Origin: Luteimonas sp. MC1825
Lineage (GTDB): Bacteria; Pseudomonadota; Gammaproteobacteria; Xanthomonadales; Xanthomonadaceae
Direction of reading: 5' to 3'
Assembly: GCF_014764385.1 (NCBI RefSeq)
Contig: NZ_CP061714.1
Location: forward strand, 124,001-188,000
DNA: 64,000 nucleotides
Part shown: positions 1 to 64,000 of the stretch, one piece after another
How the letters are laid out: each line of letters begins with the position of its first letter
Position numbering within the stretch: position 1 is the first letter of the stretch
Notes under the pieces: generated by a model
What the model saw: the letters and a program-made list of their open reading frames with translations, nothing else
What the model was told of the DNA's origin: nothing
The model's database searches: none
Program-made: the position numbers and the translations under genes

Positions 1-307
1 GCGGGACCGGCGGCGGAGTGACGCGCGCAGGCGTTGGCGATGGAGTGGGCGACGCGTTGGCGCTCGGGGGGCGCGCGGGTGGCAACGGCGCGGGCGACGG
101 CAGCAGGGCGTCGATCCAGGTCACCTGCAGGGCGCCACCGCCATCCGGGCTGCCCTCTGCCGGCGGCACCGCCAACGGCGGCGCTTGCATGGCCAGGAGG
201 AGCACCACGAGGTGCAGCAGCGCGGTCCCCAGCGCGGCGCTCCAGCGTGGCAGGCGTTCCTTGGAGGGCGGCGCCATGGCGCCCGCCCCACGCGACGCGT
301 CGCTCAT
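1..307 (-). CDS. TonB-like energy transducer, N-terminal part (cut by window edge)
   Basis: Reading leftward from ATG at 307, the protein begins with a short charged stretch, one hydrophobic helix (about residues 22-40, containing ALLHLVVLLLA) and then a proline/alanine-rich run (PSPAPLPPARPP) to the window edge. A single N-terminal anchor with a histidine in the helix, followed by a Pro-rich periplasm-spanning linker, is the layout of TonB-family proteins that pass proton-motive-force energy to outer-membrane transporters. The C-terminal domain that would confirm the family lies outside the window. It could instead be another Pro-rich anchored protein such as a TolA-like one. The codons fit the GC-rich host. 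Confidence 0.55.
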   Translation of the reverse strand, partial: MSDASRGAGAMAPPSKERLPRWSAALGTALLHLVVLLLAMQAPPLAVPPAEGSPDGGGALQVTWIDALLPSPAPLPPARPPSANASPTPSPTPARVTPPPVP

Positions 308-423
308 GCCGCCGGAACTGCGTCGAAAAGGCGGAACGGCATGAGGCGTCTGCGGCGTGCAACCCGGGGGCGGCATGCTAACGCGCCGGCCCCCGCGGCA
401 GGCACGCCGCGACGCGTCGCGGT

Positions 424-861
424 TCAGTCGCGCAGGTCGGCCGGCACCTTGCCGCCGTTCTCGGCAAGCTTGCGCATCACCGCCTTGTGCAGGGCGATGT
501 TCTGCTCGGCGCTGCCGTGCGCGCCGGCGTCGACGCCGAGTTCGGCGGCAAGTTCCTTGCGGGCCGAGAGGCTGGAGTCGAGGTCGAGCAGCTTCAGCAG
601 GTCGACGATGGAACGGCGCCAGTCGCTCTCGCCGCCCTTGGCGTCGGCCATGTCGCGCAGCACGGCCTCGACGTCGACGGGCGCCGGGGCGGAGGCGGTT
701 GGCGTGACCGCGGACGCGGTGCGCAGCGCGGGCGGCGCCACCTGCGGGTCGTTGCGGCTGCCCTCGAAGATGACGGGGGCCGGCTTGCCGGTGGATGCGG
801 ACGCGGGTGCGTCGGCTTTGCGGTTGAAGATGCGGTCGGCGATCTTGGAGAACAGGCCCAT
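424..861 (-). CDS. DUF3597 domain-containing protein
   Basis: A 145-aa protein starting MGLFSKIADRIF. An upstream in-frame ATG at 921 would add 20 residues, but the MGLF start matches the usual DUF3597 N-terminus. A variable Ala/Pro-rich linker precedes a conserved C-terminal helical block with VDVEAVLRDMA, SIVDLLKLLDLDSSL and the closing LAENGGKVPADLR. DUF3597 proteins are small, usually single-domain bacterial proteins whose biochemical role is unknown; the family assignment rests on these motifs. The gene is followed by DUF885 peptidase sequence on the same strand upstream, but the terminator at 923-948 separates the two, so it is probably transcribed alone. Confidence 0.85.
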   Translation of the reverse strand: MGLFSKIADRIFNRKADAPASASTGKPAPVIFEGSRNDPQVAPPALRTASAVTPTASAPAPVDVEAVLRDMADAKGGESDWRRSIVDLLKLLDLDSSLSARKELAAELGVDAGAHGSAEQNIALHKAVMRKLAENGGKVPADLRD

Positions 862-922
862 GCAGCACACTCCGGAATGACGGGAGCCGTGAGTCTGGGC
901 GTGCGGCAGGGAAGACCGCATG

Positions 923-948
923 AAAAAAGCCCCGGCGTGGGCCGGGGC
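923..948 (-). terminator. Rho-independent terminator downstream of the DUF885 peptidase
   Basis: The stem GCCCCGGC (929-936) pairs with GCCGGGGC (941-948). Read leftward the hairpin is followed by six T residues (923-928 on the reverse strand). It lies 34 bp beyond the stop codon of the 982-2847 gene, so it should end that leftward transcript before the DUF3597 gene. Confidence 0.8.
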
Positions 949-981
949 CGTGTCGATTGCGGCGTCCTTCCGCTGTGTGCC

Positions 982-2847
982 TCAGCCCGCGGCCTGCTGC
1001 TCCGCGATCCACGCGTCCACGCGCTGCTCCAGCATGTCCAGCGGCATCGCGCCGCCACCGAGCACGGTGTCGTGGAAGCCGCGGATGTCGAAGCGGTCGC
1101 CAAGCTCCGCTTCCGCCTTCGCGCGCAGTGCCTGGATGCGGATCATGCCGACCTTGTAGGCGGTCGCCTGGCCCGGCATCACCAGGTAGCGCTGGATCTC
1201 GGAGCGGATGGCAGTGAGCGGCGCCGAGCTGTTCTCGCGGAAGTAGTCCACGGCCTGTTGCTCGGTCCAGCCCTTGGCGTGCAGGCCGGTGTCCACCACC
1301 AGGCGGATGGCGCGCCAGATCTCGGAGCCGAGGCGGCCGAACTCGGAGTACGGGTCCTGGTAGGTGCCGGGGATCTCCTTGGCCAGCCATTCCGAGTACA
1401 GGCCCCAGCCTTCGGTGTAGGCGGTGGAGAACAGCTGGCGGCGGAAGGTGGGCACGCCTTCGAGCTCCTGGGCGATGGAGATCTGCATGTGATGGCCGGG
1501 CAGGCCTTCGTGGTACGCGATCACTTCCAGCTCGGTCTTGGGCATGGCCGCCATGTCCGACAGGTGCGCGTAGTAGATGCCGTCGCGCGAGCCGTCCGGG
1601 GTGCCGGGGAAGTAGTGCTGGGCGGCGCCGGGCTGCTCGCGGAACGCCTCCACGCGCTTCACCTCCAGGCCGGCCTTGGGCAGCAGGCCGAAGTACTTGG
1701 GCAGCTGCTTCTCGATGTTGTCGATCAGGCGCGTGGCCTCGTCGATGTAGGCCTGTCGGCCGCCATCGGTCTCCGGATAGCGGAACTGCTGGTCGGTATC
1801 GAGGAAGCTGAAGAACTGCTGCAGGTCGCCCTGGTAGCCGACGCGCTGCTTGACCGCTTCCATCTCGCCGCGCAGCCGCGCCACTTCGGCAAGGCCGAGC
1901 TGGTGGACCTCGTCGGCGCTCATGGACGTGGTGGTGCTTTCGCGCAGCAGGTAGGCGTAGTACGCGGCGCCGTCGGGGTGCGTGGTGCCCACGCCGGCGG
2001 GATTGACCAGCGCCGCGGGCAGCGCGGCTTCGGCCCAGGCGATCACGCGGGCGTAGGCCGGCTGCACCTGTTCGAGCAACGCGCTGCGTGCTTCGGCCTT
2101 CAGCGCTTCGGCGCGTGCGGCGCTCACTGCGCCGGCCTTGGCGAGCGCATCGGCCTTGGCCTGCGCGTCGGCCCACAGCGCGCTGTCGGCGCCGCGGTCG
2201 AACGGTGCGCCGGCCACCACCTTGCGCGACTGCTCGAGCACGCCCTCGTAGGCGAACTTCGGCGCGACGATGCCCTTGGCGGCGGAGGCGCGGCCCTGGG
2301 CGAGCAACTGGTCGAACAGGGTGGGCACGGCGCGCAGGCGGGCGATGTAGGCGAGGTAGTCCTGCTCGCTGTCGACCTTGTGGAAGTTGATCAGGAAGGT
2401 CGGCAGGCTGCTGTGCATGCCGTTCATCTGGTCGAAGGCGTAGCCGTTGGCGAGGAACGGCATGCCGTCGCGCATGCTTTCGTACTGGCGCTTCCAGAGA
2501 TCCCAGGACAGGCGGGTCTCGATGTCGAGCAGGTCGCGGTCGAAGCCCGCCTCCATCGCCGCCACCGACGTTTCCAGCCACGCCAGGCGCGTGCGCACGG
2601 CGGCTTCGGAGACGTCGTCGAGCCGGTCGTTGTGCTCCTTGCGGCCGAGGAAGGTCAGCTGCATCGGGCTGGACTGCAGCAGTTCCTCGTACTGCGCGTC
2701 GAACCAGGCGTTGAGGCGCGCGGATTCGGCCGTGACCTGCTGCGAGGTGATGGTGGCCGGGGCGGCGGGCGCGGTGCCCTGCCGCGGTGCGCAGGCAGCG
2801 AGCGCGAGGCCGAGGGCCAGGGCGGTGCAGGTGACAGGCGATCGCAC
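982..2847 (-). CDS. DUF885 family lipoprotein metallopeptidase
   Basis: A 621-aa exported protein. I chose the GTG at 2847 because it gives a clean lipoprotein signal (hydrophobic LALGLALAAC with the lipobox cysteine) and has GGAG about 8 nt upstream; an ATG at 2919 would add 24 polar residues. The motif HEGLPGHH near residue 446 is the hallmark of the DUF885 family, predicted zinc carboxypeptidase-like enzymes related to thermolysin-fold peptidases. It is therefore probably a periplasmic or outer-membrane-anchored peptidase. No substrate can be inferred. It stands between convergently read sequence on the left and the icd gene on the same strand, with its own terminator at 923-948. Confidence 0.85.
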   Translation of the reverse strand: MRSPVTCTALALGLALAACAPRQGTAPAAPATITSQQVTAESARLNAWFDAQYEELLQSSPMQLTFLGRKEHNDRLDDVSEAAVRTRLAWLETSVAAMEAGFDRDLLDIETRLSWDLWKRQYESMRDGMPFLANGYAFDQMNGMHSSLPTFLINFHKVDSEQDYLAYIARLRAVPTLFDQLLAQGRASAAKGIVAPKFAYEGVLEQSRKVVAGAPFDRGADSALWADAQAKADALAKAGAVSAARAEALKAEARSALLEQVQPAYARVIAWAEAALPAALVNPAGVGTTHPDGAAYYAYLLRESTTTSMSADEVHQLGLAEVARLRGEMEAVKQRVGYQGDLQQFFSFLDTDQQFRYPETDGGRQAYIDEATRLIDNIEKQLPKYFGLLPKAGLEVKRVEAFREQPGAAQHYFPGTPDGSRDGIYYAHLSDMAAMPKTELEVIAYHEGLPGHHMQISIAQELEGVPTFRRQLFSTAYTEGWGLYSEWLAKEIPGTYQDPYSEFGRLGSEIWRAIRLVVDTGLHAKGWTEQQAVDYFRENSSAPLTAIRSEIQRYLVMPGQATAYKVGMIRIQALRAKAEAELGDRFDIRGFHDTVLGGGAMPLDMLEQRVDAWIAEQQAAG

Positions 2848-2936
2848 GGGGCACGCTCCGCATTCAGGGAGCGGCCATTGTGCGTGCGATCGCCGTGCGC
2901 CGCGCGTGTGATCGGTCACGGGCGGCGCGGGTGGGC

Positions 2937-5315
<2,379 letters not shown>

Positions 5316-5367
5316 CTATAAGTTCCGGCATCGGCCGCGCCCCACGCGCGGCTCCTGGAGGTCAGGC

Positions 5368-5793
5368 ATGAGCACGCTGAAGAAGGACCATGTCCTCGGC
5401 GCCGGCACCAGCGCGGTGGCGGGCGGGACGGTGGGCGCGGTGGTGGGCGGCCTGGTGGGAGGCCCCGCGGGCGCCGCCCTCGGCGCGATCGCCGGCACCG
5501 CCGTGGCCGCGGTGGCCGGGCAGAACGCCGCCGAGGCGCTGGATCCGCGCGGCGACATCGGGCATTTCGAACAGATCTACCGGACCATGCCGTACTACAT
5601 CAGCGGCATGGCGTGGTCGGACTACGCGCCGGCATACCGCCTGGCGCTCGACAGCCACGGCAGCGAGCGCGACCTGATCGGCCTGGAAGCGGGGTGGACG
5701 CACGATCCGCAGGGCTCGCGGCTGTTGTGGAGCGAGGTGCTGCCGGTGATCGAGCACACCTGGCGGGAGCTGGAAAACAGCAGCTTGCGTTAG
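5368..5793 (+). CDS. Glycine-zipper hypothetical protein
   Basis: A 141-aa protein beginning MSTLKKDHVLGAGTSAVAGG, with GGAGGTCAGG just upstream as a strong ribosome-binding site. Residues about 8-55 are an Ala/Gly/Val-rich hydrophobic segment with GxxxG repeats (GAVVGGLVGGPAGAALGAIAG), typical of glycine-zipper membrane-inserting sequences. The C-terminal half is soluble and acidic (IYRTMPYYISGMAWSDYAPAYR). Similar small proteins are found in many proteobacteria and are sometimes linked to envelope stress, but no function is shown here. The stop lies about 33 nt before the folE start, so the two may share a transcript. Confidence 0.75.
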   Translation: MSTLKKDHVLGAGTSAVAGGTVGAVVGGLVGGPAGAALGAIAGTAVAAVAGQNAAEALDPRGDIGHFEQIYRTMPYYISGMAWSDYAPAYRLALDSHGSERDLIGLEAGWTHDPQGSRLLWSEVLPVIEHTWRELENSSLR

Positions 5794-5826
5794 GATGCCG
5801 GTCCCGCCGTCGCAGCGAGCGCCCAC

Positions 5827-6414
5827 GTGGCCGAGTCCAGCAAGCCCACCCGAGAACAGGCCGAAGACGCCGTGCGCACGCTGTTGCGCTGGTCCGGCGA
5901 CAACCCGGGGCGCGAGGGCCTGCTGGACACCCCGCGCCGCGTGGTGGACGCCTATGGCGACTGGTTCAGCGGCTACGCCGACGATCCGCGCGAGTACCTG
6001 GAGCGCACCTTCGAGGAGGTCGCCGGCTACGACGAGATGATCGTGCTGCGCGACATCGAGTTCGAGAGCCACTGCGAGCACCACATGGCGCCGATCATCG
6101 GCCGCGCGCACGTGGGCTACCTGCCCGACGGCAAGGTGGTCGGCATCAGCAAGCTGGCGCGGGTGGTGGACACCTTCGCGCGCCGGTTCCAGGTGCAGGA
6201 AAAGATGACCGCGCAGATCGCCGCGGTGATCCAGGACGTGCTGCAGCCGCGCGGCGTGGGCGTGGTGGTGGAAGCCACGCACGAGTGCATGACCACGCGC
6301 GGCATCCACAAGCGCGGCGTGAGCATGGTCACCTCGACCATGCTCGGCGGCTTCCGCGACGATGCGCGCACCCGCGCGGAATTCCTGCGTTTCGTGGGCG
6401 ACACGCGCCGCTGA
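5827..6414 (+). CDS. folE: GTP cyclohydrolase I
   Basis: A 195-aa protein from a GTG start, with no in-frame ATG nearby. It carries the zinc/active-site signatures of GTP cyclohydrolase [21 protein letters not shown] and [18 protein letters not shown]. The enzyme turns GTP into 7,8-dihydroneopterin triphosphate, the first step of tetrahydrofolate and pterin synthesis. Length and motifs are complete for the standard type IA enzyme. The upstream small glycine-zipper gene may be cotranscribed; the downstream topoisomerase gene starts 76 nt later. Confidence 0.96.
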
Positions 6415-6490
6415 GGCGCACTGTCCGCGCGGGCGCGCTGCACGCGGCCCCTTGATGGGCTGCTCACGACGGCGCGGATAGCGTTGCCGC

Positions 6491-7579
6491 ATGCCCCTAG
6501 CGCGCGATGCCGCCCTGACACCCGACGCCGGCGCCGCGAAGGCGGCCGGGCTGCTGTATGTCAGCGACACCCAGCCGGGCATCGCGCGCCGCCGCGCCGG
6601 CCGCGGCTTCAGCTACCGCGACGCGGCTGGCCGCACCGTGCGCGATGCCGACACGCTCGCGCGCATCCGCGCGCTGGCAGTTCCGCCGGCCTATGCCGAC
6701 GTCTGGATCTGCGCGTCGCCGCGCGGCCACCTGCAGGCCACCGGCCGCGACGCGCGCGGCCGCAAGCAGTACCGCTACCACCTGCGCTGGAGCGAGGTGC
6801 GCGGCGACGGCAAGTTCGAGCGCGTGATCGCCTTCGGCGAGGCATTGCCGCGGTTGCGGCACCGGCTGCGCACCGACCTGCGCCTGCCCGGGTATCCGCG
6901 CGACAAGGTGCTGGCGATCGTGGTGGCGCTGATGGCCGACACCCTGGTGCGCGTGGGCAACGATGCCTACGCGCGCAGCAACCGTTCGTATGGCCTGACC
7001 ACGCTGCGCAACCGCCATGTCGCCTTCCTCGCCGGTGGCCGTGCGCGGCTGCGCTTCCGCGGCAAGGGCGGCCAGGACCACGACATCGAACTCGACGACA
7101 GCCGCCTGGCGAAGCTGGTGCGCGGCGTGCAGCAGCTGCCGGGGCAGCAGTTGTTCCAGTACCGCGATGACGACGGCGCGCCGCAGCCGGTGACCTCCGA
7201 CCTGGTCAACGGGTACCTGCGCGCCGCGATGGGCGACGACTTCACCGCCAAGGATTTCCGCACCTGGGGCGGCACCCTGCACGCCACGCGGCTGTTCGCC
7301 GCGACGCCGCTGCCGGAAGGGCGCGGCGGCAAGCCGGCGGCGGAGCGTGCGCTGGCCGGCACCGAAGCCGCGGTGCTGGCCGAAGTGGCCGGGCTGCTCG
7401 GCAACACCGTCGCCGTGTGCCGCAAGGCCTACGTGGATCCGACGGTGCTTGCTGCATGGCGCGACGGCCGGCTGGCGAAGGCCGCGCGCGATGCGCGTGG
7501 CGCACGCCAGTGGGAGCAGGCCACGCTGCGCCTGTTGAGGTCGGCGCGCGGACGCCGGGCAAAAAAATCCCGCCCTTGA
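6491..7579 (+). CDS. DNA topoisomerase IB (poxvirus-like)
   Basis: A 362-aa type IB topoisomerase that relaxes supercoiled DNA through a 3'-phosphotyrosine intermediate. The N-terminal small domain contains GFSYRDAAGRTVRD and the Arg/Lys-rich KQYRYHLRWSEVR. The C-terminal catalytic core has DTLVRVGNDAYARSNRSYGLTTL, the block KDFRTWGGTLHA, and the nucleophile in VCRKAYVDPTV (Tyr314). These bacterial enzymes are close to the small viral ones and are common in Xanthomonadaceae. The last codons and the stop fall inside the hairpin that terminates the converging gene at 7633 (see 7561-7589). Confidence 0.95.
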   Translation: MPLARDAALTPDAGAAKAAGLLYVSDTQPGIARRRAGRGFSYRDAAGRTVRDADTLARIRALAVPPAYADVWICASPRGHLQATGRDARGRKQYRYHLRWSEVRGDGKFERVIAFGEALPRLRHRLRTDLRLPGYPRDKVLAIVVALMADTLVRVGNDAYARSNRSYGLTTLRNRHVAFLAGGRARLRFRGKGGQDHDIELDDSRLAKLVRGVQQLPGQQLFQYRDDDGAPQPVTSDLVNGYLRAAMGDDFTAKDFRTWGGTLHATRLFAATPLPEGRGGKPAAERALAGTEAAVLAEVAGLLGNTVAVCRKAYVDPTVLAAWRDGRLAKAARDARGARQWEQATLRLLRSARGRRAKKSRP

Positions 7580-7589
7580 CGGGGCGGGA
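7561..7589 (-). terminator. Rho-independent terminator embedded in the 3' end of the topoisomerase gene
   Basis: TCCCGCCC (7568-7575) pairs with GGGCGGGA (to 7589), and read leftward the stem is followed by seven T residues (7561-7567). It serves the leftward lipoprotein gene at 7633-7947. The A-run and stem are also translated as the KKSRP tail of the topoisomerase, whose TGA sits in the loop. Confidence 0.8.
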
Positions 7590-7632
7590 ACGCGACTTCG
7601 ATCCCTTGGAGAGAGAGGGGCGCCTCGGCGCC

Positions 7633-7947
7633 TCAGGAAGTCGGGGGAGGGGGCGGCACGTCGCGCATCGGGTCTTCCGGTGATGGCGGTGCGGGCTGGG
7701 TGCGGTCGTCCTGCGGCAGCGTGGGATCCACCACCGGCGGGAGGGTGGGATCGACGGGCGGCGGCAGCATCGGGTCGGTTGGCGCCGGATCGATCATCGG
7801 CGCGGATTCCGGTGCCGGCTCGGTGACCGGCGCCTGCGGTTGTGCCGGCTCGGCGACCGGGTTGTAGTCGGTGGCTGGATCGTTGCAGGCGGACAGCGAA
7901 AGTGACAGCGCAAGCGTTGCCGCGGCGGTCAGGACTGGACGATGCAT
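7633..7947 (-). CDS. Small proline-rich lipoprotein, function unknown
   Basis: A 104-aa protein starting MHRPVLTAAATLALSLSLSAC, a classic lipoprotein signal with the lipobox LSAC. The mature part is almost entirely Pro/Asp/Glu with repeated PVDPTLP units (about residues 62-77) and a PPPPPTS tail, so it is probably an extended, unfolded surface or periplasmic polymer. I recognise no domain. It is followed by the terminator at 7561-7589 and preceded on the same strand by the barstar-like gene, 68 bp away. Confidence 0.7.
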   Translation of the reverse strand: MHRPVLTAAATLALSLSLSACNDPATDYNPVAEPAQPQAPVTEPAPESAPMIDPAPTDPMLPPPVDPTLPPVVDPTLPQDDRTQPAPPSPEDPMRDVPPPPPTS

Positions 7948-8015
7948 GGGCGGCTTCCGTGGCGGGACTGGCGACAGTATTCCGGACCGTTCGTCTGCAC
8001 TGCGTCGTTTTATTG

Positions 8016-8441
8016 CTAAGACGGTGTGGAGACGGCCGGTAACAGTGCCCAGAACGCAACACCCGCGGCGGCATGTTGCCGGGCCGCCTCGTCGAGGATG
8101 TCGAGCAGCGTGGCGAAGTCGTCGGGCGCGTTTTCGCGCAGGTCGCCGCTGTGGTCGAGCAGCAGCAGCAGGCCATGGCGGGCATCGAGCCATGACAGGT
8201 CGCCCAGGCAGTCGGCCAGTGCGTCCCAGTTGCCGCCGAACCACTCGGGGAACAGCAGGCCATCGGCCATCGCCTCCAGCAGCGAGGGTTTGTCCTCGGC
8301 GTTCTCGAGGTCGATCGTGACCACGGCGAACTCGAGGGTGGTGGCGGCCTCGACCAGCGCCGCGCGGTCGCGCGCGTCCACGAAGTAGCTGCCGGCCTGG
8401 CCCACATCGGCCAGCAGTGCGCCCAGTTCAACGTCGGTCAT
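8016..8441 (-). CDS. Barstar-family ribonuclease inhibitor
   Basis: A 141-aa acidic protein. It carries the barstar hallmark PEWFGGNWDALADCLGDLSW (about residues 65-84) after an FAVVTIDLENAEDK strand, as in barstar, the intracellular inhibitor that plugs the active site of barnase-type RNases. Its ATG overlaps the TGA of the upstream ribonuclease gene (ATGA at 8438-8441), so the two are translationally coupled. There is no signal peptide, consistent with a cytosolic antidote. It is longer than barstar (about 90 aa), with an extra N-terminal segment. The inference is that it protects the producer from its own secreted RNase. Confidence 0.88.
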   Translation of the reverse strand: MTDVELGALLADVGQAGSYFVDARDRAALVEAATTLEFAVVTIDLENAEDKPSLLEAMADGLLFPEWFGGNWDALADCLGDLSWLDARHGLLLLLDHSGDLRENAPDDFATLLDILDEAARQHAAAGVAFWALLPAVSTPS

Positions 8442-8869
8442 GGCCTGTCCCCGGTGCGCTGGAACGCGCGGAAGCTGCCGTAGTGGTCGGCGGTGTAGTA
8501 CCACTCGCGTGGCGGATCGCCACCGGTGACGATGCGGCGCGCACCGCGGTCGCGTGCACCCGGGGTGGCCACGGTGTATTCGCGGTAATGGCCGCGCGGC
8601 TGCTGCGGCAGCAGGCGCTCGCGGTTCTGGAACACGCCGCCGTCCTGGCGGTGCGGGAAAGGCCCGCCGCGGTCGATCAGCGCCAGCGTGTCGAAGGCTT
8701 CCGCGGGCAGGAAGGCATGCGTGGGTGCGCGCGCGGGTGCGTCGCCGCCAAGCGTCGCGCTGCCGGCGCCATCGCGGCCCACCACCTGCCACAGCCCCAC
8801 CAGGCACAGCGCCGCGACCAGCCATGCCCAGCTCGCCTGCCGTGGCCGCGCTTTGCGGTTGACGGCCAT
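8438..8869 (-). CDS. Barnase-type guanyl-specific ribonuclease (N1/T1 family), exported
   Basis: A 143-aa protein with an N-terminal hydrophobic helix (AWLVAALCLVGLW) and a C-terminal microbial RNase domain. The motifs GGPFPHRQDGGVFQNRE, YREYTV, RRIVTGG and WYYTADHYGSF align with barnase. They supply the equivalents of catalytic Glu73 (in YREYTV), the active-site arginines and His102 (in TADHY), so the enzyme should be active. It cleaves single-stranded RNA at guanines. The helix suggests export or membrane anchoring. It is coupled to the barstar-like inhibitor by a 4-bp ATGA overlap, toxin first. Confidence 0.88.
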   Translation of the reverse strand: MAVNRKARPRQASWAWLVAALCLVGLWQVVGRDGAGSATLGGDAPARAPTHAFLPAEAFDTLALIDRGGPFPHRQDGGVFQNRERLLPQQPRGHYREYTVATPGARDRGARRIVTGGDPPREWYYTADHYGSFRAFQRTGDRP

Positions 8870-8989
8870 GGAGTGACTCCTCGCCCGGGAACCCGATGAT
8901 GACCCAAACGCGACGAGGTCGTGAATGTGGCGTGCGCGGCGTACAGGAGGCGATGCCTACAATCCGACGAGGCCTGACCGGAGCACCCG

Positions 8990-10285
8990 ATGCGCATCAT
9001 TCCCATACTGGTACCGCTGCTGCTGGCCTTGCAGCCGGCGTGCGCGCAGGTTGTTCCGCCGGCGGACCCGGCGCCGGCAGCCACACCCGAATCTGCACCT
9101 GCACCCGCACACGCTTCCCCGAGCGCCGCCGATCCCGGTCATTTCCGCAGCTGCATGACGGGCGTGCGCGCGACGGCCGCGGGCAAGGGGGTCGTGGCCG
9201 CGGACTTCGACCGCCTCACGGCGGGCCTGGCGCCTGACATGAGCGTGCTGCCGCTGCTCGACCAGCAGCCCGAGTTCACCACCCCGATCTGGGACTACCT
9301 GGCGGCGCTGGTCGACACGCAGCGCGTGGCCGATGGCCAGGCGATGCTGGCCGAACACGCCGCCACGCTGGCGCGCGCTCAGGCGACCTACGGCGTGGAC
9401 CCGGCCACCGTGGTCGCGGTGTGGGGCGTGGAAAGCGATTACGGCAAGAGTTTCGGCAAGCGCCCGCTGCTGGTGTCGCTGGGCACGCTGTCGTGCTTCG
9501 GGCGCAGGCAGGCGTTCTTCCAGGGCGAGTTCATCGCCACGCTGCAGCTGCTGGCCGCGGGTGACCTGCGCGACACCGGCATCACCGGCTCGTGGGCGGG
9601 CGCGTTCGGGCATACGCAGTTCATGCCCAGCACCTACCAGCGCATCGCGGTGGATTTCGACGGCGACGGTCGCCGTGACCTGGTCGGCAGCATCCCCGAT
9701 GCGCTGGGCTCCACCGCCAACTACCTCAAGCGCGCCGGCTGGCGCAGTGGCCAGCCCTGGGGCTACGAGGTCGCGCTGCCGCAAGGCTTCAATGCCGCGC
9801 TCGCGGGTCGGACAAACCGCAAGCCGCTGTCGGAATGGCAGGCGCTCGGCGTCAGGCGCGTGGATGGCCGCGCCATCGACGGCGTGCCTGTCGACGCCCG
9901 CGCCGCGGTGCTGCTGCCGGCCGGTACCGGCGGGCCGGCGTTCGTGGTGTTCAAGAATTTCGACGCGATCCATTCGTACAACGCGGCGGAGAGCTACGCG
10001 CTGGCGATCGCGCATCTCGCCGACCGCCTGCGTGGCGGCGGTGTGTTCGCCACGGCGTGGCCCACCGACGATCCCGGCATCGGCCGCGCCGAGCGCCGCG
10101 AACTGCAGCAGCAACTGCTCGCGCGCGGGCATGCGATCGGCGAGGCCGACGGCATGGTCGGCACGCTGACGCGGCGCGCGATCGCTGCCGAGCAGGCGCG
10201 GCTTGGCTTCACGCCGGTCGACGGACGCCCGGGTCTGCGCATCCTGGTGGCGCTGCGCGCCGAGAAGACGCCGGCGGTGCCGTGA
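8990..10285 (+). CDS. Lytic murein transglycosylase (MltB family) with peptidoglycan-binding domain
   Basis: A 431-aa exported protein. Residues 1-20 form a signal peptide and a Pro/Ala-rich linker follows to about residue 45. The MltB-type catalytic domain runs to about residue 340, with VAVWGVESDYGKSFG (catalytic Glu148), SLGTLSCFGRR and GSWAGAFGHTQFMPSTY. A C-terminal peptidoglycan_1-like domain (LQQQLLARGHAIGEADGMVG) completes it. The enzyme cleaves the MurNAc-GlcNAc bond to give 1,6-anhydro ends during wall remodelling. There is no lipobox, so it is probably soluble periplasmic. A TACAAT -10-like element at 8958-8963 may drive it divergently from the ribonuclease gene. Confidence 0.93.
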   Translation: MRIIPILVPLLLALQPACAQVVPPADPAPAATPESAPAPAHASPSAADPGHFRSCMTGVRATAAGKGVVAADFDRLTAGLAPDMSVLPLLDQQPEFTTPIWDYLAALVDTQRVADGQAMLAEHAATLARAQATYGVDPATVVAVWGVESDYGKSFGKRPLLVSLGTLSCFGRRQAFFQGEFIATLQLLAAGDLRDTGITGSWAGAFGHTQFMPSTYQRIAVDFDGDGRRDLVGSIPDALGSTANYLKRAGWRSGQPWGYEVALPQGFNAALAGRTNRKPLSEWQALGVRRVDGRAIDGVPVDARAAVLLPAGTGGPAFVVFKNFDAIHSYNAAESYALAIAHLADRLRGGGVFATAWPTDDPGIGRAERRELQQQLLARGHAIGEADGMVGTLTRRAIAAEQARLGFTPVDGRPGLRILVALRAEKTPAVP

Positions 10286-10345
10286 GCCGGTGAGGCCGGC
10301 GCAAGGCCGCGGCAAGTGCCATGGCCGCCGCGCGTGGCCGCGTGC

Positions 10346-10561
10346 TCACGATTGCTTCCAGCGGAACACGTCCTCGACGCCCACGCCGAACGCGCGCGCG
10401 ATGCGGAACGCGAGTTCCAGCGAGGGTGCGTAGCGGCCTGCCTCCAGCGCGATGATCGTCTGCCGCGTGACCTGGCAGGCATCGGCGAGCTGCTGCTGCG
10501 TCATCTCAGCGTGCGCCAGGCGCAGGCGGCGGATGTCGTTTTCAAGCAGAGTGCCGGCCAT
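10346..10561 (-). CDS. XRE-family transcriptional regulator (small)
   Basis: A 71-aa stand-alone helix-turn-helix protein: [27 protein letters not shown] followed by [22 protein letters not shown]. This is the compact YozG/Cro-like type in which the HTH is nearly the whole protein. The gene lies 32 bp downstream of the membrane-protein gene at 10594 on the same strand, a pairing seen in many bacteria. The double dyad at 11233-11284 in front of that pair is its likely operator, which implies autorepression; this is inference. Confidence 0.9.
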
Positions 10562-10593
10562 GCGTCAGCGCCGGGCCCGCGACGCGGAGGTGA

Positions 10594-11211
10594 TCACCAC
10601 CGGTCGCGCCAGTACATCACCGCGATCGCCGCGCACTCGACCAGCCAGCCGAGCATCAGCACCAGCACCAGCAGGTTGCCGATCACGAAGTGGGTGGCCC
10701 ACGCCAGCCTGTCGGCCGGCGAGATGCCCAGCAGCACGGCGACCACGATCACGCCGCCGATGAGCACATGGCGCCCCCAGGCCGCGCCGCGGGTCTCGAT
10801 GGCGCGGTCGCGCTCGTCTTCCTGCACGCGGTCCTTCCAGCGCGACGCCATCAACCGCGTCAGCACGCTCCACGCCACCAGCAGCAGCACCAGGTTGGTG
10901 GCCACGCGCCGCGACTGCGCCAGGTCGCCGACGCGGAACACCTCGGCGTGCGACACGAAGTAGAGCGTGGCCGCGAGCATGAAGGCGAATCCGATCCACG
11001 CCTTCCACTCACCCGGCGACACGGCGTGGTCGAACTCGCTTCGCGGCAGCGCGGACACCGCGTACAGCGCCAGCCAGGTGCAGCCGACCAGCAGGGCCAT
11101 GCCGACACCGCCGATGTCGTGGCCGAACACCCGCCCGCTGCCGAGCAGCAGCCAGAAGCCCGCACCCGCCACCGCCAGCAGCCCGATCCATCCCAGACGC
11201 CCGATGATCAC
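10594..11211 (-). CDS. Polytopic membrane protein paired with the XRE regulator
   Basis: A 205-aa integral membrane protein with about six hydrophobic segments (for example LLAVAGAGFWLLL, VGMALLVGCTWLALYAVSAL, WIGFAFMLAATLYFV and IGGVIVVAVLLGI). A cytosolic loop carries the charged KDRVQEDERDRAIETRG stretch. The start is GTG at 11211 behind GGGAGAGG. The charged loop in such proteins often precedes a conserved membrane pair, but I cannot name the family or function. It is the first gene of the pair with the XRE regulator and faces the double dyad at 11233-11284. Confidence 0.75.
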   Translation of the reverse strand: MIIGRLGWIGLLAVAGAGFWLLLGSGRVFGHDIGGVGMALLVGCTWLALYAVSALPRSEFDHAVSPGEWKAWIGFAFMLAATLYFVSHAEVFRVGDLAQSRRVATNLVLLLVAWSVLTRLMASRWKDRVQEDERDRAIETRGAAWGRHVLIGGVIVVAVLLGISPADRLAWATHFVIGNLLVLVLMLGWLVECAAIAVMYWRDRW

Positions 11212-11232
11212 AACGCCCTCTCCCTTGGCTCG

Positions 11233-11252
11233 ATGTAAAACATTCTTTACAT
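11233..11252. promoter_or_regulatory. Operator-like dyad 1 (XRE/M28 divergent promoter region)
   Basis: A perfect inverted repeat ATGTAAA-N6-TTTACAT. On the leftward strand it overlaps a possible -10 hexamer (AAGAAT), 18 bp after a TTGACA at 11267-11272. Its centre is 32 bp, about three helical turns, from dyad 2, so two regulator dimers would bind the same DNA face. The probable ligand is the XRE regulator at 10346 (inference). Confidence 0.65.
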
Positions 11253-11264
11253 CCGCAGGGCGTC

Positions 11265-11284
11265 ATGTCAAATCCTTTTTACAT
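11265..11284. promoter_or_regulatory. Operator-like dyad 2 (XRE/M28 divergent promoter region)
   Basis: ATGTCAA-N6-TTTACAT, one mismatch from dyad 1. It contains the TTGACA that could be the -35 of the leftward promoter and, on the other strand, TTTACA, a possible -35 for the rightward M28 peptidase gene (CACAAT about 16 bp on). Occupancy could therefore affect both divergent transcripts. Confidence 0.6.
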
Positions 11285-11326
11285 CGGGGCCGGGCGGGCC
11301 ACAATGCAGACCTTCTGCAGAAACGG

Positions 11327-13045
11327 ATGACGCCCATGGCGCGTGTACCTGGTCTCCTGGCGGTCGCATTTGCGCTTGCCGCGTGCGCCGGCCCCGCGCT
11401 GCGCGACGCGCCCGCCAACGCCAGCGCGGACGCGCGCGCTGCAGGCGCGCCTGTCGCCGCGATCAGCAGCGACAATCTCGCCGCGCACCTGCGCGCGCTG
11501 GCCTCCGACGAGTTCGAGGGCCGCGCGCCGAATACCCCGGGCGAGGACAAGACTGTCGCCTGGATCAGCGCCGGGTTCGAGAAGGCCGGACTTGTACCGG
11601 CCGGCGACAACGGCGGCTGGACGCAGGCGGTGACGCTGGAGCGCAGCGAAATCGACGGCCCGGTCAGCGTCGCGCTGCATGTCGGCGGCCGCACGCGCGC
11701 GCTGGCCAACGGCGACGACATCGCGGTGGAGACCCTGCACCCCGCCGGCAGCGTGGCCATGCGCGATGTGCCGCTGGTGTTCGCCGGCTACGGCATCACC
11801 GCGCCCGAACTCGCCTGGGACGACTACGCCGGCATGGACGTGCGCGGCAAGATCGTGGTGGTGCTGGTCAACGACCCGGATTTCGAGACCGCGCCGGGCA
11901 AGTTCGGCGGCCCTGCCATGACCTGGTACGGCCGCTGGGCCTACAAGTACATCGAGGCCGCCAAGCGCGGCGCCGCGGGCGTGCTGATCGTGCACGAGAC
12001 CGCGCCGGCCGCGTATCCGTGGACCACGGTGCGCAACGGCCGCGCCGCGCCGCAGTTCGACATCGTGCGCGGCGACGCGGCCACGTATCACCTGCCGGTG
12101 CGCGGCTGGATCCAGCGCGAGGTCGCGGCGCGCCTGTTCAAGGATGCCGGCCTCGACTTCGACGCCGCCAAGCGCAGCGCGCAGCAGCCCGGCTTTCGCG
12201 CGCAGCCGCTCGGCGACGCGACGCTGTCGGTGGCGTTCAAGGTCAAGCGAGAGCGCATCACCAGCCGCAACGTGCTCGGCCTGCTGCCCGGCGCCACGCG
12301 GCCGGACGAGACCGTCATCGTCTCCGGGCACTGGGACAGCTTCGGCATCGGCGAGGCAGACGCCAGCGGCGACGCGATCATCAACGGCGCCGTCGACAAC
12401 GCCACCGCGATCGCCTCGATGATCGAGATCGCGCGCGTCATGGAGGCGGGTCCGCCACCCGCGCGCAGCGTGCTGTTCATCGCGTTGACGGCGGAAGAGA
12501 GCGGACTGCTCGGCGCCACCTGGTACGCGGCCAACCCGGCGCGGCCGCTGGCGACCACGGCCGCGGCGATCAACATGGAGATGTGGAGCCCGGACGGGCC
12601 GACGCGCGACATCTCGAGCTGGGGGCTGGGCAAGGTGTCGCTGGAGCGCGCGCTGGAAGCGGCCGCGCGGGCCGAAGGGCGCACGTATTCGCCGGATCCG
12701 AACCTGGAAGCGGGCTTCTTCTACCGCGCCGACCATTTCGCGTTCGCGCAGGCCGGCGTGCCGGCGATCACCGTGGGCCCGGGCATGGACCAGTTCGACG
12801 GCGGCGTGGACGGCGGCAGGGCGGCGCGCGCCGACTACTTCGCCACGCGCTACCACCAGCCCGGCGACGACTTCGACGCCAGCTGGGACATGCGCGGCCC
12901 GACCGCGGATACCGAAGTCGTGCTGCGGCTGGTGCGCGCGGTGGCGGATACCAGCGCGTGGCCCGCGTGGGACGACGGCAGCGAGTTCCGCGAGGCGCGT
13001 GGGACGAGCGCAGCGCAACGTGCGGAAACAACGCCGCGCAGGTGA
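11327..13045 (+). CDS. M28-family zinc aminopeptidase lipoprotein
   Basis: About 572 aa, beginning MTPMARVPGLLAVAFALAAC (lipobox LAAC). A second ATG at 11336 is equally good, with GGATG just upstream. A PA-type insert (PLVFAGYGITAPELAWDDYAG) precedes the peptidase core, which carries the M28 zinc ligands: His335 and Asp in SGHWDSFG, Asp in GAVDNATA, the Glu pair in TAEESGLLG and His in YRADHFAFAQAGVPA. It is predicted to trim N-terminal residues from peptides in the periplasm. Its start lies 42 bp from dyad 2, so it may share control with the XRE pair. It ends 3 bp from the converging Hsp70-like gene. Confidence 0.92.
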   Translation: MTPMARVPGLLAVAFALAACAGPALRDAPANASADARAAGAPVAAISSDNLAAHLRALASDEFEGRAPNTPGEDKTVAWISAGFEKAGLVPAGDNGGWTQAVTLERSEIDGPVSVALHVGGRTRALANGDDIAVETLHPAGSVAMRDVPLVFAGYGITAPELAWDDYAGMDVRGKIVVVLVNDPDFETAPGKFGGPAMTWYGRWAYKYIEAAKRGAAGVLIVHETAPAAYPWTTVRNGRAAPQFDIVRGDAATYHLPVRGWIQREVAARLFKDAGLDFDAAKRSAQQPGFRAQPLGDATLSVAFKVKRERITSRNVLGLLPGATRPDETVIVSGHWDSFGIGEADASGDAIINGAVDNATAIASMIEIARVMEAGPPPARSVLFIALTAEESGLLGATWYAANPARPLATTAAAINMEMWSPDGPTRDISSWGLGKVSLERALEAAARAEGRTYSPDPNLEAGFFYRADHFAFAQAGVPAITVGPGMDQFDGGVDGGRAARADYFATRYHQPGDDFDASWDMRGPTADTEVVLRLVRAVADTSAWPAWDDGSEFREARGTSAAQRAETTPRR

Positions 13046-13048
13046 GCC

Positions 13049-14497
13049 TCAGTCGGCGGCGGCCGCGCGCGCGAGGCCGGTGACCACGCCGAGCGACGCG
13101 TCACCACGCACGATCTCCACGCCCGGGAACACCTCGGCCACGAGCGCCGGCACGTATGGCGAGCGCGACATGCCGCCGGTGAGGTAGATCACCTCGGGCG
13201 CCTCGATCGCGCCGGCACCGGCCTCGCGCATCAGCGCGCGCAGCTGCGCCAGGAATGGCCGTTCGGCTGCGGCCGCGAGGTGCGCCCGGTCGATGTCGCA
13301 GGCCAGGCCCGCCTCGATGTAGTCCAGGTCCACCGGCACGCTGCCGGTGGCGCTCAGTCCGATCTTCGCCTGCTCCACCGCGCGGTTCAGGCGCACGGTG
13401 TTGCCGGCCTGCTGCAGCGCCATCAGGCGCGCGCCGTAGGGCGCCTCCACGTCGTCGAAGCGCGCCTTGTGGAAGTTGGCCTGCCGCTGCAGGTCCTGCA
13501 CGTGGGACGCCTCGTAGTAGCGATGCACGGCCGTGCGGGTGACGTTCTTGCCGAACAGCGGCATGACCCCGCGCATGCTCAGCTCAAGGTCCACGTCGGT
13601 GCCGCCGACCGGCTCGCCCCACGCGCCGTGGATGACCGGCGCCGGCGTGTCGCCGCCCACCAGGGCGAGCGCCATGTCGGTGGTGCCGCCGCCGATGTCG
13701 AGGATCATGGTGCGGCAGGCGCGTTCGCTGCGGCGGTGGAAGTCGTAGGCGGCCGCGGCCGGTTCTTCGAGGAATTCGACCGCCTCGAAACCGGCCGCAT
13801 GCGCGGCATCGGTGAGGATCTCCAGCGCCTGCACGCCGCCGGCCTCCTCCATGGAACTGCGGAAGCGCACCGGGCGGCCCATTACCGCGGAGCGCACCTC
13901 GGTGCCCAGCTGCGCCGAGGCCGTGGTGCGGATGTGGCGCAGCACGTGCGTGGCGATGCCCAGCAGCACGTCGCGCGCATGCGCTTCCAGCTTGTAGCCG
14001 AGCATCGATTTCGGCGAGACCACCAGATGGCCTTCGCCGGCCGCCAGGAACGCATCCACCGCTTCGTCGCCGTACAGCGCGTCATCCAGCTCTGCCGTGG
14101 CGTCCATGGCCTCGCGCACCTGGCCGGCCACCCAGTCGCGGCGCACGGCGGCGATCGCCGCGCGGCGGAGCTCATCGTCGCCGCGCCGGCGCATGGTCGG
14201 GACCTGGGCCAGGGCGGCGTCGCGCTGGTGCAGCGGAAGCGCCATGGCCGACTGCCGCAGGCGCTCGAGGCGCGCGAGTTCGCGGGCCTGGTCGGCGCGT
14301 GCGCTGGTCATCCATCGCGTCACGTCGTCCTGCAGCGCGGCGGTCAGCTCGAAATGGTGGATGTCCGGCAGCCGCTGCGGGAAGAACGCCGTGGTGCGGA
14401 ACTGCGCCTGGTCGCCGAAACGGATCAGCTGCACCTCGCCGTCCACCACCGCACCCGCGGCCGAGTAACTCGTGCCGAAATCGATCCCGATCCGCAT
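13049..14497 (-). CDS. Hsp70-family chaperone, YegD-like
   Basis: 482 aa from the ATG that yields MRIGIDFGTSYSAAGAVVDG; an ATG at 14518 would add seven residues. It has the actin-like ATPase signatures: phosphate-1 IGIDFGTSYS, phosphate-2 MILDIGGGTTDMAL and adenosine-binding VIYLTGGMSRSPYVP, plus FLEEPAAAAYDFH. It lacks a DnaK-type C-terminal substrate-binding domain, as do YegD proteins, whose role is unclear. The coding sequence ends 3 bp from the convergent M28 gene. It is likely cytosolic, with no partner J-protein nearby. Confidence 0.9.
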   Translation of the reverse strand: MRIGIDFGTSYSAAGAVVDGEVQLIRFGDQAQFRTTAFFPQRLPDIHHFELTAALQDDVTRWMTSARADQARELARLERLRQSAMALPLHQRDAALAQVPTMRRRGDDELRRAAIAAVRRDWVAGQVREAMDATAELDDALYGDEAVDAFLAAGEGHLVVSPKSMLGYKLEAHARDVLLGIATHVLRHIRTTASAQLGTEVRSAVMGRPVRFRSSMEEAGGVQALEILTDAAHAAGFEAVEFLEEPAAAAYDFHRRSERACRTMILDIGGGTTDMALALVGGDTPAPVIHGAWGEPVGGTDVDLELSMRGVMPLFGKNVTRTAVHRYYEASHVQDLQRQANFHKARFDDVEAPYGARLMALQQAGNTVRLNRAVEQAKIGLSATGSVPVDLDYIEAGLACDIDRAHLAAAAERPFLAQLRALMREAGAGAIEAPEVIYLTGGMSRSPYVPALVAEVFPGVEIVRGDASLGVVTGLARAAAAD

Positions 14498-14583
14498 GTC
14501 CAACGCCTGCCCATCCAACTACGCCCGCCATTGTGCCGGCGCGGCGCCGCGATGCCGAGGTTTGTATGCTGGCCGCGCCGAAG

Positions 14584-15210
14584 ATGGACAACGCCATGCA
14601 CCGCGACGCCGCCAAACCCCACGCACCCTCCTGCGACCGCAACCGCGAGCCGATCCTGGCCGTGCTGCGCGAGCACTTCGCCGACCGCAGCCGGGTGCTG
14701 GAGATCGCCAGCGGCACCGGCCAGCACGCGGTGCATTTCGCCGCCGCCATGCCGTGGCTCACCTGGCAAGCTTCGGACATGGCCGACAACCTGCCCGGCA
14801 TCCGTGCGTGGCTGGACGAGGCGGGCCTGCCGAACACGCCGCCGCCAATCGTGCTCGACGCGCTGCAGTCGCCGTGGCCCGCGATCGACGCCGATGCGGT
14901 GTTCACCGCCAACTCCCTGCACATCATGGGCGTGGACGCGGTGGAGGCGCTGTTCCGCGGCGTCGGGCGGGTCCTCGCGGGCGCGCCCGGCGGCACGTTC
15001 GTGGCCTACGGCCCGTTCAACTACGCCGGCGCGTACACCAGCGACAGCAACCGCGACTTCGATGCGTGGCTGAAGGCGCGCGACCCGCGCTCGGGCATCC
15101 GCGATTTCGAGGCGGTCGACGCACTGGCCGTCGATGCGGGGCTGCGCCTTGCCGCGGACGTGGCGATGCCGGCCAACAACCGCTGCCTGGCCTGGCGCCG
15201 CGACACCTGA
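14584..15210 (+). CDS. DUF938 family SAM-dependent methyltransferase-like protein
   Basis: About 208 aa. It shows the DUF938 layout: the N-terminal PSCDRNREPILAVLRE block, then a SAM-binding loop VLEIASGTGQHAVHFAAAMP, the LDALQSPWP and ANSLHIMGVDAVEALFRGVGRVL helices, and YGPFNYAGAYTSDSNRDFDAWLKARDP. The family resembles class I methyltransferases (METTL26-like), but no substrate is known. Starts at 14566 and 14596 are also possible; the one used keeps the full N-terminal block. It is followed 65 bp later by the SDR gene. Confidence 0.85.
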   Translation: MDNAMHRDAAKPHAPSCDRNREPILAVLREHFADRSRVLEIASGTGQHAVHFAAAMPWLTWQASDMADNLPGIRAWLDEAGLPNTPPPIVLDALQSPWPAIDADAVFTANSLHIMGVDAVEALFRGVGRVLAGAPGGTFVAYGPFNYAGAYTSDSNRDFDAWLKARDPRSGIRDFEAVDALAVDAGLRLAADVAMPANNRCLAWRRDT

Positions 15211-15275
15211 TCCAGGACAACATCCCGCTACCCGAGCTGGGTGACACTCGGGCCATCCCCCAACGGAGTACCACC

Positions 15276-16031
15276 ATGGATCTCGAACTGCAGGGCAAGG
15301 CCGCGATCGTCACCGGTGCGGCATCCGGCATCGGCCGCGCGATCGCGCTGGCGCTGTCGCGCGAGGGCGCGCACGTGGTGCTGGCCGACATCGACGCTGC
15401 CGGCTGCGAACAGACGCTGGCGCTGATGCGCAAGGCGCGCGCGCAGGCGCAGGGTGTGGTGGTACGCGCCGACGCGGCGTTGCTGGCCGACCACGAGGCC
15501 ACGGTGAACGCGGCGCTGGAGGCGTTCGGTGGCCTCGACATCGCGGTCAACAACGCCGGCATCGGCGGCGAGGCGCACGACACCGCCGAGATGAGCCCGG
15601 AGGGTTGGCGCAAGGTGATCGACATCAACCTCAACGGCGTCTTCTATGCCATGCACGCGCAGCTGCCGGCGCTGCTGGCACGCGGCGGCGGGGCGATCGT
15701 CAACCTGGCCTCGATCCTGGGCGCCACCGGCTGGCGCACGGCGTCGGCCTACGTGGCATCCAAGCACGGCGTGGTCGGGCTGACGAAGACGGCGGCACTG
15801 GAGTACGCCACGCGCGGCATCCGCATCAACGCGGTGGGGCCCGGCTTCGTCGAGACGCCGATCATCGGCGAGGACCCGAAGGTGCTGGCGCACCTGGCCA
15901 GCCTGCATCCGGTGCAGCGCCTGGGCCAGCCGGCGGAAGTCGGCGACCTGGTCGCCTACCTCGCCAGCGCGCGTGCGAGCCTGGTGACCGGGGCCTACTA
16001 CCCGGTCGACGGCGGCTACCTGGCGCAGTAG
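15276..16031 (+). CDS. Short-chain dehydrogenase/reductase, classical SDR
   Basis: 251 aa with CAACGGAG upstream of the ATG. It has the cofactor loop VTGAASGIGRA, an acidic residue in VVLADID that favours NAD(H), NNAGIGG, and a catalytic triad with Ser in NLASILG and Tyr/Lys in SAYVASKHG. The C-terminus VTGAYYPVDGGYLAQ is typical of glucose/3-oxoacyl-reductase-like SDRs. The sequence does not show the specific substrate. A short hairpin at 15231-15252 (CCCGAG/CTCGGG) lies just upstream and has no T-run. Confidence 0.9.
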   Translation: MDLELQGKAAIVTGAASGIGRAIALALSREGAHVVLADIDAAGCEQTLALMRKARAQAQGVVVRADAALLADHEATVNAALEAFGGLDIAVNNAGIGGEAHDTAEMSPEGWRKVIDINLNGVFYAMHAQLPALLARGGGAIVNLASILGATGWRTASAYVASKHGVVGLTKTAALEYATRGIRINAVGPGFVETPIIGEDPKVLAHLASLHPVQRLGQPAEVGDLVAYLASARASLVTGAYYPVDGGYLAQ

Positions 16032-16054
16032 CCGCCTGGCGCTGCTTCGCGGAC

Positions 16055-19000
16055 TCAGGCCGCCTGCACGATCCGCAGCGGATTGGCCCACTCGCGCAGC
16101 AGCTCCGCCTCGCGCGCCCTGGCGGTCTCCAGGTGCGCGTGCTTGACATGGCCGTAGCCGCGGATGTGCTCGGGGATCGAGGCGATTTCGGCGGCCAGCG
16201 CGATGTTGCCGCTGTCCAGGCCATCGAGCAGGCCGCCGACGGTGCGCTCGTAGTCGTCGATCAGCGCGCGCTCCATGCGACGCTCCTCGGTGTAGCCGAA
16301 CACGTCGAGTGCGGTGCCGCGCAGGCCGCGCAGCTTCGCCAGCACGCCGAACGCGGTCAGCATCCACGGGCCGAAGGCCTGCTTCTGCAGTTCACCGTTG
16401 GCGTTGCGTTTGGCCAGCAGCGGCGGCGCAAGGTGGAACTGCAGCGTGTAGTCGCCCTCGAACTGCTGCTCCAGGCGGCGCTTGAACTCGCCGCTGGTGT
16501 ACAGGCGCGCCACTTCGTACTCGTCCTTGTAGGCCATGAGCTTGAAGAAGTAGCGGGCGACGGCCTCGCCGAGGTCGCTGGCGCCGGGCGCGCGCGCCTG
16601 CTCGGCGGCGCGGACCTTCGCCACGAAATCGGTGTAGCGACGGGCGTACTTCGCGTTCTGGTAGTCGCTGAGGAACGCGGCCCGGCGTGCGACCAGTTCG
16701 TCGAGCGAGCGCGAGAGGCGGGGGTCGTCGAGCGGCAGGTAGGCGACCTGGTCGGCGCCGGACGGCAGGTGGCGCAGGTCGTCTTCCTGGCGCGCCGGCT
16801 TGGGCGCGCTGGTGGCGCCCCATTCGTTGCCTTCCCAGTCGCCGGGCGGCAGCGCGTCGAGCGCGTGCGGGGTCGCTTCGACGGTGGTGCGGGCGTTGCG
16901 CACCACGCCGGCGGCGTCGTACACGACGTCCGGGTTCACCGCGGCCAGGCGGCCCCAGGCGAACGCGGTGCGGTTCATTTCCACGGCGGCGCCGTTCAAA
17001 TCCACCGCGCGCATCAGCGACTCGAATGCCAGCGGCACCAGGCCGCGCTGCCAGGCGTAGCCGAGCATGAACAGGTTGCTGGCGATGGCGTCGCCCATCA
17101 GCGCGTTGGCCAGCTGGGTGGCGTCGACCATGTGCAGCGCGGCGTCCGCGGCGGTGGCGCCTTCGGCCGCGTCGCCGCCGAGCGCCTGGCGCACGGCGCT
17201 GGCGATGTCGGCGGCGGGGAACTGCATGTCAGGGCGCGTGGTGAAGCTGCCGGGCATCGCCTCGTGGCTGTTGAGCACCACCTGCGAACGGCCGGCGCGG
17301 ATTTTCGACAGCGCCCAGTAGTCGTTCACCACCACCATGTCGCAACCCAGCACCAGGTCGGCCTCGCCGGCGGCGATGCGCGAGGCGTGGATGTTGTCCG
17401 GTGCCCGCGCGATGCGGATGTGGGTGGTCACCGCGCCGCCCTTCTGCGCGAGCCCGGTCTGGTCGAGCACGGTGGAGCCGCGTCCTTCCAGGTGTCCGGC
17501 CATGCCGATCAGCGCACCGATGGTCACCACGCCGGTGCCGCCGACCCCGGTGATCAGGATGTTCCAGGGCTGCGCGAGGTCGCTGGCGAACACCGGCTCC
17601 GGCAGGTGGGCCAGGTGCTCGGCGGCGTTGACCTTGCGGCCCTTGCGCGGCTTGCCGCCGAGCACGGTGACGAAGCTCGGGCAGAAGCCCTCGACGCAGC
17701 TGTAGTCCTTGTTGCAGTTGGACTGGTCGATCTCGCGCTTGCGGCCGAACTCGGTTTCCTTCGGCAGCACCGAGACGCAGAACGATTTCTTGCCGCAGTC
17801 GCCGCAGCCCTCGCACACCAGGGTGTTCACGAACACGCGCTTCGGCGGGTCGACCAGCTTGCCGCGCTTGCGACGGCGGCGCTTCTCGGTGGCGCAGGTC
17901 TGGTCGAAGATCAGGACGCTCGTGCCCTTCACTTCGCGCAGGCGCTTCTGCACCGCATCCAGCTCGCGACGGTCATGGAAAGTGACGCCGGCCGGGAAGA
18001 TTGACGGGTCGCTCCACTTCTCGATCTCGTCGGACAGCAGCGCGATCACCTCCACGCCTTCGCTTCGCACCTGGTGCGCGATCTGCGGCACCGACAGCGT
18101 GCCGTCCACCGGCTGGCCGCCGGTCATCGCCACGGCGTCGTTGTAGAGGATCTTGTAGGTGATGTTGACGCCGGTCGCGACCGACTGGCGGATGGCCAGC
18201 GTGCCGGAGTGGAAGTAGGTGCCGTCGCCGAGGTTCTGGAACACGTGCGGCGTTTCGGTGAACGGCGCCTGCCCGGACCAGGTCACGCCTTCACCGCCCA
18301 TGTGGGTGAAGGTGTCGGTGCTGCGGTCCATCCACGTGACCATGTAATGGCAGCCGATGCCGGCCATCGCGCGCGAGCCTTCCGGCACCTGGGTGCTGGT
18401 GTTGTGCGGGCAGCCGGAGCAGTAGTGCGGCACGCGCGGGAACTGCGCGCGCGGCAGCGCCAGCGCGCCTTCCTTGTCTTCCATCCAGCGCAGCACGTCG
18501 CGCATGTGCGCGCTGTCATGAAAACGCTGGATGCGGCGCGCGATCACCGCGGCGATCGTCGCCGGGGTGAGCTCGCCGGTGCTGGGCAGGATCCACTCGC
18601 CTGCCTCGTCGTACTTGCCGACGATGCTGGGCCTGCGGCCGCCGTCGAGGCCGAAGTCGAAGTTGTAGAACAGCTCCTTCATCTGGCTCTCGATGAAGGC
18701 GTGCTTCTCCTCCACCACCAGGATGTCTTCCAGGCCACGCGCGAACGCGCGGATGCCCACCGGCTCCAGTGGCCAGGTCATGCCGACCTTGTAGACGCGG
18801 ATCCCGAGTTCGGCGCAGGCGTGGGCATCGAGGCCCAGGTATTCCAGCGCCTGCAGCACGTCGAGGTAGCTCTTGCCGGTGGTCACGATGCCCAGCCGCG
18901 CGGCCGGCGAATCGATCACCACGCGGTCGATGCCGTTGGCGCGCGCGAACGCCTGCGCCGCCTTCACCGCGTAGCGGTGCAAGCGCATCTCCTGGTCCAT

Positions 19001-19786
19001 CGGCGGATCCGGCCAGCGGATGTTGAGCCCGCCCGGCGGCAGCTCGAAGTCGTCCGGGATGATGATCTGCCGCGCGAACGGATCCACGTCCACCGACGCC
19101 GAGGACTCCACCGTCTCGGCGATGGTCTTGAAGCCGATCCAGCGCCCGGTGTAGCGGCTCATCGCCCAGCCCACCAGGCCCAGGTCGAGGATGTCCTGCA
19201 CGCCGGCCGGGTTGAGGATCGGCATCAGCGCGCTGCTGAACTCGCCCTCCGAGCCGTGCGGCAGGGTGGAGGAGCGGCAGGCATGGTCGTCGGCGGCCAG
19301 CGCCAGCACGCCGCCAAGGCGCGAGGTGCCCGCCGCATTGGCGTGCTTGAACACATCGCCGGAGCGGTCCACGCCGGGGCCCTTGCCGTACCACATGCCG
19401 AACACGCCCTCGACCTTGGCGCCCGGGAACAGGTTGGTCTGCTGCGTGCCCCACACCATGGTGGCGCCGAGATCCTCGTTGAGGCCCGGCTGGAAGCGCA
19501 CCTGCGCGGCCTCCAGGTGCTTGCGCGCGCGCCACAGCTCCAAGTCGAAGCCGCCCAGCGGGCTGCCGCGGTAGCCGGAAATGAACCCGGCCGTGTCCAG
19601 CCCGGCGGACTGGTCGCGCAGGCGCTGCATCATCGGCAGGCGCACCAGGGCCTGCACCCCGGAAAGATAAATGCGGCCGCGGGTGCGGGTGTACTTGTCC
19701 TCCAGGCCGTAGTCGTGGTCGGTCACGCCGTGGGTCAGGCCCAGGTTGGCGGACGCGGGCGAGGAAAGTTCGGCGGTGCTGGTCAT
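16055..19786 (-). CDS. Indolepyruvate ferredoxin oxidoreductase family protein (fused subunits)
   Basis: A 1243-aa single-chain 2-oxoacid:acceptor oxidoreductase; the MTSTAEL start avoids a Pro-rich 31-residue extension. The N-terminal thiamine-diphosphate pyrimidine domain (GYRGSPLGGFDLELWRA) is followed by the transketolase core with CSGCPHN, GIGCHYMVTWM and MTGGQPVDGTLSVPQI. Then come iron-sulfur cysteines (CEGCGDCGKKSFC, CNKDYSCVEGFCPSF) and a gamma-type domain (GVGGTGVVTIGALIGMAG). Such proteins oxidatively decarboxylate aryl- or branched-chain 2-oxoacids to acyl-CoA, probably in amino-acid catabolism. The precise substrate and electron acceptor are not evident. It is monocistronic, with its 3' end 23 bp from the convergent SDR. 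Confidence 0.93.
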   Translation of the reverse strand: MTSTAELSSPASANLGLTHGVTDHDYGLEDKYTRTRGRIYLSGVQALVRLPMMQRLRDQSAGLDTAGFISGYRGSPLGGFDLELWRARKHLEAAQVRFQPGLNEDLGATMVWGTQQTNLFPGAKVEGVFGMWYGKGPGVDRSGDVFKHANAAGTSRLGGVLALAADDHACRSSTLPHGSEGEFSSALMPILNPAGVQDILDLGLVGWAMSRYTGRWIGFKTIAETVESSASVDVDPFARQIIIPDDFELPPGGLNIRWPDPPMDQEMRLHRYAVKAAQAFARANGIDRVVIDSPAARLGIVTTGKSYLDVLQALEYLGLDAHACAELGIRVYKVGMTWPLEPVGIRAFARGLEDILVVEEKHAFIESQMKELFYNFDFGLDGGRRPSIVGKYDEAGEWILPSTGELTPATIAAVIARRIQRFHDSAHMRDVLRWMEDKEGALALPRAQFPRVPHYCSGCPHNTSTQVPEGSRAMAGIGCHYMVTWMDRSTDTFTHMGGEGVTWSGQAPFTETPHVFQNLGDGTYFHSGTLAIRQSVATGVNITYKILYNDAVAMTGGQPVDGTLSVPQIAHQVRSEGVEVIALLSDEIEKWSDPSIFPAGVTFHDRRELDAVQKRLREVKGTSVLIFDQTCATEKRRRRKRGKLVDPPKRVFVNTLVCEGCGDCGKKSFCVSVLPKETEFGRKREIDQSNCNKDYSCVEGFCPSFVTVLGGKPRKGRKVNAAEHLAHLPEPVFASDLAQPWNILITGVGGTGVVTIGALIGMAGHLEGRGSTVLDQTGLAQKGGAVTTHIRIARAPDNIHASRIAAGEADLVLGCDMVVVNDYWALSKIRAGRSQVVLNSHEAMPGSFTTRPDMQFPAADIASAVRQALGGDAAEGATAADAALHMVDATQLANALMGDAIASNLFMLGYAWQRGLVPLAFESLMRAVDLNGAAVEMNRTAFAWGRLAAVNPDVVYDAAGVVRNARTTVEATPHALDALPPGDWEGNEWGATSAPKPARQEDDLRHLPSGADQVAYLPLDDPRLSRSLDELVARRAAFLSDYQNAKYARRYTDFVAKVRAAEQARAPGASDLGEAVARYFFKLMAYKDEYEVARLYTSGEFKRRLEQQFEGDYTLQFHLAPPLLAKRNANGELQKQAFGPWMLTAFGVLAKLRGLRGTALDVFGYTEERRMERALIDDYERTVGGLLDGLDSGNIALAAEIASIPEHIRGYGHVKHAHLETARAREAELLREWANPLRIVQAA

Positions 19787-19959
19787 GGCGGGCCCTGGGG
19801 CTGGCGGCGGCGCGGCCGCTGGCGGGGAGCGCGGCGGGCGCGCGGGTCGGAGCGGCGCGGATTCTAGCAGCGGGGACATTTCCGTGATGCCGCCTTAACA
19901 GAAGCGGGTGGACAGTGAACCGGTACCTTTGACAGGTACCGCGGACCCCGGGAGCACGC

Positions 19960-21792
19960 ATGGCGAGCGGCCAGGCAATGGACTACCGGCAGGACAGCGG
20001 CGCGTGGGCGCGCAGGCACAACCACGCCCTGGTGTCGCTGGCGCGCCGTGTCTGGACCGAGCGTTGCACCCTCGATACCGCCCTGGCGCAGATCTGCGAG
20101 ACCGCCGCGCGCACCCTGGAGGTGGCTCGGGTCAATGTCTGGCGCCTGCATGCGACCCATGGCGTGCTGCGCTGCGTGCACGCCTACGACCGCGCCAGCG
20201 GCGAGCACAACCCGCCCGGCTTCGACGAGGCCTTCGACGCCGGCTCCGAGTACGACCGCCAGCTCGACAGGGTGCGCTTGATCCATGCCACCGATGTGCA
20301 GCGCGACGTGACGCTGTCCGCCGCCGACGCCGTGCTCGGCGATTACCTCGCGCGTCACCAGGTCAGCTCGCTGCTGGATGCACCCATCCGCAGCGAGGGC
20401 GAACTGCTTGGCGTGGTGTGCCACGAACATGTCGGGGAACCGCGCAGCTGGAGCGCGGAGGACGAGGCGTTCGCGGCCAGCATCGGCGACTTCGTGGCGA
20501 TGGCCTACGAGATCCAGCGCCGGCGCGACGCCGAGCGCCGCCTGCGCTACCTGGAGCTGCACGACCCACAGACCAACCTGCCCAACCGCGACCACCTGCT
20601 CGAGGTCGCGCACAGCGCACTGCGCCCCGCGCACGGCGAGGAAGCCAGCGTGGCCGCGATCCACCTGCAGCTGGAGCATGACGGCACCGGCCGGCAGGAC
20701 GCGGTGGTGGCCGCGGCGGCGGCGCTGCGCGGCGGCCTTGGCAACGAGGCCACGCTGGCACGCGTGCGCGACGACGGTTTCGCGCTGGTGCCGCGCCGGC
20801 CGTTGCGCGAAGCCGAGGCGCTCGACCTGGCCGGTCGCTGCGTGTCGCTGGTCGAAGAAGCCGTCGGTGACGGCACCACCCGGGCCGCGGCCGGCATCGC
20901 GTTCTCGCGCGACCTGTCGTCGCCCTCGGCGGACATGCTGCTGCGCAACGCCGAGCTCGCCAGCCAGCGGGCACGCGCGCTCGGCATGCTCAACCGCTGT
21001 GAAGTGTTCGACGCCGGTCGCCATGGCGAACTGGTGGTGCGCATGCGCCTGGAACGCGCACTGCGCGAGGCCTACGAACAGGGGCAGCTGGACCTGCACT
21101 ACCAGCCGGTGGTCGACCTGCGCGATGGCCGCATCGTCGGCGCCGAGGCGCTGCTGCGCTGGCGCGACGACCGGGGTGGCTGGCGCCCCTGCAGCGAATT
21201 CATCGATGTCGCCGAGCGCTCCGGCCTGATCGTCCCGCTGGGTCGCTGGGTGCTGCTGGAGGCCTGCATGGCCGCGATGGCCTGGCCGCGCGCGGACCTG
21301 CAGCTGGCGGTGAACGTGTCGGCGCGCCAGTTCGAGCAGCCGGGACTGGTGGCCGATGTGGCGCAGGCACTGCAGGTGTCCGGGCTGGCGGCGGAGCGGC
21401 TGACCCTGGAGCTGACCGAAACCGTTCTGCTGCACGATGCCGACGTCGCCTGCGAGACCCTCGCCCGGCTGCGGGCGCTGGGGGTGCGCATCGCGCTGGA
21501 TGATTTCGGCACCGGCTACTCCTCGCTGGCGAGGCTCAAGCGCCTGCCGATCGACTGCCTGAAGATCGACCGCAGCTTCGTGGCCGGCCTGCCGGGCGAC
21601 GGACGCGACCAGGCGATCGTGTGCGCGATCGCCGGCATCGGCCGCGAGATCGGCCTGGACGTGGTGGCCGAGGGCGTGGAAACCGCGGAACAGGTGACGG
21701 CGCTGCTGGGCTGCGGCCTGACGCGCGGCCAGGGCTACCATTTCGGGGCCGCGGTGCCGGACCTGGCCCTGCGCGCCCGCCTCGCCGGCTGA
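19960..21792 (+). CDS. GAF-(degenerate GGDEF)-EAL protein, probable c-di-GMP phosphodiesterase
   Basis: 610 aa without membrane segments. A GAF sensor (about residues 25-170, LDTALAQICETAARTLEVAR) is followed by a GGDEF-fold domain whose active site reads RVRDDGFAL instead of GGDEF, so it cannot be a normal cyclase. The EAL domain (about residues 355-605) keeps the catalytic set: GAEALLRW (Glu396), LTLELTE, LDDFGTGYSSL, KIDRSF and AEGVET. It should hydrolyse c-di-GMP in the cytosol, tuned by an unknown small ligand in the GAF domain and perhaps by GTP in the degenerate domain. Confidence 0.93.
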   Translation: MASGQAMDYRQDSGAWARRHNHALVSLARRVWTERCTLDTALAQICETAARTLEVARVNVWRLHATHGVLRCVHAYDRASGEHNPPGFDEAFDAGSEYDRQLDRVRLIHATDVQRDVTLSAADAVLGDYLARHQVSSLLDAPIRSEGELLGVVCHEHVGEPRSWSAEDEAFAASIGDFVAMAYEIQRRRDAERRLRYLELHDPQTNLPNRDHLLEVAHSALRPAHGEEASVAAIHLQLEHDGTGRQDAVVAAAAALRGGLGNEATLARVRDDGFALVPRRPLREAEALDLAGRCVSLVEEAVGDGTTRAAAGIAFSRDLSSPSADMLLRNAELASQRARALGMLNRCEVFDAGRHGELVVRMRLERALREAYEQGQLDLHYQPVVDLRDGRIVGAEALLRWRDDRGGWRPCSEFIDVAERSGLIVPLGRWVLLEACMAAMAWPRADLQLAVNVSARQFEQPGLVADVAQALQVSGLAAERLTLELTETVLLHDADVACETLARLRALGVRIALDDFGTGYSSLARLKRLPIDCLKIDRSFVAGLPGDGRDQAIVCAIAGIGREIGLDVVAEGVETAEQVTALLGCGLTRGQGYHFGAAVPDLALRARLAG

Positions 21793-21867
21793 GGCGCGCT
21801 GGTCCGCACCCCGGGCAGCCGCTACCATGCGCTCGGGACACGGGGACCCGGTCAGAGGTTGTTGGTC

Positions 21868-22509
21868 ATGAAACGCACCATCGGGCACCGTTCGGTCGCC
21901 CTCCTGCTCGCGCTGCTGCCCTTCGCCATTTCCGCGCAGGCGCTGCCCAAGCCGAAGGAATTCTATTTCGAGGAAGACCCGCAGGCGACGCGCCCGCTGG
22001 TGCTGGTACCCGGTGACGACGACGCCACGGTGCAGAAGCTGCTCGACGCGCGCAGCCGCAGCCGTCGCGACGTCGACGTCGATCTCGCCACCGCGCAGCT
22101 CGCCCACCTGTCGTATGCCGCCGGCCGCGTCGAGACCGGTGCCGCGCTTTACGCCGAGGCGCTGGCGTCGCCGGTCGGCATCCGCATCCGGCCGGCCGTG
22201 CACTGGAACCACGGCTGGGACCTGTACCGCACCGGCAATGCCGCCGCGGCGCTGGAGCAGTGGCGCCTGGCTGGCATGGAGCGCATGAAGGGACCGTCCT
22301 GGCTGCCACCGACCGTCGCGATGGCGCTGTGGTCGCTGGACCGCCGCGAGGAGGCGGTGCGCTGGTACGCCGCCGCGGTGCGTACCGAGCCCGCGCTGTG
22401 GCAGGCGCCCGACCTGGCGCGGCTGCTTCCGGACTGGCGTGACGAAGAGCGCGCGCTGCTGGCCGAGGTCGCCGCGGCCTGGCGCGCGGCGCCGCCCGCC
22501 TGGCCCTGA
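21868..22509 (+). CDS. Exported TPR-like hypothetical protein
   Basis: 213 aa with a signal peptide (LLLALLPFAISAQA). The ATG at 21868 is preceded by AGAGG. The mature part has TPR-like helical pairs (AQLAHLSYAAGRVETGAALYAEAL; HWNHGWDLYRTGNAAAALEQWRLAG; AMALWSLDRREEAVRWYAAAV), suggesting a periplasmic protein-protein interaction module. No catalytic motif is visible. It starts 75 bp after the EAL gene on the same strand and could be cotranscribed with it, but nothing in the sequence proves a link. Confidence 0.75.
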   Translation: MKRTIGHRSVALLLALLPFAISAQALPKPKEFYFEEDPQATRPLVLVPGDDDATVQKLLDARSRSRRDVDVDLATAQLAHLSYAAGRVETGAALYAEALASPVGIRIRPAVHWNHGWDLYRTGNAAAALEQWRLAGMERMKGPSWLPPTVAMALWSLDRREEAVRWYAAAVRTEPALWQAPDLARLLPDWRDEERALLAEVAAAWRAAPPAWP

Positions 22510-22611
22510 GCCGCGCCCCGGTGCAGCGCTGCGGCTGTTCCGACGCGCCGGGGCTGCGAACCGCACGCCGCGCGTCGTAAGGTGGCGTTTGTCTCCGCTC
22601 CGGTGTCGCGC

Positions 22612-24336
22612 ATGGTCCGCCTGTCGCTTGTCTCCGTTCTCCTCGCCTGCCTGGCGTCGCCGGCGACCGCCGCCGACCGCGTCACCGGCCAGGCCTTCGC
22701 CACGCGCAGCGAGGTGTACGCGCCGCACGCGATGGCCGCCACCTCGCACCCGCTGGCCACGCAGGTCGCGCTCGACGTGATGAAGGCCGGCGGTTCCGCG
22801 GTGGACGCCGCGATCGCCGCCAACGCCGCGCTGGGGCTCATGGAGCCCACCGGCAACGGCATCGGCGGCGACCTGTTCGCGATCGTCTGGGATCCTGGGA
22901 CGCGCAAGCTGCACGGCTACAACGGCTCCGGACGCTCGCCGCAAGCACTGACCGCGGCCGAGTTCGAGCGCCGCGGCCTGACGGACATCCCGCCGCACGG
23001 GCCACTGCCGGTGACCGTGCCGGGCACGGTCGATGGCTGGTTCGCGCTGCATGGCCGCTTCGGCAGGCGCACGATGGCCGAGAACCTCGCGCCTGCGATC
23101 CGCTACGCACGCGAGGGCCACCCGGTGCACGAGGTGATCGCGTACTACTGGGACCGCTCGGTGCCGCGCCTGTCGAAGTGGCCGGGCTTCAGCGAACAGT
23201 TCACCGTCGCGGGCGCGCCGGGCGAAGGCCGCCGCGCGCCGCGCACCGGCGAGACCTGGAAGAACCCCAATCTCGCCGACACGCTGCAGGCGATCGCCGA
23301 CGGCGGCCGCGACGCGTTCTACAAGGGCGACATCGCGCGCACCATCGGCGCGTACTTCGCGGCCAACGACGGCTTCCTCGCCTACGAGGACCTGGCCGCG
23401 CACCAGGGCGCATGGGTGGAGCCGGTATCCACCAACTACCGCGGCTACGACCTGTGGGAACTGCCGCCCAACGGCCAGGGCATCGCCGCACTGCAGATCC
23501 TCAACCTGCTCGAGCCGTATGACCTGAAGTCGTACGGGTTCGGCAGCCCCGAGCACGTGCACCTGTTCGTGGAAGCCAAGAAGCTCGCCTTCGCCGACCG
23601 CGCGCGCTGGTATGCCGACCCGGCGTTCCATCCGGCGCCGGTGGCGAAGCTGATTTCCAAGGACTACGCGCGCGAGCGCGGCAAGCTGATGTCGATGGAG
23701 CGCGCGCTGCGCGAGGTGCAGCCGGCCACGCCCGCCGAGCTCGACGAGGGCGACACGATTTACCTGACCGTCGCCGATGCCGACGGCATGATGGTGTCGC
23801 TGATCCAGTCCAACTACCGCGGCATGGGCAGCGGCATGGCGCCGCCGGGGCTGGGCTTCATCCTGCAGGACCGCGGCGAGCAGTTCGTGCTCGGCGACGC
23901 CGCGCATCCCAACGCCTACGCGCCGGGCAAGCGCCCGTTCAACACCATCATCCCGGCGTTCGTGACCAGGGACGGCAAGCCCTGGCTGTCGTTCGGGGTG
24001 ATGGGCGGCGCGATGCAGCCGCAGGGGCACGCGCAGATCCTGATCAACATGATCGACTTCGGCATGAACCTGCAGGAGGCGGGCGACGCGCCGCGCATCC
24101 AGCACGATGGCAGCACCGAGCCGACCGGGCAGGCGACGGTGATGAGCGACGGTGGCGAGGTCGACCTCGAGACCGGCTTCCCGTATGCAACGGTGCGCGC
24201 ACTGATGCGCAAGGGCCACAGCGTACGCTTCGCCGATGGCCCCTACGGCGGCTACCAGGCGATCATGGTCAATCCGCACGGCGGCTGGATCGGCGCCAGC
24301 GAATCGCGCAAGGACGGGCAGGCCGCCGGCTACTGA
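22612..24336 (+). CDS. ggt: Gamma-glutamyltransferase
   Basis: 574 aa with a signal peptide (SLVSVLLACLASPATA). It has the N-terminal nucleophile hydrolase signature: MAATSHPLATQVALDVMKAGGSAVDAAIAAN, written here only as a family block about residues 40-70, with TGNGIGGDLF and the autoprocessing site in DEGDTIYLTVAD, where Thr382 becomes the nucleophile of the small subunit. YRGMGSGMAPPGLGF and FNTIIPAF also fit. The enzyme cleaves glutathione and other gamma-glutamyl compounds in the periplasm. The length is complete. A start at 22582 would add ten residues before the signal peptide. Confidence 0.93.
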   Translation: MVRLSLVSVLLACLASPATAADRVTGQAFATRSEVYAPHAMAATSHPLATQVALDVMKAGGSAVDAAIAANAALGLMEPTGNGIGGDLFAIVWDPGTRKLHGYNGSGRSPQALTAAEFERRGLTDIPPHGPLPVTVPGTVDGWFALHGRFGRRTMAENLAPAIRYAREGHPVHEVIAYYWDRSVPRLSKWPGFSEQFTVAGAPGEGRRAPRTGETWKNPNLADTLQAIADGGRDAFYKGDIARTIGAYFAANDGFLAYEDLAAHQGAWVEPVSTNYRGYDLWELPPNGQGIAALQILNLLEPYDLKSYGFGSPEHVHLFVEAKKLAFADRARWYADPAFHPAPVAKLISKDYARERGKLMSMERALREVQPATPAELDEGDTIYLTVADADGMMVSLIQSNYRGMGSGMAPPGLGFILQDRGEQFVLGDAAHPNAYAPGKRPFNTIIPAFVTRDGKPWLSFGVMGGAMQPQGHAQILINMIDFGMNLQEAGDAPRIQHDGSTEPTGQATVMSDGGEVDLETGFPYATVRALMRKGHSVRFADGPYGGYQAIMVNPHGGWIGASESRKDGQAAGY

Positions 24337-24427
24337 ACGCGGGTTGCGTCGCGTCGCCAATCCTCGCGCGGGCACTGCGCGGGCGCCGGTATGCTCCGGT
24401 CCATCGATCCCGCTGATGGAGCCGCGC

Positions 24428-25453
24428 ATGCGCATCCGACTTCTGTTGCCCGTCCTGTTGTTGCCCGCGCTCGCCACGCCTGCACTCGCGCAGGCACCGT
24501 CGCCGCGGGAGCCGAGCGAACAGGAGCTGCGGCGCGCGCAGCAGGGTGCCGAGGCCTGGCAGGCGTACCTGCTGCGGGTGGCGAAGGCGGTGGCGCGTTC
24601 CGGCGGCGCGCGCGACCTCGCGCTCGCCGCGCTGCTCGAGGCGCAGGCGCGCCCCTACGACCCAGGCCGTGCGACCGGCTTCGACCCGGACCGCCTGCGC
24701 GCGGAGGCCGGCGCGCGCGGCGCGGGCGACCTGCTCACCCAGCAGTTGCTGCTGGCCGCGGCCGTGGTTGGCGATGACCCGGCGCGGCGCACCGCCGCCG
24801 CGCGTCGCTGGCAGGCGCTGGCGCCGGGCAACCTGGCGCCGCTGATGCACCAGGGGCTGGATACGGCGGCGTTGCTCGACGCCGCGCCGCGCCTCAACCG
24901 CAACGCGCCCGAGCTGTATCCGTTGCAGCGCTGGGCCGCAGGCGTGTTGCGCCGCCACGCGCCGACCGCGGCCGAATGGGCGGCGTTCGGCGAAGGCGCG
25001 AAGCCCTCGGCCGAGGCCAATGCGGCGGTGTGGTCGTCGTCGCTCTCCGTGCTGCTGCCCGACTACCAGCCGCTGCTGCGTGCCTGTGACATGCGCGCAC
25101 CGGGCGCGGCCGGCCGCGCGGCGGCCTGCCGGCACCTGTCGAGCCTGCTGCTGGCGCGGCCGCAGACGGTGATCGACGAACGCATCGGCCTGTCGCTGGC
25201 CCGCGGGCAGGCGACCAGCCCGGCGGACATCGCCGCGCTCGACGCGCGCCGCCGTGGCGTGGACTGGCGCCTCGAACAGATGGGCAAGCTCGCGATGCAG
25301 GCCGACGGCCCCGGTGGCGCCGCGGCGTTCGCGCGACTGCTGGCCGATGCATCGGTGACGACGGAAGACGCCATGGCGCGCCGCATGCTGGCCGAAGCGG
25401 GCATCCCGGCCGAACCGCCAGCGGGCTGGCAGGCGCCCTGGCAGCGGCGCTGA
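24428..25453 (+). CDS. Exported hypothetical protein
   Basis: 341 aa starting MRIRLLLPVLLLPALATPALAQ, a clear signal peptide. GGAG 6-9 nt upstream selects this ATG over the one at 24416. The rest is Ala/Leu/Arg-rich helical sequence with four dispersed cysteines (RACDMRAP, AACRHL), resembling a chain of alpha-solenoid repeats without a firm TPR consensus. I do not recognise a family. It follows ggt by 91 bp on the same strand and meets the converging ankyrin gene 9 bp after its stop. Confidence 0.65.
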   Translation: MRIRLLLPVLLLPALATPALAQAPSPREPSEQELRRAQQGAEAWQAYLLRVAKAVARSGGARDLALAALLEAQARPYDPGRATGFDPDRLRAEAGARGAGDLLTQQLLLAAAVVGDDPARRTAAARRWQALAPGNLAPLMHQGLDTAALLDAAPRLNRNAPELYPLQRWAAGVLRRHAPTAAEWAAFGEGAKPSAEANAAVWSSSLSVLLPDYQPLLRACDMRAPGAAGRAAACRHLSSLLLARPQTVIDERIGLSLARGQATSPADIAALDARRRGVDWRLEQMGKLAMQADGPGGAAAFARLLADASVTTEDAMARRMLAEAGIPAEPPAGWQAPWQRR

Positions 25454-25462
25454 GCCGCGCCG

Positions 25463-26188
25463 TCAGCCGCGCGGTTTGACCGCGACGCCCTTGGCGCCGA
25501 GCCACGCGTCGATCTTTTCCAGGTCGCGGCGGGTGGCGACGTCGAGCAGCTTCGGGTCGCCGCCGTAGAGGTAGTCCTGGAAGGTCGCGCCGGTGCGGTC
25601 GGTGGCGCGCGGATCGGCACCGCCCTCGAGGAAGCGCAGCACCGCGCGGGAATCCTTGACCAGCGCCGCCTGGTGCAGCGGCGTGGTGCCAGTGCGGTCG
25701 GCCACGTCCAGGCGCGCGCCGGCGCCCAGCAGCACCCGGATGTTGTCCTCGCTGCCGGCCCGCAGGGCGTCGAACAGCGGCGTGGCACCGGTGACGGTAT
25801 TGGGCGTGTCAGGCGACATGCCGTGCTCCAGCAGCGTTTCCAGCCAGCCCGGGGTCTTGCCCATCGCCGCCAGGTGCAGCGCGGTGCGCCCGTCCCGGTC
25901 GCCGCGCGCGGGGTCGGCGCCGAGCGCGAGCAGCAGGCGCACGGCGCCGCGGTCGCCGCGCTTCATCGCCCACTGCAGCAGCGGCTGGCCCTTGTCGTCG
26001 ACCGCGTCGGGGTTGGCGCCGGCGGCCAGCAGCTGGCGCGCAAGCGCTTCGTCGTCGCGCAGCACGGCGTCGGCGAACTGCGCGTTGCCGGGGTTGGCGA
26101 AGGACTTGCCTGGGTTCACGTCTGTCCCTTGCCGGGCACAGCCGGCGGTGGAGGCGAGCATCAGCGACAACGCCAGCAGCACGCGCAT
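25463..26188 (-). CDS. Ankyrin-repeat lipoprotein, possible immunity protein for the adjacent lipase
   Basis: 241 aa from ATG 26188 (MRVLLALSLMLASTAGC, lipobox STAGC). An ATG at 26251 would add a 21-residue polar tail in front of the signal, so I prefer 26188. Four to five ankyrin repeats follow: ALARQLLAAGANPDAVDDKG, GAVRLLLALGADPARGDRDGRTALHLAA, NIRVLLGAGARLDVADRTGTTPLHQAA and AVLRFLEGGADPRATDRTG, each cited as a family block. The protein should sit in the periplasm on the inner or outer membrane. It lies immediately downstream of a lipase gene. Lipoproteins and ankyrin proteins often serve as antidotes to secreted phospholipases, which is the inferred role here. Confidence 0.8.
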   Translation of the reverse strand: MRVLLALSLMLASTAGCARQGTDVNPGKSFANPGNAQFADAVLRDDEALARQLLAAGANPDAVDDKGQPLLQWAMKRGDRGAVRLLLALGADPARGDRDGRTALHLAAMGKTPGWLETLLEHGMSPDTPNTVTGATPLFDALRAGSEDNIRVLLGAGARLDVADRTGTTPLHQAALVKDSRAVLRFLEGGADPRATDRTGATFQDYLYGGDPKLLDVATRRDLEKIDAWLGAKGVAVKPRG

Positions 26189-26294
26189 GCCGCGCGGCGC
26201 CTTCCACGGGGAAGGCGCCTGCGGTGATTGCGTACGGGGCGTGTCGGACATGGCGACCACGGTACTACGGCGGCATCGCACCCTGTCTACCGGA

Positions 26295-27959
26295 TCAGAA
26301 CCACTTCAGCGGGTTGAGCTTGTCGCTCACCCACTGCGCGCCGTCGGTGACGGCCTGGCCGAAGTCGCCGACCACGTCGGCCACGACCTCGACGCCGTCG
26401 CCAAGCACGTCGGTCACGGTGTCGACCGCGCCGCCGACCGTGTCGGCGACATCGCTCACCACCTTGCCGGCGCCTTCGACGAAGCCGGCCACGGCATCGA
26501 GCGGCGCGTCGAGGCCGGTGGCGTCGCCGATGTCGCGCAGCAGGCCGCCGCCGGCGTTGGCGAGGTTCTGGGTGGTGTCGCCGACCAGGCCCAGTGCACC
26601 GTCGGCCAGGTCGCCGACGCTGTCGACGGCGAAGTCGAGCACGTCACCGACCACTTCCAGGCTGCCTTCGACCAGCTTGCCATCGGCGAACGCGCCGTTG
26701 CCGGCATCAGTGAAGCCATCGATCATCTCGGAGCCGTTGCTCCACAGGTCGCCGACCACGTTCTCGCCCTGGCGGATCACGCTGCCAAGCTGGTTGAGGC
26801 TGTACTCGCCAACACGCTCCACGCCGTCGCGGAGGATGTTGCCGCCCACGCCGATGGTGGTGTCGAGGAGGTCGCCGCCGGCATCGAGCAGTGTGTCGGC
26901 GGCCCAGCCGATCGCCGGGTCGCCGGTCGCGGTGAAAAAGCGGTTGGCGAGGTCGCCGAGGCCGTCCAGGCCCTTGTTGACCAGTCCGCCGGCCTGTTCG
27001 GACAGGCTCGGCCGGCTGGCGGGGGCGTAGGCGGTGTTCTGCTGCAGGGCGTCGACATAGGACGCGTTGTCCCCGCCGCCGCCATGCAGCGCGACAAGAT
27101 CGCCCGGCCCGCCCATGCCGGCCGGCGGGTCGATGCGCAGCTCGTGGCCGACCGCGTTGGGCGGCGACATGCCGAGGATCGGGAGGATGGGCAGGTCCTG
27201 CTGCGCGCCGTTCAGTGGATCGCCGTTGACGATGTAGCGGCGCAGCTGGCCGCTGTCGGCGGCCTCCTGGCGCACCGCGTTGGGGTTGAAGCCCAGCGAC
27301 TCGAGGGTCTGGTCGCTCAGGCCCGCCGCGTTGAAGGTGACGCCGGTGGTGCCCGTGGCCAGCGCCGCGGCACTGGCCAGGCCGCCGCCGAGCGAGTGCC
27401 CGGTGAACACCACGTTGCCTTCGCCGAAGGCGCGCAGCGCGGCCTCGCCCAGGGCCACGGCGTCCTTGTACTGGCCGGTCTCGAAGCCGAGGCCCTGCAG
27501 GCCGTTGTCGTCGGCATCGCCGGACGGCGCGAGGCTCCAGTCATCGGTGCCGCGGTAGGCGACCACGTACTCGCCCTGCGCGTTCTGGTAGATCGCGGCG
27601 TCGAAGCCCTCTGCGGTGCTGAGCAACGCCGGGTCGATCGGGATCTCGTTGCCCTGCGCGTCGACCAGCGACGTGCCGTCGGCGCTCGGCTCGAGCCGCG
27701 TCCAGCCGGCTTCGGCGAGCGCCGCTTCGGTCTGCGGGTTGTCGGCCGCGTAGACGTCGTTGGCCATCATCGCCAGCTGCAGGTCGGTCTCCGGCTGCGG
27801 CGTGGTGCCGCTGGCGTCGGCGGCGAAGCTGCCGTCGCCCCTGGGATAGCTGTCGGCGACCTTCTGCAGCTGCGGCGGCGCCCACAGGCCGGCGGCAAGC
27901 CGATCGTCGAAGCGCAAGGGCTGGAGGAAGGACTGCTGGCTGGCGACGTCGAGGCTCAT
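26295..27959 (-). CDS. Lipase-family protein (class 3/Mbeg1-like) with long helical C-terminal tail
   Basis: 554 aa from ATG 27959, with AGGAGTC upstream and no signal peptide. The N-terminal half is an alpha/beta-hydrolase: TDLQLAMMANDVYAAD, YVVAYRGTDDW, the nucleophile elbow VVFTGHSLGGG (Ser about 185) and TFNAAGLS. The C-terminal half (about residues 320-554) is low-complexity amphipathic sequence with recurring VGD/VADxxD units (DVVGDFGQAV, VSDVADTVGG). It is a candidate phospholipase. The lack of a signal peptide suggests a dedicated secretion route or a cytosolic role. It sits between an AAA ATPase and an ankyrin lipoprotein on one strand. Confidence 0.82.
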   Translation of the reverse strand: MSLDVASQQSFLQPLRFDDRLAAGLWAPPQLQKVADSYPRGDGSFAADASGTTPQPETDLQLAMMANDVYAADNPQTEAALAEAGWTRLEPSADGTSLVDAQGNEIPIDPALLSTAEGFDAAIYQNAQGEYVVAYRGTDDWSLAPSGDADDNGLQGLGFETGQYKDAVALGEAALRAFGEGNVVFTGHSLGGGLASAAALATGTTGVTFNAAGLSDQTLESLGFNPNAVRQEAADSGQLRRYIVNGDPLNGAQQDLPILPILGMSPPNAVGHELRIDPPAGMGGPGDLVALHGGGGDNASYVDALQQNTAYAPASRPSLSEQAGGLVNKGLDGLGDLANRFFTATGDPAIGWAADTLLDAGGDLLDTTIGVGGNILRDGVERVGEYSLNQLGSVIRQGENVVGDLWSNGSEMIDGFTDAGNGAFADGKLVEGSLEVVGDVLDFAVDSVGDLADGALGLVGDTTQNLANAGGGLLRDIGDATGLDAPLDAVAGFVEGAGKVVSDVADTVGGAVDTVTDVLGDGVEVVADVVGDFGQAVTDGAQWVSDKLNPLKWF

Positions 27960-28033
27960 GGCCGACTCCTGGAGCGATGCCATGAGACTAGCCACCGGGC
28001 GCACAGGCGCCAGCTGGTGGTGACCCTAGAGCG

Positions 28034-29533
<1,500 letters not shown>

Positions 29534-29625
29534 CGGCTTCGGGTCCGTGATTGTAAGCGTGCGCCAAGCCGCGTCCGCCGGTGTACCCTCGACGTCCGAC
29601 TTGGCGGAAGGTGACCGGGGTACGG

Positions 29626-30261
29626 ATGAAGACGGTGCTGGTGGCGAGCTCGAAAGGCGGCGTGGGCAAGACCACGATCGCGACCCATCTCGCCGCGCAC
29701 GCGGCCCTGTCCGGGCAGCGGACCGTGATCATCGATGCCGACCCGCAGCGCTCGTCGACGCGCTGGGCGGAGCGTCGCGTCGGACTCGACAGCGCCGTGC
29801 TGCCGATCGCCGGCGCCAGCCGCCAGCGCGCGGCCTGGAACTCCCTGCCCGCCGACACCCAGCGCGTGGTGATCGATGCCCCGGCCGGCGCCATGGCCGG
29901 CGACCTCGAGAACTGGCTCGAGCACGCCGACTCGGTGGTGGTGCCGGTGCTGCCCTCGGCGCTCGACCTGGACGCCACGGTGCCGTTCCTGGATTCGCTG
30001 GCCCAGCACCCGCGCATCCGCCGCGGCCAGTTGCGCGTGGGCCTGGTGGCCAACAAGCTGAAGCCGTGGACCAACGCCTCGCAGGCCATGCTCGACCTGC
30101 TCGGGCAGTGGCCGTATCCGGTGGTCGCCAGCCTGCGCGACAGCCAGGCCTACGTGATGCTGGTCGGCCTGGGCAAGAGCCTGTTCGACTACCACTCCGC
30201 CCAGGTGCGTGACCACCAGGAGGATTGGGATCCGTTGCTGAAATGGGTGCGCAAGGCCTGA
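29626..30261 (+). CDS. ParA/MinD-type ATPase without a ParB partner
   Basis: 211 aa. The deviant Walker A is SSKGGVGKTTIATHLA, followed by IIDADPQRSSTRWAERR and VVIDAPAGAMAGDLE, as in ParA-family ATPases that position chromosomes, plasmids or protein clusters. No parB or centromere-like repeat is visible nearby, so this is an orphan ParA, perhaps positioning an envelope or signalling complex. It is transcribed divergently from the AAA ATPase gene and followed 39 bp later by sixA, possibly in the same transcript. Confidence 0.9.
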   Translation: MKTVLVASSKGGVGKTTIATHLAAHAALSGQRTVIIDADPQRSSTRWAERRVGLDSAVLPIAGASRQRAAWNSLPADTQRVVIDAPAGAMAGDLENWLEHADSVVVPVLPSALDLDATVPFLDSLAQHPRIRRGQLRVGLVANKLKPWTNASQAMLDLLGQWPYPVVASLRDSQAYVMLVGLGKSLFDYHSAQVRDHQEDWDPLLKWVRKA

Positions 30262-30300
30262 ACCGGGCACCGCGCCAGTGAACCACCAAGGGAGTGCCTC

Positions 30301-30777
30301 GTGAGGGAAATCGTGCTGTTGCGCCACGCCCACGCCGAACAGTCGGGTCCGGGCCAGAACGACGTCGACCGTCCGCTGTCGGCGGAGGGCCTCGCCGAGG
30401 CCGAAGCCGCCGGTTGCTGGCTGCGCGACCACGGCCTGGTGCCGGACCTCGTGCTGTGCTCGCCCGCGCGCCGTACGCGCGAGACGCTGGAAGCGGTGCT
30501 GGGGGTGGTCGGCTATGTCGACCAGCGCCTGGAGCCGGCGATCTACGACGCCTCCGCGGGCACCCTGGCGACGGTCGCCGACCGCCACCGCGATGTCGGC
30601 CGCCTGCTGGTGGTCGGCCACAACCCGGGGCTGGAACGCCTGGCGGCCCTGCTGCACAGCGGCCAGTCCGGCGAATACCGCGGCATGCCGCCGGGTGCGA
30701 TCGCCGTGCTGCGCCTGCCGGTCGACGCCGAGGTGGAACCCGGCGTGGCCAGCCTCGTCGACTTCTGGTGGCCGTGA
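30301..30777 (+). CDS. sixA: Phosphohistidine phosphatase
   Basis: 158 aa from a GTG start with AAGGGAG upstream. It is a histidine-phosphatase-superfamily protein: IVLLRHAHAEQSG (the RHG-type active-site histidine), RPLSAEGLAEAEAAG, CSPARRTRETLEAVL and VVGHNPGLERLA with the second histidine. SixA removes phosphate from histidine phosphocarriers such as ArcB or NPr; the substrate here is unknown. Its TGA overlaps the GTG start of the YceI gene (GTGA at 30774-30777). Confidence 0.93.
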   Translation: MREIVLLRHAHAEQSGPGQNDVDRPLSAEGLAEAEAAGCWLRDHGLVPDLVLCSPARRTRETLEAVLGVVGYVDQRLEPAIYDASAGTLATVADRHRDVGRLLVVGHNPGLERLAALLHSGQSGEYRGMPPGAIAVLRLPVDAEVEPGVASLVDFWWP

Positions 30778-31340
30778 GGCGTGCCCTTGCACGCGCTTGG
30801 ATCGCCACCGTCGCCGCATGCCTGCTGGCGGCGCCTTCGCATGCCGGGCGGATCGACCGGTTGGCGTCGGAGATCGGCTTCACCCTGACCACGCGTTGGG
30901 GCCAGACCCTGCGTGGCCGTTTCCCCGAATATAGCGGCGAACTCCGGGACCTCCCGGACGGGCGTCGCCAGGTGCGGCTGTGGCTGTCGGCGGCCGATGT
31001 GCGCATCGTCGGCAATGCCCGCTACACGCGCCTGACGCGCGGCAGCGGATTCTTCGATGCCGCGCAATATCCGCGCGTGACCTTCGTGTCCGAACCCTAT
31101 GACGAGGCCCTGCTGCATGACGGCGGCCCGTTGGTGGGCACCCTCGTGATCCGTGACGTGCAGCGCCGTGAAACGTTCACCGTGCTCCCGGCGGAGTGCC
31201 CGCGGCCCGGGCGTGACTGCGACGTGGTCGCCACCGGGGTCATCGACCGTGCCGACTATGGAATGGACCGCTGGAACGTCGCGCTCGCGCCGGAAGTGCG
31301 GTTCCAGTTGCGCATCCGCATCCGGGGTGGCGACGCGTGA
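30774..31340 (+). CDS. YceI-family periplasmic protein (paralogue 1)
   Basis: 188 aa from a GTG overlapping the sixA stop. A signal peptide (AWIATVAACLLAAPSHAG) precedes the YceI lipocalin-like domain: IGFTLTTRW, SGFFDAAQYPRVTFVSE, LVIRDVQRRETFTVLP and DRADYGMDRWNVALAPEVRFQL. YceI proteins bind isoprenoid or lipid-like ligands. The coding sequence ends in a GTGA overlap with the phospholipase D gene, so sixA-yceI-pld are translationally chained. Two more YceI paralogues occur at 43768 and 45411. Confidence 0.88.
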   Translation: MRRALARAWIATVAACLLAAPSHAGRIDRLASEIGFTLTTRWGQTLRGRFPEYSGELRDLPDGRRQVRLWLSAADVRIVGNARYTRLTRGSGFFDAAQYPRVTFVSEPYDEALLHDGGPLVGTLVIRDVQRRETFTVLPAECPRPGRDCDVVATGVIDRADYGMDRWNVALAPEVRFQLRIRIRGGDA

Positions 31341-33268
31341 AGCGGTGGCTGCGCGTGCTGGCCCTGGCGGGGGCGCTGATGGCGGGCGGCTGCGCGACCC
31401 TGTCGCAGGACGAGCGCGTGGCGGCGACGCGGATCGCGAACGAGGCGCAGCCGGTGGTCGTGGACTGCGTGGCCGACGACGCCTGCGCCACCGCGTCCGC
31501 GCTGCGCGAGCTGGGCACCCGGGCGGTCGCCGCCAGCACGCCGGATGCGCCGCGCCACCATGCGCTGATCCTGGACTACGGCCAGGACGCGCTGCTCGCA
31601 CGCCTGAGCCTGATCCGCTCGGCGCAGCGCACCCTGGACGTGCAGACCTACATCTTCGACGAGGACGACGCCGGCCACCTGTTCCTCGACGAGATGCTGG
31701 CCGCCGCGCGCCGCGGCGTGCGCGTGCGGGTGCTGGTGGACCAGCTGTCGGCGCTGCGCCGCGTGGAGACGCTGGCCGCGCTGGCCGGCGCGCACGCCAA
31801 TTTCGAGATGCGCCTCTACAACCCGGTGCTGGGCCGCGCGCGCATCAGCTATCCGCAATACGTGCTGGCCGCGGCCTGCTGCTGGCGGCGGCTCAACCAG
31901 CGCATGCACGGCAAGCTGCTGCTGGTGGACGGCGTGGTCGGCATCACCGGCGGCCGCAACTACCAGGACAGCTATTACGACTGGGACCCGGTCTACAACT
32001 TCCGCGACCGCGACCTGTTCCTGGCCGGGCCGGTGGTTGGCGACATGGCCGCCAACTTCGAGCAGTACTGGGTGGCGCGGCTCACGCGCAGACTGCCGGA
32101 GCTCGCCGATGTTGGCCGCGCGCTGTTGCGCGACGGCGTGCCAGGGCTGCCGCACGCGCCATTCGAGCTGCCCGAACGCGTGCAGCGCATCTCGCGCGAT
32201 GCCGATGACCAGGCGCTGGTCGACGAGCTCGCCGCGTATGCGCTGCCGGTGGCCGGGGTGGGCTTCATCGCCGACCCGCCGCAGAAGCACCGGCGCAGCT
32301 ACGAAGGCGTGGCGCCCTCGACCCGCGGCCTGCGCGAGCTGATCGACGGGGCCACCGCGGAGGTGCTGCTGCAGACGCCCTACCTGGTGCTGTCGCCCGC
32401 CGCCCAGGCGCAGTTCCGCGAGCTGTACGCGCGCGACCCGCGGCCGCGGGTGGTGGTGTCGACCAACAGCCTGGCGGCGACCGACGCCTTCATCACCTAC
32501 GCGCTCGCCTACAAGTACAAGCGCCGCTTCCTGCGCGAATTCGGTTTCGAGATCCACGAGTACAAGCCGTTCCCGCAGGATGCGCCGATCGACGTCGAGG
32601 CCACCGGCACGGTCGACATCGCGTGGGACCAGGGCGGCAACGCGGTGATCGGCGGCCAGCGCGGCCGCGCGGCCGGGGTCGACGGCAGCCAGGGCGGCGG
32701 TCGCGAGCGCGCGACCCGCCCGCTGGCGCGTGAATACTCGGCGCTGCGCTGGTCGGGCTTCTCGGCGCATGAGCCGGTGCCGCTGGAGCGCGGCGGCGTG
32801 CGCTTCGGCCTGCACGCGAAATCGCTGGTGATCGACGAACGCATCGGCGTGATCGGCACGCACAACTTCGACCCGCGCGGCGATACCTACAACACCGAGA
32901 GCGCGGTGGTGATCGAGGATCCGGCCTTCGCGCGCGCGCTGGCGGCCAGCATCCGCCGCGACATGCTGCCGGCCAACGCCTGGACCATCGCGCCGCGCGA
33001 CAAGCCGCCGGTGTTCTCCGGCCTGGACTATTCGCTGGGCAAGCTGTCCGAAGCGCTCCCGGTGTTCGACCTGTGGCCGACCCGCTACGCCACCAGCTAC
33101 GAGTTCCAGCCCGGCCCGGCCTGCCCGGAGCCGCTGCCGCCATCCGATCCGCGGTTCCGTGACTGCTACACCCCGGTGGGGGATTTCCCGGGGGTGCAGA
33201 TGGGCCTGAAGACGCTGATGACGCGGATCTTCACCGCCTTCGGCGCGGGGCTCGCCCCCATCCTCTGA
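31337..33268 (+). CDS. Phospholipase D family lipoprotein, cardiolipin-synthase C-like
   Basis: 643 aa from a GTG overlapping the upstream stop. It has a lipobox (LMAGGC) and two HKD motifs: HGKLLLVDGVVGITGGRN and HAKSLVIDERIGVIGTHNFDPR, each the catalytic His-x-Lys-x4-Asp of the PLD superfamily. The layout, with QTYIFDEDDAGHLFLDEML and a C-terminal PVFDLWPTRYATSYEFQPG, resembles ClsC/YmdC, which condenses phospholipids into cardiolipin. It is likely membrane-anchored and periplasm-facing. It is the last gene of the sixA-yceI-pld set. Confidence 0.9.
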   Translation: MKRWLRVLALAGALMAGGCATLSQDERVAATRIANEAQPVVVDCVADDACATASALRELGTRAVAASTPDAPRHHALILDYGQDALLARLSLIRSAQRTLDVQTYIFDEDDAGHLFLDEMLAAARRGVRVRVLVDQLSALRRVETLAALAGAHANFEMRLYNPVLGRARISYPQYVLAAACCWRRLNQRMHGKLLLVDGVVGITGGRNYQDSYYDWDPVYNFRDRDLFLAGPVVGDMAANFEQYWVARLTRRLPELADVGRALLRDGVPGLPHAPFELPERVQRISRDADDQALVDELAAYALPVAGVGFIADPPQKHRRSYEGVAPSTRGLRELIDGATAEVLLQTPYLVLSPAAQAQFRELYARDPRPRVVVSTNSLAATDAFITYALAYKYKRRFLREFGFEIHEYKPFPQDAPIDVEATGTVDIAWDQGGNAVIGGQRGRAAGVDGSQGGGRERATRPLAREYSALRWSGFSAHEPVPLERGGVRFGLHAKSLVIDERIGVIGTHNFDPRGDTYNTESAVVIEDPAFARALAASIRRDMLPANAWTIAPRDKPPVFSGLDYSLGKLSEALPVFDLWPTRYATSYEFQPGPACPEPLPPSDPRFRDCYTPVGDFPGVQMGLKTLMTRIFTAFGAGLAPIL

Positions 33269-33372
33269 CCGTTCGTCGGCAGCACCGGGAACGTGACTTC
33301 CGGCCTATTGCCGGCTGTGTGAGGTGTAGTAGTCTACCAACACACCGAATCACAACCACACCGGAGCGCACC

Positions 33373-33576
33373 ATGAACGTCCAGACCCAGACCCAGACCC
33401 AGGCCCAGTTCCATCACGTCGACCGCAGCCAGCATGCCCCGCACCTTGCCGGCGGCCGCCTTCCGACGCGTGACCGCGCCCGCGAGTTCGGTGTCGGCTA
33501 CGGCAACAGCAGCGGCTACGCCTCGCCGCGCCGCTATGTCGCCAGCCAGGGCACGCATCGCTTCCGCTGTGCCTGA
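33373..33576 (+). CDS. Small hypothetical protein with a shared FGVGYG C-terminal motif
   Basis: 67 aa. It opens with a Gln/Thr tract (QTQTQTQAQ) encoded by three CAGACC repeats plus a CAGGCC variant (33382-33405). Its C-terminal part REFGVGYGNSSGYASPRRYV is nearly the same as the tail of the next gene's protein (RDFGVGYGASSGYRSQSSYV), spacing included. No known domain is visible. The ATG has CGGAG upstream. The gene sits behind a promoter region with an imperfect dyad at 33316-33344. The shared tail implies a common binding partner or self-assembly motif (inference). Confidence 0.7.
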   Translation: MNVQTQTQTQAQFHHVDRSQHAPHLAGGRLPTRDRAREFGVGYGNSSGYASPRRYVASQGTHRFRCA

Positions 33577-33644
33577 ACGGCGATTGACGCTGGCGCGGCT
33601 GCGGCCCTAGGCTGCAACCATCCTGTCTCCGCCTGGGATCCGCC

Positions 33645-34256
33645 ATGTCCATTTCGCTGACCATCGAGCTCAACGACCGCGATCTCGCCCACTTCACCAA
33701 GGCCATGGATGCCGCCCGCGCCGCCGCCGCGCACATGGCCCCCGAGGCCGTCGTGGCGGCCGCCGCCTCGCTGCTTGGCGAGGCCCAGGGGGTGCACATA
33801 CCGGACTTCGTCCGCCAGCGCCTGTTGCGGCTGGACGACATGATCGCCATGGTGCGCGACGAGGGCTGGGCGCTCGGCGACGAGGACCGCCAGCGGGTGC
33901 TGTCGGTGCTGGTGTACTTCGCCGACCCGAAGGACGTGATCCCCGACCATATCGAAGTGCTGGGCTTCCTCGACGACGCGATCATGATCGAGCTCAGCGT
34001 CCGCGAACTGCAGCACGAGCTCGACGCGTACGACGATTTCTGCGACTTCCGCGAGCACCAGGCGCACAAGCGCGGCATCGAGCCGGCGGCCGTGGGCCGC
34101 GCCGACTGGCTCGACAGCCGCCGCGAGGAGCTCATGGAGCGCATGCACGCGCGCCGCGAACGCGATTTCGGCGTCGGCTATGGCGCCAGCAGCGGCTACC
34201 GCAGCCAGAGCAGCTACGTGCGCACCTGGCGTCCCAGCCTGTTCAAGCTGCGATGA
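33645..34256 (+). CDS. DUF1232 (YkvA-like) protein with FGVGYG tail
   Basis: 203 aa. The central block LVYFADPKDVIPDHIEVLGFLDDAIMIEL (about residues 87-115) is the DUF1232/YkvA signature and is otherwise of unknown function. Upstream are an Ala-rich helix and an acidic-helical stretch. The tail RDFGVGYGASSGYRSQSSYV matches the small protein encoded just before it. There is no signal peptide; YkvA domains often carry one hydrophobic helix, weak here. Its TGA overlaps the ATG of the thioesterase gene (ATGA at 34253-34256), so those two are coupled. Confidence 0.82.
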   Translation: MSISLTIELNDRDLAHFTKAMDAARAAAAHMAPEAVVAAAASLLGEAQGVHIPDFVRQRLLRLDDMIAMVRDEGWALGDEDRQRVLSVLVYFADPKDVIPDHIEVLGFLDDAIMIELSVRELQHELDAYDDFCDFREHQAHKRGIEPAAVGRADWLDSRREELMERMHARRERDFGVGYGASSGYRSQSSYVRTWRPSLFKLR

Positions 34257-34705
34257 GCGGGGCGCCGGCGGCCGACACACCGGCCAAGGTGTTCCGGCGC
34301 ACGGCCGACCTCGCCACGCTCAATGCACTGTCCCCCGGCACCGCGATCGAAGCGCTGGGCATCGTCTTCACCGCGATCGGCAGCGACCACCTGGTGGCAA
34401 CGATGCCGGTCGATGCGCGCACGCTGCAACCCTACGGCCTGCTGCACGGCGGCGCGTCGGTGCTGCTGGCCGAGACCCTCGGCAGCAGCGCCGGCAATCT
34501 CTGCGTCGGCGAGGGCGAGGTCTGTGTCGGCATCGAGATCAACGCCAATCACCTGCGTGGCGTGCGCACGGGGCTGGTGACCGGCACTGCACGCCCGCTG
34601 CACCTCGGGCGCAGCACCCAGGTGTGGGAGATCCGCATCGAGGATCCGCGTGGCCGCCTGGCCTGCGTCTCGCGCCTCACCCTGGCGGTGGTGGCGGCGG
34701 CCTGA
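34253..34705 (+). CDS. Hotdog-fold thioesterase (PaaI/MenI-like)
   Basis: 150 aa with the hotdog core GLLHGGASVLLAETLGSSAG, where the acidic residue after the central helix start is the usual catalytic Glu, and NHLRGVRTGLVTGTARPLHLGRSTQVWEI. The family hydrolyses aryl- or acyl-CoA thioesters (for example YdiI/MenI acting on 1,4-dihydroxy-2-naphthoyl-CoA). It starts inside the stop of the DUF1232 gene and is followed 52 bp later by an acyltransferase gene. Placement in menaquinone or lipid metabolism is inference only. Confidence 0.88.
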   Translation: MSGAPAADTPAKVFRRTADLATLNALSPGTAIEALGIVFTAIGSDHLVATMPVDARTLQPYGLLHGGASVLLAETLGSSAGNLCVGEGEVCVGIEINANHLRGVRTGLVTGTARPLHLGRSTQVWEIRIEDPRGRLACVSRLTLAVVAAA

Positions 34706-34757
34706 GGCTGCCGCGGCGCCGCTACCCGCGCCTGCGGCCATCCGGTATCTTGCGGGC

Positions 34758-35558
34758 ATGCGTTCCCCCATCGTCGACACCGCGCCCGCCGGTGGCTGGC
34801 TGCTGCGCGGCTGTCGCCGTGCCGTGCGCGCGCCGCTGCTGCTTGGCCACCTGCTGATCCTCCTGCCGCTGACCATGCTGGTGGTGTGCCTGCCGCTGGC
34901 GCGCATCGATGTGGGCGGCGAAGACCTCGGCCATCGCGTGATCCGCGCCTGGCAGGCCGGCCTGATGCGGGTATTCGGGTTCCGCCTGCGGCGGATCGGC
35001 ACGCCCTTGCCGGGTGCCACGATGTTCGTCGCCAACCATGTCAGCTGGATCGACATCAGCGCATTGCACAGCCAGCGGATGATGGGCTTTGTCGCCAAGC
35101 ACGAGATCGCCGGCTGGCCGCTGATCGGCTGGCTGGCCGGCAAGGGCGAGACCCTCTTCCACGAGCGTGGCAGCCGGGAGTCGCTGGATGGCGTGCTCGA
35201 CGCGATGCTGGCGCGCCTGCGCGGTGGCCACTCGGTCGGCGTGTTTCCCGAAGGCCGGACCCGCGACGGCCACCAGGTCGGCCCGTTCCATGCGCGCATC
35301 TTCCTGGCGGCGGTGGAAGCCGGCGTGCCGGTGCAGCCGGTCGCGCTGCGCTATGGCGAGGGCGGCAGCGCGCAGCATGTGGTGGCCTTCGGGCCGCGCG
35401 AAAACATGCTGCAGAACCTGCTGCGCCTGATGGGCGAACCGTCGCGCGTGGCCGACGTGGTGTTCCTGGAACCGGTCGCGCCGGGCGATGCCGAGGGCCG
35501 CGCGCGCATCGCGCGCATCGCCCGCGACCGCATCGACGCCGCCATGCGCGGGGCGTGA
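34758..35558 (+). CDS. 1-acyl-glycerol-3-phosphate acyltransferase (PlsC family)
   Basis: 266 aa with an N-terminal membrane segment (LLLGHLLILLPLTMLVVCL) and the acyltransferase motifs ANHVSWID (HX4D) and VFPEGRTRDG (glycerophosphate-binding). The enzyme adds an acyl chain to lysophosphatidic acid or related lysolipids at the inner membrane. Its TGA overlaps the GTG of the following hydrolase (GTGA at 35555-35558), indicating coupling. The ATG lies in TGCGGGCATG with weak ribosome-binding-site character. Confidence 0.92.
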   Translation: MRSPIVDTAPAGGWLLRGCRRAVRAPLLLGHLLILLPLTMLVVCLPLARIDVGGEDLGHRVIRAWQAGLMRVFGFRLRRIGTPLPGATMFVANHVSWIDISALHSQRMMGFVAKHEIAGWPLIGWLAGKGETLFHERGSRESLDGVLDAMLARLRGGHSVGVFPEGRTRDGHQVGPFHARIFLAAVEAGVPVQPVALRYGEGGSAQHVVAFGPRENMLQNLLRLMGEPSRVADVVFLEPVAPGDAEGRARIARIARDRIDAAMRGA

Positions 35559-36547
35559 GCGACCCGTTCGCCAGCGACTATGCGCCGCCGCGCTGGTTGC
35601 GCAATTCGCACGTGCAGTCGGTGCTGGCATCCAGCCCCATGCGTCGCCGCCGCGGCCTGGCGGCGCTGGCCGCGACCGGCGCCCACACCGCCAGCATGAT
35701 CATCGACGGCGGCGACGGCGTGCGCCTGCTCGGCCTGCACAGCCACATGCCGGGGATCGAGCCGCGCGGCATGGCGCTGCTGCTGCACGGCTGGGAGGGC
35801 AGTGCCGAATCGAGCTACATCTGCCTGACCGCTGCGCACTTCCTGGCGCGCGGCTACGACGTGCTGCGGCTCAACTTCCGCGACCACGGCGGTACCCACC
35901 ACCTCAATCCCGACATCTTCCATTCCGCGCGCATCGACGAAGTGGTGCACGCCGCCGCCGACGTCGCGCGGCGCCTGCCGCGGCCGCGCATGGTGGCGGC
36001 AGGCTTCTCGCTTGGCGGCAACTTCGCGCTGCGCCTGGCGCTGCGTGCGCCGGCGGCGGGGCTCAGGCTCGACGGCGTGGCCGCGGTTTGCCCGGTGCTG
36101 GACCCGGCCGACACCATGCTGGCGATGGAGCGCGGCTTCCCGCTGTACATGCGCCACTTCGAGAACCGCTGGCGGAGCTCGCTGGCGCGCAAGCGCGACC
36201 TGTTCCCGGATCGCGTGGGCTTCGACCGCGACACGCTGCGCCTGCGCATGCGCGCGCTCACCGAATGGCTGGTGCTGCGGCACACCGACTTCGGCAGCCT
36301 GGACGCGTACTTCGACGGCTATTCGATCGCCGGCGACCGCCTCGCGGCGCTGCAGGTGCCGGCGCAGATCCTGACCAGCGCGGATGATCCGGTGATCCCG
36401 GTGTCGGGCTTCAGGCAGGCGCGCCTTGCGCCGTCCACGCGGCTCGAGATCGCGCGCTGGGGCGGGCACTGCGGCTTCCTGGAAGGCCCGCGGCTGGACG
36501 GCTACGCCGAGCGCTGGGTGGCCGCGCGCCTGGCGGCCCCGGACTGA
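35555..36547 (+). CDS. YheT-family alpha/beta hydrolase
   Basis: 330 aa starting with GTG in the overlap with plsC. The N-terminus FASDYAPPRWLRNSHVQSVLAS is characteristic of YheT-like hydrolases. The core has LLLHGWEGSAESSYICLTAAH, LNFRDHGGTHHLNPDIFHSAR, the nucleophile motif AAGFSLGGNFALRLAL, and a late His in GGHCGFLEGP. It is predicted to hydrolyse esters or lipids at the membrane or in the cytosol. Its coupling to an acyltransferase suggests a lipid role, but the substrate is unknown. Confidence 0.9.
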   Translation: MSDPFASDYAPPRWLRNSHVQSVLASSPMRRRRGLAALAATGAHTASMIIDGGDGVRLLGLHSHMPGIEPRGMALLLHGWEGSAESSYICLTAAHFLARGYDVLRLNFRDHGGTHHLNPDIFHSARIDEVVHAAADVARRLPRPRMVAAGFSLGGNFALRLALRAPAAGLRLDGVAAVCPVLDPADTMLAMERGFPLYMRHFENRWRSSLARKRDLFPDRVGFDRDTLRLRMRALTEWLVLRHTDFGSLDAYFDGYSIAGDRLAALQVPAQILTSADDPVIPVSGFRQARLAPSTRLEIARWGGHCGFLEGPRLDGYAERWVAARLAAPD

Positions 36548-36603
36548 CGGCGGGCTACAATCCCCGCTTTCAGGCGCCTGCGCCTGCAGCAGACGGATAT
36601 CCC

Positions 36604-38676
36604 ATGCAGCAACAGATCCTCGAGGCACTCACCCGCGGCGCCAACAGCGACGCCCTTGCCACCGCCCGCGACTTCGTCGCCACCAATCCGGATGACCCCC
36701 AGGCACACCGCCTGCTGGCGCTGGCGGCAGGTGCCACTGGCGACGTCGCCGCGGCGCAGGCCAGCATCGACCGTGCGATCGCGCTGGCACCCGATGACGC
36801 GGATCTCCATTTCCAGCGCGCCGGGCTGCTGGTCGGTGCCGGGCAGGTGGATGTCGCCCACGAGGCGCTGCGCGCCACCGTCGAGCTCGATCCGAACCAG
36901 CTGCGCGCCTACATCCTCCAGGCACAGCTCGCGATCGGCCGCAACGATCTGGACGAGGCCGCGCGGCTCGCGCGCCTGGCAGCGCGGATCGACGAGGAAC
37001 ATCCGTTGCTCCGGACCGTGGAAGGCATGCTCGCGCTGCGCGCCGGCGCGGTCGACAAGGCCGTCGCGGTCCTGTCACAGGCCGCCGAGCGGGCTCCGGA
37101 CGACTTGCAGCCGCGCTACGCGCTCGGTTTTGCGTACATGGCCAAGGGCCACCTGGCGTTCGCCGAACAGGCGTTCCGCAGCGTCCTGGCAAAGCTGCCG
37201 GACGCCGGCATGCTGCGCGCGATGATCGCCGAGCTGCTGTGGCGGCAGGGCCACGCGGCGGCCGCAGCCGACGAGCTCGCACCCCTGCTGGCCGACCCGG
37301 CAACCGCGACCACCGCGCTGCGTCGGTTTGCCGGCGAACTCAATCTTGCCGCGGGCCGCAACGAGCGCGCCCTGCCGCTGCTGCAGGGTGCGCTTGCGGA
37401 CAATCCAGGCGACCAGCGCACGGTGTCCGCACTGACCGAGGCCTGGCGCCGGATGGGTCTGGCGCAGGATGCGCGCCGCACGCTCGACTTGGCACTGGCC
37501 ACGTCGCCCGACATCGATGCGCTGTGGCACGCGCGCATGGTGTTCATGAGCGACCTCGACGAGGGCGACGCCCTGGTCGCACGTTGGCGCGAGACGCTGC
37601 CTGCGTCGCTCGCGGCCCTTGAAGCCGAAATGACCCTGCACCTGAGCAACGCCCGCAGCGACGAGGCGGAGAACGTCGCGCGCGCGATCGCCGAGCTGGC
37701 GCCGGGCCACGAACACGCCGGCCTGCGCCTGCTCCTGGGCGAGGTGCGACGCGCGCCGAAAGACGCCATCGCCCGCATCGAGGAGATGCTCCTCCAGGGC
37801 GGGCTTGCGCCGCAGCGCCAACAGCTGCTCCACGAATGGCGCGCGCTGGCGTTCGACGCCCTCGACCAGCCCGAGTCGACGGTTGCGCTGTGGACCGCCC
37901 AGCATCGCGTGGTGATGGATGAGCGCCTGCCGCTGCCCGAGCTCACCGCGCCGCGCACCGACTGGCCGGAACGCGCGCAGCCGACGGGCAAGGAAGCGCC
38001 GGTGGCGTTCCTCGTCGGTGCCCCCGGTTCGCTCGTGGAGCGCCTGGCGGCAATCCTTTCGGGCAGCCTGGCCACGTTCCGTGGCGATCGTTTTGGTCCC
38101 TCGGCACCGCCGGATGCGCTGCAGCACTACAGCACGCCGCTCCGCCTGGCGTCGCGGGAGCTGTCACCGGGCAACGTCGCATCGAGCTGGCAGATGGCGT
38201 TGCCCGCACGCGGCATCAAGGCCGACGTGGTCGACTGGCTGCTGTGGTGGGACAACGCGCTGGTGGCCCTGCTGCGTGACCAGCTGCCGCAGGCCAGGCT
38301 GGTCGTCGCCCTGCGCGACCCGCGCGACATGCTGCTCGACTGGCTCGCATTCGGCGCGGCCACGCCGATGCGCATCGAGTCCCCGCGGCTTGCCGCGGAG
38401 TGGCTCGCGGCGTCGCTTGTCCAGGTGGCCGACCTGCACGAACAGGACCTGGTGCCGCACAGGCTGGTGCGCATGGACGACATCGCCGACAAGCCGCGGG
38501 CCGTGGCCGGACTGCTCGGTGATGCGCTGGGCATCAGCCTGCCGACGCCTCCGCCCGGACTGTTCGGCACCGACCGCCTTCCGGCCGGTCGCTGGCGCAG
38601 CTACGCCGGTCCGCTGGCCGGGGAATTCGCGATCCTCCAGCCGGTGGCGCGCCGCCTGGGCTATCCGGAATCCTGA
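36604..38676 (+). CDS. TPR-repeat protein with C-terminal sulfotransferase-like domain
   Basis: 690 aa. About residues 1-390 are TPR-type helical repeats (AARDFV... DPQAHRLLALAAGATGDVAAA; LRAYILQAQLAIGRNDLDEAARLARLA), cited as short blocks. From about residue 460 there is a sulfotransferase-like fold: AFLVGAPGSLVERLAAILSG, LLWWDNALVALLRDQLPQARLVVALRDPRDMLLDWLAFG, RWRSYAGPLAGEF. The 5'-phosphosulfate loop reads GAPGSLVERL rather than the usual GxPRSGTT, so PAPS binding is doubtful. A TACAAT -10-like element lies near 36556. It may be a peptide-binding or pseudo-sulfotransferase protein. Confidence 0.8.
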   Translation: MQQQILEALTRGANSDALATARDFVATNPDDPQAHRLLALAAGATGDVAAAQASIDRAIALAPDDADLHFQRAGLLVGAGQVDVAHEALRATVELDPNQLRAYILQAQLAIGRNDLDEAARLARLAARIDEEHPLLRTVEGMLALRAGAVDKAVAVLSQAAERAPDDLQPRYALGFAYMAKGHLAFAEQAFRSVLAKLPDAGMLRAMIAELLWRQGHAAAAADELAPLLADPATATTALRRFAGELNLAAGRNERALPLLQGALADNPGDQRTVSALTEAWRRMGLAQDARRTLDLALATSPDIDALWHARMVFMSDLDEGDALVARWRETLPASLAALEAEMTLHLSNARSDEAENVARAIAELAPGHEHAGLRLLLGEVRRAPKDAIARIEEMLLQGGLAPQRQQLLHEWRALAFDALDQPESTVALWTAQHRVVMDERLPLPELTAPRTDWPERAQPTGKEAPVAFLVGAPGSLVERLAAILSGSLATFRGDRFGPSAPPDALQHYSTPLRLASRELSPGNVASSWQMALPARGIKADVVDWLLWWDNALVALLRDQLPQARLVVALRDPRDMLLDWLAFGAATPMRIESPRLAAEWLAASLVQVADLHEQDLVPHRLVRMDDIADKPRAVAGLLGDALGISLPTPPPGLFGTDRLPAGRWRSYAGPLAGEFAILQPVARRLGYPES

Positions 38677-38696
38677 CACCCGCGGAGGACAACCCC

Positions 38697-39305
38697 ATGC
38701 AGATCAGCAGCGACGACTTCCAGCACGGCCAGCCGCTCGGCGTCGACTTCGCCCTCGGTGCGGCCGACGGCTTCGGCGGCAACCGCAATCCGCAGCTGTC
38801 GTGGCGTGACGCGCCAGCGGGCACGCGGTCCTTCGCGCTGCTGTGCATCGACACCGACGCGCCCACCGATGCCGCGCTGGTCGGCGCGCCAGGCGTGGAG
38901 ATCCCGGTGGAACACCCGCGCGGTGACTTCATCCACTGGGTGATGGTGGACATCCCGGCCGATGTCGGCGACATCGCCACCGGCAGCTGCAGCGACGGCG
39001 TGGATGCCCGCGGCAAGCGTGCGCCGGCCGGTCCGGCGGGCGCGCGCCAGGGGCTCAACGACTACACCGGCTGGTTCGCGGGCAACGCCGACATGGCCGG
39101 TGACTGGTTTGGCTACGACGGCCCGTACCCGCCGGCCAACGACCTGCGCGAGCACCGCTATTTCTTCCGTGTGTTCGCGCTCGACGTGGCGAGCCTCGGC
39201 GTTGGCGACCGCTTCACCGGCGGCGATGCGCTGCGCGCCATGCAGGGCCACGTGCTGGCCGAAGCCGCGACCTGGGGCAGTTACAGCCTGCACGCCGCGG
39301 CCTGA
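38697..39305 (+). CDS. YbhB/YbcL-type PEBP-family protein
   Basis: 202 aa, MQISSDDFQHGQPLGVDFALG with GGAGGACAACCCC just upstream of the ATG. Phosphatidylethanolamine-binding-protein signatures include GGNRNPQLSWRDAPAGTRSFALLCIDTDAP, GDFIHWVMVDIPADV and YDGPYPPANDLREHRYFFRVFALD; these are family blocks cited in short form. There is no signal peptide, so it is cytosolic. Bacterial PEBPs are often called Raf-kinase-inhibitor-like, but their ligands are unknown. It converges with the META-domain gene, 22 bp apart. Confidence 0.9.
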   Translation: MQISSDDFQHGQPLGVDFALGAADGFGGNRNPQLSWRDAPAGTRSFALLCIDTDAPTDAALVGAPGVEIPVEHPRGDFIHWVMVDIPADVGDIATGSCSDGVDARGKRAPAGPAGARQGLNDYTGWFAGNADMAGDWFGYDGPYPPANDLREHRYFFRVFALDVASLGVGDRFTGGDALRAMQGHVLAEAATWGSYSLHAAA

Positions 39306-39327
39306 CGCCACGGCGCGCGCGGCGGCG

Positions 39328-40149
39328 TCAGTCGGCCGGCACCAGTTCCGACTCGACCACCATGTCGAGCACATAGGCGACCGCCGACGCGTCGGCGGGC
39401 ACGTCCCTGCGCTGATAGCGATCCAGGCGCACCACGGTGCGGGTGCCTGCCCGGTGGTCGTAGCCCTCGATCTCCTGGTACAGCGGCCCCCACGCGCCGG
39501 CGCCCGTGCGCAGGCCAGCGGCGTCGTACTGGAGCTCGCGGACCTGCAGGCAGCGGGAGTCCGGCATCACCGGGTGATGGCAGTCGACGCGCTCGGCGGC
39601 GACTTCGAGGAACACGCGCTCCGGCGCCATGCCGAATCGGGTCTGCGCCGTGGCTGTGCCGATGAAGGCAAGGGTGTCGCCAGCGGCATTGACCAGTTCC
39701 AGGCGCGGCGGGTCACCGGCGACCAGGGTCACCGCATGGTCGCCGGCCAGGCGCGTTCCGGCCGCGCGCTCCATCGCCATCAGCGCGGCGTCGGCGCAGG
39801 CCATCTGCGTGCTGATCAGCTGCCCGATCGCCAGGCGGGCGCCGGCGAGCGCCGCTTCGCCGCCCATGCGGTTGCAGGTGTTGCCCACCGCGACCCGGCC
39901 GTCGGCGAAATCGAGCTGCAGCGGCTTGTCGGGATTGGCGAACGGGGGCTCCATGCGGCGGCCGTCGGCGCTGGTCGCGGCGTCGAGGTGCCAGTGGTGG
40001 GCCGCGAGTGTGCCGGCCAAGCCGCGCGCCGGAGTGGCCGCGGTGCCGCCGACAGGCGTCGGCGTGACCGCGGGCGGCGACGCGTCATGCGGCGTGGCGG
40101 TGCAGGCGGCGAGCGCCAGCGGAAGGACAAGGATCAGCAGCGGCTTCAT
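39328..40149 (-). CDS. META/DUF4377 domain lipoprotein
   Basis: 273 aa from ATG 40149, with GGAG 8 nt upstream. It has a lipobox (LPLALAAC), then an HslJ-like META domain (HWHLDAAT, ADGRVAVGNTCNRMGGEA, LISTQMACADAALMAMER) and a C-terminal DUF4377 (VDCHHPVMPDSRCLQVREL, WGPLYQEIEGYDHRAGTRTV). META-domain lipoproteins are periplasmic and linked to envelope integrity or antibiotic tolerance in other bacteria. No specific ligand is visible. It is followed 68 bp later on the same strand by uppP. Confidence 0.88.
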   Translation of the reverse strand: MKPLLILVLPLALAACTATPHDASPPAVTPTPVGGTAATPARGLAGTLAAHHWHLDAATSADGRRMEPPFANPDKPLQLDFADGRVAVGNTCNRMGGEAALAGARLAIGQLISTQMACADAALMAMERAAGTRLAGDHAVTLVAGDPPRLELVNAAGDTLAFIGTATAQTRFGMAPERVFLEVAAERVDCHHPVMPDSRCLQVRELQYDAAGLRTGAGAWGPLYQEIEGYDHRAGTRTVVRLDRYQRRDVPADASAVAYVLDMVVESELVPAD

Positions 40150-40217
40150 GGTGTGCTCCATGGACGTGGGCCAGGTTCAACGCCCGGGTGGCCGCGATGG
40201 GGTTGCGGCAAGCGCGG

Positions 40218-41012
40218 TCAGTCGCCGGTCGGCAGCCACAGCAGCAGCGCGGCGCCGAGCAGGATGCGGTAGACCGCGAAGCCGGTGAAGCGGTGGTGCT
40301 CGATGTAGCCGAGCAGCCACTTCACCACCAGGAATCCGGTCACCGTGGCGGCTGCGAAGGCGATGCCGACGTCGGCCCAGTTCTCGCCGCCGACCGCGCC
40401 GTCCTGCACCAGCTCCAGGAAGGTGTAGGCGCTGGCGGCGAACATGGTCGGGATGCCCACCAGGAACACGAACTCCGCCGCCGCCGGGCGGCGGTTGAGG
40501 CCGAACAGCATGGCGATGAAGATCGCCGCCGCCGAGCGCGAGGTGCCCGGGAACACACCCGCCACGACCTGCGCCAGGCCGACCAGGATGGCCACGGTCC
40601 AGGTCACGTCGATGCTCTCCGGCCGGCGTTCGGCCACCCGCTCCGCGACCAGCATCCACACGCCGCCGATCACCAGCGCCCAGGCGATCGGGGTCACCGT
40701 CTCGGGCAGTTCCCACCCCAGCAGGCGCACAGGCAGCCCGACGATCGCCGTGACCAGGAACGCGGTGGCGAGCTTCAGCGCGTAGTCGCGGTGGCGGGCA
40801 TCACCGAGGCCGGTGGCCAGCGCCCAGATGCGCTCGCGGAACACCAGGGTGATGGCCAGGATCGCGCCGGCCTGGATCACGATGTTGAAGAAGTCCGAGC
40901 GCGCGCCCAGCCAGTACTGGGCGATCAGCAGGTGGCCGGTGCTGGAAATCGGCAGGAATTCGGTGAGGCCTTCAAGAATGCCCAGCAGCAGGGCGGCCAG
41001 CGGGTCGGTCAT
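40218..41012 (-). CDS. uppP: Undecaprenyl-diphosphatase
   Basis: 264 aa polytopic membrane protein with the BacA/UppP catalytic motifs: [19 protein letters not shown] (the first Glu-rich motif) and [19 protein letters not shown] (the PGxSRS motif). It dephosphorylates undecaprenyl diphosphate so that the lipid carrier can be reused for peptidoglycan synthesis. Its start faces the glnA regulatory region. It is probably a housekeeping gene, unrelated functionally to its nitrogen neighbours. Confidence 0.95.
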
Positions 41013-41091
41013 CGGCGCGGAGTTCCGTGAATGGGGTGGCAGGGCGTGCGGACGGGCGCGTGGCGCGGCGGCAGCATAGCGGAAGCGGTGG

Positions 41092-41106
41092 GCACCAATA
41101 TGGTGC
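41092..41106. promoter_or_regulatory. NtrC binding site 1 upstream of glnA
   Basis: GCACCAATATGGTGC, a perfect GCACC-N5-GGTGC dyad matching the NtrC (NRI) recognition consensus. Its centre is about 118 bp upstream of the expected sigma-54 start site and 32 bp, three helical turns, from site 2, the same spacing as the paired enhancer sites of enteric glnA. Confidence 0.85.
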
Positions 41107-41122
41107 GTTGAGGCGAAGGCAG

Positions 41123-41139
41123 TGCGCTGTCGTGGTGCA
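41123..41139. promoter_or_regulatory. NtrC binding site 2 upstream of glnA
   Basis: TGCGCTGTCGTGGTGCA; the right half GGTGCA is perfect and the left half is degenerate (TGCGC for TGCAC). Centred about 86 bp upstream of the expected start site, it completes a two-site enhancer with 41092-41106. The weaker left half suggests cooperative binding. Confidence 0.7.
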
Positions 41140-41189
41140 ATACGCTGCCAGCTGTTCCTCCAATCTTCGAGGATTCAATGGCTTGCAGG

Positions 41190-41206
41190 TTGGCACGCGG
41201 CTTGCG
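41190..41206 (+). promoter_or_regulatory. Sigma-54 promoter of glnA
   Basis: TTGGCACGCGGCTTGCG has GG at 41192-41193 and GC at 41204-41205, exactly ten bases apart, fitting the -24/-12 consensus TGGCACG-N4-TTGC. The start site should be near 41217, leaving a short leader to the glnA ATG at 41261. Together with the two NtrC sites this predicts RpoN/NtrC activation under nitrogen limitation. Confidence 0.92.
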
Positions 41207-41260
41207 TTGGTCCAGGGGTCAGGGTCGCGCACGACCCATCCCATACCCCAGGAGCCCGCC

Positions 41261-42670
41261 ATGTCGCTCGAACACGTCGAAAAGCTGATCAAGGACCACA
41301 AGGTTGAATTCGTCGACCTGCGTTTCACCGACATGCGTGGCGTCCAGCACCATGTCACCTTCCCGACCTCGATCGTCGAGCCGGCGCTGTTCGAGGACGG
41401 CAAGATGTTCGACGGTTCCTCGATCGGCGGCTGGCGCGGCATCCACCAGTCCGACATGGTGCTGCTGCCCGACGGCAACAGCGCGTTCCTGGATCCGTTC
41501 ACCGCCGATCCGACCCTGGTGATCACCTGCGACGTGCTCGACCCGACCACCATGCAGGCCTACAACCGCGACCCGCGCGGCATCGCGCGCCGCGCCGAGG
41601 CCTACCTGAAGTCCAGCGGCATCGCCGACCAGGCGTTCTTCGGCCCCGAGCCCGAGTTCTTCATCTTCGACTCGGTGCGCTACGCCAACGACATGGGCCA
41701 CACCTTCTTCCACGTCGATTCCGAGGAAGCCGCGTGGAACTCCGGCCGCGAGTACGAAGGCGGCAACACCGGCTACCGCCCGGGCGTGAAGGGCGGCTAC
41801 TTTCCGGTCGCACCGCTGGACTCGCTGCACGACATCCGCGCCGAAATGTGCAAGACCCTGGAAGCGGTCGGCATCGAGGTCGAGGTGCACCACCACGAGG
41901 TCGCCAACGCCGGCCAGTGCGAGATCGGCACCAAGTTCAGCTCGCTGGTGCAGAAGGCCGACGAACTGCTGACCATGAAGTACATCGTCAAGAACGTGGC
42001 GCACCGCAACGGCAAGACCGCGACCTTCATGCCGAAACCCCTCGTTGGCGACAACGGCAGCGGCATGCACGTGCACCAGTCGCTGGCCAAAGGCGGCGTG
42101 AACCTGTTCTCCGGCGACGGCTACGGCGGCCTGAGCCAGATGGCGTTGTGGTACATCGGCGGCGTGTTCAAGCACGCGCGCGCCATCAACGCGTTCGCCA
42201 ATTCCAGCACCAACAGCTACAAGCGCCTGGTGCCGGGCTTCGAGGCGCCGGTGATGCTGGCCTACTCGGCCTCCAACCGCTCGGCGAGCTGCCGCATCCC
42301 GTACGTGTCCAACCCGAAGGCGCGCCGCATCGAGTTCCGCTTCCCGGATCCGATGAACTCCGGCTACCTGATCTTCACCGCGCTGATGATGGCGGGCCTC
42401 GACGGCATCAAGAACCAGATCGACCCGGGTGGCCCGAGCGACAAGGACCTCTACGACCTGCCGCCGGAAGAGGCCAAGGGCATTCCGACCGTCTGCCATT
42501 CGCTCGACCAGGCGCTGGAAGCGCTCGACGCCGACCGCGAGTTCCTCAAGGCCGGTGGGGTGATGAGCGACGACTTCATCGACGCCTACATCGCGCTGAA
42601 GATGAAGGAAGTCACCGCGTTCCGCGCCGCCACGCATCCGCTCGAGTACCAGATGTATTACGCGATCTGA
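41261..42670 (+). CDS. glnA: Glutamine synthetase, type I
   Basis: 469 aa, the standard length of GSI. Motifs include [30 protein letters not shown], the ATP/glutamate region [15 protein letters not shown], and [29 protein letters not shown] carries the adenylylation tyrosine (Tyr398), so activity is probably controlled by GlnE. The cytosolic enzyme combines glutamate, ammonia and ATP into glutamine. An AGGAG lies before the ATG. Transcription is expected from the sigma-54 promoter at 41190 with NtrC enhancers upstream. The nested-hairpin element begins 17 bp after the stop. Confidence 0.98.
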
Positions 42671-42686
42671 TTCGTCGGCGCGGGTG

Positions 42687-42970
42687 CCGGATGCCAATGC
42701 CCTTGAGGACTCATGTCCCCCGGCGATGGCCTGGCGGCCATCGCCTCCTCCTTGACTTCGCCCTCAAGGGCATTGGCACCCGGTACGTCGCAGCGCGCGG
42801 TGGTGGGAGGAGCAAGTGCCACAGCCTGCGATCTGGCGGGTGCTTTTCGTTACCCGCGGGCTGCGCGGAGCCCCGAAGTGGCCGTGAGGCCTTCGCGGGG
42901 AAGTCAAGGAGGAGGCATCCGCCGCCAGGCGGATGCCGGGGGACATGAGCCGCGAAGGCCTCGCGGCCAC
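42687..42970. repeat. Intergenic double nested-hairpin element, copy 1
   Basis: This fills most of the 352-bp gap after glnA. Module A (42687-42783): 21-nt outer arms (20/21 paired) enclose CTCATGTCCCCC, a 10-bp inner stem (GGCGATGGCC/GGCCATCGCC, 42722-42745) and TCCTCCTTGACTTC. Module B (42878-42970): the same core in reverse (GAAGTCAAGGAGGA, inner stem GGCATCCGCC/GGCGGATGCC at 42914-42937, GGGGGACATGAG) inside different 21-nt outer arms (20/21 paired). A 94-bp spacer separates them. Copy 2 at 58453-58733 is the reverse complement of the whole arrangement. The outer arms would form long cruciforms or RNA hairpins. Short ORFs inside are repeat echoes, not genes. Confidence 0.9.
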
Positions 42971-43022
42971 CTCAGGGCCCTGCACGGTTGCATTGCGCGG
43001 CGATCACGGGTTCGATTGCCTC

Positions 43023-43784
43023 ATGAACATCAAACCTCTTGCGGCAGTCCTTTGCCTCGCCCTGCTCGCCGGCTGCGCCCACCAGGCACCGCGCAACCCG
43101 CTGGCGACCTGGGTGCCTTCGCCGAATCATGACGAGCGCCGCCCGGTGATCATCGTGCTGCACTACACCGAGCAGGACTCGGTGGAGCAGAGCCTGCTCA
43201 CGCTGCGCACGCGCAACAGCGGCGGGCCGGTGAGTTCGCATTACCTGGTCGGCGACGACGGCGGGATCTACCAGCTGGTCGCGGACGGCCATCGCGCCTG
43301 GCACGCCGGCGGCGGCAGCTGGGGCACCATCACCGACCTCAACTCGGCCTCGATCGGCATCGAGATCGACAACGACGGCGTCGAGGACTTCAGCGAGGCG
43401 CAGGTGGATGCACTGCTGCGCCTGCTCGACGACCTCACCACGCGGCTGCGCATCCCGCGCAGCCAGGTGATCGGCCATTCCGACCTGGCGCCTTCGCGCA
43501 AGATCGATCCCGGCACGCGGTTCCCGTGGCGGCGGCTGGCCGAGGCCGGCTTCGGCATCTGGCCGGCAGACGATGCGCCGGCCGCGCCGGAAGGCTTCGA
43601 CCCCCTGCAGGCGCTGCGCCTGCTGGGCTATCCGCTCGACCAGCCCGAGGCGACCATCCGTGCGTTCCGCATGCGCTTCCGCGGCGATGCCGGCAGCGTG
43701 CTGGATGCCGAGGACCATCGCATCCTGCACGCGCTGACGCGGCCGGACGGCGCCGGCCTGCTGAAGCCTACTTCGCTGCAGTGA
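43023..43784 (+). CDS. N-acetylmuramoyl-L-alanine amidase lipoprotein (AmiD/AmpD family)
   Basis: 253 aa starting MNIKPLAAVLCLALLAGC (lipobox LAGC). The amidase_2 fold shows zinc ligands in VIIVLHYTEQDS, the AWHAGGGSWG loop and GHSDLAPSRKIDPGTRFPW, followed by a C-terminal helical domain typical of AmiD. It removes stem peptides from muropeptides and is probably outer-membrane anchored, facing the periplasm. It starts 52 bp after the nested-hairpin element. Its last 17 bp overlap the end of the converging YceI gene. Confidence 0.93.
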   Translation: MNIKPLAAVLCLALLAGCAHQAPRNPLATWVPSPNHDERRPVIIVLHYTEQDSVEQSLLTLRTRNSGGPVSSHYLVGDDGGIYQLVADGHRAWHAGGGSWGTITDLNSASIGIEIDNDGVEDFSEAQVDALLRLLDDLTTRLRIPRSQVIGHSDLAPSRKIDPGTRFPWRRLAEAGFGIWPADDAPAAPEGFDPLQALRLLGYPLDQPEATIRAFRMRFRGDAGSVLDAEDHRILHALTRPDGAGLLKPTSLQ

Positions 43785-44331
43785 ACCGGACGCGGGTCGA
43801 GATCGCGACCTCGTCGGGAATCATGCCGGTGTCGGCCCAGTCGCCACCGCCCACGCCGAACGCCAGGCGCTTGACCACCGCGTTGCCGGACAGCAGCGGC
43901 TGCGCGCCGGGCGTCCAGGTGAAGGTAAGCGTGACCGGCTTGCTGACGCCGCGCAGGCTGAGCGTTCCGTCGGCGGCGTAGCGGTTGCCGCCGAGGCTGC
44001 GGAAGCCGCTCGCGGTGTAGCGCGCCTGCGCGAAGCTGGCGATGTCGAAGAAGTCCTTGCTGACCAGGGTGGAGTCGCGGTCGGCGTTGCCGGTCACGGT
44101 GCCCGCCAGCGGGATCAGCACGTCGAGCTTCGCCGCGGCGGGCCTGGCGGGGTCGAAGCTCAGCGTGGTGGTGAAACGCGGGAACTGCCCGCTGAAGGTT
44201 TCGCCGTCGTACTCGCTGGCAAACGTCAGCGCGGAGCCCGCGGCCTGGACGTAGTCGGCGGCGGCGGCGGGTGCGGCGAAGGCGAGGGCCGCGGCAAGCG
44301 CGAGCGGCAGGATGATGTGGCTGGAACGCAT
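43768..44331 (-). CDS. YceI-family periplasmic protein (paralogue 2)
   Basis: 187 aa with a signal peptide (LALAAALAFAAPAAA) and the YceI domain: LTFASEYDGETFSGQFPRF, LVSKDFFDIASFAQARYTASGF, GTLSLRGVSKPVTLTFTW and DTGMIPDEVAISTRVRF. GGAGATCGCC precedes the ATG. The WADTG MIPDEV end differs from the other two copies. The overall fold suggests binding of a polyprenoid or amphipathic ligand in the periplasm. The pirin gene lies 50 bp upstream on the same strand. Confidence 0.9.
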   Translation of the reverse strand: MRSSHIILPLALAAALAFAAPAAAADYVQAAGSALTFASEYDGETFSGQFPRFTTTLSFDPARPAAAKLDVLIPLAGTVTGNADRDSTLVSKDFFDIASFAQARYTASGFRSLGGNRYAADGTLSLRGVSKPVTLTFTWTPGAQPLLSGNAVVKRLAFGVGGGDWADTGMIPDEVAISTRVRFTAAK

Positions 44332-44381
44332 GGCGATCTCCGGAAGGTTGCGGCCGCGGCGCGGGTTGCGCCGTGGCGATG

Positions 44382-45089
<708 letters not shown>

Positions 45090-45410
45090 GGGTGCCTCCA
45101 ATGTCGGGCGTCGGGCGGTGCGCCGCGCTGGGTGCAAGTCTGGTTGATTCCAAAATCAGAATAAAGGCAATATAAATGGTGATAAGTCAACAAATTTGGA
45201 ACGATCTCCGCTGTCAAGGCGTAGCGGGGCCACCAGGCGCATTCAAGTAAGTGTTCCAAATATGTGATGATTAGTGTCTTTGTTGATGATAGACGAAAGC
45301 GTTCAGAACGATAGACTTCACCGGCACCGAAGGATGTGGACGCATGGCGTTCCCATTTCCGTAACGGCACCGATGATCATCATCCAACCAGATTTCCCGG
45401 AGACCCAGAC
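45090..45410. promoter_or_regulatory. AT-rich divergent promoter region between pirin and YceI genes
   Basis: A 321-bp gap distinctly AT-richer than the surrounding DNA (for example 45145-45200). It holds a 9-bp inverted repeat ATTTGGAAC (45194-45202) and GTTCCAAAT (45253-45261) with a 50-bp spacer. A TTCCAAAA-like half also occurs around 45146. It separates the leftward pirin gene from the rightward YceI gene and should contain both promoters. The IR halves look like a looped operator, but the regulator is unknown. Confidence 0.5.
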
Positions 45411-46001
45411 ATGACCACCACCTTCAAGCGCATCCTCCTCGCCGGCGCGCTGTCGCTCGCCACCGCCAGCGTGTTTGCCGCGCCGGTCACCTACAAGATG
45501 GACCCCGCGCACACCGACGTGATCGCGCAGTGGAGCCACTTCGGCTATTCCAACCCGATCGCCCATTTCGGCAATGTCGACGGCACCATCGTCTATGACG
45601 CCGACAACATCGCCGCGTCCAGCGTCGAGGTCACCCTGCCGATGAGCGGCATGTCCTCGCACGTGGCCAAGTTCGACGAGCACCTGCGCAGCGCCGAGCT
45701 GTTCGACGTCGCCAACTTCCCGGAAGCGACCTTCAAGAGCAGCAAGGTGGAGTCCGCCGGCGAGGGCAAGCTCACCATCACCGGTGACCTGACCATCAAG
45801 GGCGTTACCAGGCCGGTCGTGCTGGCCGCGACCATCAACAAGGTGGCCGACCACCCGATGAGCAAGCAGCCCAGCGCGGGCTTCGACGCCACCGCCAGCT
45901 TCAAGCGCTCCGACTTCGGCCTGGGCCTGTACGCGCCGGCGGTGAGCGACGAAGTGCAGATCCGCATCACCACCGAAGCCTCGGTGCCCAAGGCGAAGTA
46001 A
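45411..46001 (+). CDS. YceI-family periplasmic protein (paralogue 3)
   Basis: 196 aa with a signal peptide (RILLAGALSLATASVFA) and the full YceI pattern: YKMDPAHTDVIAQWSHFGYSNP, SSHVAKFDEHLRSAELFDVANFPEATFKSS, LTIKGVTRPVVLAATIN and SDFGLGLYAPAVSDEVQI. It is closest to the canonical YceI/TT1927b type, a lipocalin-like beta-barrel that binds polyprenoids. GGAGACCCAGAC precedes the ATG. It is driven from the AT-rich region to the left. Confidence 0.93.
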   Translation: MTTTFKRILLAGALSLATASVFAAPVTYKMDPAHTDVIAQWSHFGYSNPIAHFGNVDGTIVYDADNIAASSVEVTLPMSGMSSHVAKFDEHLRSAELFDVANFPEATFKSSKVESAGEGKLTITGDLTIKGVTRPVVLAATINKVADHPMSKQPSAGFDATASFKRSDFGLGLYAPAVSDEVQIRITTEASVPKAK

Positions 46002-46054
46002 GCGGCGCCGCACGGAACCACCGCCGGCGCGGCACTCGCGTCGGCGGCCGGGTT

Positions 46055-46071
46055 TGCACTAGATTGGTGCA
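46055..46071. promoter_or_regulatory. NtrC binding site abutting the ntrB start codon
   Basis: TGCACTAGATTGGTGCA is a near-perfect NtrC box (TGCAC-N6-GGTGCA) whose last base touches the A of the ntrB ATG at 46072. At this position bound NtrC would block RNA polymerase or the ribosome-binding region, pointing to autorepression as at the enteric glnL promoter. It leaves little room for a Shine-Dalgarno sequence, so ntrB may be poorly or leaderlessly translated. Confidence 0.85.
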
Positions 46072-47158
46072 ATGACCGGCCTCAACCCCGCCCACGACAC
46101 CCTCGCCACGCCGCTGCTGCTTGCGGACGCCGAGGGCGTGGTGCTGGCCGGCAATCGCGCCTGCGCGCAATGGCTGGGGGTCGGTGCCAAGCGCCTGCCC
46201 GGCCTGCCGCTGGCCGCGCTGGAGCACGGCGATGACCGCCTGCAGCGCGCGCTGCACGCACACGGCCCTGGCGAAACCGTACGCCTGCCGCGGATGCCCC
46301 TGGCGTTCCCGGGCGCCGCGGCGCATTTCGCCGACGCCTGGCTGACGGCCCGGGACGACGGCGGCTGGCTGCTGGAAGCACATCCGGTCGACGAGTTCGG
46401 CGGCGGCGATCCGGTCGCGGCCCTGCCGTCGGCGCTGTCGGCCGCGCTCCGCGGACTCGCCCATGAGCTGCGCAACCCGCTCGCCGGCCTGAAGGGCGCG
46501 GCCCAGCTGCTCGCGCGCCGCGTCGGCGACGATGCCGACTCGCGCGAGCTGGTCGCGCTGATGGAATCCGAGGTCGGCCGGCTGACCCAGCTCATCGACC
46601 AGCTGCTGCAGCCGGTGCCGCCGCGGGCACACGCCCCGCTCAACATCCACGCCGTGCTTGAACGCGTGCTGCGCCTGGCGGAGAACGATGCCGGCTGGGC
46701 GGTGAAGCTGGTGCGCGATTACGACCCCAGCCTGCCGGAACTCGACGGCGACCCCGACCGCCTCACCCAGGCGGTCTGGAACCTGGTGCGCAATGCGATC
46801 GAAGCCGGCGCCGGCGCCGTGGTGCTGCGCACGCGCGCGGAGCATGGCCTGCGCATCGGAGGCGAGCCGCACGCGCTTGCGCTGCGCCTGGAGATCGTCG
46901 ACGACGGCCGCGGCGTGCCCGAGGCGCTGGCCGAACAGGTGTTCCTGCCGCTGGTGTCGGGGCGCGCGGAGGGCACCGGGCTCGGACTGGCGCTGGCCCA
47001 GCAGGTCGCGCGCGAGCACCGCGGCAGCATCGCCTACCGTTCGCGCGCGGGGCACACGGTGTTCACCCTGCTGCTGCCGTACCCGCCGCCCACCGACGTC
47101 GCGCGCGACGCGGGCAGCGGTGGCGAACGCGACCAGGGCAACGCCGCGGAGATCGTCC

Positions 47159-47172
<14 letters not shown>
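46072..47172 (+). CDS. ntrB: Nitrogen regulation sensor histidine kinase NtrB
   Basis: 366 aa, cytosolic. A small N-terminal PAS-like module (LLLADAEGVVLAGNRACAQWLG) is followed by the phospho-acceptor region GLAHELRNPLAGLKGAAQLL and ATPase motifs: N box NLVRNAIEAGAG, G1 DDGRGVP and G2 EGTGLGLALAQQVA. NtrB phosphorylates or dephosphorylates NtrC according to PII and nitrogen status. Its last 14 bp overlap the start of ntrC, so the two are coupled. An NtrC box lies directly before the ATG. Confidence 0.95.
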
Positions 47173-48589
<1,417 letters not shown>

Positions 48590-48647
48590 GCGCCGGCGTG
48601 GCGGATCACGTTGCGGCAACGGTGCCACCGGTTAGGCTCGGACCGCG

Positions 48648-49217
48648 ATGACCCCACCCATTCCTTTTCTCCACCCCTTGCGCGCCGCGGCCTGCGCCCT
48701 GCTTGCGGCGGGCTTGCTGTCCGCCTGCGCCAGCGGCCCGCCGCGCGCGTCCACCGCGGCACCCGCCACGTCCGCGGCGCTGCCGCGCGCCGAGTCCGGC
48801 ACGGCCCGGCAAGCGGTGGCCAACCTGTCGGCGGCTTCGGCCACCCTGGTCAGCGGCCGCGTCGCGCTCACGGCGGAAGCCGGCGGCGTGCGCCTGGCCG
48901 GCGAGATCGGCGGCCTGACCCCGCATGGCGCGCACGTCCTGCAGGTCCACGAACGCGGCGATTGCAGCGCCGTCGACGCCTCGAGCGCGGGCCGCTATTT
49001 CGACGCCTCCGGGCGCGGCGTCGTGGATGGCGGCAGCGACCGCGTGGTCGCCGATGCGCGCGGCGTGGCGCAGGTCGCGCAACTGGTGCCCGCCGCGGTG
49101 CTCGGCGGTGGCGCCGCCAATGACATCGCCGGCCGCGCGCTGGTGGTCATGGGCGCGACATCGGGCGCCACCGGTGCGCGCGTGGCCTGCGGCGTGATCA
49201 GGCTGCCGGCACCATGA
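48648..49217 (+). CDS. Cu/Zn-superoxide-dismutase-like lipoprotein lacking metal ligands
   Basis: 189 aa with a lipoprotein signal (ALLAAGLLSAC). The SOD fold is recognisable (HVLQVHERGDCSAVDASSAG, ARVACGVI), but aligned to the intact neighbour only one copper histidine (in QVHE) survives: the first Cu-His is Gln, the bridging His is Tyr (GRYF for GGHF), the HGRVGG/HHAGD zinc segment is missing and VHAD is VMGA. It is therefore probably a non-enzymatic SOD-fold protein, perhaps structural or a ligand binder. It is a tandem copy of the sodC gene 86 bp downstream. Confidence 0.85.
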   Translation: MTPPIPFLHPLRAAACALLAAGLLSACASGPPRASTAAPATSAALPRAESGTARQAVANLSAASATLVSGRVALTAEAGGVRLAGEIGGLTPHGAHVLQVHERGDCSAVDASSAGRYFDASGRGVVDGGSDRVVADARGVAQVAQLVPAAVLGGGAANDIAGRALVVMGATSGATGARVACGVIRLPAP

Positions 49218-49303
49218 GCCGCGCGGCACCTGCCCGCAGCGGCGTTGCCCCCACCCCGTTTGCTTGCTCCGCGCCAGCCGGCGCGCCCCGAAGGGAGTTC
49301 ACC

Positions 49304-49927
49304 ATGCGTACCACCAGCCTCACCCTGCTTGCCGCTGCGTTGGCGCTCGCGCTGTCCGCCTGTGGCGACCGCGCCGCCGTCGATGACGCCGCCACACCGA
49401 CCACCGCCGACGTACCGCGCGAGTCCACGCCGGATGTCTCGCCGCCCCCCTACGTGCCCGCGGACGACGCGCCTGCGAGCGCCGTGGCCGCGCTGGCCGC
49501 GACCGCCGGCAACACCACCGCCGGCGAGCTGCGCTTTGCCGCCGTCGACGGTGGCGTGCACATCACCGGCCAGGTCACCGGCCTGGAGCCCGGCACTGAA
49601 CATGGCTTCCACGTGCATGAGACCGGCGACTGCAGCGCGCCCGACGGCAGCAGCGCCGGCGGTCACTTCAATCCCGCAGGCACCGCGCATGGCCGCGTGG
49701 GTGGCGCCGCCCACCATGCCGGCGACACCGGCAACATCACCGCCGATGGCGCGGGCGTGGCGCAGGTGGACACACGCCTCGAAGGCGTGACGCTTGGCGA
49801 CGGCGCAGCCACCGACGTGATCGGCAAGGGCGTGATCGTGCACGCCGATCCCGACGACTACACCACCCAGCCGACCGGCAACGCCGGCGCGCGACTGGCG
49901 TGCGGCGTGATCGGCCCGGGAGCGTAA
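49304..49927 (+). CDS. sodC: Superoxide dismutase [Cu-Zn], lipoprotein form
   Basis: 207 aa from ATG 49304 with AAGGGAG upstream; lipobox LALSAC. All ligands are present: GFHVHETGDCSAPDGSSAGGHFNP (two Cu-His plus the bridging His), AHGRVGGAAHHAGD (zinc His and Asp) and VIVHADPDD (last Cu-His), followed by NAGARLACGVIG with the disulfide Cys. It dismutates superoxide in the periplasm. It is preceded by a degenerate paralogue, so the pair probably arose by tandem duplication. Confidence 0.95.
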   Translation: MRTTSLTLLAAALALALSACGDRAAVDDAATPTTADVPRESTPDVSPPPYVPADDAPASAVAALAATAGNTTAGELRFAAVDGGVHITGQVTGLEPGTEHGFHVHETGDCSAPDGSSAGGHFNPAGTAHGRVGGAAHHAGDTGNITADGAGVAQVDTRLEGVTLGDGAATDVIGKGVIVHADPDDYTTQPTGNAGARLACGVIGPGA

Positions 49928-49934
49928 AGACGCG

Positions 49935-50846
49935 TCAGAGTGCGTCGTGCGGATCGCCGCTGGCGTGCGCGAACGACACCGTGATGCCGTGCGCGCGCAG
50001 CACGCTGGCGAACTGGCGCTGGCGTGCCTCGAAATGCGCGAAGCCGCGCGCCAGGCGTGCATGCCGCACGTCGTCGGCTTCATCAGCGGCCTCGACGGCG
50101 CCAGTGGCATAGCGGGCGCGCCACGCGTCGGGCGAGAGCAGCGCCATGCGCACTTCGCCGTCCGCGTAGCGCAGCAGTGGCTCGGGCGGGGCGTCGAGCC
50201 AGGCTTCGCGCGCCGGTGACAGCAGGGCGGTTTCCAGCAACGGCCACAGAGGCTCGAGTCCCGCGTGGCCGTACTGCAGCGCGGTCATCGCGCACAGGTC
50301 GTGCACGGTGAGGTAGCGCGCGTGTTCGACTCTCAGGCCGAACGCCTCCTGCATCGCCAGCGCGGTCGCCGCGCCGGCCATGCCTTCTTCCATCAGGTCG
50401 GCCTCGCAGCGCGCGGCGACGCGCGCCACTACCGCCGGGTCGCCGTCCAGCACGAACGGCAGCAGGCGCAACGGGCCGCCGCCGAAGTCCGCCGATGGCG
50501 ACAAGGCGCCAGGCAACTGGCCGGCGTGGTGGCCGAACGCGATCACGCGCGCACCGCCGCCCGCCGCGCGCGGTGCCCGCGCCGCCAGCTGCCACAGCTC
50601 CTGGTGCAGCGGCCAGCCGGGGCGCAGCAGTTCGACCGGATCGTAGTGAGCCGCGACCAGCGTGCAGTCGAGCAGCGCGGCATCGGGCGCGAACGCCGCG
50701 AGGTCGGCGGCGACCAGCGCCGCAAGCTTGCCGGCCTGCTCCTGCGCCACGCTGTCATGCGCCACGCCCGCGCCATACGCGAGCTCGAGCGCCAGTGCGC
50801 CAAGCACGCGGCGTTGTCCGTGAACCGGTGGAGTGATCTCGTTCAT
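49935..50846 (-). CDS. Conserved hypothetical protein
   Basis: 303 aa, cytosolic (no signal), Ala-rich and acidic-helical. Distinctive stretches are LLDCTLVAAHYDPVELLRPGWPLH, VIAFGHHAGQLPGALSPSADFGGG and LTVHDLCAMTALQYGHAGLEPLW. I recognise no catalytic motif and cannot name a family. It lies convergently 7 bp from sodC and 78 bp upstream of the divergent thiolase gene. It might pair functionally with the thiolase, but only their proximity suggests it. Confidence 0.6.
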   Translation of the reverse strand: MNEITPPVHGQRRVLGALALELAYGAGVAHDSVAQEQAGKLAALVAADLAAFAPDAALLDCTLVAAHYDPVELLRPGWPLHQELWQLAARAPRAAGGGARVIAFGHHAGQLPGALSPSADFGGGPLRLLPFVLDGDPAVVARVAARCEADLMEEGMAGAATALAMQEAFGLRVEHARYLTVHDLCAMTALQYGHAGLEPLWPLLETALLSPAREAWLDAPPEPLLRYADGEVRMALLSPDAWRARYATGAVEAADEADDVRHARLARGFAHFEARQRQFASVLRAHGITVSFAHASGDPHDAL

Positions 50847-50924
50847 TGGCCCTGCGCATGTGCAGCGCTAAACTGCCGCCCATTATGCCCGCCTGCGCCG
50901 GCGGGTCATCCCGAGAGGTCATCC

Positions 50925-52202
50925 ATGCTGCATGGTCGCCCCGTCGCCGTCCTTGGCGGCGTCCGCATTCCGTTCTGCCGGCAGAACACCGCCTACGCCG
51001 ACGTCGGCAACCTCGGCATGTCGGTACGCACGCTTGGTGCGCTGGTCGAACGCTTCGGCCTGCATGGCCAGCAGCTCGGTGAAGTGGCGATGGGTGCGGT
51101 GATCAAGCATTCCAGCGACTGGAACCTTGGCCGCGAGGCGGCGATGTCGTCCGGGCTGTCACCGCTGACGCCCGGCATCACCCTGCAGCGCGCCTGCGGC
51201 ACCTCGCTGGATTCCATCATCACCATCGGCAACAAGATCGCCTGCGGGCAGATCGAGTCCGGCATCGGTGGCGGCAGCGACAGCACCTCGGACGTGCCGA
51301 TCGTGTACGGCAAGGCACTGCGCCGCCGCCTGCTCGGCGCCAATGCCGCCAGGACCACCCGCGACAAGCTGGCGCAGTTCGCGGGCTTCCGCCTCGGCGA
51401 GCTGAAGCCGGATTTCCCCGGCGTGGCCGAGCCGCGCACGGGCAAGTCGATGGGCGAGCACTGCGAAGACATGGCCAAGGAGTGGAGCATCTCGCGCGAC
51501 TCGCAGGACCGGCTCGCGGTCGCCTCGCACCACCGCCTGGCCGCCGCCTACGAGCGCGGGTTCTTCGACGACCTGGTGGTGCCGTTCCGCGGCGTGTCGC
51601 GCGACAACATCCTGCGCGCCGACTCCACCCTGGACAAGCTCGCCACCCTGAAGCCGGCGTTCGACCGCACATCCGGTCGCGGCACGCTGACCGCGGGCAA
51701 TTCCACGCCGCTGACCGATGGTGCATCGGCGTGCCTGCTGTCGACCGACGAGTGGGCCGCGACGCATGGCCATGAAGTGCTGTGCCATGTGCGCGACGCG
51801 CAGGTGGCCGCGGTCGATTTCGTGCACGGTGAAGGCCTGCTGATGGCGCCCACGGTGGCGGTGGCGCAGCTGCTGGCACGCAACAGCCTCACGCTGCAGG
51901 ACTTCGACATCTACGAGATCCACGAGGCCTTTGCCGCGCAGGTGCTGTGCACGCTGCGCGCCTGGGAGAGCGAGGACTACTGCCGCACGCGGCTGGGCCT
52001 GGATGCGCCGTTGGGCCGCATCGACCCGCTGAAGATGAACCCGCTGGGCTCTTCGCTCGCCACCGGCCATCCGTTCGCCGCCACCGGTGCGCGCATCGTC
52101 GCCAGTGCCGCCAAGCAGCTGCGCGAACGTGGCGGCGGCCGTTGCCTGGTGTCGATCTGCACCGCCGGCGGCATGGGCGTGGTCGCCATCCTCGAGCGCT
52201 GA
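50925..52202 (+). CDS. Acetyl-CoA C-acyltransferase (FadI-like thiolase)
   Basis: 425 aa with GAGAGGTC before the ATG. It has the thiolase signature set: the nucleophilic Cys in LQRACGTSLDSI, the helical GGGSDSTSDVPI, His in YEIHEAFAAQVL, and the second Cys in CTAGGMG. The insert KMNPLGSSLATGHPFAATGAR is present. The FadI/anaerobic-type length and arrangement suggest a role in beta-oxidation or acetoacetyl-CoA metabolism. No FadB/FadJ partner is seen nearby. It is followed by a perfect hairpin at 52219-52249. Confidence 0.92.
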   Translation: MLHGRPVAVLGGVRIPFCRQNTAYADVGNLGMSVRTLGALVERFGLHGQQLGEVAMGAVIKHSSDWNLGREAAMSSGLSPLTPGITLQRACGTSLDSIITIGNKIACGQIESGIGGGSDSTSDVPIVYGKALRRRLLGANAARTTRDKLAQFAGFRLGELKPDFPGVAEPRTGKSMGEHCEDMAKEWSISRDSQDRLAVASHHRLAAAYERGFFDDLVVPFRGVSRDNILRADSTLDKLATLKPAFDRTSGRGTLTAGNSTPLTDGASACLLSTDEWAATHGHEVLCHVRDAQVAAVDFVHGEGLLMAPTVAVAQLLARNSLTLQDFDIYEIHEAFAAQVLCTLRAWESEDYCRTRLGLDAPLGRIDPLKMNPLGSSLATGHPFAATGARIVASAAKQLRERGGGRCLVSICTAGGMGVVAILER

Positions 52203-52218
52203 GGCCGGCACGTGCAAT

Positions 52219-52249
52219 GCAGCCGGCGCGCGCATCGCGCGCCGGCTGC
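52219..52249. terminator. Hairpin between thiolase and hemY (bidirectional stem, no T-run)
   Basis: GCAGCCGGCGCGCG (52219-52232) pairs perfectly with CGCGCGCCGGCTGC (52236-52249) around a 3-nt loop. It sits between two converging genes. No T-run follows on either side, so it is at best a strong RNA hairpin that may slow polymerase or protect 3' ends. Confidence 0.55.
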
Positions 52250-52255
52250 CACGCC

Positions 52256-53422
52256 TCACTCGATCACGTGCACCGGTTCACCGCGCATGGCCCGCAGGGC
52301 ATTGCCGTATGCGGCGCGTGCCCGGGCGTCGTCGCCGAGCTGCGCGTAGTTGTGCCCCAGCTCTTCCCAGCCTTCACCGCCGGCACCCTGTGCCAGCGCG
52401 CGTTGCAGGTAGTCCATGGCCGGCTGCGGCTGGTCCTGCAACCGTGCCAGGCGTGCCAGCGTGAGCAGCAACGCCGGGCTGCCCGGATGCTGCTGCAGCC
52501 AGCGTTCGGCGGCGGCCTGGCGCTCGGCGAAGCGCGCCAGCGGCAGGCTGCCGTAGCGCGCGGCCAGGCGCTCGTCCCAGCGCGTGCCGAGCGCATGTTC
52601 GACGCTCGACGTCGCGGCCTCGTCCCAGCCCAGGGCTGCGGCGCGTTCGGCGTACGCGCTGACGATCGTCGGCTCGGCGCGCAGCGGCTTGGGCAGCGAT
52701 TCCCAGCGGTCGGCAAGCGCGTTGGCATCGGCTGCCTGGCGCATGGCGGCGGCCGACCAGCGCAGTTCGCGCTCGGCCAGCACCGTGTCGGGCAGCGCCT
52801 GCTGCTGGCGCAGCGCACCCAGCAGCGCATACGCCTCGGCCGCCTGGCCGGACACGGCAAGCGCCTCCGCGCGCAGCGCAAGTCCACGTGGCGGCAGCGG
52901 CTGCGCGGCCGGGGCATCCAGCGCGACCAGCGCGTCCGTGGGGCGTTCCTCGGCAAGCGACAACTCGGCGTGGCCGATCGCGCGGGTCAGCGCGTGGCGC
53001 ACATCGATGGCATCGAGGTGGCGTCGCGCCGCGGCGTGGTCGCCGCGGGCAAGCGCCGCGCGCGACGAAGCGAGCAGCGCGATCGCGGCATCGCTGTCGT
53101 CGCCGGCCTGCGGCAGGAGCTTTTCGGCGCGTGCGTAATGGCCGTGGTACAGCGCCTCCAGGCCGGTGCCCAGGCGCGCGCGCGACTGCTGGTCGCGGCG
53201 TTGGCGCCAGGCGCGCAGCGGCAAGGCGATCAGTGCCCACAGCAGCCACAGCGCGAACAGCGCCACGACCGCGGCCACGCCGACCCACAGCAGGTTGGTG
53301 GTGTAGTCCCAGCCGCGGTAGCGGACCAGCACGTAGCCGGGGTCCTGGGCGAGCAGGTGCCAGGCGAGCGCGCCGACGATCGCCAGCAGGATCCAGAGCA
53401 GCAGGTTGCGGAACAGATTCAT
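52256..53422 (-). CDS. hemY: HemY-family protein (heme biosynthesis-associated, TPR)
   Basis: 388 aa starting MNLFRNLLLWILLAIVGAL. Two N-terminal membrane segments (LLLWILLAIVGALAWHLL; LLWVGVAAVVALFALWLLWALIAL) and the HemY N-terminal region DPGYVLVRYRGWDYTTNL are followed by TPR-like repeats (LARLARLQDQPQPAMDYLQRALAQG). HemY accompanies heme-pathway genes but is not the porphyrin-oxidase of Gram-positives. It is the third gene of a leftward hemD-hemX-hemY cluster, 82 bp after hemX. Confidence 0.9.
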   Translation of the reverse strand: MNLFRNLLLWILLAIVGALAWHLLAQDPGYVLVRYRGWDYTTNLLWVGVAAVVALFALWLLWALIALPLRAWRQRRDQQSRARLGTGLEALYHGHYARAEKLLPQAGDDSDAAIALLASSRAALARGDHAAARRHLDAIDVRHALTRAIGHAELSLAEERPTDALVALDAPAAQPLPPRGLALRAEALAVSGQAAEAYALLGALRQQQALPDTVLAERELRWSAAAMRQAADANALADRWESLPKPLRAEPTIVSAYAERAAALGWDEAATSSVEHALGTRWDERLAARYGSLPLARFAERQAAAERWLQQHPGSPALLLTLARLARLQDQPQPAMDYLQRALAQGAGGEGWEELGHNYAQLGDDARARAAYGNALRAMRGEPVHVIE

Positions 53423-53504
53423 GGCAAGGCTCCCGAGTTCGTGGCCACCCTAGCCGGTGCGGCGTCGCGGCAGTGTATGAATGCGGGCGCGGCGCCGTTG
53501 TCGT

Positions 53505-54518
53505 TCAGCGGGCGCCGCCGGGCGCGCCACGGCGCAGGCGCAGCTGCTCCAGGGTGCTGCCCAGCGTGGGCAGCGCCACCGCCAGCGGCAGCGCGCCCAG
53601 CGCCTGCACGTCGGCCATGCGTGCCCGCAACGCGGGGGTCTCCGGCCACAGCCGCGGCAGCCAGGCTTCGCTGCGCGCCAACGCCGCGCGCCAGCCGCCG
53701 GCATCGCGCCGTTCGGCGGCGGTGCGGGCCAACGCCAGTTCGAGGCGCAGCGTGGCGATGCCGGCCGCCCGCTCGGCGGGCGCGACGGCCTGCCGCGCGT
53801 CGCTGCGCCGGACATCCACTACGCGGCCGGCAAGCCGCTCCCACCAGCTGCCACCATCACCCGCCGTGGCGCGTGGCGCAGGCTGCACCGGCAACGCGTC
53901 GAGCTGCGCGGCCACGGCGTCGAGGCGCGCCAGCGCGACCACGCGCGGGTCGTCGCCCAGGGCGTCCAGCGCGGCGCGTTCCTGCACCAGCACCTGGCGG
54001 ATGTCGAGGTAGCCCGGGTCGGTGACGGCGTCGAGCAGGCGCGCCGCCAGCGCGTAGGCGCGGCGGGCGCCCTCGAGGTCGGCGGCCAGCATCAGGCGCT
54101 GCTGCCCCTGCGCCAGCAGCAGCTCGATGTCGTCCAGGCGCAGCGCCTGGGCACCGCCTTCGGCCGGCCCGGCCAGGCGCTGCACGCTTTCCTCGAGCAG
54201 GGCGGCGCGCTGGCCGATCCCGAGGAGCTCGTCGCGCAGCACGCGGTTGGTGGCCTCGGCCTGCTGCAGGCGCTTGCCCTGCGCCTGCTGGTTGCGGCGC
54301 ACGGCAGCCATGCGGTCCTCGAGCGCGGTGACGCGCTGCAGCTGGTCGGCGACCGAGGCGCGGCGTTCGGCCGACTGCGCCTGCCAGCTGGTCCACCCGA
54401 GCCAGGCGACCACTGGCACCAGCAACAGCAGGAGCAACCAGGCGAGGGCGGAGCTGCGGCGCGGCGGCGCAGGGGAGGAAGGGGGATTCACGGCAGCGGG
54501 CGCGGGTGGGGGCCACAC
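53505..54518 (-). CDS. hemX: HemX-like membrane protein
   Basis: 337 aa. A GTG start at 54518 gives a Pro-rich leader; an alternative GTG at 54491 gives 328 aa. One membrane helix (AWLLLLLLVPVVAWLGW) precedes a coiled-coil region (LQRVTALEDRMAAVRRNQQAQGKRLQQAEAT) and an alpha-helical domain (IELLLAQGQQRLMLAADLEGARRAYALA). HemX is annotated as a uroporphyrinogen-III methylase-like protein because of its position, without a methyltransferase fold. It starts 3 bp after hemD ends. Confidence 0.88.
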   Translation of the reverse strand: MWPPPAPAAVNPPSSPAPPRRSSALAWLLLLLLVPVVAWLGWTSWQAQSAERRASVADQLQRVTALEDRMAAVRRNQQAQGKRLQQAEATNRVLRDELLGIGQRAALLEESVQRLAGPAEGGAQALRLDDIELLLAQGQQRLMLAADLEGARRAYALAARLLDAVTDPGYLDIRQVLVQERAALDALGDDPRVVALARLDAVAAQLDALPVQPAPRATAGDGGSWWERLAGRVVDVRRSDARQAVAPAERAAGIATLRLELALARTAAERRDAGGWRAALARSEAWLPRLWPETPALRARMADVQALGALPLAVALPTLGSTLEQLRLRRGAPGGAR

Positions 54519-54521
54519 ATG

Positions 54522-55301
54522 TTAGGGCTTCATGGCAGCCGCGGCGCATGCGGCTTCGAGCATGGCATCGGGGCGCGCGCTCGTGGCCACCCCGGCCACG
54601 GACAGGCCCAGCGCGCGGGCGAGGACGGCGAGGCGTTCGCTGGCCGCGACCACGCGCGCGGCGCGCAGCCGCGCAAGGGCATCCGCCGGCAACCGCGCGA
54701 CGACATGCTCCAGCGCCTCGCCGCTGCTGGCCAGCAGCCACGCCGGCGCGTCGAGCGCGCGCAGCGCCGCCACCGCGCGGGGCGTGGGCGCGATCGGCAC
54801 GCGTGCATAGACGTTGGCGCGCAGCACCCGGGCACCGCGGGCGGCGAGCGTCGCGGCAATCACGCCGCGGCCGCCAGGCGCGGTGACCAGGCCGATGTCC
54901 AGCCCGCGCACGGCGGCCAGTGTCGGCAGAGCCAGCAGCCCTTCGCTGTCCATGCGCTGCGGCGCATCCACTGCGGCCACGCCGGCACGGTGCAGCGCGC
55001 GCGCGGTGCCGGTGCCGACTGCCACGAACACCTGTCCGCGGCCGGGGCGCAGCGCACGCAGCCGCGCCGCCGCGTCGACCGCCGCGGGACTGGTGAACAG
55101 CACCCGCGGTGCCGCCAGCGCCGCGCGCAGCGCGGCGCGGGTGGCGCGGTCGTCGCGCGCCTCGATGCGCCACGGCGAAAGCGCCAGCGTACGCGCGCCA
55201 TGGCGTGCCGCGGCGCGCCGGATCGCGTCGTGGCCGCCCACCGGGCGCAATGAGATGACGTAGCATCCGGACAGGCGTCCGGGTGTGGCGTTGGTGGGCA
55301 T
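54522..55301 (-). CDS. hemD: Uroporphyrinogen-III synthase
   Basis: 259 aa from ATG 55301. The two-lobed HemD fold shows YVISLRPVGGHDAIRRAAARHG, FTSPAAVDAAARLRAL, AVGTGTARALHRAGV and LASSGEALEHVVARLP, with VYARVPIAPTPRAVAALR. The enzyme cyclises hydroxymethylbilane with D-ring inversion to uroporphyrinogen III, the branch point for heme and sirohaem. The sequence is very GC-rich, but the blocks are as expected. It heads the hemD-hemX-hemY set; hemC is not in this window. Confidence 0.92.
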   Translation of the reverse strand: MPTNATPGRLSGCYVISLRPVGGHDAIRRAAARHGARTLALSPWRIEARDDRATRAALRAALAAPRVLFTSPAAVDAAARLRALRPGRGQVFVAVGTGTARALHRAGVAAVDAPQRMDSEGLLALPTLAAVRGLDIGLVTAPGGRGVIAATLAARGARVLRANVYARVPIAPTPRAVAALRALDAPAWLLASSGEALEHVVARLPADALARLRAARVVAASERLAVLARALGLSVAGVATSARPDAMLEAACAAAAMKP

Positions 55302-55361
55302 CGCAGCAGCTTGGTGCCTGTCGATGGCCCCTGCAAGGCGCCGCCCCGCACAGGACCCCGC

Positions 55362-55820
55362 ATGACCCTCGAAGACGAACTGCTGGCGCTGGACGCGCAC
55401 TACCGGTCGATGCCGCCGGTGGCGGCGATGGCCGTGACCATCGCCGGCCACGACGGCGGACACCTGCGCCTGCGCGCGCCGCTCGCGCGCAACGTCAACG
55501 ACAAGGGCTGCGCATTCGGCGGAAGCCTGGTGTCGGTGATGACGCTGGCAGGCTGGGGCCTGGTGACGCTGCGCTGCGCGCAGTTGGGGATCAAGGCCGA
55601 CGTGTTCGTGGCCGACAGCGCCGTGCGCTACCTGGCTCCGCTGTACGCCGACCTCGAGGCCAGCGCGTGCCTGGAGGAAGGCGCGCACTGGAGCGACTTC
55701 GACAAGACCCTGCGTGCGCGCGGCCGTGCGCGCGTCGCCATCACGGCCACGGTGCCGCTGCCGGCCGGCGGCGTGGCCACCACCATGCGCGCCAGTTACG
55801 CGGCGATCACCAGGGGTTAG
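55362..55820 (+). CDS. YiiD C-terminal-domain thioesterase-like protein
   Basis: 152 aa, a hotdog-fold protein of the YiiD_C family: MTLEDELLALDAHYRSMPPVAAMAVTI, NVNDKGCAFGGSLVSVMTLAGWGLV and VFVADSAVRYLAPLYADLEA. The GCAFGGSL motif is the family signature. Probably a CoA or ACP thioester hydrolase, substrate unknown. It diverges from hemD across a 60-bp gap. Confidence 0.88.
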   Translation: MTLEDELLALDAHYRSMPPVAAMAVTIAGHDGGHLRLRAPLARNVNDKGCAFGGSLVSVMTLAGWGLVTLRCAQLGIKADVFVADSAVRYLAPLYADLEASACLEEGAHWSDFDKTLRARGRARVAITATVPLPAGGVATTMRASYAAITRG

Positions 55821-55854
55821 CATGCCGGCCACGCCGACTTCCGGAATCGCCGCC

Positions 55855-56289
55855 ATGCGCACACCGCCCCACGCCTCCCTGTACGCGAGGGCTGCCTTGC
55901 TGCTGTGCATGCTGGTGGCCGTGACTGCCTGCGCCAGTGCGGGCGGCAAGGGCGACGCGCTGCAGCGCGTGCAGTACGCGTACTCGGCGGCGATCCGCTG
56001 GGGGGATTTCGAAACCGCCTGGAACATGGTGGAGCCCGCGTACCGCGAGAAGCATCCGATGACCGATGTGCAGCTGGAGCGCTACAGGCAGATCCAGGTC
56101 TCGCACTACCGCGACATCAGCGCCCAGGCCGGCGAAGGCACGGCGGTGCGCGAGATCGACATCGGCGTGATCAACCGCCACACCATGGCCGAGCGCAGCC
56201 TGCGCTACCAGGAAGCCTGGCGCTACGACGCGGAGAGCCGCGCCTGGGTGCTGACCAGCGGCCTGCCGGACTTCTGGCGCGGCGAGTAG
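55855..56289 (+). CDS. Small lipoprotein, hypothetical
   Basis: 144 aa with a signal and lipobox (LLLCMLVAVTAC). An ATG at 55822 with CAGGGG upstream would add 11 residues. The mature part has QRVQYAYSAAIRWGDFETAWNMVEPAYREKHPM and VINRHTMAERSLRYQEAWRYD, a pattern of small periplasmic proteins with an NTF2-like or lipoprotein fold. I cannot give a function. It follows the YiiD-like gene by 34 bp on the same strand and precedes the rhodanese gene by 52 bp. Confidence 0.72.
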   Translation: MRTPPHASLYARAALLLCMLVAVTACASAGGKGDALQRVQYAYSAAIRWGDFETAWNMVEPAYREKHPMTDVQLERYRQIQVSHYRDISAQAGEGTAVREIDIGVINRHTMAERSLRYQEAWRYDAESRAWVLTSGLPDFWRGE

Positions 56290-56341
56290 CCCGGCGCTTT
56301 GCGCCGCCGCCGGCGCTGGGCGACAATCGCGGCCCGCTGCC

Positions 56342-56797
56342 ATGCTGGCCCCCGCCTTGAACCTTGAAGAACTGTCGGCCTTCGCCGGCCGCAATCCCAT
56401 GCTCGCCCTGGCGCTCGCCGGCATCACGCTGGCGATCCTCTACACCGAGGTCGCGCGCCTGTTCCGCGGTTTCAAGGGCCTGCGCCCGGCCGAACTCACC
56501 GCGCTGATGAACCGCGAGAACGCGCTGGTGGTCGACCTGCAGCCAGCCGGTGACTTCGAGAAGGGCCATATTCCCGGTTCGAAGAACGTGCAGATGAGCC
56601 AGTTCGATCCCGAGAACAAGATGCTGGCAGGCGCCAGGGCGCTGCCGGTGGTCGCCGTCTGCAAGACCGGCGTGACCGCGGCGCAGGCCGCCAAGCGCCT
56701 GCGCAAGGCCGGCTTCGAGCGCGTGTACGTGCTGGAAGGCGGCATCGCCGCCTGGCAGCAGGCCGACCTGCCGCTGGCCAAGGGCCGCGGCAAGTAG
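56342..56797 (+). CDS. Membrane-anchored rhodanese-domain protein
   Basis: 151 aa. One N-terminal membrane helix ([20 protein letters not shown]) is followed by a rhodanese domain ([24 protein letters not shown]) with the active-site Cys in [22 protein letters not shown]. The CKTG loop is as expected for a sulfur carrier or thiosulfate sulfurtransferase. In proteobacteria a YibN-like rhodanese commonly sits before secB and gpsA, as it does here (59 bp before secB). It may affect sulfur delivery or envelope redox balance. Confidence 0.9.
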
Positions 56798-56855
56798 CGT
56801 AACGGCCGCGTGCGATAATTCACCTCTTTCCCGAATTCTCCCGGAGTTTCCCCAG

Positions 56856-57380
56856 ATGGCCGACCAAGACCAGAACGGCGCCGCCGGCGCCATTGCCGAA
56901 CAGCCCGCCGCCCCGCAGTTCACCGTCGAGAAGATCTACGTCAAGGACGTCTCCTTCGAGGCGCCCAGGACCCCGCAGGCGTTTGGCGAACAGGGCCAGC
57001 CGCAGCTGCAGATGAACCTCAACCAGCGCGTCAACCGCGTCGCCGACAGTACCTTCGAGGTCGTGCTCGGCATCAACCTGACGTGCAACATGGGCGAGGA
57101 CAACACCATGTACCTGGTCGAAGTGCAGCAGGCCGGCCTGTTCAACCTGGTGGGCTTCGAGGACCAGGCGCTCGACGTCATGCTGGGCACGCACTGCCCG
57201 GCCATCCTCTACCCGTATGCGCGCCAGACCATCGGCGACCTGATCCAGGCCGGCGGGTTCACCCCGTTCCTGCTGCAGCCCATCAACTTCGAGGCCCTGT
57301 ACGCCGAAGGCGTGCGCCAGCGCGCCGCGCAGCAGGCCGGTGGCGACCTCGCCAATACCGAGGCCGGCGGCAACGCCTGA
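56856..57380 (+). CDS. secB: Protein-export chaperone SecB
   Basis: 174 aa with all SecB blocks: [59 protein letters not shown] and [35 protein letters not shown] homotetrameric cytosolic chaperone that keeps exported proteins unfolded and hands them to SecA. It fits the many exported proteins in this window. The gpsA start follows its stop directly. A GATAAT -10-like element lies at 56813-56818. Confidence 0.97.
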
Positions 57381-57386
57381 GTGGTG

Positions 57387-58427
57387 ATGGAGCCCTCGGT
57401 CACGCCGGTGGCCAAGCCGGCGGTAGCGGTGCTGGGCGCGGGCTCCTGGGGCACGGCGCTGGCGGCGCTGATCGCGCGCCACGACCATGCCACGGTCCTC
57501 TGGGGGCGTGATGCAGAGGTGGTCGGCGCGATCGATGCCGGCCACCACAACCCGCGCTACCTGAAGGGCATCGCCCTGCCGGCATCGCTGCGCGCCACCA
57601 CCGACCTCGCCGCGGCCCTGGCCACGGCCGACCTGGTGCTGGTCGTGGTGCCCTCGCACGCCTTTGCCGACACCCTGCGCGCGCTGGCGCCGCTGCGCCC
57701 CGCGCATGCAGGCGTGGCCTGGGCCACCAAGGGCTTCGAGCCCGGGTCCGGGCGTTTCCTGCACGAGGTTGCCGCCGAGGTCCTCGGCCCCGAGGTGCCG
57801 CTGGCCGTGGTGACCGGGCCGTCGTTCGCCATGGAGGTCGCGTCGGGCCTGCCCACCGCGCTCACCGTGCACAGCGATGACCAGATGTTCGCGCAGCGGG
57901 TGGCCGACGTGCTGCATGGCCCGGCGTTCCGCGCCTACACCGGCGACGACATGCGTGGCGCCGAGCTGGGTGGCGCGATGAAGAACGTGCTGGCGGTCGC
58001 CACCGGGGTCGCCGACGGCATGAACCTCGGCCTCAACGCGCGCGCCGGGCTGATCACCCGCGGCCTCAACGAGATGCTGCGCCTCAACATCGCCATCGGC
58101 GGCAAGCCCGAGACCCTCATGGGCCTGGCCGGCCTCGGCGACCTGGTGCTCACCTGCACCGGCGACCTGTCGCGCAACCGGCGCCTGGGGCTGGCGCTCG
58201 GCCGCGGCCAGACGCTGGAAGACGCGGTGCGCGAGATCGGCCAGGTGGTGGAGTCGGTGCAGACCGCCGACGAGGTCATGCGCCAGGCCGAGGCGCACGG
58301 CGTGGAGCTTCCGATCGCCAGCAACGTCCGCGACGTGCTGCACGGCGACATCACCCCGGCCGAAGGCCTGGCACGCCTGCTGGCGCGCGAGCAGAAAGCC
58401 GAGTACCCGGCGAAGCTCTTCGCCTGA
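57387..58427 (+). CDS. gpsA: Glycerol-3-phosphate dehydrogenase [NAD(P)+]
   Basis: 346 aa from ATG 57387 (GTG codons at 57381 and 57384 are alternatives). Motifs: [75 protein letters not shown] with the catalytic Lys, and [16 protein letters not shown]. It makes sn-glycerol-3-phosphate from dihydroxyacetone phosphate for phospholipid synthesis. It forms a rhodanese-secB-gpsA string. The stop is 25 bp from the second nested-hairpin element. Confidence 0.96.
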
Positions 58428-58452
58428 CCCCCGCGGTGGCTTAGAGCCCGTG

Positions 58453-58733
58453 GTGGCCGTGACGCCTTCGCGGCTCATGTCCCCCGGCATCCGCCTGGCG
58501 GCGGATACCTCCTCCTTGACTTCCCCGCGAAGGCCTCCCGGCCACTTCGGGGCTCTGCGCTGGCTGCCAGGAGCGTGACCGTGCGCGAAATTGCGGGCTG
58601 TGGCTTTGCTCCTCAAAACCACCGCAGTGCGACGTACCGGGTGCCAATGGCCTTGAGAGCGAAGTAAAGGAGGAGGCGATGGCCGCAAGGCCATCGCCGG
58701 GGGACATGAGCACTCAAGGCCATTGGTACCCGG
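58453..58733. repeat. Intergenic double nested-hairpin element, copy 2 (inverted relative to copy 1)
   Basis: Module B' (58453-58545): 21-nt outer arms (19/21), CTCATGTCCCCC, inner stem GGCATCCGCC/GGCGGATACC (58486-58509, one mismatch), TCCTCCTTGACTTC. Module A' (58637-58733): GAAGTAAAGGAGGA, inner stem GGCGATGGCC/GGCCATCGCC (58675-58698), GGGGGACATGAG, outer arms 20/21. The spacer is 91 bp and its two ends resemble copy 1. Read in reverse complement, the order and arm sequences match copy 1 at 42687-42970. In A' both arms carry a paired change (GGCC for GCCC in one, GGCC for GGGC in the other), so pairing is preserved. Confidence 0.9.
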
Positions 58734-58748
58734 CGCAGGCGCGCGCAC

Positions 58749-58778
58749 AAAAAAAACCCCGACCTTGCGGCCGGGGTC
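58749..58778 (-). terminator. Rho-independent terminator of the Ax21-family gene
   Basis: CCCCGACC (58757-58764) pairs with GGCCGGGG (58769-58776) around TTGC, with one mismatch in the stem. Read leftward a run of eight T residues follows (58749-58756). It lies 52 bp beyond the stop of the gene at 58830 and insulates it from the repeat element. Confidence 0.85.
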
Positions 58779-58829
58779 TATGTCGCACAGCGGGGAGAGA
58801 GTCCCTGCGCGATTTCCCATGGAACGGTG

Positions 58830-59396
58830 TTACCAGGTGAAGCGCGGGCCGACGAACCACTCGGTGTCGCCGCCGGCGAACTTGACGTCACCGTTGATGC
58901 CCCAGTTGGGGTTGAACTTCAGGTTGGCGCCCAGACGGCCATAGAAATCGCCGTCGATGCCACCGTCATAGTCTTCGTAGCCGGCCAGCGCGTAGCCGTC
59001 GAAGTTGCGCGCAAGCGAGCCGCGCACGCCGACTTCGGTGCTCCAGCCGTCGAATTCCAGATCGGTGCCGAGCACGCGGCCCGCATCGAGCTTCTGGTAG
59101 GCGACGCGGGCCAGCAGGTCCGCGCGCGGCGAGATCTCGAGGTTGTAGCCAAGGCCGACCTTCAACTGGTCGACATCGAGGCTGGTGTCGTCGATTTCCT
59201 GGCTGCTGTAGCCGCCGAAGACATGGAAATTGGGATGGAACGAGAACGAGCCGTTGACACCGACGCCGTCGGCATCGATGTCGCCGTTGGTGGCCTGGTA
59301 ACCGGCCTCGACGTAGTTGTAGGTGACGCCTTCGGCGGCCGAAGCGGCAAACGGCAGCGCCGCCGCCAGGGTCAGGGCGATCAGGGAACGCTTCAT
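58830..59396 (-). CDS. Ax21-family outer membrane beta-barrel protein
   Basis: 188 aa from ATG 59396 with a signal peptide (IALTLAAALPFAASA). The mature part is amphipathic beta-strands ending in Trp (WFVGPRFTW, an outer-membrane insertion signal). EGVTYNYVEAGYQATNGD, FHVFGGYSSQEIDD, ARVAYQKLDAG and KFNPNWGINGDVKFAGGDTEWF closely follow Xanthomonas Ax21, a secreted/outer-membrane-vesicle protein once proposed as a quorum signal. No raxST/raxABC genes are in view. It is monocistronic with the terminator at 58749. Confidence 0.9.
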   Translation of the reverse strand: MKRSLIALTLAAALPFAASAAEGVTYNYVEAGYQATNGDIDADGVGVNGSFSFHPNFHVFGGYSSQEIDDTSLDVDQLKVGLGYNLEISPRADLLARVAYQKLDAGRVLGTDLEFDGWSTEVGVRGSLARNFDGYALAGYEDYDGGIDGDFYGRLGANLKFNPNWGINGDVKFAGGDTEWFVGPRFTW

Positions 59397-59586
59397 CGGG
59401 GGAGGACCTCGTGCTTGCTTGTTGTTGTTATAGGTCCGGCCATGGACGGCAGGGGAGGGGAGAGAACCGATCGGGGAAATCGGACCCGCCCATGGCCGGA
59501 GCACGTATTCTCGACATCGCGCGACAACGCAGGCTGAATACTGAACTGGACAGTGCAGGAACTTTCGTGCAGTGCACGGGTCGGGA

Positions 59587-60051
59587 TCACGCCGCGCCGT
59601 CGAACCCCAGCTGCCGCCAGGCCTCGTAGGCCACGACCGCCACCGCGTTGGACAGGTTGAGGCTGCGGTTGCCGGGGCGCATCGGCAGGAACAGGCGGCG
59701 GTCGGCGGCAACGGATTCAAGCACCGCGTCGGGCAAGCCACGCGTCTCGCAGCCGAACAGGAAGGCGTCGCCAGCCGCATAGCGTGGAGCGTCATGGCGC
59801 AGCCGCCCGCGCGCGCTGAGCGCGAACAGCCTGGCCGGTGCGATCGCGGCCAGCGCCGCGGCCAGGTCGTCGTGCACCGCCACCCGTGCGTACTCGTGGT
59901 AGTCCAGCCCCGCACGCTTGAGCTGCCGGTCGTCCATGTCGAAGCCCAGCGGCCGCACCAGGTGCAGGCGGGCGCCGGTGTTCGCGCACAGGCGGATGGC
60001 GTTGCCGGTGTTGGGCGGGATCTCCGGCTGGAACAGGATGATGTCGATCAT
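59587..60051 (-). CDS. trmL: tRNA (cytidine/uridine(34)-2'-O)-methyltransferase TrmL
   Basis: 154 aa, a minimal SPOUT (trefoil-knot) methyltransferase: ILFQPEIPPNTGNAIRLCANTGARLHLV, PLGFDMDDRQLKRAGLDYHEYA, AFLFGCETRGLP and LPMRPGNRSLNLSNAVAVVAYEAWRQ. It 2'-O-methylates the wobble base of tRNA-Leu. The three SPOUT motifs and knot are complete. It is the cytosolic housekeeping gene between the Ax21 gene and the SDR. Confidence 0.96.
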   Translation of the reverse strand: MIDIILFQPEIPPNTGNAIRLCANTGARLHLVRPLGFDMDDRQLKRAGLDYHEYARVAVHDDLAAALAAIAPARLFALSARGRLRHDAPRYAAGDAFLFGCETRGLPDAVLESVAADRRLFLPMRPGNRSLNLSNAVAVVAYEAWRQLGFDGAA

Positions 60052-60109
60052 CGCGACGGGGGACGCGGCATGTGGCGCCGCAGGATAGCCGCAGCCGCCG
60101 GGCGCATGG

Positions 60110-60823
60110 CTACCAGGGCATCGCCTCGCCGCGCCAGTCGAGGAAGCTGCCACTCGCCGCCGGCGCAAGCCCGGCGATGACATCGAGCAGGCCACGTGCC
60201 GACGCGTCGACAGGCTCGGTCGCCTGCGCGCCGCCCATGTCGGTCTGCACCCAGCCCGGATGGAACGCCACCACCACGATGCCGCGCTCGGCCAGCGCCT
60301 GCGCCAGCAGCCGCGTCGCCATGTTCTGCGCGGCCTTGCCGAGCGCGTAGCCCGGCGTGCCGAAGCGCGTGGTGCCGGCGATCGAGCCGAGCTGCGAGGA
60401 CAGGTTGGCAACGCGCGCGCCGTCGGCCAGCAGCGGGGCGAGCGCCTCGGTCACCAGCAGCGGGCCGAGCGCGTTGATGCGCAGGCTGTCCTCGAGCTGC
60501 GCCTGGTCGAGGCGGCCGAAGCGTTCGCCGGAGTGCAGCACGCCGGCGTTGTTGATCAGCAGGTCGATGCGGCCGTCGTCGCCGAGCACCAGCGGCAGCT
60601 CATGCGCCAGGCGCGCGCGCGCCTTGCCGTCCGCCACGTCCAGCGGCAGCACGTGCAGGTGGCCGGGGTGCGCGCCGGCCAGCGCATTCAAGGCGCTCGC
60701 CTTGCCGGGTTGCCGGCAGGTGGCGACCACGCGGTCGCCGCGTGCCAGCAGCTGGCGGGTGAGTTCCAGGCCGAGGCCACGGTTGGCGCCGGTGACCAGC
60801 GCATGCAGCGGAGGAGTGTCCAT
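60110..60823 (-). CDS. Short-chain dehydrogenase/reductase (NAD-dependent, Rossmann)
   Basis: 237 aa from ATG 60823 with GGAGGAG-like bases far upstream. Cofactor loop ALVTGANRGLGLELTRQLLARGD, LLINNAGVL, catalytic Ser in NLSSQLGSI and Tyr/Lys in GYALGKAAQNM, then VVAFHPGWVQTDMGG. The arrangement is that of the sniffer/carbonyl-reductase-like SDRs. Substrate unknown. It diverges from the M16 peptidase gene. Confidence 0.88.
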   Translation of the reverse strand: MDTPPLHALVTGANRGLGLELTRQLLARGDRVVATCRQPGKASALNALAGAHPGHLHVLPLDVADGKARARLAHELPLVLGDDGRIDLLINNAGVLHSGERFGRLDQAQLEDSLRINALGPLLVTEALAPLLADGARVANLSSQLGSIAGTTRFGTPGYALGKAAQNMATRLLAQALAERGIVVVAFHPGWVQTDMGGAQATEPVDASARGLLDVIAGLAPAASGSFLDWRGEAMPW

Positions 60824-60945
60824 GCGACGAGCATGCCCCAGCCCGCGTCGGCGTGCAGTGGCCACCCGGGACCAATGGCCCGGGGGCCGCGGCTGGCGGG
60901 GGCGCTACCATTCCCGGTCCGGACCGTACCCAGGATCACCACACC

Positions 60946-63810
60946 ATGCAGATGCCCACGCGCATGCCGCGCCGCGCCACCTTCCTCGCCCTGGCCATGG
61001 CCGCTGCCCTCGGCACGCTCGCCCCGGCCGGCTACGCGAAGGTGCCGCAGGCGGCCCCGGCCGCGGTGGTCGACATCCCGTATGAAACCTTCACCCTGCC
61101 CAACGGCCTGCGCGTGGTCGTGCACACCGACCGCAAGGCGCCGATCGTCGCGGTCAACATCTGGTACCACGTGGGCAGCAAGGACGAGCCGGCGGGGCGC
61201 AGCGGCTTTGCGCACCTGTTCGAACACCTGATGTTCCAGGCGTCGGAGAACCACCAGGGCGAGTTCTTCACGCCCTTCAAGCAGATCGGCGTGACCGACC
61301 AGAACGGCACCACCAACACCGATCGCACCAACTACTTCCAGAACGTGCCGACCACCGCGCTCGACACCGCGCTGTGGATGGAATCCGACCGCATGGGGCA
61401 TTTCCTCGGCGCCGTCGACCAGGCCGCGCTCGACGAGCAGCGCGGCGTGGTGCAGAACGAGAAGCGCCAGGGTGAAAACCAGCCCTACGGCCAAGCGTGG
61501 GAGAAGCTCAACAAGGCGCTGTATCCGGCGGGCCATCCGTACCACCACAGCGTGATCGGCTCGATGAACGACCTCGATGCCGCGTCGCTGGAAGACGTCA
61601 AGACCTGGTTCCGTGCCTGGTACGGCCCGAACAACGCGGTGCTGGTGCTGGCCGGCGACATCGACGTCGCCACCGCGAAGGACAAGGTCGCGAAGTACTT
61701 CGGCCACATCCCGGCCGGTCCGACCATGGCGCAGCCGAAGGTGGACGTGGCGCGGCGCACGGCGTCGACCCGCGAGACCATGCACGACAAGGTGCCGCAG
61801 CCGCGCGTCTACCGCCTGTGGAACGTGGCCGAAGTGACCGATGCCGACCTCGACCGCCTGCAGCTGCTCGGCCAGGTGCTGGGCGGCAGCAAGTCCTCGC
61901 GCCTGGACAAGCGCCTGGTGCACGAGGAGAAGCTGGTCGACAGCATCAGCGCCGGTGCGTACGGCAAGCAGCTGGGCTCCAACTTCATCGTCATGGCGCA
62001 GGTCAAGAAGGGCGTCGACCCGGCCCGGGTCGAGGCGATCATCGACGAGGAAATCGAGCGCCTGCTGGCCGAAGGCCCGACCGCCGACGAGCTCGAGCGC
62101 GCACGCACGGTGTTCCGCGCCGGCTTCATCCGCGGCATCGAGCGCATCGGCGGCTTCGGCGGCAAGGCCGACGCACTGGCCGAATGCGCGGTGTACACCG
62201 GTGACCCGGGCTGCTTCCGCGAATCGCTGGCCGTCATCAACGCCACCTCGGCGAGCGAGGTGCAGGCGGTCGGCCGCACGTGGCTTGGCAGCGGCGACCA
62301 CACCCTGGTGATCGTGGAGGGCGAGCGCACGCCGCTGGCCGAGGAGCCGGCCGGCACCCCCGCGCCGTGGCAGTTGCCGCCGGTGGATGCCGCCTGGTCC
62401 ACCACGCCCCCGAGCGTCGACCGCAGCCAGGGCGTGCCGATGCCCGACGCGTTCCCCGACCTGGTGTTCCCCGCGCTCGAGCGCGCGCGCCTGTCCAACG
62501 GCACTACGGTGATCCTCGCGCGCCGCGCCGGCCTGCCGGTGGTGCAGATGGACTACCAGTTCGCCGGTGGCTACAGCGCCGACGCCAACGGCGCCGCCGG
62601 CACGTCCAGCTTCACCATGGGCATGCTCGACGAAGGCGCGGGTGACCTGGGCGCGCTGGCGTTCGCCGACCGCGCCGAATCGCTGGGCGCGCAGATGGGC
62701 GCCGCCGCCGGGCTCGACAGCGCCAGCGCCTGGTTCTCGGGCCTCACCGAAAACCTCGATGCATCGCTGGCCCTGTATGCCGACCTGCTGCGCCGCCCGC
62801 AGTTCAGCGCCGCCGAGATCGAACGCGTGCGCGCCACCTGGATCGCCAACATCGCCCAGGAGAAGGCACGTCCGCAGACCGCGGCGATGCGCGTGCTGCC
62901 GCCGCTGCTGTACGGCGACGGCCACGCCTACGCGATGCCGTTCACCGGCTCCGGCACCGAGGCGTCGATCGCGGCGCTCGACCGCGACGACCTTGTCGCG
63001 TTCCACCGCGCCTGGGTGCGCCCCGAGGGCGCGACGCTGGTGGTCGTCGGCGACACCACGCTGGAGCAGGTGGTGCCGCTGCTCGAGAAACACTTCGGCG
63101 ACTGGCGTGGCACGGGCCCGGCGCCCGCCGCGCAGTCCGTGCCTGCGACGGTCGCGCGCCCGGCGCAGGGCCGCGTGTTCCTGGTCGACCAGCCGGGCGC
63201 GGTGCAGGCCAACATCTACGCCGGCCAGCTGGTGCCCTCGACCACCGATGCCGGCGCGGTGCGCTTCGACATCGCCAACGGCGTGATCGGCGGCGACTTC
63301 ACCGCGCGTCTCAACATGAACCTGCGCGAGGACAAGCACTGGTCGTACGGCGCGCGCAGCGGCGCGTCGGGCGCGCTCGGCCAGCGGCCGTGGCTGGCGT
63401 CGGCGCCGGTGCAGATCGACAAGACCGCGGAGGCGATGGCCGAGATGCGCCGCGAGATCGGCGCCTTCGCCAGTGGCGAAACCCCGCCCACCGCGGCCGA
63501 GGTCGAACGCATCCGCGCCATCAACACGCTCAGCCTGCCCGGTGCGTACGAGACCGCGGCCTCGGTGGCGTCGACGATCGGCGGCATCGTGCTGTACGGC
63601 CGTCCGGACGACTACGTGGTGCGCCGCAAGGCGGAGATCGAGGCGATGACGCCGGCGCAGGTGGCCGAGGCGGCGAAGACGCTCGACGCCGACACCCTGA
63701 CTTGGGTGGTGGTGGGCGACCTGTCGAAGATCGAGGCGCCGGTGCGCGCGCTCGGCTTCGGCGAGGTGACGGTGATCGACGCCGACGGCAAGCCCGTCGC
63801 CAACCGTTAA
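60946..63810 (+). CDS. M16-family zinc peptidase, two fused units
   Basis: 954 aa with a signal peptide (FLALAMAAALGTLAPAGYA). The first M16 unit carries FAHLFEHLMFQAS with the inverted zinc motif HxxEH (His90, Glu93, His94) and the distal Glu region VQNEKRQGENQPYGQAW. The second unit (about residues 510-954; LVFPALERARLSNGTTVIL, YQFAGGYSADANGAAGT) lacks HxxEH, as is usual for the inactive half. It is predicted to degrade short peptides in the periplasm and is related to pitrilysin/insulinase. Confidence 0.95.
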   Translation: MQMPTRMPRRATFLALAMAAALGTLAPAGYAKVPQAAPAAVVDIPYETFTLPNGLRVVVHTDRKAPIVAVNIWYHVGSKDEPAGRSGFAHLFEHLMFQASENHQGEFFTPFKQIGVTDQNGTTNTDRTNYFQNVPTTALDTALWMESDRMGHFLGAVDQAALDEQRGVVQNEKRQGENQPYGQAWEKLNKALYPAGHPYHHSVIGSMNDLDAASLEDVKTWFRAWYGPNNAVLVLAGDIDVATAKDKVAKYFGHIPAGPTMAQPKVDVARRTASTRETMHDKVPQPRVYRLWNVAEVTDADLDRLQLLGQVLGGSKSSRLDKRLVHEEKLVDSISAGAYGKQLGSNFIVMAQVKKGVDPARVEAIIDEEIERLLAEGPTADELERARTVFRAGFIRGIERIGGFGGKADALAECAVYTGDPGCFRESLAVINATSASEVQAVGRTWLGSGDHTLVIVEGERTPLAEEPAGTPAPWQLPPVDAAWSTTPPSVDRSQGVPMPDAFPDLVFPALERARLSNGTTVILARRAGLPVVQMDYQFAGGYSADANGAAGTSSFTMGMLDEGAGDLGALAFADRAESLGAQMGAAAGLDSASAWFSGLTENLDASLALYADLLRRPQFSAAEIERVRATWIANIAQEKARPQTAAMRVLPPLLYGDGHAYAMPFTGSGTEASIAALDRDDLVAFHRAWVRPEGATLVVVGDTTLEQVVPLLEKHFGDWRGTGPAPAAQSVPATVARPAQGRVFLVDQPGAVQANIYAGQLVPSTTDAGAVRFDIANGVIGGDFTARLNMNLREDKHWSYGARSGASGALGQRPWLASAPVQIDKTAEAMAEMRREIGAFASGETPPTAAEVERIRAINTLSLPGAYETAASVASTIGGIVLYGRPDDYVVRRKAEIEAMTPAQVAEAAKTLDADTLTWVVVGDLSKIEAPVRALGFGEVTVIDADGKPVANR

Positions 63811-63880
63811 GCCGCGAGCGATACGCGGTGCCGTGCCATCGGCGAAGATGGCCGGCACCGCCATTCACGGAGCCAGATCC

Positions 63881-64000
63881 ATGCGCAAGTCGTTCGCGTT
63901 CGTGCCGTTGCTTGTCCTCGCCCTCGGCGGGTGCACCTGGGTGCACATGGCGCCAGGCGCGTCGGCCGTGCGCGTGGTGGCCTCGGCCCCGACCGGCTGC
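63881..64000 (+). CDS. DUF4156-like lipoprotein (cut by window edge)
   Basis: The first 40 residues read MRKSFAFVPLLVLALGGC, a lipoprotein signal with lipobox LGGC, and then TWVHMAPGASAVRVV with a second cysteine at the edge (APTGC). This opening (CTWV... V.V ...GC) is typical of DUF4156 lipoproteins, small envelope proteins of unknown function. The rest lies outside the window. AGCCAGATCC precedes the ATG. Confidence 0.7.
   Translation, partial: MRKSFAFVPLLVLALGGCTWVHMAPGASAVRVVASAPTGC

What the first reader, a model, noticed from the sequence alone, without database searches (positions are those of the whole stretch)
42687..42970. Double nested-hairpin intergenic element (copy 1, after glnA)
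Two modules each consist of a 21-nt outer palindrome enclosing a 10-bp inner palindrome. The unpaired segments between the stems are the same in both modules but read in opposite directions: CTCATGTCCCCC on one side and TCCTCCTTGACTTC on the other. The outer arms differ between modules while the loops are conserved, so the loops look like the recognised part (by a protein, RNase or transposase) and the arms like a structural carrier. It has no GTAG-type REP tetranucleotide and no transposase nearby. I do not know a described class with this layout.
Basis: partly seen in the sequence, partly recalled or inferred. Interest (0 to 1): 0.85.

Follow-up and report, generated by a model that had tools for sequence, protein, structure and literature searches.

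The report
Paired bacterial hairpins, constant inner loop
Between two ordinary genes lies a pair of short, mobile-looking DNA repeats; one strand of each folds into a hairpin whose stems change freely while a purine-rich inner loop hardly changes, a layout shared by many related bacteria and matched to no described family I could test, which hints at an unidentified partner that reads the loop.

Summary
The window holds two ~104-nt hairpin elements (42684-42787 minus, 42872-42975 plus) and a second pair at 58448-58736. A covariance model finds 28 in the genome and 2 to at least 78 copies in 18 of 52 genomes of the genus; the loop letters occur in at least 120 stretches of named genomes, mostly Burkholderiales. 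Outer and inner helices vary but stay paired (94.1% of cells vs 59.6% shuffled; 779 double-sided changes vs 223). The loop is nearly constant, with a coupled A/G to G/A swap between its sides. Wobble pairs are tolerated on one strand only (G.T 242, A.C 34), so what is kept is the fold of the strand GAAGTCAAGGAGGA...GGGGGACATGAG, as RNA or single-stranded DNA. Neighbouring elements fold outwards in 100 of 110 unique pairs. It resembles a REP/BIME/REPIN composite, but the GTAG foot and the RAYT link failed: Y1 transposase in 13 of 18 carriers vs 20 of 34 non-carriers, absent from the three richest. It is not BRE and matches no Rfam family. Partner, mobiliser and RNA-or-DNA question stay open.

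The parts
42684..42787 (-). Element A (type A), folding strand = minus: ~104-nt nested hairpin
   Evidence: R1 model match 86.5 bits, E 8.8e-18, positions 1-101; fold -76.1 kcal/mol, z -9.8; plus strand -70.5
42872..42975 (+). Element B (type B), folding strand = plus
   Evidence: R1 match 82.8 bits, E 6.4e-17; fold -75.4 kcal/mol, z -8.2; minus strand -76.0
42788..42871 (.). 84-bp spacer between the two outward-folding elements; similar spacers lie between A and B in other Luteimonas copies, by eye
42746..42759 (-). Loop side 1 of element A: GAAGTCAAGGAGGA on the minus strand
   Evidence: conservation
42710..42721 (-). Loop side 2 of element A: GGGGGACATGAG on the minus strand
   Evidence: conservation
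42722..42745 (-). Inner variable hairpin of element A (10 bp)
42900..42913 (+). Loop side 1 of element B: GAAGTCAAGGAGGA
42938..42949 (+). Loop side 2 of element B: GGGGGACATGAG
42914..42937 (+). Inner variable hairpin of element B (10 bp)
58448..58551 (-). Second pair in the window, type B element, after a plus-strand ORF 57381-58427 (glycerol-3-phosphate dehydrogenase by eye, not scanned)
   Evidence: R1 70.8 bits, E 3.8e-14; ORFs
58633..58736 (+). Second pair in the window, type A element, before a minus-strand ORF 58830-59915
   Evidence: R1 80.9 bits, E 1.7e-16; ORFs

Best explanation
A dispersed composite repeat. The usual unit is two ~100-nt elements whose folding strands point away from each other, most often 40-60 bp apart (84 bp here). 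On one strand each element folds into: a ~24-bp outer helix of free sequence and nearly fixed length; a short closing segment (GC/GC, then GAA opposite TGA, most simply tandem sheared G.A pairs); an internal loop nUCAAGGAGGA / GGGGGACA; and an inner hairpin of free sequence and length. Shown: anatomy, folding strand, covariation, near-constant loop, paired layout, patchy multi-copy distribution. Inferred: a trans-acting factor recognises the folded strand through the purine loop, with the outer helix as a fixed-length handle; the element is non-autonomous and was amplified by that factor or by the process it serves; the outward layout gives each DNA strand one functional hairpin, as in REPIN/BIME elements. 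It works like a REPIN but is not a RAYT-type REP. Whether the folded strand is RNA or single-stranded DNA is not shown.
For: Copies: 18 exact vs 0 for the reversed control; 28 by model in the own genome; 18 of 52 genus genomes with 2 to >=78. Covariation over 73 elements: 94.1% of cells paired vs 59.6% shuffled, 779 double-sided changes vs 223, score 0.848 vs 0.191 shuffled and at most 0.153 slid, each 0 of 500 shuffles. Strand: isolated A.C 104 vs G.T 12 on the CATGTCCCCC strand in 75 distinct elements, 54 elements vs 2, 19 ties; model-found set of 129, G.T 242 vs A.C 34 on the folding strand, 100 vs 6, 23 ties; folding strand lower in energy in 71 of 73 (RNA) and 73 of 73 (DNA parameters). 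Arm length: pairing falls from 0.76 to 0.23 between positions 27 and 30 (70 elements). Loop: GGNGGACA in 261 of 267 unique model-found elements; middle letters (A,G) 242, (G,A) 15, (A,A) 1, (G,G) 0. Closing segment: variants replace GCGAA/TGAGC by GCGAA/TTCGC. Layout: 100 of 110 unique adjacent pairs fold outwards, median gap 51 bp; 213 of 271 unique elements have a neighbour.
Against: No mobilising gene was found. No clean empty site with a target duplication: of 8 G604 loci without a partner among the G000 loci compared, at least 3 show remnants in G000, so loss rather than gain. At loci shared by G000 and G604 stems changed in step while staying put, which fits a function in place, quasi-palindrome correction or gene conversion as well as mobility. 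One covariation measure is weak: 29 of 33 pairs change on both sides, but shuffles average 26.9 and 19 of 500 reach 29. Loop constancy is partly built in where the loop was the bait; model-found copies vary more. For element B of the window itself both strands fold about equally well. R1 E-values are rough.
Confidence: 0.5

Rival explanations
1. It is an unusual REP/BIME moved by a RAYT (Y1 HUH transposase) that recognises the single-stranded hairpin.
For: Outward-folding pairs, strand-specific folding and genome-specific stems are REP-like; 14 of 15 named carrier genomes carry one Y1_Tnp gene. A near-constant GGAG precedes the inner hairpin (AGGAG in 69 of 73), though it is not GT[AG]G.
Against: No Y1_Tnp in the own genome. 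In the genus 13 of 18 carriers vs 20 of 34 non-carriers have it (p = 0.38); carriers without it have more copies (p = 0.02), and the three richest genomes (>=78, 52, 43) lack it. None of the 9 Y1 loci I read (of 15 found) has loop letters within ~1.5 kb. The 8 Burkholderiales proteins among them bear Y[IVM][DE]LNP and WE motifs, by eye, resembling a subclass (YVDLNP, WE) listed without REPs in PMC6006769 (passages). GT[AG]G near the outer foot is at chance level; GTAG/GTGG-type palindromes sit in the same interval in other species (by eye).
Confidence: 0.12
2. A host-used structured RNA element (mRNA stabiliser or processing site, or a small RNA) that was dispersed and is kept in place by selection.
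For: Wobble bias and coupled loop swap fit RNA. At one locus shared by 7 Polaromonas genomes the outer stem changes in step, with a one-sided intermediate; the same kind of change at several G000/G604 loci. More often between convergent than divergent genes: 28 convergent, 12 divergent, 46 tandem of 86 (no genome background computed).
Against: For elements single by exact pattern, orientation to neighbouring genes is mixed: 21, 21, 11, 17 in the four classes (tallied). No match in 34 of 52 congeners. No transcription data were available.
Confidence: 0.25
3. A passive repeat: palindromes kept perfect by template-switch (quasi-palindrome) correction and gene conversion, with no recognised loop.
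For: A pair flips from G-C to C-G between orthologous copies (L409 vs L011) and one copy exchanged its whole inner hairpin from type A to type B (L411 vs L010).
Against: Correction should act on both strands alike and does not predict the 7:1 wobble bias, a loop kept across genera while the stems differ, the coupled loop swap or the fixed arm length. A strand-specific C-to-T bias could add to the wobble bias and was not tested.
Confidence: 0.08
4. It is the Betaproteobacterial repeat element (BRE) of Hot et al. 2011.
For: Similar size (75-91 bp), GC (69%) and hosts (abstract and section 14 of PMC3110155).
Against: BRE has 29 copies in Polaromonas JS666. G554, whose contigs of 5200264, 360405 and 338007 bp fit JS666 (5.2 Mb, 360 kb, 338 kb; passage of PMC6015842), has 0 R1 matches and one at E 0.55 in the 1.2 Mb read. 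BRE is described as tandem; this one is mostly outward-folding pairs.
Confidence: 0.03

Closest known systems
REP / BIME / REPIN (RAYT-associated palindromic repeats)
   Same: Short, mostly intergenic, palindromic, in inverted pairs, genome-specific stems, many copies, one strand meaningful.
   Different: ~100-nt two-helix element instead of 21-65 nt (size from a passage of PMC6006769); the constant part is an internal loop of ~26 nt, not a GT[AG]G foot; no RAYT link found.
Beta-proteobacterial repeat element BRE (Hot et al. 2011, PMC3110155; abstract and section 14 read)
   Same: Size, GC content, hosts, mostly intergenic, guessed mobility.
   Different: No match in JS666, where BRE is richest; BRE is reported as tandem, and section 14 describes no hairpin or loop.
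Integron attC sites (recalled)
   Same: Imperfect palindrome recognised as a folded single strand, with stem sequence largely free.
   Different: The constant part here is an internal loop; no recombination site or cassette array was looked for.
MITEs such as NEMIS/Correia elements (recalled; named in PMC3110155)
   Same: Non-autonomous, intergenic, patchy.
   Different: No clean target duplication at the 8 sites examined.
Purine-rich protein-binding RNA internal loops, e.g. the HIV Rev response element (recalled)
   Same: G.G and G.A pairs inside a stem as a protein-recognition surface.
   Different: Analogy only; no partner known here.

Membership tests
REP/BIME with RAYT | GTAG/GTGG (GT[AG]G) tetranucleotide at the 5' foot of the hairpin | tested here: not met
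   GT[AG]G near the outer foot in 5 of 73 elements, background 302 of 3650 14-mers; the inner hairpin is preceded by AGGAG in 69 of 73. Feature as given in passages of PMC2817692 and PMC6006769
REP/BIME with RAYT | Cognate Y1 transposase gene in the genome, flanked by the repeats, its presence correlating with copy number | tested here: not met
   Absent in G000; 13/18 carriers vs 20/34 non-carriers; three richest genomes lack it; no loop letters at the 9 Y1 loci read of 15 found
REP/BIME with RAYT | Inverted pairs of palindromes in intergenic DNA | tested here: met
   100 of 110 unique adjacent pairs fold outwards; 10 of 123 clusters overlap a gene called by my script
BRE (Hot et al. 2011) | 29 copies in Polaromonas JS666 | tested here: not met
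BRE (Hot et al. 2011) | Sequence of the BRE alignment | not testable with these tools
   Figure and supplement not held
MITE | Terminal inverted repeats and target-site duplication | tested here: inconclusive
   8 loci with a G604 element and no G000 partner: no clean duplication seen, remnants in at least 3
Intrinsic terminator | T run shortly 3' of the hairpin | tested here: not met
   TTTTT within 70 nt 3' of the folding strand in 0 of 70 elements
Known Rfam RNA family | Match at the family's gathering score | tested here: not met
   0 over the window; 3 matches in 7 sources, none at an element; at E<=10 only matches below their gathering scores

The most novel reading that the evidence does not exclude
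A distinct class of mobile element whose amplification depends on recognising a folded single strand (RNA or ssDNA) through a purine-only internal loop built on GGNGG twice, possibly a compact G-rich fold, by an unknown enzyme that is not a Y1 HUH transposase and uses the fixed-length helix as a ruler.
Probability: 0.22. Interest if true: 0.85.

Novelty: new variant of a known kind. Interest (0 to 1): 0.62.

Why it matters
Well-studied bacterial palindromic repeats are tied to RAYT transposases and a GT[AG]G foot. Here the stems are free and the inner loop is nearly fixed across two orders, which points to a different recognition mode and an unidentified partner. The constant loop makes this testable: fold the strand, use it as bait, scramble the loop. 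The element occurs in Luteimonas and in many Burkholderiales, so the partner may be widespread.

Tried and rejected
Rejected: (1) RAYT-REP membership. (2) Identity with BRE. (3) Intrinsic terminator. (4) Insertion beside T runs, suggested by some Luteimonas copies: over 70 elements TTTTT 0 and AAAAA 6 of 70 in the 3' flank, 2 and 1 of 70 in the 5' flank, vs 20 and 13 of 322 background 70-mers. (5) GTC/GAC as a conserved helix: invariant in the pattern-found set, broken in model-found variants. (6) A leader or 3'-UTR role fixed by orientation. (7) Phage carriage: 20 IMG/VR stretches hit a looser pattern; by eye only L188 has the hairpin. (8) An autonomous version (elements 1-3 kb apart around a gene) was not noticed by eye in the match lists, which are cut. 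(9) Thought of but not tested: CsrA/RsmA sites, Shine-Dalgarno mimicry, group II intron reverse transcriptase, other transposases.

The counts 3 of 198, 2 of 398 and 4 of 369 include the own genome. Searches used stricter filters and scored only 78 and 11 candidates per genome; G612 reached 78, so its count is a lower bound (the same genome as G499, by coordinates, which gave 88 of 150 scored), and 4 of 369 is a lower bound. Among the 15 (G,A) loop rows one (L122) is a truncated match with doubtful letters; relatedness of copies was not corrected for. The alignment A1 left out 2 of 75 listed elements (L076, L138). A2-A5 were fitted to the model. Gene calls come from a simple script. Matches listed are cut. 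No transcription or probing data were available. Literature: searches; PMC3110155 abstract and section 14, passages of PMC6006769, PMC2817692 and PMC6015842, and a term search without hits in PMC3733652.

Full report
WHAT IS THERE. It lies between glnA (glutamine synthetase, PF00120/PF03951) and an amidase (PF01510), both on the plus strand. It consists of two ~104-nt hairpins, 42684-42787 and 42872-42975; a second such pair lies at 58448-58551/58633-58736. The genome (2.9 Mb, one contig) has 18 copies with both loop halves exact, 0 for the reversed control, 19 with a looser pattern and 28 by covariance model. By eye the copies fall into two types, A and B, that differ in both helices, and the paired units consist of one A and one B facing opposite ways.

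HOW WIDE. Counts that include the own genome: exact loops in 3 of 198 family genomes, a looser pattern in 2 of 398 order genomes. The looser pattern is in 9 of 61 genomes drawn from the genus of a Polaromonas carrier. Exact letters understate this: by model 18 of 52 genomes of the genus carry 2 to at least 78 copies, three of them (G028, G123, G162) without any exact match and, in G028, with a variant loop. A thin class-wide sample with strict filters gave 4 of 369, the own genome included. In viral contigs there were 20 pattern hits, one of them a real hairpin by eye.

ONE STRAND FOLDS. In the G060 and G167 copies the stems differ from those of the own genome while the loops are the same. I aligned 73 distinct elements. 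Over 33 pairs 94.1% of cells pair vs 59.6% in shuffles; 779 cells change on both sides vs 223; the covariation score is 0.848 vs 0.191 shuffled and at most 0.153 with the partner slid. One measure is weak: 29 pairs change on both sides, but shuffles average 26.9. Mispairs in the outer helix are not symmetric: on the CATGTCCCCC strand isolated A.C outnumber G.T 104 to 12 in 75 distinct elements (54 with more A.C, 2 with more G.T, 19 ties). C.T is also common there (103), but sits mainly at two fixed positions near the loop, where the folding strand has G opposite A. On the other strand the A.C are G.T (G.U) wobbles. A second set, found by the model, gives G.T 242, A.C 34; 100 elements vs 6 (129 distinct). 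The folding strand has the lower energy in 71 of 73 with RNA and 73 of 73 with DNA parameters. So what is kept is the fold of 5'-GAAGTCAAGGAGGA-hairpin-GGGGGACATGAG-3'. A wobble bias cannot tell RNA from single-stranded DNA. For element B of the window the two strands fold about equally well (-75.4 vs -76.0 kcal/mol), so the strand rests on the set, not on this copy.

THE LOOP. Outer pairing stops sharply 28-30 nt from the loop (70 elements), so the outer helix has a nearly fixed length, while the inner hairpin varies in length. Next to the loop GCGAA faces TGAGC in the main class and TTCGC in variants; the main class would then have tandem G.A pairs (inference). Beyond this lies a purine loop, AAGGAGGA opposite GGGGGACA. 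In 267 unique model-found elements the middle letters of the two GGNGG are (A,G) 242 times, (G,A) 15, (A,A) 1, (G,G) 0, other 5, motif not found 4. Fisher p is about 2e-23 for the A/G cells, ignoring relatedness, and one of the 15 is a truncated row. Such a coupled swap is expected of a non-standard A.G contact across the loop and makes sense only if the strand is folded. A compact G-rich fold is speculation.

THE UNIT. Of 110 unique neighbouring pairs less than 450 bp apart, 100 have folding strands pointing away from each other, median gap 51 bp; 213 of 271 unique elements have a neighbour (one search gave 114 of 128 and 249 of 313 before removing repeats from overlapping loci). Either DNA strand of such a unit carries one folding hairpin. 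Of 86 clusters with both neighbours called and no overlap, 28 lie between convergent, 12 between divergent and 46 between tandem genes; 10 of all 123 overlap a called gene.

HOW IT EVOLVES. G604 is the nearest relative by the amidase (95% identity). Of 18 loci read in it, 10 align to one of the 19 G000 loci I compared; at one of these (L408) the script found no G604 element. Several show paired changes in place: A-T to C-G (L399/L012), G-C to C-G (L409/L011), one pair (L401/L015), two pairs (L402/L006), an inner pair at the reported locus (L414/L002), and one copy with its inner hairpin replaced by the other type (L411/L010). In Polaromonas a locus shared by seven genomes shows a G-C to A-T change with a one-sided intermediate. 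The other 8 G604 loci have no element at the matching place in G000, with remnants in at least 3, so loss is part of the story. At the reported site G604 has the same pair, while G605, G574, G577, G589, G588 and G613 do not; G577 and G589 carry GTAG-type palindromes there instead, by eye.

WHAT IT IS NOT. RAYT-REP: Y1_Tnp is absent in G000 and, over the genus, present in 13 of 18 carriers vs 20 of 34 non-carriers (p = 0.38); carriers without it have more copies, not fewer (p = 0.02). In 15 named carriers 14 have one such gene, but none of the 9 Y1 loci read carries the loop letters, and GT[AG]G at the outer foot is at chance level. BRE: no match in JS666, where Hot et al. count 29. Terminator: no T run. 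Rfam: none. Papers: the loop letters turned up only in unrelated papers, by their titles.

BEST READING. A REPIN-like composite of a new kind: non-autonomous, recognised as a folded single strand through the purine loop by an unidentified factor. The anatomy is well shown; the factor, the movement and the chemical nature of the strand are inferred. The main rival is a dispersed RNA element with a use for the host.

Noticed in passing
L281-L340 (G554 = Polaromonas JS666), e.g. L282:4020-4150: A different, very abundant GC-rich palindromic repeat (GCCGCGGAACCGG...GCCGCAGGCGCAGCGG with CCCCCTCGGGGGG); single stretches match up to 83 other places in 1.2 Mb. Possibly BRE itself; by eye it too has constant segments between stems.
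   Followed up: partly
L256, L258, L257 (downstream of glnA in G577, G589, G574): GTAG/GTGG-type palindrome pairs, by eye, occupy the interval where G000 and G604 have this element.
   Followed up: no
L411 vs L010: Orthologous copies differ by exchange of the complete inner hairpin (type B inner in a type A outer), suggesting conversion through the constant loops.
   Followed up: no
L211-L217: Seven genomes of the Polaromonas carrier's genus share one element at the same locus (87-92% identity over 1.85-3 kb), with an in-step stem change.
   Followed up: partly
L400:1536-1940: The spacer of this G604 unit holds a short tandem array of CCACAG units.
   Followed up: no
L063:1438-1631: Two xanthine riboswitch aptamers (RF03054) on opposite strands in a Hydrogenophaga record.
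   Followed up: no
L188:5499-5542: The only IMG/VR hit with the true hairpin by eye, on a 5.6-kb contig that may be misassigned host DNA.
   Followed up: no
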